Positions 1 to 37,852 of a DNA stretch of 37,852 nucleotides are shown one piece after another. The first letter of the stretch is position 1, and the number at the start of each line of letters is the position of its first letter. The notes under the pieces are model-generated. The model did not search any database and was not told where the DNA came from. It was given only the letters and a program-made list of their open reading frames with translations. Both the position numbers and the translations under genes were made by a program. Origin of the DNA: an uncultured Candidatus Saccharibacteria bacterium (lineage in GTDB: Bacteria; Patescibacteriota; Saccharimonadia; Saccharimonadales; Saccharimonadaceae); NCBI GenBank assembly GCA_947166125.1, contig CAMVCW010000004.1, forward strand, positions 66,949-104,800, in the 5' to 3' direction.

Positions 1-103
1 TTTCGTTCTGGTTTATGTTTTTGTTTTTTAAGGAAGGTACTAACGAAAGATTTACTAATGCGCTCTACGCTTTTGATTTTCCCTGTCACCTGGGGCTAAT
101 CGT

Positions 104-170
104 TTGGCGGAGCTCTAGGTAATTCCTAATGGTGTAATTTATGGCTAGAAATTACCTTTTCGCCCGCCAA
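104..170 (-). ncRNA. Nested inverted repeats in a possible leader RNA
   Basis: The outer stem pairs 104-110 with 164-170 and the inner stem pairs 118-124 with 150-156, all perfectly. The stems fold equally on either strand; minus is chosen because of the promoter at 261-289. I do not recognise a known riboswitch family. The rest of 1-250 holds no convincing gene. Confidence 0.3.
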
Positions 171-173
171 GAT

Positions 174-212
174 TTATGGTTTATTTCTAGCTTTGAAGCG
201 TTTTTTCTTCAT
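174..212 (-). CDS. Possible 12-aa basic leader peptide
   Basis: A 13-codon reading frame (MKKKRFKARNKP, stop TAA) has an AAAGGA ribosome site 4 nt before its ATG and lies about 40 nt after the putative leftward start site. It is followed by two nested inverted repeats: 104-110 with 164-170 (TTGGCGG/CCGCCAA) and 118-124 with 150-156 (GGTAATT/AATTACC). That order, short peptide then nested stems, is the layout of an attenuator leader, but no downstream gene is visible. It may equally be chance in an AT-rich leader. Confidence 0.25.
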   Translation of the reverse strand: MKKKRFKARNKP

Positions 213-260
213 GTTTTCCTTTTGTTTTTAATGTTTGTTTTAGTCATCTCGACTGTCTTT

Positions 261-289
261 ATAGTAGCACAAAAAACACAAAAAATCAA
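261..289 (-). promoter_or_regulatory. Putative leftward promoter (TTGATT-17-TACTAT)
   Basis: On the minus strand an extended -10 (TGC followed by TACTAT, bases 269 to 261) lies 17 nt after TTGATT (289-284). The TGn-10 form matches other promoters in this window, such as those of ssrA, infC and the FISUMP genes. Transcription would start near 254 and leave the window on the left, so the gene it serves is not visible. Confidence 0.4.
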
Positions 290-367
290 TAGATTTGTTC
301 AATAATTATAGAGTATTTTTTACAACATTTTATCTATTTCTTCCCTGTTCTAATTTTTTATTCAATA

Positions 368-439
368 TGTTGTTATTTTTACAACATTAGCACATTATTG
401 GTAGATTGATTTTATGGTTTTGTTGTGAAAATTACAACA
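368..439. promoter_or_regulatory. Two operator-like dyads TGTTGT-N7-ACAACA
   Basis: TGTTGT (368-373)/ACAACA (381-386) and TGTTGT (421-426)/ACAACA (434-439) have the same half-sites and the same 7-nt spacer. Their centres are 53 bp apart, about five helical turns. The second dyad extends to an 11-bp perfect stem (416-426/434-444). A further lone ACAACA lies at 322-327. The sites fall between the leftward promoter (261-289) and the ssrA promoter (465-494). The binding protein is unknown. Confidence 0.45.
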
Positions 440-464
440 AAACCACGTTTTTGCTGCTCCTAAT

Positions 465-494
465 TTGGCGAATACCACCATAATATGGTATAAT
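465..494 (+). promoter_or_regulatory. ssrA promoter
   Basis: TTGGCG (465-470), an 18-nt spacer and an extended -10, TGG plus TATAAT (489-494), lie 10 nt before the 5' end of tmRNA. The position relative to the mature RNA end supports the call. Confidence 0.7.
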
Positions 495-504
495 TTGATT
501 AGTT

Positions 505-860
505 GGGGCTGACAAAGCTTAGACGGATTATTAACAGATGTGATGCGTGTCGACTAAATACCGTAAGTATTAATAAGTGTAAAAAACACAAAAACTGCGC
601 ATGTTGCTTACATGCCAGCTTATGCCTAATTTATTCTAGGCTGGTTTTAGTCTGAGTTTCCGTAAGACTAAAATTATCATACTACGGGAATAAGGCCATC
701 TAGGTAGCGTAGGATAGCACGAAAAATTAGCTATGGCGGCTATTAGTTTCGTTTTCTGTTTACTAATAGCATACGCCAAGACGAAAATAGAAAACTACAC
801 ACGTAGAGTCATGTCCCAGTGATAGTTCGGACGGGGAGGCAGTATCCCCCAGCTCCACCA
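505..860 (+). ncRNA. ssrA: Transfer-messenger RNA (tmRNA)
   Basis: tmRNA rescues stalled ribosomes: it is charged with alanine like a tRNA, then supplies a short open frame that tags the unfinished protein for degradation. The 5' end GGGGCTG (505-511) pairs with CAGCTCC (850-856), and the 3' CCA (858-860) is encoded. The tag frame reads VKNTKTAHVAYMPAYA and ends at TAA (627-629); the resume codon is probably GTA at 579-581 or one just upstream. The tag ends AYA rather than the common ALAA. The T stem is clear (833-837/845-849), but the 7-nt T loop is GGCAGTA, lacking the near-universal TTC. The identity is secure; the resume codon is inferred. Confidence 0.93.
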
Positions 861-877
861 CAAAAAAGAGCGAGAAG

Positions 878-944
878 AAAGAAACATAGTTTCTTTAGAA
901 CGAATTTGCAGAACTAAAAATCGAGAGCTTGCTCTCGTATTTTT
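878..944. terminator. Two hairpins downstream of tmRNA
   Basis: The first hairpin is 878-885/889-896 (AAAGAAAC, loop ATA, GTTTCTTT). The second is CGAGAGC (922-928)/GCTCTCG (931-937), flanked by A5 and T-rich tracts, which looks like an intrinsic terminator in both directions. These probably end the tmRNA precursor. Confidence 0.55.
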
Positions 945-1045
945 GTTCCAAGGCTTGCGAAAAGCGGCGAAGCTGCCTTATTCGAGCGGCTAATTATGAT
1001 CTCGTTTGTGGAGCGAACGGACCATTCTTCCTAAAAGCATAGAAA

Positions 1046-1148
1046 CAGGCCGGTAACTGCGAGGAAAACCGGCCTGCTTTGTAGAGTGTGGAGTTATTTT
1101 GGCTAAAATGTTTGTTTTGACCTTCTGAATAATTTTTTTATTCAGAAG
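1046..1148. other. Two hairpins between ssrA and comM
   Basis: CAGGCCGGT (1046-1054) pairs with ACCGGCCTG (1068-1076), a GC-rich 9-bp stem followed by CTTTG. CTTCTGAATA (1122-1131) pairs with TATTCAGAAG (1139-1148) across a T-rich loop. They may be terminators or part of a comM leader. The rest of 945-1368 holds no gene I can support; a TATAAT is present at 1156-1161. Confidence 0.4.
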
Positions 1149-1368
1149 CTATCTCTATAATATCGCGAAAAAATGCTAATGTCAATATATTTTTCGTACA
1201 ATTTTTTTATATTTTTAACGAGTTTTCCACAAGCTTTTTTGTTATTCTAATGGCTTTGCGGGCTCCAGATATTTGGCACTATGTCCGTCTCTAATGTACG
1301 TAACAAAATTAAGCGTAAGCTGCCCGATGGGGGTTGAATTTTTAGTAGCCTTATGTTACCTAGGAGGC

Positions 1369-2880
1369 ATGATCGCTAAAATTCATTCCGCAATCCCCTA
1401 TGGCTTCGGGGGTAAAATAGTAGAAGTCGAAGGAGACGTAAACCGGGGTTTACCAGCATTTAACATCGTAGGCATGGCCAATAAAACCATTAACGAAGCA
1501 AAAGAGCGCGTACGTAGTGCCCTAGTGAATTCCGATTTCTTCTTCCCCGATAAAAAAGTGACGATTAGCTTAGCGCCGGCAGAGCTGCAAAAAGATGGGG
1601 CTTACCTGGACCTGCCAATCGCGCTATCTATATTAGTACTATCTGGACAATTAACCAAAAATGACGTAACTAGCAAGCTTTTCGTGGGAGAATTATCGCT
1701 AAATGGCGAAATAAAGCCCGTAAAAGGCATCATAAACGTAGTAGAGGCTGCGAAAGAAGCCGGGCTCCTAGAAGTATACATACCAACGAAAAATCTAGCA
1801 CAAGCTTCGCTGGTGGAAGGTATAAATATTTACGGCGTAGATACTCTGCAAGGCTTATTTTTGGCATTGAAAGGCCAGGTAGATTTACAGACGGCGCCTA
1901 TCAAAGCTGATGTCGAGCGGATAGCGAAGAGGCCCACAGGCGAGATTTTGGACCATATCCGTGGGCAAAAACTAGCTAAACGTGCAATAGAAATTGCTAT
2001 TGCTGGGCACCATAATATCTTGATTTCTGGGCCACCAGGGGCAGGTAAAACACTTCTTGCTAAAGCGGCGGCAAACTTACTACCCAATTTGACACCTGAA
2101 GAAAAGATAGATATCACCAAATTATATTCAATTGCAGGGCTACTTACAGATAGAACCGTTGAGACGAGACCGTTTCGGAGTCCACACCATACAGCTAGTT
2201 CTACTTCTATAATTGGCGGCGGATCAATGGCTAATCCAGGAGAAATCTCACTGGCACACAAAGGCATATTGTTCTTGGATGAGATACCAGAATTCCCAAG
2301 ATCAGTGCTAGAAGCTCTGCGCCAACCGTTAGAAGATAAGGAGATTTCTATATCTAGAGCCAATCGTAAAACTACCTATCCAGCGGATTTTATGTTGATA
2401 GCCACGATGAACCCTTGCCCTTGCGGATATTTGGGTGACCCTACCCATGAATGCAAATGTACGGAACCACAAATTCAGAGGTACCAGAAAAAACTTTCTG
2501 GCCCGCTTTTCGACCGCGTCGACATGACTATAATGGTAGAGAAGGTAGACAATGTGGATCTACTGAAACCAGTTCCTGGTGGTAGCACCGAGCATAATGT
2601 TGTAAAAAATAATATAACAGGGGCAATTGCACGACAAAAGGCGCGTTACGGCAAAGACGGTATTTACAATAGTTCCCTGTCTTCTTTCCAAGTATCTAGT
2701 CTATTACGCCCAGATCCGGCTGCTGAGAAGTTATTAGCTGGAGCATCGGAAAAGCTCAACCTCTCCGCTAGATCGTATTTTAAAACAATCAAGGTGGCGC
2801 AGACCATAGCAGACCTGGATGGTTCTGATATTATTTTAGGCAAGCACTTGGCTGAGGCATTGACCTATAGAAAACGCTAA
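1369..2880 (+). CDS. comM: ComM/YifB-family AAA+ ATPase (Mg-chelatase-like)
   Basis: ComM-type helicases drive branch migration during natural transformation. The protein has an N-terminal ChlI-like domain, then an AAA+ core with Walker A GPPGAGKT (about residues 221-228), Walker B ILFLDE (about 300-305) and a cysteine-rich insert CPCGYLGDPTHECKC before the C-terminal helicase-like domain. Length is 503 aa, close to the usual 505-510. The frame is open upstream to 1273, but family members begin at the equivalent of MIAKIHSA, so I place the start at 1369. The AGGAGG there leaves only 1 nt of spacing, so the upstream ATG at 1327 is possible. It stands alone ahead of the infC promoter. Confidence 0.9.
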   Translation: MIAKIHSAIPYGFGGKIVEVEGDVNRGLPAFNIVGMANKTINEAKERVRSALVNSDFFFPDKKVTISLAPAELQKDGAYLDLPIALSILVLSGQLTKNDVTSKLFVGELSLNGEIKPVKGIINVVEAAKEAGLLEVYIPTKNLAQASLVEGINIYGVDTLQGLFLALKGQVDLQTAPIKADVERIAKRPTGEILDHIRGQKLAKRAIEIAIAGHHNILISGPPGAGKTLLAKAAANLLPNLTPEEKIDITKLYSIAGLLTDRTVETRPFRSPHHTASSTSIIGGGSMANPGEISLAHKGILFLDEIPEFPRSVLEALRQPLEDKEISISRANRKTTYPADFMLIATMNPCPCGYLGDPTHECKCTEPQIQRYQKKLSGPLFDRVDMTIMVEKVDNVDLLKPVPGGSTEHNVVKNNITGAIARQKARYGKDGIYNSSLSSFQVSSLLRPDPAAEKLLAGASEKLNLSARSYFKTIKVAQTIADLDGSDIILGKHLAEALTYRKR

Positions 2881-2887
2881 TTTACTC

Positions 2888-2916
2888 TTGCTTTTTCTCT
2901 GGGAGTTTGGTATAAT
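2888..2916 (+). promoter_or_regulatory. Promoter of the infC operon
   Basis: TTGCTT (2888-2893), a 17-nt spacer and TGG-TATAAT (-10 at 2911-2916) give a near-consensus extended -10 promoter about 34 nt before the infC start. Confidence 0.7.
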
Positions 2917-2949
2917 TGTTATCAGGTTAATTCAAGAGAAGAAAGGACT

Positions 2950-3471
2950 ATCATAAAAACTACATCACGCACTCGGCTAAATGGAGAAATTCGTTATCCG
3001 GAGGTACGCGTAATTGGTTCAAGTGGAGAACAGCTAGGCATTATGTCTAGCAAAGAAGCCCAACTTCTTGCGAACGAGCAGGGCGTAGATTTAGTGGAAA
3101 TTGCCGCTAATGCCAACCCGCCTGTCGTTAAAATCATCGATTGGGGCAAATACCAGTACCAAAAGATGAAAGAAGATGCCAAAAATCGTAAAAAGGCCCG
3201 CGAAAAACAATCCGAGCTGAAACAAATGAAAATTGGCCTTAAAATTAGCGACAATGACCTTAACATCAAAGTCCGCAAAATGCGGGGTTTTCTAGACGAC
3301 GGCGACCGAGTAAAAATTTTAATAATTTTCCGTGGTCGCGAAATGGCCCACAAAGAGATCGGCAACGAGTTATTAAATAGAGTTGTTGAGCTACTAGGTG
3401 AAGGTATTGTCATAGAAGGTAAACCTCAAATGAACGGACGTAACCTATCGGCGCAAGTGCGGAAGAAGTAA
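2950..3471 (+). CDS. infC: Translation initiation factor IF-3, non-AUG start
   Basis: IF-3 binds the 30S subunit, keeps it apart from 50S and checks start-codon pairing. The first in-frame ATG (3043) would cut off the N-terminal domain. The conserved N-terminal sequence (RLNGEIRYPEVRVIGSSGEQ) is encoded upstream in frame and has no ATG, GTG or TTG before it. The only plausible starts are ATC (2950) or ATA (2953), a few nt after an AAGGA site. A rare start codon (AUU in E. coli) is a known autoregulatory feature of infC, because IF-3 discriminates against it. From 2950 the protein is 173 aa, near the usual 170-180. It is first in an operon with rpmI, rplT and rpmB. Confidence 0.88.
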   Translation: MIKTTSRTRLNGEIRYPEVRVIGSSGEQLGIMSSKEAQLLANEQGVDLVEIAANANPPVVKIIDWGKYQYQKMKEDAKNRKKAREKQSELKQMKIGLKISDNDLNIKVRKMRGFLDDGDRVKILIIFRGREMAHKEIGNELLNRVVELLGEGIVIEGKPQMNGRNLSAQVRKK

Positions 3472-3552
3472 TTTCCTACTTCCACGGCTTACCGATTGCC
3501 CTTTAGGTTTGTTGTGATTTTTAATAAAACAGATTGCGACAAGCCGCAAAAA

Positions 3553-3568
3553 TTAGGCATGTGCCTAA
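3553..3568 (+). promoter_or_regulatory. Hairpin in the infC-rpmI spacer
   Basis: The 126-nt gap between infC and rpmI holds the palindrome TTAGGCATGTGCCTAA, followed by an A/T-rich stretch and the AAAGGA site of rpmI. In many bacteria L20 represses its own operon by binding RNA near rpmI, so this is a candidate site. The match is by position only. Confidence 0.3.
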
Positions 3569-3597
3569 AAATATTAACTATAATCAAAGGAAAACTT

Positions 3598-3792
3598 ATG
3601 CCAAAGTTAAAAACGCATAAAGGTACCGCAAAACGGATCAAAATTACCGGTAGTGGCAAATTGGTACGTGAGCGGGCATTCGGGAATCACATTCTCGCTA
3701 AAAAATCTAAAGCCAGGAAGCGCAATATGAAAACTGCTGCTACTATTAATGGCAAAATCAATAAGAATATTAAGAAAGCATTGGGGGTTTAG
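3598..3792 (+). CDS. rpmI: 50S ribosomal protein L35
   Basis: A 64-aa basic protein starting [13 protein letters not shown], the L35 signature, with the KRNMKTA motif in the middle. The frame is open to 3496, but the ATG at 3598 has an AAAGGA site and matches the family start. It ends in TAG 2 nt before the rplT ATG, so translation is probably coupled. Confidence 0.96.
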
Positions 3793-3794
3793 TC

Positions 3795-4142
3795 ATGAGA
3801 GTTAAAAGAGGTGTCGCGGCGCACGCGAAACACAAGAAGATTTTAAAAGCTGCTAAGGGCATGCAACATGCACGTACCCGTAGCTACCGCCTAGGTAAAC
3901 AGGGCGTAATCAAAGCTTTGCAATATAGTTACAGAGATCGTCGCAACAAGAAACGTGATTTGCGCGCTTTGTGGATTACCCGCATCAATAACGCTTCTCG
4001 CGAATTGGGTGTTTCCTACTCTCAGTTGATTGCTGGGATGAAGGCCAAAAATATCAATCTTGATCGTAAAGTTTTGGCTGATCTCGCTGTGAATAATCCT
4101 GAGGCTTTTAAGAAAATTGTTAACACGGTAAAGGAGAAATAA
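3795..4142 (+). CDS. rplT: 50S ribosomal protein L20
   Basis: A 115-aa protein starting [15 protein letters not shown], with the [10 protein letters not shown] and LWITRINNA motifs of L20, an early-assembly protein that binds 23S rRNA and in other bacteria represses its own operon. Length is typical (about 117). It sits between rpmI and rpmB with 1-2 nt gaps. Confidence 0.97.
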
Positions 4143-4143
4143 G

Positions 4144-4371
4144 ATGGCTATTTGTGAAATTACCGGCAAAGGCAAAATGTACGGACACAACGTGTCGTTC
4201 TCCCAACGCCACACTCGTAAGGTTTTTAAACCTAATGTGTCGAAACGGACTCTGATTATCAATGGTCAAAAAGTTAAGTGTAACGTGTCAGCTCACGCGC
4301 TTCGCACTTTGAAGAAAAAAGGCTTGATTGAATCACCAAAAGCTCGTGCCGAGAAAAAGTCGAGTAAATAA
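4144..4371 (+). CDS. rpmB: 50S ribosomal protein L28
   Basis: A 75-aa basic protein with ICEITGKGKMYGHNVSFS and the RTLKKKGLIE ending typical of L28. The AAGGAG site lies inside the end of rplT, and the ATG begins 1 nt after the rplT stop. In E. coli and Bacillus rpmB is not part of the infC operon, so the linkage is a lineage feature worth noting. Confidence 0.95.
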   Translation: MAICEITGKGKMYGHNVSFSQRHTRKVFKPNVSKRTLIINGQKVKCNVSAHALRTLKKKGLIESPKARAEKKSSK

Positions 4372-4381
4372 ATTATAGTTT

Positions 4382-4415
4382 ATCAAAAAATCGCCCTTTT
4401 GGGCGGTTTTTTGAT
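4382..4415. terminator. Bidirectional terminator between rpmB and rnpB
   Basis: CGCCC (4392-4396), loop TTTT and GGGCG (4401-4405) are flanked by A6 on the left and T6 on the right, with further TATCA/TGATA pairing. It can end the rightward infC operon and the leftward rnpB transcript. Confidence 0.85.
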
Positions 4416-4417
4416 AT

Positions 4418-4751
4418 GAGCCGTCTTTAAGCCGGGTTCTGTAACCATATATAATATATGGTTGGCAACCATCTATCTTGACGTTACATTGCTATAACGT
4501 TCTAGCGGTGAGCGTGCATCCTCGAGCGAAGGTATATAGCACTCCTTGCAACAGGTAGGGTTTGCCTCCACGCCGTATCGCTACAGCGCGCTGTGAGCTC
4601 TTGCCTCACTCTTTTCACCCTTACCTTCCGAAGAAGGCGGTATTGTTTCTGTGGTACTTTCCCTATCCTTACGGACGGTCGCTGTTAGCGACTACCCTGC
4701 TCTATGTTGCCCGGACTTTCCTCTTATAAAAAGCGGTCGCCTTTCAGGCTC
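4418..4751 (-). ncRNA. rnpB: RNase P RNA, bacterial type A
   Basis: This is the catalytic RNA that trims the 5' leader from tRNA precursors. On the minus strand it has the hallmark GAGGAAAGTCCGGGC near the 5' end, internal ACAGAAA, GGTAAGGGTGAAA and GGCAAACCC, and AACCCGGCTTA near the 3' end. P1 forms between GAGCC (5') and GGCTC (3'). A TATAAT (4763-4758) lies just upstream. Ends are estimated to within a few nt from P1. The ~334-nt length is a little below E. coli's 377. Confidence 0.95.
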
Positions 4752-4791
4752 CCCTGTATTATATCATAATTTAGAAAAAACCGAAATTCTC

Positions 4792-4870
4792 GACGGGTCC
4801 TGCCGGCTTTTTCCCCCCCAAAAAAAATTGCTCAACAAACATTTTGGGACCCCTCCAGCCGTCACTCGTC
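4792..4870 (-). repeat. Post-stop structured element, copy A
   Basis: The first and most degenerate of four copies of an ~80-bp imperfect palindrome. Read on the minus strand it begins GACGAGTGACGGCTGGAGG, contains CCCAAAATGTTTG and ends GGCAGGACCCGTC. It starts 4 nt after the TAG of the Nudix-RNase H gene (4875-5726). Stems are GACGAGT/ACCCGTC and GGCT/AGCC around a C-rich/G-rich central stem. Confidence 0.85.
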
Positions 4871-4874
4871 AATA

Positions 4875-5726
4875 CTAAGTTCTCTGTAAAATTTCGTCAA
4901 TAGCAGCATTAGCCTCGGAATCAGCAATCATATTTTTGTTACGCGGAACATGTGTGAAAGATATAGCGTCAAAATTATTGAGTTTGCTTTGAATGTCTTG
5001 ATAGACTGGCGCGATGTCACGATTTTTAACATGAAAAATACCATTTAGCTGATTAACCACCATTAAACTGTCTGAAATGAAGCGAACAGATTTATAACCT
5101 AGCTCAATAGCGCGCTCTATACCCTTTCTCATGGCACAATATTCCGCCATGCGCGAAGTAGCAAAGCCGATAAATTCACCTTTACGCTCGGTGATTTTGC
5201 CACTGCTATCGTGAATACAATAGCCAATACCAGATGGGCCAGGGTTGCCACGCGATGCCCCATCTACATTTATCGTGATACTATTAGCAGTGTCGCGCGG
5301 AGAACTGTGACCTGGGGCAACTTTCCCTTCCTCTATCTCTAGCACCGACATACTGGTTTCATTGAGGTGGATGCTGGAGTTGGCAAAATCTTTGACAAAT
5401 TTATAGCCCGTATATCTATCACGCGGGGTAGGTTTGATGGGGTTATTAATTTCTAGATTATATATAATATATAGATTGCTAAGCTGACTAGAACCTTCCG
5501 GAGCAAGAAATGTAATAACGTCTTTTAGTTTTACCGATGAAGCGTCCAACCCAGTGTATTCTGTAAGAGAACGTGCCATGGCCTCTTCTGGTTGTTCGCC
5601 AAATTTAATTTTGCCAGTAGGTAATTCCCAAAAAACCGGGGCGTCGCTGCGGCCTCGGCTACGTTTAAAAACTAATACCCCCTCTTCGTTTTTGATTAAA
5701 CCAACTACGCGAATTCTTTGTTTCAT
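4875..5726 (-). CDS. Nudix-like domain fused to RNase HI
   Basis: A 283-aa two-domain protein. Residues ~1-135 are Nudix-like with a box from G38 to L60, but the core REUxEExGU reads RSLTEYTGL: two of the three usual metal-binding glutamates are S and Y, so hydrolysis is doubtful. Residues ~150-283 are RNase HI with DGASRGNPG (D155), E195 in MAEYCA, D219 in SDSL and D269 in ADSEAN, the full catalytic set for cutting RNA in RNA-DNA hybrids. The frame is open to 5858; I choose the ATG at 5726, which has a GAGG site 4 nt upstream and lies just before the Nudix fold. Structured element A follows its TAG. Confidence 0.85.
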   Translation of the reverse strand: MKQRIRVVGLIKNEEGVLVFKRSRGRSDAPVFWELPTGKIKFGEQPEEAMARSLTEYTGLDASSVKLKDVITFLAPEGSSQLSNLYIIYNLEINNPIKPTPRDRYTGYKFVKDFANSSIHLNETSMSVLEIEEGKVAPGHSSPRDTANSITINVDGASRGNPGPSGIGYCIHDSSGKITERKGEFIGFATSRMAEYCAMRKGIERAIELGYKSVRFISDSLMVVNQLNGIFHVKNRDIAPVYQDIQSKLNNFDAISFTHVPRNKNMIADSEANAAIDEILQRT

Positions 5727-5895
5727 CCCACCTCTTATCATAAAAGCCTCACTAGCCTGTTTTCCCCGTAATATATACAAGGTGGGTAAAATCTTATGCG
5801 ATACACCCACGGGTGTAAGCCACGAAATCCCTAAAACATGATTATTCAGGAAAATCATGTCGCCAGTAAGGCTAATTTAATTATATCATACATTG

Positions 5896-6012
5896 GACTT
5901 TTCTTTAGATAAAGAAAAGTCTAGCAAAAGAAACTAGTATAAATTTGAAATAGGAGTGAATCCCATTTCAAATTTTGTTTCTGCCTAAATAATTCCGTTG
6001 GAATTATTTAGG
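5896..6012. other. Cluster of three perfect hairpins
   Basis: The 287-nt gap between 5726 and 6014 holds three stems in a row: 5896-5906/5911-5921 (11 bp, GACTTTTCTTT), 5942-5951/5965-5974 (AATTTGAAAT) and 5984-5996/6000-6012 (13 bp, CCTAAATAATTCC, loop GTT). The last begins 1 nt after the TAA of the M50 protease gene. One may terminate that transcript, although none has a strong U tract on the minus strand. Confidence 0.55.
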
Positions 6013-6013
6013 T

Positions 6014-6658
6014 TTATTGACCGACTATAAAATAAAAGAAATTAATTATGCCGTTCATGCCATTTACCATGATATGCGAAAAAACCTCGCCAAAGAAAAT
6101 GATCAATAGATAGACAATAATAATGCCGTAGCGTTCGATATTAGCCAGTACTGCGCGAAAACCGTCTGGAGAAATAGCATAAAGCACCCTGGAACCATCC
6201 AATGGCGGAATGGGTATAAGATTAAAAATCATAAAACCAAGATTAATATAGATAATTTCCGTAAAAATAAACTGCCACAATTCTCCACTGCCGCCATAAA
6301 TCAGGCCAGAAAAATGGCCAATTAAGAAAAACACCAAAGCGAGAAAAAAGTTTGTAAACGGGCCCGCGGCGGCTACTAAGGCCATACCCCATTCGTGCCA
6401 TTTGAGTTTACGATAATCTACTGGTACCGGCTTAGCCCCGCCAAATACTGGTGCACCCAGCATATATAATACTACTGGCACCAAGATAGACATATAGGGA
6501 TCTATGTGCTTGATGGGATTAAAGGTGAGACGGCCGGCATCCTTAGCCGTATGATCCCCTAGCCAATAGGCGACAATCCCATGTGAAAGCTCATGCAATA
6601 TTACAGAGCCTAATACTATACAAAGTATGATGACTACATTGAGAAAGTCTAATCTCAT
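6014..6658 (-). CDS. M50 (site-2-protease-like) membrane metalloprotease
   Basis: A 214-aa membrane protein with the zinc motif HELSH (H22, E23, H26) inside the first membrane segment and the second motif NLIPIPPLDG (N146-G155) supplying the third ligand. Several further hydrophobic segments are visible. It is a minimal M50B-type intramembrane protease without a PDZ domain, and the substrate is unknown. The ATG lies 1 nt after the stop of the upstream MBL-like gene, so the two are co-translated. Confidence 0.88.
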   Translation of the reverse strand: MRLDFLNVVIILCIVLGSVILHELSHGIVAYWLGDHTAKDAGRLTFNPIKHIDPYMSILVPVVLYMLGAPVFGGAKPVPVDYRKLKWHEWGMALVAAAGPFTNFFLALVFFLIGHFSGLIYGGSGELWQFIFTEIIYINLGFMIFNLIPIPPLDGSRVLYAISPDGFRAVLANIERYGIIIVYLLIIFFGEVFSHIMVNGMNGIINFFYFIVGQ

Positions 6659-6659
6659 T

Positions 6660-7106
6660 TTAATTCAAAACCACCACTTCTTTGGTAGCTGGCAAACTGT
6701 CTAAGTTTTTAACTTTGAGTTTTTTCTCGGTGCGGGCGGTAAGTTTGAGATCTGCTACCATGCCATCTACGTTGCCCATAGAAATTATAAGCTTTGGTTC
6801 GATTTCACGAATAGCACGGACGGAGGAAGTGCACAAAATATCCGCCACAATGTCATCTAGGTTTTCTTCTATACCACCAATAATACCAGTATGGACGCCG
6901 CCAACCTCTACGTCATAGATAGTCTTGCCGCTTTCAGTGGCGATACCGCGAATAGTAGCATCGCCAATTTCAAATTCGCCAGGACCAGAGATTTTGCCGA
7001 CTGCAAGACCTGCATCAATTATTGCATCGGCGATATTGAATTTGATGGTGGTCTTTTTGGTGATAATAGTGATTTCGTCTGGGGTTTTGCTTTCTATCTC
7101 AAACAT
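6660..7106 (-). CDS. Small MBL-fold-like protein without metal motif
   Basis: 148 aa. The segment ISGPGEFEIGDATIRGIA followed by GKTIYDVEVGGVHTGIIGG resembles the UlaG-like metallo-beta-lactamase fold (Lactamase_B_3), where similar PGEYEI strands occur. The HxHxDH motif is absent, so it is probably not a metal hydrolase. An AGGAG site precedes the ATG. It is packed between the winged-helix gene (8 nt) and the M50 gene (1 nt). Family assignment is from motif memory and is moderate. Confidence 0.6.
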   Translation of the reverse strand: MFEIESKTPDEITIITKKTTIKFNIADAIIDAGLAVGKISGPGEFEIGDATIRGIATESGKTIYDVEVGGVHTGIIGGIEENLDDIVADILCTSSVRAIREIEPKLIISMGNVDGMVADLKLTARTEKKLKVKNLDSLPATKEVVVLN

Positions 7107-7114
7107 CTTTACTC

Positions 7115-7720
7115 CTATTCTTTAATTAGTTTTTCAGGATCAATAATTTCGGAAATCTCCATTTCTAGGATTTCCATCACGAAACGGTCGCGAACATTTT
7201 TACGGTAAGAAAAATCATCTGGAGACATAATAACATAATTCAGTGGCTTACCTTGTTTCTTTTCAACCACTTCAGCCCAACGAGTAAGTTTTTTTGTCTT
7301 GTCGTTGCCGATAATTAAAAGGTCTACACCATCCTGCCCGGGCAAACGATTAGTTACAACTAGGCCTTTAAGATAATTCTTAACTGGGCGACAATAGCCT
7401 TCCCAGGTAGTTTCTTTAATATCTTTATCGCGAACTGTATCAATTTTTTTAGAAAAAATGTCAATCATCGGGCGATAGAACGGATGTTTGCTGTTAGCTG
7501 AGTAATAAACTTTATTATCGAAAGTCTCGTTTTTAATAATACCGATACCTTCAAGGTTTAATAATTCCCTACGGACGGAATTAATCTGCTCGTCTATCAC
7601 CCTGGTCATTTCACGAACGTAAAAACTTTTTTCTGGATTCTCAAAAAATAGTTTCAAAAGCTTAGCGCGAGTTTTGGATCCGAATAATTTTTCTGTTGGC
7701 GTGTTAGTTTCTTTGCTCAT
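7115..7720 (-). CDS. Winged-helix DNA-binding protein
   Basis: 201 aa. The N-terminal ~80 residues (LFGSKTRAKLLKLFFENPEKSF, then VREMTRVIDEQINSVRRELLNLE) form a winged helix-turn-helix of the ArsR/MarR-like class common in CPR genomes. The rest may be a nucleotidyltransferase-like or ligand domain (GQDGVDLLIIGND). The start overlaps the end of miaA by 17 nt. No ribosome site is seen, but TGC-TAAAAT lies 9 nt before the ATG, so a nearly leaderless message from a promoter inside miaA is possible. Its target is unknown. Confidence 0.65.
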   Translation of the reverse strand: MSKETNTPTEKLFGSKTRAKLLKLFFENPEKSFYVREMTRVIDEQINSVRRELLNLEGIGIIKNETFDNKVYYSANSKHPFYRPMIDIFSKKIDTVRDKDIKETTWEGYCRPVKNYLKGLVVTNRLPGQDGVDLLIIGNDKTKKLTRWAEVVEKKQGKPLNYVIMSPDDFSYRKNVRDRFVMEILEMEISEIIDPEKLIKE

Positions 7721-8558
7721 TATGTATATATTTTAGCACAAATGGATAAATTTCTTCAAGGTTGAGCCAAATTATTTGTTTATTACGTTTAAACCACGTC
7801 ATTTGACGTTTTGCCAGGTGCCAATCTTCATAAAAACATTGTTCTTTTGCTTCGTCTAACGTTAGTTCACCTTCTAAATATTTATACGCATATTCGTAAA
7901 TATCGCTCTTCATGGCTTGGCTGCCCCAGCCATATGTTTGAACTAATTTCTCCGTTTCTGCGTATAGCTCCGGCGAGAACATTATATCTATACGTTTCTT
8001 AAGGCGTTCTCGCAGTACCTCTGTAGGCCATTTGATGCCTATGATTAAAAAATCACCTTTTACCTCTGTTCTGTCTGAACAACTTTTTTGTTCAAAATCA
8101 CCAATTTTGGCGCCAGTGGGGCCTTTGAAATGATAGTCATAAATAAGTGCGTCAATATATAGTCCAGTGCCGCCGGCAATAATCGGGACTTTGCCGCGCG
8201 CCTTAATGTCAGCAATTTTTGCTTCAGCATGCTGCTTCCAATCGGCCACGGTGAATCTTTCGCCCGGTTCTACGAGATCTATGCCATAATGAGGAACTTC
8301 ATCCATTTCTTCTATGGTTGGTTTTGCCGTGCCAATATCCATACCTTTATAAATAGCACGGCTATCAGCAGAGATAATCTCACCGCCAATGGATTTGGCG
8401 ATTTCAATAGAAACACCGGTTTTACCAGAGCCAGTAGGACCAAGAATTATAATAGCGCTAACGTCTCGACGGGTCCTGCCGGCTTTTCCTCCCCCAAAAT
8501 TTTGCTCAGCAAACATTTTGGGGGTCCCCCTCCAGCCGTCACCCGTCGATGTAGTCAC
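7704..8558 (-). CDS. miaA: tRNA dimethylallyltransferase MiaA with repeat-derived N-terminus
   Basis: MiaA adds a dimethylallyl group to A37 of tRNAs that read UNN codons. The P-loop GPTGSGKT (residues 40-47), SADSR and AGGTGLYIDAL are clear. At 284 aa it is slightly short, with a reduced middle. The start is odd: MiaA homologues begin a few residues before the P-loop, but no start codon lies between structured element B and IIILGPTGSGKT. Only the GTG at 8558 (overlapping the thrS TAG as TAGTG) and the ATG at 8516 inside the element are available, so the first ~33 residues are encoded by or next to the element. Translation is probably coupled to thrS. Confidence 0.88.
   Translation of the reverse strand: MTTSTGDGWRGTPKMFAEQNFGGGKAGRTRRDVSAIIILGPTGSGKTGVSIEIAKSIGGEIISADSRAIYKGMDIGTAKPTIEEMDEVPHYGIDLVEPGERFTVADWKQHAEAKIADIKARGKVPIIAGGTGLYIDALIYDYHFKGPTGAKIGDFEQKSCSDRTEVKGDFLIIGIKWPTEVLRERLKKRIDIMFSPELYAETEKLVQTYGWGSQAMKSDIYEYAYKYLEGELTLDEAKEQCFYEDWHLAKRQMTWFKRNKQIIWLNLEEIYPFVLKYIHNEQRN
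8466..8549 (-). repeat. Post-stop structured element, copy B (inside miaA)
   Basis: An 84-bp copy bounded by TCGACGGGT/ACCCGTCGA. Minus-strand order: GACGGGT, GGCT, GGAGGGGG, CCCCCAAAATGTTTGC, GCAAAATTTTGGGGG, GGAGGAAA, AGCC, ACCCGTC. It starts 8 nt after the thrS stop codon and is translated as part of the miaA N-terminus. Best-preserved copy with C and D. Confidence 0.9.
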
Positions 8559-10297
8559 TATTTTAATTCCTTCAAGAATTCTGCTAAATTGTCTAATTCT
8601 GTTTTTTCTTCCCTATCCCGCAGACGTACTGAAATCATATTGCTTTCCACATCTTTTGGCCCGACGATAATCACACACGGGATCTTCATACCGGTAGCGC
8701 GGCGGATTTTTTTGCCAAGAGAGTCAGCAGAATCATCCACTGTGTAACGAATTTTGTTATGTGGTAGTGGATTTGACAATTCTGTTTGGTCTAGAATATC
8801 AGTGATTTTACCTACGTAATCTGCAACTTGATCGTTCACAGTAAGTATGCGGACATTCTCAGGCGCGCACCACATTGGCAACCATCCGGCGGTGTGCTCC
8901 AAGTATACACTCATAAAGCGCTCAATTGAGCCAATAAGTGCGCAGTGAATCATAATAGGCGTCTTTTTGGAGCCGTCTGCATCGGTGTATTCTAGATGGA
9001 AACGGACCGGCATAGCATAGTCTAGTTGCACGGTGGCAAGCTGCCACTCACGACCAAGAGCATCTACCGCCATAAAATCCATCTTGGGGCCGTACATAGC
9101 TGCTTCGCCTTCGCCGATAAAATAATCCATCTCAAATTTATCCGCCATCTCTTGGATAGCATTTTCAGCTTTCTGCCACATCTCTGGGGTGCCGATATAG
9201 CCATCACCGTCGTCACGGAAGGACAGGCGAAGCTTGAGTTTCATGTCAATTTTCTTATACAAATCTTTCGCGGCTGCGATGAGTTCACCAAAGATATCGC
9301 CAACTTGATCCTCGGTACAGAAAACATGAGAATCATCCTGGGTAATAGCACGCACGCGAGAGAGACCACCCAACTCACCTTTACGCTCATCACGGTAAAC
9401 CATAGTGGTTTCTAGGTATTTGATAGGTAAATCTTTGTAAGAGCGCGGTGAACTAGCAAAAATCTGTGAGTGGTGCGGACAAGATACGGGCTTAATGGCT
9501 AGATGATCCCCACTTTCTTGCGAAACAAATTGTAGCATTTCTGGAAACTTTTCGTAATGGCCAGAAGTTTTGTATAAGTCTACGTTAGCAATGTGTGGAA
9601 TACAAACTTTTTTATAGCCATTTTTCAAGCGATAACTCTGAGTAAATTCATTAAGTAAATCGCGTAAAACAGTGCCGCGCGGAGTAAATAACGGTAGACC
9701 CGAACCGACTAAATCTGAGAAACAGAACAAATCTAGCTCTTTGCCAAGCTTGCGGTGGTCGCGAGCTTTAGCCTCTTCTTGTTTTTTAAGATACTCTTGC
9801 AATTCTTCCTCAGTGGCAAATGCTACGCCATAGATGCGAGTGAGCATTTCCCTTTTCTCATCCCCACGCCAATAGGCGCCGGCGATGCGGACAAGCTTAA
9901 AAGCTCCGAGTTCGGAAGTATTTTCTGCGTGTGGACCTTTGCAAAGATCTGTAAAGATATCGCCAAGGTCGTAAAAAGAAATTTCTTCACCGTCTGGTAA
10001 ATCTTCTATTAGCTCAATTTTATAGGTCTGATTGTTTTTGTGTGCCCAGTTTAAAGCTTCTTCTTTAGATACTATGCGTTTCGTCATCGGTAGTTTACGA
10101 GCAATGATACCACGCATTTTTTTCTCTATTTTTGGTAGGTCCGTATCGGAAATTTTGGTGTCACCGAAATCAATGTCATAATAAAAACCATTATCTATAG
10201 CCGGACCAATGCCAAATGTTGTTGTAGGATAAAGCTCCTGTACCGCGGCAGCAAGCACGTGGCTTAGAGTATGTCTCATTTTTTCTAGATTTTCCAT
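8558..10297 (-). CDS. thrS: Threonyl-tRNA synthetase lacking the TGS domain
   Basis: Charges tRNA-Thr. The 579-aa protein starts directly in the editing domain (HTLSH, H9 and H13), lacking the ~60-residue TGS domain of E. coli ThrRS (642 aa). The class II core has the zinc cysteine in SCPHHSQIF, motif 2 (YRDERKGELGGLSRVR, TQDDSHVFC), a zinc histidine in MIHCALIGSIERF, and a C-terminal anticodon-binding domain (VRILTVNDQVADYV). The start has an AAAGGA site, and TATAAT-like sequence lies near 10330. It is co-transcribed with miaA. Confidence 0.96.
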   Translation of the reverse strand: MENLEKMRHTLSHVLAAAVQELYPTTTFGIGPAIDNGFYYDIDFGDTKISDTDLPKIEKKMRGIIARKLPMTKRIVSKEEALNWAHKNNQTYKIELIEDLPDGEEISFYDLGDIFTDLCKGPHAENTSELGAFKLVRIAGAYWRGDEKREMLTRIYGVAFATEEELQEYLKKQEEAKARDHRKLGKELDLFCFSDLVGSGLPLFTPRGTVLRDLLNEFTQSYRLKNGYKKVCIPHIANVDLYKTSGHYEKFPEMLQFVSQESGDHLAIKPVSCPHHSQIFASSPRSYKDLPIKYLETTMVYRDERKGELGGLSRVRAITQDDSHVFCTEDQVGDIFGELIAAAKDLYKKIDMKLKLRLSFRDDGDGYIGTPEMWQKAENAIQEMADKFEMDYFIGEGEAAMYGPKMDFMAVDALGREWQLATVQLDYAMPVRFHLEYTDADGSKKTPIMIHCALIGSIERFMSVYLEHTAGWLPMWCAPENVRILTVNDQVADYVGKITDILDQTELSNPLPHNKIRYTVDDSADSLGKKIRRATGMKIPCVIIVGPKDVESNMISVRLRDREEKTELDNLAEFLKELK

Positions 10298-10374
10298 GCT
10301 TTATCCTTTCTATATTTTACTAGTATATTATAGTTTATAGAGAGGAAAAATTCAACAGGTGTCACATTTTACGG

Positions 10375-11034
10375 TTATTTCTTGCCGGCGCCGCCACGGA
10401 GCCGCAACGCATTGCAAGTTTTATGCAGGGTGTCCCTAAACCCATCATGAATTTTGACCCGGCCACTAAAGCAGGAGCGCAATTCTGGCTTAATTTCACT
10501 AAAATGCGTACAAGTCAGAATAATGTCGTTTGGTATAATTTTTTCCCTAGCGGCGAAGTTTTTGACAGTATTAAGAATTTCACACCTTTCAAGCTCGCCG
10601 TTATCTATCATATCTGGCCAAGCGTCTAGGATTATGGTTTTCGTCCTGCGTTTGAGACGAAAAAGATAATTATAATAATTGATTGTCTTAGTGATAGCCT
10701 TCGTTGTGAGGACCAATGCTTCCCTTTCGCTTGATGTTTTTAGCTTGGGAAATTCCATACCAACGAACTTTTGGTGAGGATATTTGCGTTTAAAATACTT
10801 AAGGCTAGTAACAGATAGGAGGCAGTTTGCAAAGATAATAAGGTCTACTTTGTTTATGTAAGGAAGGAGGGCTGTTTCGGTGTTTTTGCGTGCTTCTTTA
10901 TATTTTGTGTTAATTATATTGGAGTGTCGCCAATCTATCACTCGGACAACCTGAAGGATTGGTAAGTTTTCCTGCAAATAGTCCGCGAACAACTCGCCGC
11001 CGTAACCACTATCAAAAACTACAACTTTAAGCAT
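10375..11034 (-). CDS. Glutamate-racemase-like (Asp/Glu racemase family) protein
   Basis: 219 aa. VVVFDSGYGGELFADYL near the N-terminus and ILTCTHFSEIKPEL near the C-terminus match the two catalytic regions of MurI (DSGxGG and CTHY), which makes D-glutamate for peptidoglycan. The first catalytic cysteine would be in FANC. The match is divergent, so the substrate is uncertain. The frame is open to 11070, but the ATG at 11034 follows an AAGGAG site and lies just before the conserved region. It diverges from the FNT gene. Confidence 0.75.
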   Translation of the reverse strand: MLKVVVFDSGYGGELFADYLQENLPILQVVRVIDWRHSNIINTKYKEARKNTETALLPYINKVDLIIFANCLLSVTSLKYFKRKYPHQKFVGMEFPKLKTSSEREALVLTTKAITKTINYYNYLFRLKRRTKTIILDAWPDMIDNGELERCEILNTVKNFAAREKIIPNDIILTCTHFSEIKPELRSCFSGRVKIHDGFRDTLHKTCNALRLRGGAGKK

Positions 11035-11064
11035 TAAAAAACGCTCCTTCTTTTGCGCAAATTT

Positions 11065-11126
11065 TATCATGAAAATGATATTGTCAATTTAGGTTTTTAT
11101 TTTTTATGCGACAAATGTTGCATAAA
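11065..11126. promoter_or_regulatory. Two palindromes in a divergent promoter region
   Basis: TATCAT-GAAA-ATGATA (11065-11080) and TTTATGCGAC-AAAT-GTTGCATAAA (11103-11126, 10-bp stem) lie between the starts of the racemase-like gene (minus) and the FNT gene (plus). The position suits operators controlling one or both genes. No regulator is identified. Confidence 0.4.
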
Positions 11127-11154
11127 AAATTTATAACATTAAAACGCTTATGTT

Positions 11155-11182
11155 TTGAATACGATTAAGCTTTTAGTATAAT
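11155..11182 (+). promoter_or_regulatory. Promoter of the FNT-family gene
   Basis: TTGAAT (11155-11160), 16-nt spacer, TATAAT (11177-11182), followed by a strong GGAGGAG ribosome site before the ATG at 11202. Confidence 0.6.
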
Positions 11183-11201
11183 TGAATAAATTGGAGGAGA
11201 T

Positions 11202-11789
11202 ATGAAAAAATTTTGGTATTATTTAGATTTGGTGCGTTTATCTGTCGGAGCAAGTTTATTAATAGGGCTAGGTGATTTTATACTATTAAAAATAGGTGAG
11301 CCACTGGGGCCATTTTTGTTTGCTTTTGGTTTGCTAGGGGTGTGCGTATTGGGGCTTAATCTCTTTACCGGAAAATGCGGCTTCTTAGTAGAAGACAGGA
11401 TTAAGGTTTGGGATTTGATAATAATTTTAGTGGTAAATTTAATATATGGATATGCGTTTGGCGTGATTTTCAGCCTGCTCGATACAGCAATCGTAAGCGT
11501 AGCAGAAGCCAAAGTAGCAAGCTGGGATATAGGTCTAGATTTTTTCTTAAAATCTGCAATGTGCGGGATAATTATGTATCTAGCGGTAGAATTATATAGG
11601 CGTGGCACGAAGCTTGGGATTTTGTTGGGCGTGCCATTGTTTATCTTTTGCGGATTTCAACATTCCATCGCTAACGTTATCACGATGGGCGTAGCAGCAG
11701 ATTTCAGTTGGACAATTTTATTGTGCGCAGCAGGTAATTTTGTAGGAGCAATTGCGGCGTGGGGGCTATGCAGAAAAAATACTAAGTAA
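11202..11789 (+). CDS. Formate/nitrite transporter (FNT) family membrane protein
   Basis: 195 aa with about six hydrophobic segments. LNLFTGKCG and FCGFQHSIANVI match the conserved FNT loops (LxxFTGN-like and the GxxHSxANM region with the central histidine). FNT proteins are pentameric channels for formate, nitrite or related small anions. It is shorter than usual (about 270 aa), with clipped loops and N-terminus. Which anion it carries cannot be read from the sequence. It has a strong ribosome site and its own promoter. Confidence 0.75.
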   Translation: MKKFWYYLDLVRLSVGASLLIGLGDFILLKIGEPLGPFLFAFGLLGVCVLGLNLFTGKCGFLVEDRIKVWDLIIILVVNLIYGYAFGVIFSLLDTAIVSVAEAKVASWDIGLDFFLKSAMCGIIMYLAVELYRRGTKLGILLGVPLFIFCGFQHSIANVITMGVAADFSWTILLCAAGNFVGAIAAWGLCRKNTK

Positions 11790-11841
11790 AAGACAGATGT
11801 GTTAGCATTTTCACTAATCTCTCAATATATGGGTTATGTGC

Positions 11842-11847
11842 TATAAT
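11842..11847 (+). promoter_or_regulatory. -10 box of a probable leaderless gene
   Basis: TGC-TATAAT (-10 at 11842-11847) ends 8 nt before the ATG at 11856. Transcription would start at or beside the start codon, and no ribosome site precedes it. Confidence 0.55.
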
Positions 11848-11855
11848 TAGCTTAT

Positions 11856-12878
11856 ATGATGGAAAGTGAGGCATTTTTATTGAACAATACCGGAGAAATA
11901 AATACTAGCAACGAGAAGGATGCTGGAGGAGAAAGTAATCCGTGGCTAGAGATGGCAGAAGAAGTTAGATCTTCTAGAGAGGGCGAGGTGGAAGTTCCGG
12001 AAAAAGATAGTTATACCTTTGATGGTGTAGAGTATAGGAATGTTGATAAGATTGATATCCTAGATAACGAAGGCAAGTGTAAGTGGCTAGGTGGTATTCT
12101 AGAAAATGGTGTACTCAATACAAAAACAGAGCTTGAAGAGGCAATGCATTATGGTGATAGTAGCGAAGTCAATCGTAAGAGAACTCAATTAGATTTCATA
12201 GAACGCCAACAGACTATTTTGGAAGAAATGGGCAATAATGATGGCGACGACAATATTATCGATTCCCTGCAACGCGAGCATCATGGCTTGTATGTTAAAC
12301 TAAATGATTTGCTTAATAGCGATGGCGCCGCCCAGAAAGATATAGATGAAACGTTTAAGAATTATAGCGCCACGTTCAATTTACTAGGGTTACTAGAATC
12401 CGAAACAGCACGACGTGATCCTAATTATTTTTCTCCTGATGGTATGCGGAATATATTAGCAAATAAAATTGAGCAGGCTGAACAAGGTGTGGATGCAACG
12501 ATGTTCAATGGCCATATAGACGAAGATGGCCTGATTAGACTCACCAATGACGGCGAAAGACTTCCGAGTGTTGCAACCGCAAATGCCGAAATCATCTTAG
12601 AGGAAGCTAGACAAGACGCTGAAGTGTTTGATTCTATAATGGGTATATATGATGCTGCTCATAATTATCAAACGCCACATGCCATAAAGAAGGAAGATTT
12701 CAGACCGACTATCGATAGCTATATAGAAGGACATGAAAGCCAAATAGCCCGTTTGGCAACAGAGCTGAGTTATTTAACCGAAGGAACCACAGAATTCTTA
12801 GAAAAAGAAAAAGAAGTTCAGAGGCAAAGAAAGCATCGCAATACTGCCATAAGATTGGAGACTACATATTTTAATTAA
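11856..12878 (+). CDS. Acidic, helix-rich protein of unknown function
   Basis: 340 aa; I do not recognise a family. It is rich in E, D, N and Q, with no membrane segment or signal peptide. Charged heptad-like stretches (about 105-140 and 285-330) suggest coiled coils. A second ATG lies at 11859; the message is probably leaderless. A strong terminator follows at 12913-12930. Probably cytoplasmic. Confidence 0.6.
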   Translation: MMESEAFLLNNTGEINTSNEKDAGGESNPWLEMAEEVRSSREGEVEVPEKDSYTFDGVEYRNVDKIDILDNEGKCKWLGGILENGVLNTKTELEEAMHYGDSSEVNRKRTQLDFIERQQTILEEMGNNDGDDNIIDSLQREHHGLYVKLNDLLNSDGAAQKDIDETFKNYSATFNLLGLLESETARRDPNYFSPDGMRNILANKIEQAEQGVDATMFNGHIDEDGLIRLTNDGERLPSVATANAEIILEEARQDAEVFDSIMGIYDAAHNYQTPHAIKKEDFRPTIDSYIEGHESQIARLATELSYLTEGTTEFLEKEKEVQRQRKHRNTAIRLETTYFN

Positions 12879-12912
12879 TTTAACAGTGATTTAATCCTGA
12901 GGACAAAAAAAT

Positions 12913-12930
12913 AAACCCCTACGGGGGTTT
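12913..12930. terminator. Terminator after the 11856-12878 gene
   Basis: AAACCCC (12913-12919), loop TACG, GGGGTTT (12924-12930), followed by GTTTTA and preceded by A7. It could work in both directions. Confidence 0.8.
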
Positions 12931-12936
12931 GTTTTA

Positions 12937-12955
12937 CTGGTGGGTGATGAGGGGC
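12937..12955 (-). repeat. 19-bp copy of the tRNA-Val 3' end
   Basis: CTGGTGGGTGATGAGGGGC is identical to 13048-13066, the 3' end of tRNA-Val including the encoded CCA, 111 bp away in direct orientation. Duplicated tRNA 3' ends are typical of integrase attachment sites or partial tRNA duplications. No integrase lies between. Confidence 0.75.
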
Positions 12956-13019
12956 GGAGGAACCTCGCTTTGCTCGGTGCGAACCCCGGGCTCGAGCCTA
13001 CATCTATCAGAAATTAAAT

Positions 13020-13038
13020 AAAGAGCCTGTGGCTCTTT
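13020..13038 (-). terminator. Terminator downstream of tRNA-Val
   Basis: AAAGAGCC (13020-13027), loop TGT, GGCTCTTT (13031-13038); the outer AGAAATT/AATTTCT can extend the stem. On the minus strand it is followed by ATTTAATTT. Confidence 0.75.
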
Positions 13039-13048
13039 CTTCAATTTC

Positions 13049-13125
13049 TGGTGGGTGATGAGGGGCTCGAACCCCCGACCTTCTCGGTGTAAACGAGACG
13101 CTCTAGCCAACTGAGCTAATCACCC
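13049..13125 (-). tRNA. tRNA-Val (anticodon TAC)
   Basis: The minus strand folds as a normal cloverleaf: acceptor GGGTGAT, D arm GCTC/GAGC, anticodon arm with loop TTTACAC (anticodon TAC), T loop TTCGAGC, discriminator A and encoded CCA (13051-13049). Confidence 0.95.
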
Positions 13126-13164
13126 GCTCTTATATTATATCATATTTTTGAGAAATGTGGGAAA

Positions 13165-14781
13165 TTATCTGGCAACACAGCGTACAGACCACCCGAAATA
13201 CCTGTAGCCGTTACGGGCCGGGTAGACATCAGTACCATTAAAGGTCAGGCGGTAAGCGTCGGTACTACTGCTAACCGTACTAGACCAGTAGTAGCCGTAG
13301 ACGCCGGGATGGTCCAGGGTACTGCCACTGATATGTCCAGACCGCACAAAGTAGTATGGATTAGAACGTAATTTGTTAAAACCACCCGTCGCGTAACCTA
13401 CAGAATCGTTACCGGCAGATACTTTAGCAGTTATTTCAGATTGATATAACATCCTACCAAATTCATTGTTAACATTATCTGTTTGAGAAGCATTGGGTAG
13501 ACGCCAACCTTTAGGGCAGATAGAGTTAGAGGTTATGGTTCCGGTAGTACTTATATTAGTAGAGTTATTAGAGGCGATAGCAGCAGACCAGTTATAATAG
13601 TTACCTGCAAAGTAACGTTTACATTCATCTTCTGTGTGGCTAGCGTTTTTGCAATCTTGCAGTGAATTATATCTTGTGTCGTCATTAGTGTTATTGGAGG
13701 TATAGTAATAAGTGTCACCGCCTTCGGCCGAGTATGGGGTAGCATAATCGTTGGTTGGCCAAGCTGATGGTTTAACAGAAGTGTTAGAAATGTAGTAGTT
13801 AGAAGTAATAGCAGTAGAGGCTGGATTCCAAGTCCAGACACCGTCTTGTTCAGTATAGCCATCCGCATAGATACCACTACCGGATGCGGTGGTGCTAATG
13901 TCCGTATTATTGGAGTTAAGTGGGGCTGTATTGGTACCGCCTATATCTAAGTCTAGATTCTGTGTCATCCAGATATTTCCATCTTTAAGTTTGGTTACCC
14001 AGTATTTCTTACCATCTCGCATATCTATAGCTTGCACACTTTCTTCTAATGCTAGAGTATTTTTCCATTCCTCCACATCTTGCATGTAATAGAAATGCGG
14101 TGGTGATGGTGAAGCAGGGTGTAGCAATATGTATTTCACTTGTCCTAAATAAGTCCCAGCAAACTGAGAAGAACTAGCATATACGGCATAGGTAGTAGTA
14201 AAACTAGAACCTTGAGACATATCGGTAGTACCACTAGATCTAGAAGCTACTTTAATCCAATAGTTTGGTACTATACCATATGTATTATTATAGTCACTTT
14301 CTATAGTAGGAGGAGTGGGGGAAGGATCATCTGGTATATTGTTTAACTTCATAGCCCATTGTGAGGTAAGGCCACTTGTTGCTAATCCTGTATCTATACT
14401 ATATTGTGGGTATTCATAGTTGATTAATTTATTATTACCTTCCTCATTATTACTATATCCTACTGCATATACACTATACCCATTACCATCATTACATAGT
14501 GTAGTAATGGTAGTCTTTCCTATATCAGAAGTATATGTACCTACATTGGTATTAGTATTATGTTCACTATCTATCACACTACTTAATGTACAGGCAGAAG
14601 AGATAGAGATAGTGAGGTTATCTGTACCACTACCTGAGCTTGTGGCAGAACTATGAGGTAATGATAAGATAATGGTTGAAATAATGACTAACGGAACGCT
14701 AACGAAAAGTACATTACGGAAAGCATAGTAGAAGAAATCTATTCTACTACTCATTAAAGATTGTTTTACTTTGTGGCCCAT
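13165..14781 (-). CDS. FISUMP-domain surface protein 1
   Basis: 538 aa. A membrane segment at ~25-45 acts as signal or anchor, followed by a Ser/Thr/Asn-rich stalk and then a FISUMP domain (from about residue 240): AIDMRDGKKYWVTKLKDG, WMTQNLDLDI, FAGNYYNWSAAIA, ICPKGWRLP, YWSST and the ending FGWSVRCVAR. FISUMP domains are related to the C-type-lectin-like fold and occur in expanded surface families; an adhesin role is inferred. The C-terminal third is visibly richer in GC than the stalk. A GAGGT site precedes the ATG, which follows a long structured leader. It is paralogous to the genes at 20512 and 36897. Confidence 0.85.
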   Translation of the reverse strand: MGHKVKQSLMSSRIDFFYYAFRNVLFVSVPLVIISTIILSLPHSSATSSGSGTDNLTISISSACTLSSVIDSEHNTNTNVGTYTSDIGKTTITTLCNDGNGYSVYAVGYSNNEEGNNKLINYEYPQYSIDTGLATSGLTSQWAMKLNNIPDDPSPTPPTIESDYNNTYGIVPNYWIKVASRSSGTTDMSQGSSFTTTYAVYASSSQFAGTYLGQVKYILLHPASPSPPHFYYMQDVEEWKNTLALEESVQAIDMRDGKKYWVTKLKDGNIWMTQNLDLDIGGTNTAPLNSNNTDISTTASGSGIYADGYTEQDGVWTWNPASTAITSNYYISNTSVKPSAWPTNDYATPYSAEGGDTYYYTSNNTNDDTRYNSLQDCKNASHTEDECKRYFAGNYYNWSAAIASNNSTNISTTGTITSNSICPKGWRLPNASQTDNVNNEFGRMLYQSEITAKVSAGNDSVGYATGGFNKLRSNPYYFVRSGHISGSTLDHPGVYGYYWSSTVSSSTDAYRLTFNGTDVYPARNGYRYFGWSVRCVAR

Positions 14782-14825
14782 CTTTTACCTCATTTATATA
14801 TATGATTACTACTACTCCCCCATGT

Positions 14826-14998
14826 GGTGCCACTATATTAATGGGGATTAACAAAAATGGCACCGCAAGGGGTGTCTTAATCCATCAACTTATACTAGTA
14901 TTACCTTAGCCTAAGCGACGAAAACCTTACGGTGCCGTTTACACTTAAGCTTAAGATGATACTAAAAGTACTAGTATTTATAATTGATGAATTAAGAC
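14826..14998 (-). ncRNA. Pseudoknotted 5' leader of FISUMP gene 1
   Basis: On the minus strand: P1 5' strand (14998-14984) pairs with 14888-14874 (15 bp, one G-U); P2 (14977-14969) pairs with 14900-14892 (ATACTAGTA/TACTAGTAT). P3 GGCACCGTAAGG (14936-14925) lies inside the P2 loop and pairs with CCTTGCGGTGCC (14870-14859), which begins 3 nt after P1, so P3 makes an H-type pseudoknot. P3 is followed by ATTTTTG. The same 3' strand can instead pair downstream (14864-14858 with 14832-14826). The topology recurs before FISUMP gene 2. Confidence 0.65.
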
Positions 14999-15004
14999 AT
15001 CTCT

Positions 15005-15034
15005 ATTATACCACGCCAGCAGAAAAACAAGCAA
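15005..15034 (-). promoter_or_regulatory. Promoter of FISUMP gene 1
   Basis: TTGCTT (15034-15029), 18-nt spacer, TGG-TATAAT (-10 at 15010-15005). Start site predicted at about 14998, the first base of leader helix P1. Confidence 0.65.
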
Positions 15035-15080
15035 AAAAATAAGAACTATAATTCCCTATTCTGTACAGAATATGTACAAC

Positions 15081-16706
15081 TTATTTTTTGACGACTTTCT
15101 TGGTGACGTCAAATTTTTCCATGTAGAGACCCAACATGAGTCTGGTCTGCGAATAAAACGCGGCGATAGATTGATACAATATAGATGTAACAGGCATTAA
15201 AATCCACTGCAAGAGCATAGAAATATTGCGGCTCTTACGGTACTTGGCAGGGCGTTTTGGTAGCATACGGAAAGAAATCAGCACGGTAACAATAAGCCCG
15301 GCAGCTGCAAAAGTCTCTACCACGCTTACGATATTTGGAAGATTATACCCTACCATAGTATGAGCAGATAAGTTCATAATCATAGGTACCCAGCCACCAA
15401 AGGCAACAATAGGTGCCATGATTGCTAAAGTAACGTGGCCGTCTAATAAGCGCCAAAATTTAGGGAAAAGTTGCCAAAATGGCATGAGGCGTTGTTCTTT
15501 TTTGACAAATAGCTTAGAACCTACATAGGCTACATCGCTAGCACCGTAATCCCAGCGACGCACTTGGATAAATTGGGCCTTAATTGTCTTCCAGAGGCTA
15601 TCGTCTATGACGGCATCCTGGTAAATAGGTATACGAATAGGAAGCACAGAATAATCTCCAGAAAAGAAGAATAGGCTACGCCAGTATTGATGGCCATCCT
15701 CTACGATAGTGCGCTTGCTCCAGAAATCCATAGCTTCTAAGGCTTGTAGAGGCTGCGAATGTGAAGCAAAGTTGCGCAAAACGTGCGGCCGCATAGTAGA
15801 AATCACATTAAAGAAAGAGTTGGATACAGCAATCACACGAGATGGCGCCGGAGCATCCCAAATATTATTCATAAATAATGATACTGGCTGGTAACTAAGA
15901 CGCTGACGATTGGGGTGAGTGATGAATTCATAAGCGACGGAGTCTAGATATTTAGGCGCCATATGATTATCGCTATCTAGTGAAGTAACTATGATATTTT
16001 CTATTGGCAAATGCTTGGCCTCCACGTATTTAGCAACTGCCTTGCCGGCATAGGTGAGGTTGGGACCTTTACCAATGACTTCGCCCGGCGAATTATCTGG
16101 ATGTTTTACCAGCATAAACTCACGGAAAGTATCTTTATATTTAGCCTTGAGGCGCATGGCGGTTTGTTCTATTTCTTCCCCACCCCTAGCTTCGTAAGCT
16201 AAAGTAAAAATGATATGGTCATTGGGGAAAGTGGTGTCTTTGACGGCTTCAATAGATGGACCAAGGACCTCCTCGCCTTCGTTGTAGGCGGTCATGATTA
16301 CTACGTGATAAATTTTGTTAGGGTTCGGATATTCCTTGCCCATAGCAGTCATCATCTTAAGGTTTTCTAGATGCTCTTCAAAATGATAACTCTTATTATT
16401 GTCATTACAGAGACGCTCGTAGGCATCGTGCGGAGTAGCAAGATCTTCTACGCGTTTACGCCAATCTACCCTACCCGCACGCTTGATAACTTCGTAGCCC
16501 TGGATGGTGCGATAAGCAATACCTACAGCCTTAACTAAGGTGCTAGCAATTAGGATGAATAAATAAATTGAGCCTAACACGGGGTCCAACCATGACAAAA
16601 TGAATAATAAAATTATTGCACCGTAAGAGAGGGCACCTGGTAAAATCTCTAGAAAACGATAGAGTTTGGTGCGTTTACCCTGTGGTATTTCTAGATTTTT
16701 ACGCAT
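15081..16706 (-). CDS. Membrane glycosyltransferase, GT2 family
   Basis: 541 aa. Two N-terminal membrane segments (about 25-65) are followed by a GT-A domain with TAYNEGEEV (nucleotide-sugar binding), TSLDSDNH (DxD metal site), EDGHQYWR (catalytic acidic region) and QVRRWDYG (QxxRW). C-terminal membrane segments follow. That set marks a processive-type, polysaccharide-synthase-like GT2 enzyme that polymerises or transfers sugars at the membrane, probably for the cell envelope. The donor sugar is unknown. It is last in a three-gene unit with 16710-17072 and 17075-17665 (gaps of 2-3 nt). Confidence 0.85.
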   Translation of the reverse strand: MRKNLEIPQGKRTKLYRFLEILPGALSYGAIILLFILSWLDPVLGSIYLFILIASTLVKAVGIAYRTIQGYEVIKRAGRVDWRKRVEDLATPHDAYERLCNDNNKSYHFEEHLENLKMMTAMGKEYPNPNKIYHVVIMTAYNEGEEVLGPSIEAVKDTTFPNDHIIFTLAYEARGGEEIEQTAMRLKAKYKDTFREFMLVKHPDNSPGEVIGKGPNLTYAGKAVAKYVEAKHLPIENIIVTSLDSDNHMAPKYLDSVAYEFITHPNRQRLSYQPVSLFMNNIWDAPAPSRVIAVSNSFFNVISTMRPHVLRNFASHSQPLQALEAMDFWSKRTIVEDGHQYWRSLFFFSGDYSVLPIRIPIYQDAVIDDSLWKTIKAQFIQVRRWDYGASDVAYVGSKLFVKKEQRLMPFWQLFPKFWRLLDGHVTLAIMAPIVAFGGWVPMIMNLSAHTMVGYNLPNIVSVVETFAAAGLIVTVLISFRMLPKRPAKYRKSRNISMLLQWILMPVTSILYQSIAAFYSQTRLMLGLYMEKFDVTKKVVKK

Positions 16707-16709
16707 TAA

Positions 16710-17072
16710 TTAACCTTCTCCGAGCAAGCGAATTAGCACTAGGCCAGTGCCAGTGATTAGGGCTGTGGTAGTGATAAGGAAAAACTTGGTCATACCACCG
16801 CCACGTTTATGAAAAATCCTTAGAGCAAGAAGATTATGCAATATACCAAAGACGATAGCTAAAAGCGGAAAAGCGAGCATATCTGCCCAAGAACCATCAC
16901 GATACCCCCCAATATCACCATATCCAACCTTTACTACGGCACTATTGGGGTTAAGATTAATTAAAGAAAAAACTAGTAGCGCAATAGCCAGTAATAGATT
17001 AATAATCATTAAGATCAAAATGCCGCGTTCAGTATGATATATTTTAACAAAATCTTCTTTGAAAGTTTTCAT
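16710..17072 (-). CDS. Small membrane protein of unknown function
   Basis: 120 aa with three predicted membrane segments (about 18-38, 65-85 and 97-117). No family recognised. Its gene is 2 nt from the DUF308-like gene and 3 nt from the GT2 gene, suggesting a role in the same envelope process, possibly as a partner of the glycosyltransferase (inference from context). Confidence 0.65.
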   Translation of the reverse strand: MKTFKEDFVKIYHTERGILILMIINLLLAIALLVFSLINLNPNSAVVKVGYGDIGGYRDGSWADMLAFPLLAIVFGILHNLLALRIFHKRGGGMTKFFLITTTALITGTGLVLIRLLGEG

Positions 17073-17074
17073 GG

Positions 17075-17665
17075 TTATTTGGTAAGTTTTTCTACTACGG
17101 TGTTAACTTGTTGAATAAACATAGCGTCGCTGATGATGCCGATGATGCCAGTAATTATCATCATCCAACCGATGAGCTGTACTACGGCGCCAGCATTAAA
17201 GGTGACAAATATGCCTAACGCAAGCATAACTAGCGCGATGATTAGAATATAGCTCCAGACCTTAATACCGGTAGAATGAAGTTTGATGGCGGTGTTGACG
17301 CGAACTAATGATTCGTAAATCATCCAGATACCGATGATAATACGGAAAATACCAGCGATATCTTCGCCAATAACAATAGCAGCGATACCTACAAGGAGAG
17401 CTACAGTGCCAGATAGAAGCCCGTTGTTGAAAAAGTCATTCTGGCCTTTAACGACAAAATAATTAATGATCTGGTAAATTCCGCTAATGATGAAGATTGC
17501 GCCTAGGATATTAGCCGCCACAATGATAGTGACATCTGGCCAAGCCACTAGTAGGATGCCAAAAATCATAATAACGATAGACTCAATAGCTGCAGACCAT
17601 GCGGATTTCTTGAGGCTCCAGCTGATTTTTTCTATCGGGCGTTTAATGACTTCCACCTTAGACAT
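17075..17665 (-). CDS. HdeD/DUF308-family membrane protein
   Basis: 196 aa with about six hydrophobic segments arranged as repeated pairs, with the pattern GILLVAWPDVTI and IISGIYQIINYF typical of HdeD/DUF308 proteins, linked to acid stress in E. coli but of unknown mechanism. First in the three-gene unit ending with the GT2 enzyme. TGA-TATAAT lies at 17693-17688 and an AAGGAG site precedes the ATG. Confidence 0.8.
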   Translation of the reverse strand: MSKVEVIKRPIEKISWSLKKSAWSAAIESIVIMIFGILLVAWPDVTIIVAANILGAIFIISGIYQIINYFVVKGQNDFFNNGLLSGTVALLVGIAAIVIGEDIAGIFRIIIGIWMIYESLVRVNTAIKLHSTGIKVWSYILIIALVMLALGIFVTFNAGAVVQLIGWMMIITGIIGIISDAMFIQQVNTVVEKLTK

Positions 17666-17687
17666 AGTTTTCTCCTTAGTTGTTCTA

Positions 17688-17711
17688 ATTATATCATAAA
17701 TGTGATATAAT
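17688..17711. promoter_or_regulatory. Back-to-back promoters for 17075-17665 and tRNA-Thr
   Basis: A leftward TATAAT (17693-17688) and a rightward TATAAT (17706-17711), each preceded by TGA, are only 12 bp apart. They serve the membrane-protein operon and tRNA-Thr respectively, and probably cannot both be occupied at once. Confidence 0.6.
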
Positions 17712-17774
17712 TTGGGAAGTGTTAGTTTTCTAGCACGCTTGTCGCTTTACCGAATGGCAAACGCGACAAGGGGT

Positions 17775-17850
17775 GCCGATGTAGCTCAGTTGGTAGAGCA
17801 GCTCATTCGTAACGAGCAGGTCACAGGTTCGATCCCTGCCATCGGCTCCA
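17775..17850 (+). tRNA. tRNA-Thr (anticodon CGT)
   Basis: Cloverleaf with acceptor GCCGATG/CATCGGC, D arm GCTC/GAGC, anticodon loop TTCGTAA (anticodon CGT, reads ACG), T loop TTCGATC and encoded CCA (17848-17850). The base pair closing the anticodon loop is an A-C mismatch. Confidence 0.94.
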
Positions 17851-17888
17851 TAAGAAATATCCGTGCCTTTAGGCGCGGATATTTCTTA
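17851..17888. terminator. Terminator after tRNA-Thr
   Basis: TAAGAAATATCCG (17851-17863) pairs with CGGATATTTCTTA (17876-17888), extended by GCC/GGC to a loop TTTA. It begins at the base after the tRNA CCA and can also end the leftward HD-gene region. Confidence 0.85.
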
Positions 17889-17912
17889 TCTAGGTTGATG
17901 GTGGTATCAATT

Positions 17913-18971
17913 CTAGATTAGCACATTATCTAGATATACATACTTACTCATATCATAAGAGAGGTTTTTGTCAATCATTTGTTTGGCGAGTTGACAAGAT
18001 TCGGACATTCTAGTTCCCTGGCAAAGCGGGTCAACATAGCGGACTTTAGCTGGGTGGTGGATGGAATATGTATTCTCTGGTTGAGCATCTGAAACTTTTA
18101 TAGATTTGGCATTGCGCCATTGATCGAATGCATTGGCATATTTGGAATGTTTGATAATGTCCACAATTTCGCTTTCTTTTAATTTGTATAAATCTGTCTT
18201 GCCAATATATCCGGCAGTATTTAATTTCTTTAGAATATCTGCCAAAAATTGTAATGAAAATCGCGTGCGATTTTCATGGAAAATAGTCGACAATGTGCAA
18301 GCATTCCGAATAAAATCTCGCGCAATTTTTCTAGTCTTAAACCCAAGTTCTAGTACACCTTGTTTATCTTTTTCAACTTCAATATCTTGATAGAACATTT
18401 TAGCCTGATCAAAATTGATGGCCCGATAAGTAAAGAGGCCATGAGCCAGGAAATATTCTAGGCGGTCCGCACTAAGACACGGTATATCGTTATCGGCAAT
18501 AGGATAGAGATGGTAGTTGTCTACTTCGGAAACTTTAATTTTATCGCGTTCAAGCAAAGTGGTAATTTCTGGTGAATTTTCGATGATTTGAGTAGTAAGC
18601 TCTTCGGTGCTTTCTTGCGTCATATAGTCACCGTTCATAAAATCCACACAATGTTTAAAAGCGGGTGTAGCGATATCGTGAAATAGGCCGGCTAGAGTCT
18701 GCTTTTTGTCGTAGGTAAAGTGCCAGACAATAAGAGCTACACCAACGGAATGATCTAGATTAGAATAGAAAAAGTCTGACTCAAAAAGATCAGAGTAAAT
18801 AGTGCCACAAGTAGCACTGATATGCTGTTGATGCAACATTTCGGGTGTATTAATATATTCAGAAAGCCAAGCTGGAGGATTTGGTTCTAACAGATTAAAA
18901 AATTCCTGGACTTGCGGATGTGGGGTATAGGCAATAGCATCTAGATCTGGTAGATTAATGATACTCTTCAT
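17913..18971 (-). CDS. HD-domain phosphohydrolase
   Basis: 352 aa. DHSVGVALIVWHF supplies the first histidine (H74) and GLFHDIATPAFKH the HD pair (H98, D99), followed by an aspartate in SADRLEYFLAH. This is the HD arrangement of dNTPases, nucleotidases and phosphodiesterases. The general layout resembles the dGTPase group, but the substrate cannot be assigned. It lies 14 nt downstream of rel with no ribosome site of its own, so it is probably co-expressed with it. Confidence 0.8.
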   Translation of the reverse strand: MKSIINLPDLDAIAYTPHPQVQEFFNLLEPNPPAWLSEYINTPEMLHQQHISATCGTIYSDLFESDFFYSNLDHSVGVALIVWHFTYDKKQTLAGLFHDIATPAFKHCVDFMNGDYMTQESTEELTTQIIENSPEITTLLERDKIKVSEVDNYHLYPIADNDIPCLSADRLEYFLAHGLFTYRAINFDQAKMFYQDIEVEKDKQGVLELGFKTRKIARDFIRNACTLSTIFHENRTRFSLQFLADILKKLNTAGYIGKTDLYKLKESEIVDIIKHSKYANAFDQWRNAKSIKVSDAQPENTYSIHHPAKVRYVDPLCQGTRMSESCQLAKQMIDKNLSYDMSKYVYLDNVLI

Positions 18972-18985
18972 AAAGCTTGAATAAA

Positions 18986-20476
18986 TTATTTATTTCTGGT
19001 TTTGCGTCTTTTCTTGGGCTCGGCAGGGGCGGATCTATCAGAGCGGTTGAGACGGTGGAGAAGTTTTTGACGGGCGTGTGAGGTGATGATGCGGTCTAGC
19101 CATGAGGTCTTGGGCGTCTGGTTTTTAGAGGTGAGGATTTCTACGATATCGCCCTGTTCTAATTTTTTGTTCAAATTACTCATCTTGCCGTTGATTTTTA
19201 CACCCACTACGTGATCGCCAATTTCAGAGTGAAGGCGGTAAGCAAAATCTAGTGGTAAGGCGCCGGTAGGCAAATCTATAATATCACCCTTGGGAGTGTA
19301 GACGAAGATTTTATCGGCAAAGAGGTTTAGTTTGAGCTTCTTTAAGTCCACTTTTTTGCCCTCGCGGAGTTTGGCGGCGGTCATCTGGAGTTCGGTAATC
19401 CAAAGAAGATTAGTAGGCAAATGTTCTATCTTCCCTTTTTTGTAGTTTTCCGTAAGTTTCTGTTCGTTATAGTAGAAGCTAGCAGCAAGACCACGTTCGG
19501 CGTACTCGTGCATTTCGCGAGTGCGAATCTGAAATTCTACAATGTGTTTGTCTTTGGTAATTACGGTAGTATGGAGAGATTGGTAGCCGTTTTGCTTAGG
19601 CATAGCGATATAATCTTTGATGCGGCCGTTCATAGGGGTATAAAGTGAGTGAATTACACCAAGCGCCAGATAACAATCCGTAATATCATCCACAATGATA
19701 CGGAGCGCAGTAAGATCGTAAATCTCATTGATGTTTTGGTTATGCTTGGCGAGCTTTTTGTGAAGGGAGTAAACTGACTTCACGCGACCAGAGAGCTCAA
19801 ACTTGATTTTTTCCTTTTTAAGTGCGGCGCTGATTTCGGTTTCTATCTTTTGGAGAGATTTTTCGGCGGATTTATTATATTTCTTAATCAAAGTGCTGAG
19901 TTCATTAAAACGCTTAGGATCTACATATTTAAAAGAAAGGTCAGCAAGTTCTACACGGAGTTGTCCCATATTAAGCCTGTCCGCTAGCGGGGCAAAAATT
20001 TCGAGAGTTTCTTTAGCGATCTTTTTTTGTTTGTCTGGTGGGAGGGCGGAAAGGGTGCGGATATTATGCAAGCGGTCTGCCAACTTGATGATTAGCACGC
20101 GGATATCGTCGCCTAGGGCAATCATGAGACGAAGGAAGTTATCTTTAGTGGCAGGGAGATAGGTATCGATATCACGCATGCCAGTACGGGCAGTAGAAAG
20201 CTTGGTAACACCGTCTACCAAAAAGGCTACGGATTCGCCAAATTCTTTGCGGATATTGTCTAGAGTAAGACTGGTATCTTCTACGGTGTCATGCAATACG
20301 CCAGCTATCACAGTATCTTCATCCATTCCCCATTCTTCGAGGATTTTTTTCACAGCTAAAGGATGAATGATGTAGGGCTCGCCGGTTTTGCGGAGCTGGC
20401 CTTCGTGAGCTTTTTTGGCCACATCTATAGCGTGGTTTAGACGGTCGGAAGATTTTTTGGATTCGGTGGGTTTCAT
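18986..20476 (-). CDS. rel: (p)ppGpp synthetase/hydrolase, short Rel/SpoT
   Basis: 496 aa. It has an HD hydrolase domain (H62, D63 in VLHDTVEDT, then LADRLHNIRT), a synthetase domain (RIIVDDITDCY, DYIAMPKQNGYQSLHT) and a TGS domain (FADKIFVYTPKGDIIDLPTGA, shown in part). It stops soon after TGS, without the helical, zinc-finger and ACT regulatory domains of long Rel proteins (about 700-740 aa). It would make and degrade the stringent-response alarmone. The frame is open to 20527, but the ATG at 20476 lies 6 nt after TGC-TATAAT, so the message is probably leaderless. Confidence 0.92.
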   Translation of the reverse strand: MKPTESKKSSDRLNHAIDVAKKAHEGQLRKTGEPYIIHPLAVKKILEEWGMDEDTVIAGVLHDTVEDTSLTLDNIRKEFGESVAFLVDGVTKLSTARTGMRDIDTYLPATKDNFLRLMIALGDDIRVLIIKLADRLHNIRTLSALPPDKQKKIAKETLEIFAPLADRLNMGQLRVELADLSFKYVDPKRFNELSTLIKKYNKSAEKSLQKIETEISAALKKEKIKFELSGRVKSVYSLHKKLAKHNQNINEIYDLTALRIIVDDITDCYLALGVIHSLYTPMNGRIKDYIAMPKQNGYQSLHTTVITKDKHIVEFQIRTREMHEYAERGLAASFYYNEQKLTENYKKGKIEHLPTNLLWITELQMTAAKLREGKKVDLKKLKLNLFADKIFVYTPKGDIIDLPTGALPLDFAYRLHSEIGDHVVGVKINGKMSNLNKKLEQGDIVEILTSKNQTPKTSWLDRIITSHARQKLLHRLNRSDRSAPAEPKKRRKTRNK

Positions 20477-20482
20477 AGTTTT

Positions 20483-20488
20483 ATTATA
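20483..20488 (-). promoter_or_regulatory. -10 box of the rel-HD operon
   Basis: TGC-TATAAT on the minus strand, 6 nt before the rel ATG, with no ribosome site between. It lies beyond the stop of FISUMP gene 2 (20512), in the short gap. Confidence 0.55.
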
Positions 20489-20511
20489 GCACGCAACCAG
20501 TTGCCGAAGAA

Positions 20512-21999
20512 CTATCTTGCCAGGCACCGAATAAACATCCCGATAACCCGGGACCCATTATCGATTGGACGGACATATGTTCTTCCGAATTCAAAATATC
20601 TTGCGGTACCGGCATTGTAAATAGTGCCAGATCTATACCAACCGCTTGATGTAGCGCTATAATTTCTAGCCCAAATATTGCCAGAGCGCGTAAAATATAG
20701 TGGTAAATTTCGGATATTTCTAAGCCCATTTTCTTCGTAGCTAGAAGAGGATATATCACTAATAATTTTATAGCTTATTAACAAATTTGCAAAGTCGTTT
20801 GTTGGCACATTTGGCAATCTCCATCCTGCTGAACATATAGAAGAATCCGGGGTATTTTTCGCAATTGAACTACTGTTGTTGCTTGCCACCGCAGCCGTTA
20901 AGTTGTAATAATTCCCAGCATGGTAGTGTTCACAATCTGTGTGCCTGGTGGCTTGACAGTCCTGTAGAGAAGTATATTTTATATCATTACTATCAGAGTT
21001 GGATGTATAGTAATAGACATTTCCCGGATTAGCCGAGTATGGCTCAGTAGCACTATCTACCCAGTTCTCTATTGTATTAGCATTGCTTATGAAATCAATA
21101 GTAGAATGCCCCTCCATCGGTTGCCAAGTTTCATTTTCGTTTAACGTAGCCCAACCCAAATCCGTATCCCAGTGTGTATAGGTTTTGGTTTCGTCTATAT
21201 CTAAATCCAAGTTCTGCGTCATCCAACAATTCCCGTCCCTAAGTTTTGCTATCCAATAAACTTTATCATCTCGTATATCTATTACCTGTAATTCACTATC
21301 TAATAGTTCTACATTGTTACAAATAGTAGAATTCATATCTTGCATCACATAATATCCATTATGTTTAGTCTTACCAGTAGACAAATAGTATGAATTGTAA
21401 GCATCTTCTAAGCTTACTGGGTTTGGTCTAGTAATTGCTATAAAATTAATTACATTGCTATAGGTGCCACTAGCTTGAGTACTTGATGCTTTAGCTGCTA
21501 TTTTAAAATCTATATCACTTTCGGCAGGACCTAACTCATTAATCAAGGTAGTACCAGTATCGCTATATAACGATAAGCCATTATAATTAGACCAAGAAGA
21601 ACCACTATCTGCTGAATAGCTATATCCCCAAGTATTATCAGTAGTTAAACTGGCTAGATTTGCATTAGTGGATATACTACTAAAAGTATTTGCGTTATTA
21701 CTATGATTTAAATTGGTATTACTGTGTTCTGCATTGCCTACCGTTGCAAGCATTGTATATCCATTAGCATTATTACTAGATACGGAAACATTAATGCTAT
21801 TACTATCTAAAGTATTCCCAGGCACTAAATTGGATATATCTAGATTACTGCTAGACAAAGAGATTGAAATAGTGGGATTAAAGGTAAAGCTAACGCCAAC
21901 GTCAGCAGAATAGCTTAGGGCAGAAATATTATTCGCACATATTAAACTTAATATATTTATTATTGCTATATATAATATATGCTGTTTATATTTCCGCAT
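20512..21999 (-). CDS. FISUMP-domain surface protein 2
   Basis: 495 aa. A signal peptide (about 1-28, ending near SAL) is followed by a Ser/Asn-rich stalk and the FISUMP domain: VIDIRDDKVYWIAKLRDG, CWMTQNLDLDI, HYHAGNYYNLTAAVASN, SICSAGWRLP and the ending IGMFIRCLAR. A sub-site AAAGGT precedes the ATG, which sits just after a hairpin of its pseudoknotted leader. It is more divergent from FISUMP 1 than FISUMP 3 is. As in FISUMP 1, the C-terminal part is richer in GC than the stalk. An adhesin role is inferred. Confidence 0.84.
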   Translation of the reverse strand: MRKYKQHILYIAIINILSLICANNISALSYSADVGVSFTFNPTISISLSSSNLDISNLVPGNTLDSNSINVSVSSNNANGYTMLATVGNAEHSNTNLNHSNNANTFSSISTNANLASLTTDNTWGYSYSADSGSSWSNYNGLSLYSDTGTTLINELGPAESDIDFKIAAKASSTQASGTYSNVINFIAITRPNPVSLEDAYNSYYLSTGKTKHNGYYVMQDMNSTICNNVELLDSELQVIDIRDDKVYWIAKLRDGNCWMTQNLDLDIDETKTYTHWDTDLGWATLNENETWQPMEGHSTIDFISNANTIENWVDSATEPYSANPGNVYYYTSNSDSNDIKYTSLQDCQATRHTDCEHYHAGNYYNLTAAVASNNSSSIAKNTPDSSICSAGWRLPNVPTNDFANLLISYKIISDISSSSYEENGLRNIRNLPLYFTRSGNIWARNYSATSSGWYRSGTIYNAGTARYFEFGRTYVRPIDNGSRVIGMFIRCLAR

Positions 22000-22029
22000 T
22001 GCTTAAACCTTTGTTATATTTATTCGGTT

Positions 22030-22210
22030 GCGGTGCCATCTTTGTAATATATGAAAGGCGTATACAAAAAATGGCACCGCAAGGTGCTACAGCCAAACAT
22101 TTTCATAACCAAACGGTATTCACACGTTGACATCCTTACGGCGCCATCTATTCGCATGAACACCAACTATTAAAAACGTTTGGTTTATTAAAAATATTTA
22201 ACTGTAGCAC
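22030..22210 (-). ncRNA. Pseudoknotted 5' leader of FISUMP gene 2
   Basis: Same plan as before FISUMP gene 1. P1: 22210-22202 with 22092-22084 (GTGCTACAG/CTGTAGCAC). P2: 22185-22177 with 22115-22107 (AACCAAACG/CGTTTGGTT). P3: GGCGCCGTAAGG (22145-22134) with CCTTGCGGTGCC (22084-22073), followed by ATTTTTTG. Competing hairpin: 22080-22071 with 22039-22030 (GCGGTGCCAT/ATGGCACCGC, 10 bp). P1 and P2 are unrelated in sequence to those of gene 1, yet in the same positions; P3 keeps its sequence with A-U changed to G-U. Confidence 0.65.
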
Positions 22211-22214
22211 TTTA

Positions 22215-22220
22215 ATTATA
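22215..22220 (-). promoter_or_regulatory. -10 box of FISUMP gene 2
   Basis: TGG-TATAAT on the minus strand, immediately before leader helix P1, as for FISUMP gene 1. No clear -35 is seen; the extended -10 may suffice. Confidence 0.6.
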
Positions 22221-22250
22221 CCACAGTTAAATATTTGCGGTGGATAATAA

Positions 22251-23096
22251 TTATTTAGATAAAGCTTTAATCAAGGCTTTTAAGTCATCTTCAGTTTTGC
22301 AGCGGAAGGTAAGACTGCGGCCAGTGATGCGAGCCACGGAATTATACTTGGCGCTTAAAGCATCTTCTTCCTTACGGTAAGCATCGCGCTTGATGGCGGC
22401 GGTGCTGGATTTTTTCTTATTCTCAGCGAAGTAACGTTCTACCTTGCGGGCGGTCCAGCCTTCTTTGATAATCTTTGGCAAGACTTTCTTTACTGTCTTT
22501 TCGTCAGCAGAGACAAGCGGGCGCATCACACCTTCGGATAATTTCTCTTTTACCATGATTTTCTTAACGTCATCTGGAAGATTGAGCAGGCGCATAGTAT
22601 TTTGCACGGAGGCTTCGCTTTTCCCTACCTTGGCAGCAATATCTTTGGAAGAAAGATTGAACTGAGTTTTGAGCTTGGCGTAGGCGGTGGCAAGCTCTAT
22701 AGCGTTGAGATCCTCACGCTGGGCGTTTTCGATAATGGAAAGCTCTAGGCGGTTTTGACTATCTAGAGTGCGGATGATGGCGGGGATTTTATCTAGGCCG
22801 GCGATTTTACTGGCGCGCCAGCGGCGTTCGCCGGCGACGATTTTATATTTGCCGTCTTCTTTGGTGACGACGATAGGCTGGAGCACGCCATGCTCTTTGA
22901 TAGAAGCGGCAAGAGCTTCGATAGCTTCCTGGCTAAACTCGTGGCGAGGCTGATCCTCATCCCGGATGATGTCGGTAAGTTTAAGTTCTTTTAATTCGCT
23001 GCCTTTTTTATCTTCGGCGGCGGTGATATCAAATTCTTCGTCTATTAATTCGGTGGGGATAAGGCTTTCAAATCCTCTACCTAAACCTTTGGCCAT
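22251..23096 (-). CDS. parB: Chromosome partitioning protein ParB
   Basis: 281 aa. It starts MAKGLGRGFESL, then the CTPase/N-domain (IIRDEDQPRHEF, HGVLQPIVV, IVAGERRWRAS, IIENAQREDLNAIE) and a helix-turn-helix DNA-binding domain (SSKDIAAKVGKSEASVQNTMRLL). ParB binds parS sites and loads condensin for chromosome segregation. Its ATG is 2 nt after the parA stop. No parS palindrome was seen in the window. Confidence 0.95.
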   Translation of the reverse strand: MAKGLGRGFESLIPTELIDEEFDITAAEDKKGSELKELKLTDIIRDEDQPRHEFSQEAIEALAASIKEHGVLQPIVVTKEDGKYKIVAGERRWRASKIAGLDKIPAIIRTLDSQNRLELSIIENAQREDLNAIELATAYAKLKTQFNLSSKDIAAKVGKSEASVQNTMRLLNLPDDVKKIMVKEKLSEGVMRPLVSADEKTVKKVLPKIIKEGWTARKVERYFAENKKKSSTAAIKRDAYRKEEDALSAKYNSVARITGRSLTFRCKTEDDLKALIKALSK

Positions 23097-23098
23097 GT

Positions 23099-23875
23099 TT
23101 ATTTTGTCCTTTCTAATACTTCTTTGGTGAATTCTTTGTAGGCTTTGGCGCCTTTACTGAACTTATCGTATGCGCCGACTGGCACACCATGAGACGGGGC
23201 TTCGGCTACGCGAACATTGCGAGGGATAGTGGTGCCAAAAGTAAGCTGCTTGAAGTATTTTTTGATTTCGTCGTAAACTTGAGAAGAGAGACTAGTACGC
23301 TTGTCGTACATAGTGGCGAGCACACCGAGTAATTTTAGATGTGGATTGGCTTGTTTCATGACCAGCTTCATGCTTTCTAGTAATTGGGCTACGCCTTCTA
23401 GAGCATAGAATTCAGTCTGAACTGGGAGGAGCAGATAGTTGGACGCAATCATACCATTAACGGTGAGGAGCGATAAGGACGGCGGAAGATCTATAATGAC
23501 ATAGTCGTAATTCTCTGCTATAGTGCGAATAGCGTCACGCAAGCGAACAAATTTTTTCTGTTGGCTGGTGATTTCTACTTCGGCGTTAGCGAGCTCTGGT
23601 GTGGCTGGTGCAAGATCAAAATTTTTATACTTGGTGGGGCGGATGGCTTCTGTCATGCCGGCTGCGCCGAGGACGACCTCTGTCATGGTAACACCGAGAG
23701 TGTCTTTATCTGTCTTTTCGATACCGAGGCCAGAAGTAGCATTGCCTTGAGGGTCGAAATCCACTAGGAGAGTCTTTTTTTTGTCTTTGGCGAGATAGTA
23801 ACTGAGATTTACTGCGGTGGTAGTCTTGCCTACGCCGCCTTTTTGATTTGTCACACAGATTACCTTCGCACTCAT
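23099..23875 (-). CDS. parA: Chromosome partitioning ATPase ParA (Soj)
   Basis: 258 aa. It starts MSAKVICVTNQKGGVGKTT with the deviant Walker A motif, then DFDPQGNATSG and VIIDLPPSLSLLT. It partners with ParB. The frame is open to 23968 but that extension is structured element C read by chance; the ATG at 23875 matches the family start. TGG-TATAAT ends 10 nt before it, so the leader is at most a few nt long. Confidence 0.95.
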   Translation of the reverse strand: MSAKVICVTNQKGGVGKTTTAVNLSYYLAKDKKKTLLVDFDPQGNATSGLGIEKTDKDTLGVTMTEVVLGAAGMTEAIRPTKYKNFDLAPATPELANAEVEITSQQKKFVRLRDAIRTIAENYDYVIIDLPPSLSLLTVNGMIASNYLLLPVQTEFYALEGVAQLLESMKLVMKQANPHLKLLGVLATMYDKRTSLSSQVYDEIKKYFKQLTFGTTIPRNVRVAEAPSHGVPVGAYDKFSKGAKAYKEFTKEVLERTK

Positions 23876-23918
23876 AATACTTAAGATTATACCACATATT
23901 TGGCTAAACACAAAAAAA

Positions 23919-23999
23919 GACGGGCCCTGCCGCCTTTCCTCCCCCCAAAATTTTGCATGTGCAAACATTTTGGGGGTCCCCCTCCAGGCGTCACCCGTC
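23919..23999 (-). repeat. Post-stop structured element, copy C
   Basis: GACGGGT/GCCCGTC outer stem (extended by flanking AAAA/TTTT to about 23914-24004), second stem GCCT/AGGC, central stem CCCCCAAAATGTTTGC/GCAAAATTTTGGGGG with loop ACAT. It starts 4-9 nt after the rplU stop and precedes the parA promoter. The T-rich 3' flank suggests it can also terminate transcription. Confidence 0.9.
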
Positions 24000-24008
24000 T
24001 TTTAAAGT

Positions 24009-24317
24009 TTAACCGATTTTAGTGATTTCGATTTCGCTGTATTTCTGGCGGTGACCAGTTTCTTTATGAACGCGTTTTTTGGCCTTGTAGCGGATAACGC
24101 GAACTTTGTCACCCTTAACTTCAGGCGTGACAACTTTTGCTGAAACTTTCACGCCTTTTACTGTCGGAGTGCCAACTGTGGTCTTATCGCCGTCAATAAG
24201 AAGCAAAGCGTCAGTTTCGAGCTCTTTAGTGCCTTCCGGGAGGAGGTCCACCCGTAGGGTCTCTTTTTCCTCGACGAGATATTGCTTCCCGCCTACGAGG
24301 ATAACTGCTTTCTTCAT
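24009..24317 (-). CDS. rplU: 50S ribosomal protein L21
   Basis: 102 aa, starting MKKAVILVGGKQYLVEE and ending with the KRVHKETGHRQKYSEIEI motif of L21, which binds 23S rRNA. It has an AAAGGA site and a TGA-TACAAT promoter near 24345. The usual partner rpmA (L27) does not follow; parA does. The gene is bracketed by elements C and D. Confidence 0.96.
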   Translation of the reverse strand: MKKAVILVGGKQYLVEEKETLRVDLLPEGTKELETDALLLIDGDKTTVGTPTVKGVKVSAKVVTPEVKGDKVRVIRYKAKKRVHKETGHRQKYSEIEITKIG

Positions 24318-24391
24318 ATTAATCCTTTGTTAACTCTGTATATTGTATCATATTTTAACAAAAATGAAAAGGGTATTCTTTGAAACTTCTT

Positions 24392-24475
24392 TAGGCGGGT
24401 CCTGTCGCCTTTCCTCCCCCAAAATTTTGCGTGCGCAAACATTTTGGGGGTCCCCCTCCAGGCGTCACCCGCCTA
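24392..24475 (-). repeat. Post-stop structured element, copy D
   Basis: TAGGCGGGT/ACCCGCCTA outer stem, second stem GCCT/AGGC, central stem as in copies B and C with loop GCAC. The outer stem differs from B by an A-U to G-C pair swap. It starts 2 nt after the TAG of the LPNTG gene and lies before the rplU promoter. Confidence 0.9.
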
Positions 24476-24477
24476 GA

Positions 24478-25899
24478 CTAAGCGGCATTATCAGAATCTT
24501 TATTCGGAGTGTCTTTTGCGGCGTCTTTCCCAGAAACGCTATTTTCTACAGTTTTTAAAGTCTTTTGTGTGCGGTATAGATAGTAGCCTCCACCGCCGAT
24601 ACCAGCGATAATCACGATAGCCAGGACGATTTCTAGCGGACCAGTATTGGGAAGCTCCTGACAACCTTCCATTTCGGGGTTGGTTTTACAGTTCTTCTCG
24701 GAATTTTGGCAACCTGGAAGGTTTGGGTTAGTGGTGCAGTCTTCCGGAGTGGGCTCTTCACAAGGAGCAGAAACTAGAACTGCTGCCTGGTTCCCAAGCG
24801 TACCATAACCGCCATCTTCTAGCGCATAGTCCATATATACCGAGTTTATTGCTCTTGCAACCCCACAAGTTTTTCCTTCAAATATTTCGTCAGTGATTTT
24901 AGCGTCATATTCAATATACCAACCTTCTCCGCCCACACTCAATTGGTAAGCTTGGGCGCCAATTGGCGTAAAGAAATCACTCGACAAGGCTTCAGTTTTT
25001 ATAGATCCACTAGTTGCAGTATCTTTAAATATGGCTTCTGTTGTTGCCTCTAGCCCAGTGGCTAGTTGATCTTTAATGACTATTTTAGTAGTAGCAATAC
25101 TTCCTAAATTTTTTGCGACAACTTTGTAATGGATTGTATCGCCAACATTGGCGGTGACATTATCGTAATAATTAACGCCATCGGTTGATGCCATCTTTGA
25201 AAGATAAATTGAAGCTTGTTCAACTTTGACTTTATAAATAATATAGCCAGAGTATTCAGCGCAGCCAGGGACTTCGCCGTCTAGAGTGCAGTTTATTTCG
25301 CCCTCGGTACAATAGCCGATTAGCGCGCCTGTAGTAAACATATCTTCGCCAATTTTAGCTGTAGTCTTTCCGCCGTTCCAATAAATTGTTGCGGAATCTT
25401 CTACGTATCTTAGACGTACACCCACGTTTGATTGATTGATAAAATCAGCTTCATCCCAAACGCTAGTTGGGTTAGCATTGGAGGCCGAAATTTTTGCGCC
25501 AGTTTCAGCGGTAGAATTACCCGAGATAATGCCCGGGAAATAGGCAAAAACCTTGGTATCCTCGGCGGCTAGCTTATAGTTCGAAGCGGCATTGTTGTGA
25601 TAAAATACATATACTTCGAACTCTTGGCCGTTTTTAGCGTCCGCATCGGATATTTCGACTTGATCTCTGAAGGTCGTTTCTCCGGCCTTACGAACACGTA
25701 CGAAGTTTCGCTCATCGCCAAGGCCAATAGACTCGCTACTTTGATTGTCTGTAATCGAGTTAAAGGTGACATACGATGCAGGTTTCTCCATCGTGAAGGT
25801 GGCTCGCTCTGGCCCCCAAGCGTTTGCAGCGCTTATGCCAGTGAGCGCCAGAGCCACTGCGGCAATTGCCCCGCTCGTGTTTCTGAAAAATCGTTTCAT
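24478..25899 (-). CDS. LPNTG-anchored surface protein with a DUF11-like domain
   Basis: 473 aa. An N-terminal signal peptide (cleavage near ANAW, ~residue 28), a large extracellular region, a DUF11-like segment (VTANVGDTIHYKVVAKNLG), a cysteine-containing acidic linker and a C-terminal LPNTG followed by a membrane segment. Unlike classical sortase substrates it has a ~30-residue cytoplasmic tail instead of a short one, so sorting by sortase is likely but not certain. An AAGGAG site precedes the ATG. Last in a three-gene unit with 25927-27717 and 27710-28039. Confidence 0.8.
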   Translation of the reverse strand: MKRFFRNTSGAIAAVALALTGISAANAWGPERATFTMEKPASYVTFNSITDNQSSESIGLGDERNFVRVRKAGETTFRDQVEISDADAKNGQEFEVYVFYHNNAASNYKLAAEDTKVFAYFPGIISGNSTAETGAKISASNANPTSVWDEADFINQSNVGVRLRYVEDSATIYWNGGKTTAKIGEDMFTTGALIGYCTEGEINCTLDGEVPGCAEYSGYIIYKVKVEQASIYLSKMASTDGVNYYDNVTANVGDTIHYKVVAKNLGSIATTKIVIKDQLATGLEATTEAIFKDTATSGSIKTEALSSDFFTPIGAQAYQLSVGGEGWYIEYDAKITDEIFEGKTCGVARAINSVYMDYALEDGGYGTLGNQAAVLVSAPCEEPTPEDCTTNPNLPGCQNSEKNCKTNPEMEGCQELPNTGPLEIVLAIVIIAGIGGGGYYLYRTQKTLKTVENSVSGKDAAKDTPNKDSDNAA

Positions 25900-25926
25900 A
25901 GTTCTCCTTATTCTATGTTATTAATG

Positions 25927-27717
25927 TTAAAAACCTTGACTATAATCACCTGAGGGATTTGCCTCTTGATTGCTCGTTGCGCTATCTAGGTTTTCTTGAA
26001 TCGTATTTCCACTCCCATCCGCGCTCTTATCGTCGCTGGTAGTTTCACCGGTACCGATGGAAGCACCAGCATCAAAGTTGTTGGCTTCGTCGGTATCTTT
26101 GGCAGTTTCAACGGTAACGGTATATGTACCATTATCAACTACATCGTAACCAATCTGGGAGGCTATTTCGGCCGGCATGTAGTAATAAGTATTTGAATCT
26201 TGATTGTATTCATGGTCTTGATCGGCCACAGGCTCCTCAGTAATCTCACGTTTCTGTTCTTCTGGAGTTACAATGCCTTGTTTTGCGCCAGAGTTTATAT
26301 CGGCTTCTTGTTGGTTCTTTGGTGTTGGCGGTTCTTCTGGCGTATTCGGTGTTGGAGTTGGCTCTGGAGTAGGAGTAGGAGTTTCTGATGAGTCGGTAGG
26401 AGGCGTAGTTGGTGGGTTTTCGGTAATTTTGGTAAGTCCGTTATAGACGCTCGTCTTGACTCCAACAACCTGATTGCAACCCCTAAAGCCTGTAATGTTG
26501 CCATTGCCGTCATATACTGGCGTCATTTTCACGTTCATTGTACCGATTTCCTTGCCATCCTTATCTACCCAATATAGTTGAGTAACTTCAAGGTTATTCT
26601 CATTGGTAGTACAAGCAACTAGTTCCATATTGCCATGATTAGCACCCTTATTGGAGTCTTTTAATCTCATGTAGGCGTTGTTTTGTTCACCATTGATTGT
26701 GACTCTGCGAGTATATGCTCCATCTATGGTGCTATCGAAAACTTGTTTGACCGCTTCGAACTCTTCGTCTGATAAGCTTTCGAGTTTTTTCTCGGTTTCC
26801 AATATTGTGAGGCCTTTAAAGCCTTCCGGCTGGAGCTCTTCTGGAAGATTGGCCAGGTAGTCTGCATAACTTTCTACCTGATTGCGGGCGGTGTATTTAA
26901 TCATCTCGCATTCGTCGTTATCGCAAACCTCGGCAACTTCTTTAGCAGAGGCAAAATCGTATGAACCACCTTTATTTTCAGATAACCACATGCCCTTTTC
27001 ACCATAACCATCATAAATTCCTTCAGTCTCATGAGACTCGCCAACTGCAGAACCAACATCTGCTACATCCGTAACGCCTGGACGGTCTGGATTATTATTT
27101 GATTTATTGTTCTTATTAAATGCATTTATCCCAAGCCAGGCGCCAGCAGCTATAATACCAGCCATGGCTACGGCTGCCGCAGCAACAATGACTTTTTTGA
27201 AGCCTTTATTCTTTTTGGTTTTATTAATGGTATTTTGGATGTCTTCGGGAGACGGCTGAGTTTCTGGATCGTTAGCGCCAGTTTCGCCAGTAGCGGGACT
27301 AGCATTACCGGTTGTATCTTGAACAGGTTCACTCTCTGGCTCAGTAGGAATAGGTTGTGTACTCGCAGTTTCTGAGCCTGTTGGATTTTCTGGAGCCACT
27401 GGGGCAACCGGCGTTCCTATTTCTGCCGGAGAGTTTTCTGACTCCTCTGATCCTTCTAGGGTTACAGGATTCTGGCCTTGCTCGGATATATTTTGGATGC
27501 CCAGTTTTTGCTTGGACTTAGCTATTTCGGCATTGAGAACTTGGAGTCTGTCCATAATCCTGGCGCGCTCTTCAAGCAATTCTCTTTCGCGCTGCTCATG
27601 CTCCGCCTTCAAGGTAGTTTCACCACGGACCTCGTAGGTTTGACGAGGGGTTTCGCCAGTCAATTCCCCGTTAGTTGCTGGGACAGCATTAAAGGTTGGA
27701 GATTCTGGGCTAGGCAT
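25927..27717 (-). CDS. Large single-TM protein of unknown function
   Basis: 596 aa. The N-terminal ~170 residues are charged, coiled-coil-prone (about 35-75) and rich in P, E and T. One membrane segment lies at ~176-197, followed by a long extracellular region with cysteines and a TPTPEPTPTP linker. The likely topology is N-inside. The ATG overlaps the end of the 27710 gene (ATGCCTAG). The LPNTG gene follows after 27 nt, so the two probably act together at the cell surface. Confidence 0.6.
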   Translation of the reverse strand: MPSPESPTFNAVPATNGELTGETPRQTYEVRGETTLKAEHEQRERELLEERARIMDRLQVLNAEIAKSKQKLGIQNISEQGQNPVTLEGSEESENSPAEIGTPVAPVAPENPTGSETASTQPIPTEPESEPVQDTTGNASPATGETGANDPETQPSPEDIQNTINKTKKNKGFKKVIVAAAAVAMAGIIAAGAWLGINAFNKNNKSNNNPDRPGVTDVADVGSAVGESHETEGIYDGYGEKGMWLSENKGGSYDFASAKEVAEVCDNDECEMIKYTARNQVESYADYLANLPEELQPEGFKGLTILETEKKLESLSDEEFEAVKQVFDSTIDGAYTRRVTINGEQNNAYMRLKDSNKGANHGNMELVACTTNENNLEVTQLYWVDKDGKEIGTMNVKMTPVYDGNGNITGFRGCNQVVGVKTSVYNGLTKITENPPTTPPTDSSETPTPTPEPTPTPNTPEEPPTPKNQQEADINSGAKQGIVTPEEQKREITEEPVADQDHEYNQDSNTYYYMPAEIASQIGYDVVDNGTYTVTVETAKDTDEANNFDAGASIGTGETTSDDKSADGSGNTIQENLDSATSNQEANPSGDYSQGF

Positions 27718-28039
27718 TTTGACCTCCTAAAAATTGTTTGCCGAAAGCAGTCATGGTGTCTCCAATGGTTTTTTGTAGATCTAGGCCGGCATTTTGAAAG
27801 AAGTTTTGAAAAACTTCAGGGGATTCTTCGCCGCGATCAAGAATTTGGTTAAATTCCTCAAGCTGTGGAGTAGTTAGGCTACCAAAAATCGCCATACCAA
27901 TCTTATCGTCGAGAGATTTAATACTTTGCTCCCTGAGGGCGCTTAGCTCCTCTGCCGTACTTGCGGGTAAAGGTTTTTGTTTCATGAGTTCATCGACAAA
28001 CTGGCCCAAGGTTTCCCGATCAATAAGATAGTTGTCCAT
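27710..28039 (-). CDS. Small helical protein, perhaps DUF5663-like
   Basis: 109 aa, acidic, predicted mostly helical, with no signal or membrane segment. It recalls a small DUF (possibly DUF5663) seen in Saccharibacteria; that name is a tentative recollection. It has no ribosome site. A promoter, TTGACC-17-TAAACT, lies at about 28084-28106. First gene of the three-gene surface unit. Confidence 0.5.
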   Translation of the reverse strand: MDNYLIDRETLGQFVDELMKQKPLPASTAEELSALREQSIKSLDDKIGMAIFGSLTTPQLEEFNQILDRGEESPEVFQNFFQNAGLDLQKTIGDTMTAFGKQFLGGQNA

Positions 28040-28131
28040 ATTTTAATTTTATTTAATAATGTTGACCTTTCTGGTTTTAGTTTAACATAACCTTTTTTTA
28101 AGGTCAAACATTGAGAAAATTGGAGAAAACT

Positions 28132-28158
28132 AAAAACCGAACACAATGTTCGGTTTTT
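28132..28158. terminator. Terminator between 28353-28568 and 27710-28039
   Basis: AAAAACCGAACA, loop CAA, TGTTCGGTTTTT: a perfect 12-bp stem including A5/T5. It ends the 71-aa gene transcript and may work in both directions. Confidence 0.85.
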
Positions 28159-28175
28159 AGCGTAATTTATGGTTC

Positions 28176-28206
28176 CCTTGCGGTGTTTAGGATCGTAATG
28201 GCACCG
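28176..28206. repeat. Third site with the FISUMP-leader core motifs
   Basis: CCTTGCGGTG (28176-28185) and TGGCACCGTAA (28199-28209) match the two strands of helix P3, but in the reverse order on the plus strand, spaced to form a small hairpin. The remainder of 28040-28352 contains the promoter of the 27710 gene and no other coding sequence I can support. Confidence 0.4.
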
Positions 28207-28352
28207 TAAAACAAATTTTGATTTTTAAATAACTGGTGTCTATCTTATAGGCAAATTCCTTTCTTTGATTAATGTTTAATGTTTTTGTCTTACATGGGTT
28301 TATCCTTTCTTTTGGAAAACTTGTGACTTTTTATTTTGATTGTCGCACTACT

Positions 28353-28568
28353 TTAGGCGGCGACTTCTTTGTCTTTTTCTCCTTTCCAATTCCATAAACC
28401 ATCTATAGATAATTTGATGGAAGATTTTTTGATTTTAGCTATAGTTTCCTTTGTAACGTCGCTTGGCGAGATATACATACCTTCGTCTTCAAATGGTTGA
28501 TAATCTATGTCGTCTTTCCAATCCGAATCTATTACTTTGGTTGGTAGTTGGATGGTTTGTGTTGTCAT
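28353..28568 (-). CDS. 71-aa protein of unknown function under a strong promoter
   Basis: 71 aa, lysine- and aspartate-rich, starting MTTQTIQLPTKVIDSDW, with a WNWKGEKDKE tail. No family recognised. AAAGGA lies 7 nt before the ATG. It has the strongest promoter in the window (TTGACA-17-TATACT), with a perfect palindrome in the spacer, and a terminator follows at 28158-28132, so it is a separate, probably regulated unit. Confidence 0.65.
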   Translation of the reverse strand: MTTQTIQLPTKVIDSDWKDDIDYQPFEDEGMYISPSDVTKETIAKIKKSSIKLSIDGLWNWKGEKDKEVAA

Positions 28569-28643
28569 TTTGTTTTCCTTTGTTTTTATTTTTGTTTAGT
28601 TGTGATTTGTTAGAATTTTTGTTTTGTTTTCTAACTTGTTTTG

Positions 28644-28672
28644 AGTATAGCACACATGTGTGATTTTGTCAA
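28644..28672 (-). promoter_or_regulatory. Strong promoter with internal operator palindrome
   Basis: TTGACA (28672-28667), 17-nt spacer, TATACT (28649-28644). The spacer holds the perfect 12-bp palindrome CACACATGTGTG (28651-28662), where a bound repressor would block RNA polymerase. Confidence 0.7.
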
Positions 28673-28765
28673 TAGTATTTATGCTTAAAATATGGTGATT
28701 TGTCAAATTAACAGGGGTAAAAATATACAAAAACTTAAATGAGCTTTGCTTAAACATATCTTATA

Positions 28766-28932
28766 AAAACCTCAAAACTCGTATTTTTCTCAGCGATTGA
28801 AATGCGCGCCAAGATAATTTTTTACAACACCAGGCGGCTTTCTACCTGGAACTTTCCAGGTTTTCAAGCCGTGGAGTTGTAAAAATTATATGGGCGATTT
28901 CAAATGCTTCAAAAATAGAGTTTTGAGGTTTT
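28766..28932 (+). ncRNA. Long rod-like hairpin RNA (6S-like candidate)
   Basis: AAAACCTCAAAACTC (28766-28780) pairs perfectly with 28918-28932. The stem continues after one bulge (TATTTTT/AAAAATA), is interrupted by a loosely paired region (TTGAAAT/ATTTCAA and CGCC/GGCG), then runs ATAATTTTTTACAAC/GTTGTAAAAATTAT (28814-28828/28876-28889) and ends in CGGCTT/AAGCCG and ACCTGGAA/TTCCAGGT. A closing stem, a looser centre and an upper stem over ~167 nt recall 6S RNA. Strand is uncertain; a plus-strand promoter TTGTCA-18-TATACA (28700-28729) favours plus. It could also be the ileS terminator or a palindromic insert. Bases 28569-28975 hold no gene. Confidence 0.45.
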
Positions 28933-28975
28933 TTGAAGCTAAGTTTCCGCTACTTACCTTGCTATTATTAGGCTT

Positions 28976-31960
28976 TTAAACCTTCTCTAGAGTAATCGTG
29001 ATGTTTTCGCCGTTTAGCTTGGCGATTTCATCATGGGAGTAGTTTTGATTTTTAGCTATTTCGGTGGCATTGACCTCAAACTTTATCAAATCTTCGTAGC
29101 CTTCTGGTAAATCTATAGATAGCGACAATTTAATTTGATCGTCTACCTGGAGACCGGCGTGCTTGCGGGCGGCTTGGATAGCACGGATGAGATCGCGAGC
29201 GCAGCCTTCCCTCTTTAGCTCTTCTGTAAGGGTTTTGTCCAATGTTAGCTCTGGGCCATTTTTAACTTTCTTTACGTTCACTTCGTCGGCGATAATTTGT
29301 TCGTAGAATTCTGGCAATTTTTCACCGTCGTATACAAGTTTGGCGAGGGGCTGTCGGATTTTGATTTGTTGTTCGGTCTCGGATTTTTGCATACGAAGAG
29401 CTAAGGCATCGGTGATAATCTGGCGCGTGCGAGCCATCTTGACTAATACATCTTCGTCGATTTTTCCAGCTACAGGCCAATCCAATAGATGAACAGATTC
29501 GGTGCTACCGGTCATTTTCTGGTATAGTTCGTCGGCTAAGAACGGGGTAAATGGTGCTAAAATTTTGCTAAGATAAACTAATACATAATAGAGGGTAGCG
29601 TAAGCAGAGGTTTTGTCGGCTGCGTTGTCGTTTTTACTGAAGCGACGGCGGGAGCGGCGGACGAACCAGTTAGAAAGATCGTCAATAAATGGGAGAACAT
29701 TTTCTAGCGCTTTAGGGATATTATATTCTTCCATACCGGAGGTGATGTCGTTTCTTAACTGGTAGACGCGGGAGATGATCCATTGGTCCAAAGGTGAGCT
29801 CAAAATGCGCTTCGTTCGACTCGCTTCGTCGCGCCCGTCGTTACGGGGCTCCTCGCTCATTCCGCTCCCGTCGTCGCGTACGGTCTCACGAAGCAACATT
29901 TCGAGCTCTTCGTTGTCTACTCCATCAATTTCAGCGTAGGTCGTAAAGAAGTCATAAACATTCCAAATCATGGCGAGTTTACGGTTGACATCGGAGACGT
30001 CTTTATCGAGCAGGGCAAAATCTTCACCAGAGAGGACTGGACTAGACAACAGCAAGAAGCGGAGACTATCTGCGGAGTATTGATCCATTAAGATATTTGG
30101 GTCGGTGTAGTTGCCTAAGGATTTACTCATCTTGCGACCGTCATTCCCCGCCAGGGTGCCAGTAGTGATGACATTTTTGTAGGCATTTTTGGGGCCGTTT
30201 TTGGCCTTTTCACCGAAGGCACCGATTTCGGCCAAAGTGGTGTTTACGGCGTGAACGTAATAGAACCAAGCGCGAACTTGCCCAACATACTCCACGATAA
30301 AATCGGCTGGATAGTTGCGTTCGAACTTTTCTTTATTTTCGAACGGATAGTGGAGCTGCGCGAATGGCATGGAACCAGATTCAAACCAGCAGTCTAGCAC
30401 CTTTTCGATACGAGTAAAGTGCTCACCATCGATATCAAACTCAATTTCGTCTACCCAAGGGCGATGATAATCTTCTAGTTCCTTGCCAGAGAGCTCTTTA
30501 AGCTCTGCGTATGAACCGACCACTTTAATGCTGCCCTTATCGCCTTTCCAAACCGGCATAGCGGTAGCCCAGAAACGGTCACGGCTGAGGTTCCAATCTG
30601 GGGCGGCTTCGATATTTTTGGCGAAGCGACCATGTTTTAGATAGCCCGGGAACCAATTAATGTTCTCGTTTTCGGCGAGCATCAATGGTTTTTGTCCTTC
30701 GATATCAAAGAACCATGACGGGAAGGCGCGGTACATAATGCGTTCTTTGGAGCGAGGATTAAATGGGTATTCGTGCTGAATATATTCAATTTTGTAGATA
30801 ATTCCCTTTTCTTCTAGACATTTAGCAATGAATTTATTGGCCGCCCAAATTTGGATGCCGTGTTCATCGGTGTCGCGTACGCCGAGAGCGTGGAGCTTGT
30901 CGGCATATTCTGGCGTATAATAGCCGTTTTCGTCTAGGGTGTCTATAAATTCAGCTTCATTTTGATGCTCCAAATATAGAGCATAGTCATCTTCACCGTA
31001 AGCCGGAGCGATATGGACGATACCGGTACCTTCTTCTTCGCCAACAAAATCCGCAGTGTAAACTTGACATATTGTGTTATCCATGCTATAATACTGACAG
31101 CCAGCGAGGCTGGTACCAGTGATTTTGTTATCTATAACTTCGTAGTCTGTATCTGCGAAGATTTTTTCTATCTTGTTTTCTGCAAGAATATAAACTTCGC
31201 CACCTACTTTTACTTTGGCATAATTCATATTTGGACCTACTGCCAACATGCGGTTAGCCATGAGGGTCCAGGGGGTTGTGGTCCAGGCTAGGAAATACTC
31301 ATCAGAATCTTTTGCCTTGAATTTTACATAGGCAGATGGGTCGGTAACGGTCTGATAGGCGTCGTTATCCATAGTGACTTCGGCTTTGGAAACAGGGGTG
31401 GCAAATTTAGTATCATACATCAAAACTTTGCGACCTTCATAGATCTTCCCTGCTTCGTAAAGCTTTTTAAAGGCCCACCAAACAGATTCCATGAAATCTT
31501 TGTTCATGGTGCGATAACAATTGTCAAAATCTACCCAGCGGCCAACCCGCTCGATAGTGCTGCGCCAAGCCTCAGAGTTGGCGACCATAGATTCGCGAGC
31601 TTTGACGATGTAATCTTCTAGGCTCCATTTGGTGCCGATGTCGCGGCGATCAGTAATACCAAGCTGTTTCTCTACGAAATTTTCGGCGGGTAGGCCGTGA
31701 CAATCCCACCCCCATTTGCGTTCCACGCGATAGCCGTTCATAGTGTAATAGCGCGGAACTGCATCTTTGACTACGGAGCTAAGGAGCGTGCCATGGTGCG
31801 GCAAGCCCGTAATGAACGGAGGACCGTCGTAGAAGACGTATGACTTATCGATTGGACGATTTTCTACCGACTGTTCAAACGTTTTGTTCTTTTTCCACCA
31901 CTCAGTGAGGGCTTTTTCGTATTCTATGGCTTTTCTTCTTTGGCCAGCTCGGTATTTCAT
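28976..31960 (-). CDS. ileS: Isoleucyl-tRNA synthetase, type-2-like
   Basis: 994 aa. Charges tRNA-Ile and edits valine. It has GWDCHGLPAE near the N-terminus and KMSKSLGN, and the overall pattern of type 2 (eukaryote-like) IleRS, a group often less sensitive to mupirocin. The class I HIGH motif reads HHGT (in GLPHHGTLL), with threonine where the last histidine is expected. An anticodon-binding domain follows the catalytic core. AAAGGAG precedes the ATG. A T-box leader controls it. Confidence 0.95.
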   Translation of the reverse strand: MKYRAGQRRKAIEYEKALTEWWKKNKTFEQSVENRPIDKSYVFYDGPPFITGLPHHGTLLSSVVKDAVPRYYTMNGYRVERKWGWDCHGLPAENFVEKQLGITDRRDIGTKWSLEDYIVKARESMVANSEAWRSTIERVGRWVDFDNCYRTMNKDFMESVWWAFKKLYEAGKIYEGRKVLMYDTKFATPVSKAEVTMDNDAYQTVTDPSAYVKFKAKDSDEYFLAWTTTPWTLMANRMLAVGPNMNYAKVKVGGEVYILAENKIEKIFADTDYEVIDNKITGTSLAGCQYYSMDNTICQVYTADFVGEEEGTGIVHIAPAYGEDDYALYLEHQNEAEFIDTLDENGYYTPEYADKLHALGVRDTDEHGIQIWAANKFIAKCLEEKGIIYKIEYIQHEYPFNPRSKERIMYRAFPSWFFDIEGQKPLMLAENENINWFPGYLKHGRFAKNIEAAPDWNLSRDRFWATAMPVWKGDKGSIKVVGSYAELKELSGKELEDYHRPWVDEIEFDIDGEHFTRIEKVLDCWFESGSMPFAQLHYPFENKEKFERNYPADFIVEYVGQVRAWFYYVHAVNTTLAEIGAFGEKAKNGPKNAYKNVITTGTLAGNDGRKMSKSLGNYTDPNILMDQYSADSLRFLLLSSPVLSGEDFALLDKDVSDVNRKLAMIWNVYDFFTTYAEIDGVDNEELEMLLRETVRDDGSGMSEEPRNDGRDEASRTKRILSSPLDQWIISRVYQLRNDITSGMEEYNIPKALENVLPFIDDLSNWFVRRSRRRFSKNDNAADKTSAYATLYYVLVYLSKILAPFTPFLADELYQKMTGSTESVHLLDWPVAGKIDEDVLVKMARTRQIITDALALRMQKSETEQQIKIRQPLAKLVYDGEKLPEFYEQIIADEVNVKKVKNGPELTLDKTLTEELKREGCARDLIRAIQAARKHAGLQVDDQIKLSLSIDLPEGYEDLIKFEVNATEIAKNQNYSHDEIAKLNGENITITLEKV

Positions 31961-31975
31961 TTTGCTCCTTTCATT

Positions 31976-32145
31976 AAAAAATCCAATGGTTTTACCATTG
32001 GAACTCTATAAGAGCGGTACCATCCAATTTCTGAGTAATTTTTGTACTCAGCACTTAATTTATCTCTTACGCGGACTCACGAGTGGGTCTAATCGGAATA
32101 ATCCTTTCTTCCACCAGCTTGCAGGTGATAACTGCTCAGGCGCTT
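31976..32145 (-). promoter_or_regulatory. T-box riboswitch of ileS
   Basis: On the minus strand the leader has the T-box sequence AAATTGGATGGTACCGC (32030-32014), preceded by a stem-loop (CTGAG/CTCAG) and a complex 5' Stem I region. A terminator follows: TCCAATGGT/ACCATTGGA with T6 (31982-32002). Uncharged tRNA-Ile pairing with TGGT would favour the antiterminator. The specifier codon is not assigned. A -10 TATACT is at 32157-32152. Confidence 0.88.
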
Positions 32146-32190
32146 TTCTTCAGTATATCATATTTAATAGACAAAATAAAATGTTTGGGC

Positions 32191-32991
32191 TTATTTTTTG
32201 GTGTGGATATCGAGCTGAGTGTAAGGGACGCTGATTTTGTTTTCTTCCATAGCAGTGTAAATAACGCGGAGGGCGTCACGGCGAGCCTGTAGACGCTCTG
32301 CTGGGTTGCAAGTAATGACTACCTGATAATCAAGTGCAGAGGTGTCAAATTTAGAGACTCCTTGGTAAGCGGCGGTAATAATTCTCTCTTGTTTTTGTAA
32401 CTTTTTTACAACTTCGTGAATGATTTCTTCGGCTTTTTCTACTTTTAGCTCATATGGCATGGGGATAGGAATATAGACATATCCCGGATCTACTTCAACT
32501 TTATCGATATTGCGATTGGCAATAGAAACAAAATTGTTGGTATTGATATCTTGGATTTTAGTGGTAAGTAGACTTACTGACACTACCGGACCTAAATTAT
32601 CACCATATTTGATGACGTCGCCGATTTCGTAATAATTGTCTGAAACAATTACGAAACCGCGGATGATATCCTTCAAAGAATCCTGCAAAGCAAAGCCGAT
32701 TACGATGCCAGCAATACCAACGCCAGCCAACATAGAGGTGACGTTGATGCCGTAAATTTCTAGTACCATCAAAACCGTGATAATACTAAGGGCGCTGGCG
32801 ACGATACTCTTGAGCATACGAATGAGGGTTTTGTTCTTTTTATTGCTCATGATTTTGGAATTTTTCTTTTCCCTACCGTTTAATACTCTAGCAATAATAT
32901 GGTAGAGTAGCAGACTAAATGCGACGACGATAGCGGACCAAAAAAGACGCTGGACCCAAACGTTTTTGACGATATTCTCAATAAAATCCAT
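32191..32991 (-). CDS. mscS: MscS-family mechanosensitive channel
   Basis: 266 aa. Three membrane segments (about 15-35, 58-80 and 85-105), with the pore-lining TM3 as AGVGIAGIVIGFALQDSLKD, then the beta domain (FVIVSDNYYEIGDVI) and a C-terminal alpha/beta domain. MscS channels open on membrane tension to release solutes in osmotic downshock. Length is near E. coli MscS (286). It lies between ileS and the 636-aa unknown gene. Confidence 0.92.
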   Translation of the reverse strand: MDFIENIVKNVWVQRLFWSAIVVAFSLLLYHIIARVLNGREKKNSKIMSNKKNKTLIRMLKSIVASALSIITVLMVLEIYGINVTSMLAGVGIAGIVIGFALQDSLKDIIRGFVIVSDNYYEIGDVIKYGDNLGPVVSVSLLTTKIQDINTNNFVSIANRNIDKVEVDPGYVYIPIPMPYELKVEKAEEIIHEVVKKLQKQERIITAAYQGVSKFDTSALDYQVVITCNPAERLQARRDALRVIYTAMEENKISVPYTQLDIHTKK

Positions 32992-33022
32992 ATGCTTATT
33001 TTACTACAAATGAGTAGGTTTG

Positions 33023-34933
33023 TTAAATTTTGTGCTTTTGGCGTGTAATCATTTCTTGGTTCTCGCGTTCGGCCGCCAAAAAAGCCATAATCAACGGATG
33101 TACTTTATCGTAGTAACTACTGTTGCTATTTTCTACATCTTTCCTATTATCTTCATTAATGTCCCGGCGTTCCCCGTCGTAAATTGTAGTGTTAATTACC
33201 CTGGTGCTTCCCTTCATGCGAAAATTAAAATTAATCCTGTCTGGGTTGGCCGGGATAATTCCCCTTCCGGGGAATTCTCCAGATGAAGTATAGTGTTTAT
33301 TACGGCGAAAATCATATGCGTCATGTTCATAAATTTCTGCTATAGAATCCGAAGCAAAATGGTACTCTTCGCCTTTCGCCGTCGCCTGCTTACATGCTTC
33401 TATGGCTTTCTGAAGCTCATCGGCAATAAAATCTACCCTTTTCTCTAACTCGAGCTTGCCCAGATCTATTATTTTTTTATCTACTTCGTCTTCATGGCGA
33501 TATTTATCATGTTCGCGATATTTATAATCAAAATTCTGCTTATCTCTGCCGTTCCCTATATCGGTTTCTACCTTCATTCTACTATTATATTTCGAAGTGG
33601 CCTTAATCTTATCTATAGCTGCGCTAATCTCCTCATAGCTGCTATTCTCGTTTATAGATTCTAGCGCTTCGATTGCTTTGTTTTCCATTTTCTCCATATA
33701 GGCAGCTTTGTCTATATTTATTATCGGTATATCAAAGAAAGCAGCATGTTTTAACATACCCTCAGTGATTTCGCCATTTTCCGCAATAATGTAATCTGGC
33801 CTACGCGCTTCACCAGTTTCAGAATAGCGACGAAGCAAAAATTCATTATAGACCGCTTTGCCTGATGCTCCTTCAAGACTATCAATAATGTCGAGGCTGG
33901 ACCTATTTAAGAGGGTTTCTGTATTTTTGCTGACTAGATTTGGGGTTCCGCCGTCTCCAAAAGAAGTGTACAATAGCTCTCCGCCATCAAGATGAGCGAA
34001 GCCATAGCAAATGTCCGCATGGTCGCCAGTATGGCTGACCCTATTGTTTAAATTGCTTTCCGAATTGATATAGGATGCAGAAATGACATTGCCTTTGGCG
34101 TTACCGTTTCTTGTCCCATAACCCTCTTCCTGTGCTACTTCATCCTCCCTTCTAACCCAAATTGATGGATCTTCCACGAGCCTACGCGAAGTTTGTACGC
34201 CTATATGCTCTGGGTTTTTTGCATTAATACTGCGATATTCTATGTCGTGGCTAATCATGGAAAATGGTATGCCTTTTAGGGTATAGACCGGGATTTTTGT
34301 GCTTTCATATTCTATAATACTTTTTTCTACTTCTGGATTCTCAGCAAATACTTCGTCTTCAAGAATATCTACAGTTAGCAGGCGCTGGTTTAAATCTTGC
34401 TCAAGCTGTTCTTGGATGCGTTGTTTTTGAAATCGTTCCGTTTTGCCACGCCTATATCGATCCATTCCAGCAATAAGGTCTCTATCAAGGGCTTCTTTCT
34501 CTTTCTTGGCTTTGACTTCCTTTCGGTCGTTCGCTTCTTTTTCTGCTTTGGCTCTTTGTATTTCTAATGAACGTTGATATTCTAGAGCTTCTTGCTCTAC
34601 TTCTGCATCATATTCCCGTACAGCAGTCGCCATAGCCTCGCGATTACGACGAGTTTCTGAGCGGCTAAAGTGTATACCTAAACGATCTAAAGCCAGACGA
34701 CCAATTTTACGCAAAGTGGAAGGAGGGGCGCTGATTTGCTCATATCTGTACCGAGAAGATTCGCTAGACGGATCTTGCAGATCTTGTCTTAAATTGTCTT
34801 TTAATTGATCCACTCTGCCACGTTCTGCGGCGTCATATTTACCGGCTAGACTCTTAAGAATTGACCATTTGGAACCCGAAGTCAGTTCGGTTTCACTATT
34901 TTCTGAATTTGAAGTTATTTTTTCTGGATTCAT
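33023..34933 (-). CDS. 636-aa charged protein of unknown function
   Basis: No family recognised. Residues ~60-205 are very rich in R, E and K and should form long coiled coils. The middle and C-terminal part (about 225-600) looks globular, with stretches such as SHTGDHADICYGFAHLDGG and RRPDYIIAENGEI, then PIINIDKAAYMEKM. No signal peptide or membrane segment. The frame is open to 35011, but the ATG at 34933 is preferred: TGG-TATAAA ends 6 nt before it (leaderless), and the stop codon of the upstream thioredoxin-like gene lies inside that -10. Confidence 0.55.
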   Translation of the reverse strand: MNPEKITSNSENSETELTSGSKWSILKSLAGKYDAAERGRVDQLKDNLRQDLQDPSSESSRYRYEQISAPPSTLRKIGRLALDRLGIHFSRSETRRNREAMATAVREYDAEVEQEALEYQRSLEIQRAKAEKEANDRKEVKAKKEKEALDRDLIAGMDRYRRGKTERFQKQRIQEQLEQDLNQRLLTVDILEDEVFAENPEVEKSIIEYESTKIPVYTLKGIPFSMISHDIEYRSINAKNPEHIGVQTSRRLVEDPSIWVRREDEVAQEEGYGTRNGNAKGNVISASYINSESNLNNRVSHTGDHADICYGFAHLDGGELLYTSFGDGGTPNLVSKNTETLLNRSSLDIIDSLEGASGKAVYNEFLLRRYSETGEARRPDYIIAENGEITEGMLKHAAFFDIPIINIDKAAYMEKMENKAIEALESINENSSYEEISAAIDKIKATSKYNSRMKVETDIGNGRDKQNFDYKYREHDKYRHEDEVDKKIIDLGKLELEKRVDFIADELQKAIEACKQATAKGEEYHFASDSIAEIYEHDAYDFRRNKHYTSSGEFPGRGIIPANPDRINFNFRMKGSTRVINTTIYDGERRDINEDNRKDVENSNSSYYDKVHPLIMAFLAAERENQEMITRQKHKI

Positions 34934-34940
34934 ACTGTAT

Positions 34941-35195
34941 TTATACCATATAGTACAAAACTTCGTTGATAAGCGGGAGGTCGCGGCCACGCCAAGAGGC
35001 GCGTACATCACCCATCTCGCCGAGGGCGAGGATGGTGGGGTATTCTACAATGTCGTAAGCCTCGCAAAAGCCAACATTTTCATCTGGATTCATGGTTTCT
35101 ATTTCCCTACCGGTTTGACGGTAAAAGCTTTCCAACCATTCACTAACGGTACGTGAATAATCTTGGTTGTCTCTGTAAATACATACCACCCGCAT
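34941..35195 (-). CDS. Thioredoxin-fold protein without CxxC
   Basis: 84 aa. CEAYDIVEYPTILAL matches the thioredoxin strand-turn with the cis-proline, but the usual CxxC after the first strand is absent (CIYRDNQDYS). It is therefore unlikely to be a disulfide reductase. The gene begins 4 nt after nrdR, suggesting joint expression with it. Confidence 0.6.
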   Translation of the reverse strand: MRVVCIYRDNQDYSRTVSEWLESFYRQTGREIETMNPDENVGFCEAYDIVEYPTILALGEMGDVRASWRGRDLPLINEVLYYMV

Positions 35196-35199
35196 AAAA

Positions 35200-35649
35200 T
35201 TATTGCTTCCTTTTTTGCTCTTTTAAGATGTTTTCAAAATCTTCTAGAGTTTTGAACTCGCGAAAGACTGAGGCAAAACGAACATAAGCGACCTCATTGA
35301 CCTCGGCTAAGACATCCAATACAGCTTCGCCGATTTGCTGTGAGGTGATTTGATCAGTACCAAGGCCGTATAGGATATCAGAGGCGCGGTTGACTACATC
35401 TTCTACTTCTAATTCGGAATTAAAAAACTTACCGACGCTGCGCTTGACAGCCAAGAGTAATTTATCACGATCGTAGATTTCTTTATTACCACTGCGTTTA
35501 CTTACCGTAAGGGGCGGCATTTCAATACGCTCGTAAGTGGTAAAACGATGACCATCACTAGAAACGCGACGCCGACGAATCATAGTGCCGTCTACAGTCT
35601 CGCGGCTTTCTAGAACTTTGCTGTCTCCGATACGAAATTTATGTTCCAT
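35200..35649 (-). CDS. nrdR: NrdR-like repressor without zinc-ribbon cysteines
   Basis: 149 aa. NrdR represses ribonucleotide reductase genes in response to ATP/dATP. IRRRR, RFTTYE and the ATP-cone (VSKRSGNKEIYDRDKLLLAVKRS, shown in part) with ALDVLAEV-like and VAYVRFASVFREF are conserved. The N-terminal zinc ribbon, normally two CxxC pairs, reads HKFR and SSDG: all four cysteines are missing. An in-frame stop (the ftsZ TAA) lies just upstream, so no longer N-terminus exists. AAAGGAG precedes the ATG; ftsZ is 18 nt upstream. Confidence 0.9.
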   Translation of the reverse strand: MEHKFRIGDSKVLESRETVDGTMIRRRRVSSDGHRFTTYERIEMPPLTVSKRSGNKEIYDRDKLLLAVKRSVGKFFNSELEVEDVVNRASDILYGLGTDQITSQQIGEAVLDVLAEVNEVAYVRFASVFREFKTLEDFENILKEQKRKQ

Positions 35650-35667
35650 CCGCGTCTCCTTTATGAA

Positions 35668-36825
35668 TTATTTTCTCTTTTTGCCCTTCAAGCGCTCGCG
35701 AAGAGATGGTGGAACGTCCATGTCGTCGTCGTTCGCGACCGGTTCGGGCTCTGGTTCATTTTTGATAGAATCCCACATGTTGGACTTGCTTTCTAAGGCA
35801 AAATCTTTAGGCTCTGAAGCGGGCTTTTCATCTGAGAAACTGCTAGTGGTGATAGGTTCTGGGGCCGGCTCGTTGTAATAATCGGAATCGAAACCAGTAG
35901 CCACTACGGTAACCACGATTTCATCTTCTAGTTCTGGACGAATAGATGCACCGAAGATGATGTTGGCATCTGGGGAAACTGCGCCAGTAATAACCTCAGC
36001 GGCTTCTTGGATTTCGCTCATAGACATATCATAGCCGCCAGCCACGGAGAAGAGTACGCCACGAGCACCTTCAATTTTAACCTCAATAAGTGGAGATTCT
36101 ACAGCTTGCTGAGCGGCAATCACGGCGCGATTTTCGCCGCTAGCGCGGCCAATACCCATAAGAGCCGAGCCGGCATTTTTCATGATGGCTTTGACATCGG
36201 CAAAGTCTAGGTTGATTAGCGAGTGCTCTGTAATTAATTCAGAAATGCCCTGCACTCCCTGGCGAAGTACATCGTCAGCAATTTTGAAAGTCTCTAGAAG
36301 TGGAGTGCGAGGATCAATAGTTTGTAAGAGTCTATCGTTTGGGATAGTAATAAGTGCATCTACCTGACGGGCAAGCTTATCGATAGCTAGCTCGGCATTA
36401 GCACGACGACGAGCGCCTTCAAAAGTGAACGGCTTGGTGGCTACGCCTACGGTGAGGATATCTTTTTTGCGGGCTTCTTCGGCCACGATAGGGCCAGCAC
36501 CAGAACCCGTACCGCCGCCAGCGCCAAGAGTAATAAAGACCATATCTGCGCCATCTAAGGCCTTTTCAATGGCTTCCCTACCCTCTTCGGCAGCTTCGCG
36601 ACCTTTTTCCGGATCACCACCGGCACCAAGGCCTTTACCAATATGGACCTTGGTATCGGCAGGCGAGTGATGCAAAGCCTGCGCATCGGTGTTGATAGCA
36701 ACAAATTCTACACCAGAAAGGCCGACTTCTTTCATGCGTTCCACAGCAGAACCGCCAGCACCGCCGACTCCTACTACTTTAATACTAGCTTTGCTTTCCA
36801 CCTCTGTCGGTTTTACCTCTGGCAT
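35668..36825 (-). CDS. ftsZ: Cell division protein FtsZ
   Basis: 385 aa. GTP-binding tubulin homologue that forms the division ring. VVGVGGAGGSAVERM, the tubulin signature GAGGGTGSGAGP, NDRLL and the NxDFADVK region are present. The C-terminus (DVPPSLRERLKGKKRK) resembles the short peptide that docks partner proteins. A GAGGA site precedes the ATG. FtsA and FtsQ are not adjacent; nrdR follows, which would link division with dNTP control. Confidence 0.97.
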   Translation of the reverse strand: MPEVKPTEVESKASIKVVGVGGAGGSAVERMKEVGLSGVEFVAINTDAQALHHSPADTKVHIGKGLGAGGDPEKGREAAEEGREAIEKALDGADMVFITLGAGGGTGSGAGPIVAEEARKKDILTVGVATKPFTFEGARRRANAELAIDKLARQVDALITIPNDRLLQTIDPRTPLLETFKIADDVLRQGVQGISELITEHSLINLDFADVKAIMKNAGSALMGIGRASGENRAVIAAQQAVESPLIEVKIEGARGVLFSVAGGYDMSMSEIQEAAEVITGAVSPDANIIFGASIRPELEDEIVVTVVATGFDSDYYNEPAPEPITTSSFSDEKPASEPKDFALESKSNMWDSIKNEPEPEPVANDDDMDVPPSLRERLKGKKRK

Positions 36826-36896
36826 AATTTATCCTCGCTTTAATATAATATCAGTATATATCTATTTGATGGGAAAATCAAGGGCTTACTCTAGAA

Positions 36897-37852
36897 TTAG
36901 TCTTCGGTGCGGACGAGACAGCGGACAGAAAATCCCATATTTTTGGCATAATTGTCATTTGGACGGCTAAGAGTTGTGTAAAAAATCAAACTATATCCAT
37001 TGAATCCTTTAGGTGTACTGGACCAATAGACGCCATTACTATTAAGATACCTTAGCTCTGTCGTATTGTAGATATAGCCAGCCCATTTTAATAGTAATGG
37101 CTCTGCGCGCAATCCTTCGTCTGTATTGGTGGCATTGCCATTATATAAATAATTCAATCTCGCAAATTCATTAGTAGAACCGGTCACTGCTTCGGACTGA
37201 CTAGATATAGTAGGAAGTCTCCATCCTTTAGGACATATAGAGTTCTTAGGATTCTTAGATATATCACTTAATGCATCTTGTGTTAATGAAGAAGAATTAT
37301 TAGACGCTATAGCTGCAGTCCAGTTATAGTAATTACCTAGTGAAGCATGGCCTGTTTCTGTACTATCTGTCTTATTGGCACTATATGGTGCAGTATTACT
37401 ATTCTGCCAACCAGTAATTGGTCCATTATTCTGGAAGTTTATAGTAGTAGCACTACTAGCTGGTTGCCAATATATTACTCCATTGCTTTCTGTATATCCA
37501 TCTAGGTATTCGCGATAATTATTTGTAGATGCATCATAAGCTACATTTAGGTCTGTAGTTTGGGAATTAAGTGTAGTATTAGCTTCTATATCAAAATCTA
37601 AGTTTTGTGTCATCCAGATATGTCCATCCTTAAGTTTGGTTACCCAGTATTTCTTACCATCTCGCATATCTATAGCCTGTACGCTTTCTTCTAGAGCTAT
37701 CGTATTCTTCCATTTATCTACTTCTTGCATATAGTATGGTGGTTTTTCGTATGAAGGATGCATCAGCAAATACTCCACCTGCCCCTGATAAGTCCCCGCA
37801 TACTGACTAGATGATGCATATACAGCATAAGTAGTAGTAAAAGACGATCCCT
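36897..37852 (-). CDS. FISUMP-domain surface protein 3 (5' end beyond the window)
   Basis: The frame runs to the right edge, so the start is outside the window. At least 318 residues are visible: the end of the stalk (SSFTTTYAVYASSSQYAGTY) and a complete FISUMP domain (AIDMRDGKKYWVTKLKDG, WMTQNLDFDI, GNYYNWTAAIASN, SICPKGWRLP, YWSST, FSVRCLVR). It is very close to FISUMP 1, including 47 identical nucleotides (37630-37676 with 13985-14031). It is upstream of ftsZ on the same strand; 36826-36896 is a short gap. Confidence 0.85.
   Translation of the reverse strand, partial: GSSFTTTYAVYASSSQYAGTYQGQVEYLLMHPSYEKPPYYMQEVDKWKNTIALEESVQAIDMRDGKKYWVTKLKDGHIWMTQNLDFDIEANTTLNSQTTDLNVAYDASTNNYREYLDGYTESNGVIYWQPASSATTINFQNNGPITGWQNSNTAPYSANKTDSTETGHASLGNYYNWTAAIASNNSSSLTQDALSDISKNPKNSICPKGWRLPTISSQSEAVTGSTNEFARLNYLYNGNATNTDEGLRAEPLLLKWAGYIYNTTELRYLNSNGVYWSSTPKGFNGYSLIFYTTLSRPNDNYAKNMGFSVRCLVRTED

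Follow-up and report, generated by a model that had tools for sequence, protein, structure and literature searches.

The window analysed here is a stretch of 37,852 nucleotides (GenBank assembly GCA_947166125.1, contig CAMVCW010000004.1, positions 66,949 to 104,800, forward strand) from an uncultured Candidatus Saccharibacteria bacterium, whose genome was assembled as 816,580 bases in 8 contigs. Its ileS gene has relatives in other Saccharibacteria, many of them from ruminant guts according to their record titles. A long hairpin starts 43 nt past the ileS stop codon in the direction of that gene, and both genes flanking the hairpin lie on the minus strand (Table 1). An earlier note on this DNA described the hairpin as filling the whole gap between ileS and the 71-aa frame and as preceded by a plus-strand promoter. 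The hairpin covers only 167 of the 407 bp between the two genes, and a promoter scan of positions 28200 to 29300 found no site on the plus strand; its three matches all lie on the minus strand, while shuffled sequences give 2.7. A TTGAC-containing stretch is also found after ileS in many relatives.

Table 1. Features of the window (coordinates are window positions; an empty cell means that no entry was made)
Feature	Position	Strand	Basis
tmRNA gene	505-860		Rfam
RNase P RNA gene	4413-4752		Rfam
71-aa ORF, downstream of the hairpin	28353-28568	-	ORF list
Promoter-like site TTGACA-17-TATACT before the 71-aa ORF	28644-28672	-	Promoter scan
Outer arm and T/A run, one side	28752-28788	+	Pairs with 28911-28946; 81% over 36 nt; arm score 26
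Whole palindromic element including the perfect 15-bp closing stem	28766-28932	none	Folding; whole-window fold scan
Core of 122 nt, an imperfect palindrome conserved along with its mismatches	28789-28910	-	10-copy alignment; boundaries from 37 copies
Outer arm and A/T run, ileS side	28911-28946	+	Complementarity; arm score
ileS, 994 aa; in the direction of the gene the hairpin comes after it	28976-31960	-	ORF list; relatives

Folding of positions 28766 to 28932 yields a minimum free energy of -77.4 kcal/mol for the plus strand (z = -10.4) and of -79.0 kcal/mol for the minus strand (z = -12.6). On neither strand did any of 200 shuffles fold as well, so that the near-continuous 167-nt hairpin reported earlier is real. 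The same holds for its closing stem, in which AAAACCTCAAAACTC (28766-28780) pairs with GAGTTTTGAGGTTTT (28918-28932) over 15 bp and without mismatch. Beyond this stem a weaker complementarity reaches out to 28752-28946; the arm score of 26 compares with a mean of 7.5 and a maximum of 13 for shuffled sequences. When the whole window was folded in 320-nt pieces, the hairpin proved to be the strongest unbranched one, with 73 pairs at 28760-28938 (paired fraction 0.82) against 54 for the runner-up. The family orientation of the core (CGAAGC...GCTGAG) reads on the minus strand, i.e. the strand of ileS. Another palindrome of the window lies between rplU and parA (23912-24003) and has terminator-like arms, AAAAGACGGG and CCCGTCTTTTTTT; in relatives, unrelated palindromes or a plain terminator occupy this place.

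RNA gene or dispersed DNA element

At gathering threshold, Rfam finds RNase P RNA, tmRNA and two tRNAs in the whole window and nothing at the hairpin. A permissive scan of positions 28600 to 29100 gave 11 matches, with 6S RNA absent from them; all are models of plant miRNAs and snoRNAs that stay well short of their gathering scores, and such models match any long hairpin. The best of these, plant MIR821 (41.8 bits, gathering score 249), was attributed to chance similarity with a long hairpin.

Copies of the hairpin are present elsewhere. In the same genome, BLAST detects a second copy with 90% identity over almost the whole hairpin, and a covariance model built from an alignment of 10 copies recovers three full copies plus partial or weaker matches; each full copy was also scored on the other strand, so that these copies make up 6 of the 13 listed matches. 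Of the 174 genomes of the genus, 102 match this model at E ≤ 0.1 and 97 at 1e-3, and the matches per genome, both strands counted, reach at least 17. Among 392 genomes of the order 53 match at 1e-3, namely 52 in this genus and one, with a weak match, in a different genus of the same family. Judged from these searches, the element appears to occur almost exclusively in a single genus of rumen Saccharibacteria. All genomes are metagenome assemblies, taken at assembly level, and the same pattern is seen in assemblies made independently of each other as well as at orthologous sites. In the open-licence literature on palindromic elements, template switching and in-frame insertions of the Candidate Phyla Radiation (CPR) we found no published description of the element. 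A second hairpin family of the window genome (L135, L136 and L138, at G000 C5:13008-13083, C3:28249-28340 and C2:91031-91107) has a conserved motif of its own and self-complementary outer stems that are different at each copy.

Downstream of ileS, 18 of 80 relatives have a copy recognised by the model, and 27 of 79 have a long hairpin by folding; the others show a short terminator or almost nothing there. All 18 copies are oriented like ileS. Between rpsG and gap, a further shared site, the orientation varies from genome to genome. The window hairpin is one copy of a dispersed palindromic DNA element. The scattered copies in genome and genus bear out the palindromic mobile insert that the earlier note had entertained as an alternative, and their occurrence elsewhere in the genome is what that note itself had named as speaking against an RNA gene. 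Its further alternative, an unusual terminator, may apply as a side effect of the element: 22 of 37 copies examined lie at most 25 nt from an apparent gene 3' end, whereas a scan for intrinsic terminators (G+C-rich stem and U run), which allows loops of 3-8 nt only and is blind to a long hairpin, found none here. On the minus strand a T run follows the stem of the window hairpin. The copy after ileS would be tolerated, or perhaps useful as a 3' barrier, with no RNA product needed.

A structured regulatory RNA transcribed from the hairpin, 6S-like or other, would fit the very stable and conserved architecture as well as the recurrence of the post-ileS copy at the same position and strand. It would also fit the strong covariation of the core, where in 10 copies 84.9% of the cells pair (71.4% in shuffles), double changes occur at 31 of 54 pairs (18.9 in shuffles) and the covariation score amounts to 0.364 (0.161 in shuffles, at most 0.18 for slid structures). 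Covariation alone, however, is not proof of a functional RNA in a long hairpin, and in this strength it is expected of a palindrome kept up at the DNA level. Over 47 copies and 54 core pairs we counted 2168 Watson-Crick pairs, 29 G.T, 38 A.C, 213 other combinations and 90 gaps, using a pair list built with G.U folding off so that G.T and A.C are treated alike. Since an RNA read from one strand should favour G.U, the absent excess of G.U over A.C points to pairing upheld as DNA rather than as RNA. The RNA reading is further opposed by the lack of an Rfam match to the hairpin, by the multiple copies per genome at unrelated sites, by the absence of the element from 72 of the 174 genus genomes even at the loose threshold, and by the varying orientation at the rpsG-gap site. 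We regard an RNA gene as exceedingly improbable, and the 6S RNA proposed in the earlier note, with no match to its model at either Rfam setting, is abandoned.

Outer stems and orthologous insertion sites

From four element-rich genomes 38 copies were fetched and 37 scored, L150, a member of a longer subfamily, having been dropped before counting. These copies have in common a core of about 122 nt, and their outer stems of about 20-25 bp are unrelated from site to site. Scored against its own right arm, the left arm reaches 18 on average and at least 14 in 33 of the 37 copies, with a median matched length of 22 nt that includes a T run of 4-5 nt at the core edge; the own-arm score of 3 for L149 results from a misplaced boundary. 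The 1332 mismatched pairings average 4.1, and four of them score at least 14, two being between the orthologous L165 and L172. Left arms of different copies of the same genome resemble each other equally little (mean 4.2, maximum 12, n = 154). Eight pairs of copies have cores that are 97-100% identical, one pair being 100% identical; their left arms score 3-6 against each other and 14-24 against their own right arms. Hence, a core with conserved mismatches occurs at unrelated sites, and near-identical cores carry unrelated outer stems. In these four genomes most arms are rich in A and T, and coding 3' ends are among them. The nearest copy of the window genome, C2, shares part of the arm of the window copy (left-left score 19), so that the outer stem there is not wholly site-specific. 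Two copies in G045 likewise share arms, and the mobile unit may thus at times carry the stem along. No empty site close enough to identify the native arm of the window copy was found after ileS in relatives.

Sites with and without the element could be compared at two junctions of convergent genes. At the first, L178, the element-free genome G036 reads ...TTCAGTCAAGCTCTAA-ACTATTGCAGA-GATTGCATATATAA..., whereas in G192 the gene end ...TTCAGTAAGGCTATAG is followed by 8 bases and the core; next come CTCTCTAGCTATAGTTTTACTGCAA, an inverted form of that gene end, and TGATTGCATATATAA. Relative to the empty site, the filled one has about 150 nt more, which corresponds to the core and one arm. The inverted arm of G192 retains AAA (Lys) where the gene now reads AGG. 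Among 26 junctions, 17 are element-free with a longest inverted repeat of 0-8 nt, compared to 17-18 nt in the filled G160 and G192, with 17 nt in G160; other palindromes are found in G156 (23 nt), G044 (12 nt) and G148 (22 nt), other short inserts or terminators in G054 and G035, and three junctions were not joinable. Across the orthologous junctions of L156, L178 and L172, the palindromes of G156, G044 and G148 are unrelated ones with 12-23 nt arms of their own, located at the same convergent-gene junction.

The second locus, L172, is the mirror case: here it is the left arm that repeats, in inverted form, the native end of the right-hand gene. The comparison took in 30 loci, of which G160, G038 and G165 are filled like G192 and have longest inverted repeats of 17-24 nt; in G192, the query, the outer arms contain a mismatch, and the 16-nt repeat that is its longest perfect one falls within the core. 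A further 17 are short junctions with inverted repeats of 0-9 nt, the two with 9 nt being small terminators; the rest consist of another subfamily in G119, a longer insert in G190 and eight loci matched on one side only. Since the orthologous empty sites lack the inverted copy, this arm arrived together with the element, and a hairpin already in place is ruled out at L178 and L172. At both loci, what accompanies the element is flanking DNA copied in inverted rather than direct orientation, a trace not expected from the usual insertion of mobile DNA. Two loci were left out of these counts: L156, where the two flanking genes mostly gave matches at separate places, and L152, where most junctions (45-149 nt compared to 280) are empty by size and the intergenic DNA is too diverged to name the native arm.

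Four model matches lie in frame within ileS (L061, L046, L071 and L063). They sit in two loops at which other species have other in-frame palindromic inserts or, in many cases, none. Their outer arms are complementary, are made of host codons plus insert, and score 12, 18, 17 and 22, respectively, with shuffled means of about 7 and maxima of 13-14; the score of L061 is within the range of its own shuffles. In-frame inserts of another palindrome family at IleRS position ~221 (L029, L037, L039, L041) were not included in the empty-site counts; their arms agree with an inverted flank copy, L039 and L041 being either empty sites or deletion footprints. The ileS of the window itself carries an in-frame insert, VRDDGSGMSEEPRNDGRDEASRTKR, at amino acids 694-718 (29807-29881), and very similar peptides occur at several IleRS loops of relatives.

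Proposed fold-back copying and its alternatives

Taken together, we consider it probable that the hairpin belongs to a dispersed, non-coding palindromic DNA element whose core recurs at unrelated sites and in whose outer stem one arm is an inverted copy of the host flank, made by fold-back copying. Fold-back template switching is the likeliest mechanism that we infer from the sequence comparisons. The core would be treated as a folded strand of DNA, its two ends held close to each other at the foot. On joining of a target end, or during replication, this foot would allow the growing strand to turn back on itself in the manner of quasipalindrome template switching, in so far as the available portions of PMC8794818 and PMC6649704 describe it. 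The strand would then copy about 16-25 nt of the flank and return to its normal template, and the same switching would keep the arms matched later.

Alternatively, the element might insert into the loop of a hairpin that was already there, e.g. an intrinsic terminator, the variable outer stem then being the terminator stem of the host. In line with this, the copies cluster at gene 3' ends as described above, element-free relatives often have short terminators after rplU and ileS, and some palindromes after these genes, including the one between rplU and parA of the window, have terminator-like arms. However, most empty junctions at L178 and L172 lack an inverted repeat longer than 8-9 nt, which refutes terminator-loop insertion at these two loci; moreover, the AT-richness of most arms in the rich genomes and the coding 3' ends among them speak against it, as do the paired arms of the in-frame ileS copies. 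As a general explanation, this is very unlikely, and it may hold for particular copies. Somewhat better placed, yet still unlikely, is an older insertion that gained and keeps its matched arms by quasipalindrome correction, i.e. template switching, or by selection for structure, with the cores homogenised by conversion. Template switching is able to create and maintain stems according to the accessible text of PMC8794818, and the core is rich in double changes. In addition, the four species with apparently orthologous copies at L172 have arms that differ between species and are matched within each, suggesting that later co-evolution acts beside, or instead of, copying at insertion; if these copies go back to one old insertion, the arms were re-matched afterwards, and if not, the site was hit repeatedly. 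Against this explanation stand the eight pairs in which virtually identical cores already have unrelated, well-matched arms, as well as the lagging AAA codon at L178, which implies that arm correction is not continuous.

A search of the 174 genus genomes for Y1 transposases and reverse transcriptases identified no mobilising enzyme for the element. Y1 transposase was rejected, being present in 6 genomes and absent from the window genome, G107, G119, G160 and G192. Reverse transcriptase was rejected as well: it is found in 97 genomes, the window genome included, but not in G160 and G192, which are rich in the element, nor in G163 and G116. The reverse transcriptase domain of the window genome lies in a 389-aa frame (G000 C3:21067-21660).

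Beyond fold-back copying at single sites, several element families may share one insertion route. A more far-reaching proposal, which we put forward tentatively as a possibility short of an even chance, is a new class of mobile DNA: hairpins without constant ends would insert as folded single strands, prime fold-back synthesis and write an inverted copy of about 16-25 nt of the flank, gene ends included, at each insertion. The growing stem would shield the element or act as a terminator, and several unrelated cores of this genus would use the same route.

Comparison with known systems

Integron attC sites are folded single strands in which unpaired bases are conserved and stems variable; their ends are conserved while the middle varies. 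Compared from its description, this layout is the reverse of that of the Saccharibacteria element. REP/REPIN sequences, which RAYT (Y1) transposases move, are palindromic DNA often found at gene 3' ends. The present element is likewise palindromic and often near gene 3' ends, but its hairpin is far longer, and the Y1 enzyme of the RAYT type is as rare in the genus as stated above. With MITEs such as Correia, RUP, ERIC and YPAL the element shares its short, non-coding, dispersed and inverted-repeat character. The terminal repeats of MITEs are constant and their target-site duplications mostly direct, as far as the accessible parts of PMC10969869/PMC2229807 describe them; in contrast, the ends of the Saccharibacteria element vary from copy to copy, although C4 and C2 in the window genome have part of an arm in common, and its flank duplication is inverted at the two loci examined.

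In quasipalindrome mutation, a switch of the growing strand creates or mends perfect inverted repeats (PMC8794818, available portions), and the coding palindromes of Nematomorpha mitochondria are perfect inverted repeats of the template-switch kind (PMC6649704, available portions). Both lack a mobile core, whereas the Saccharibacteria element has a conserved one at its centre.

Rickettsia palindromic elements (RPE) are dispersed hairpin elements of 105-150 bp that lie between genes and in frame inside protein genes; the accessible parts of PMC10969869 and PMC2229807 give their mobiliser as unknown and list them with a 12-bp terminal inverted repeat and a question mark for target duplication. 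The question of how short palindromic elements spread has been open since this description (PMC10969869/PMC2229807, same parts), and, if our reading is true, an inverted rather than a direct flank duplication would be a readable signature of it. In-frame palindromic elements would then also extend to the CPR, to streamlined genomes and to an essential gene. With about 150 bp, its dispersal through the genome and its in-frame copies in a protein gene, four of them in ileS, the Saccharibacteria hairpin resembles RPE, which are known here by description; it differs in belonging to another phylum and in its site-specific outer stem, which is, where testable, an inverted copy of the host flank.
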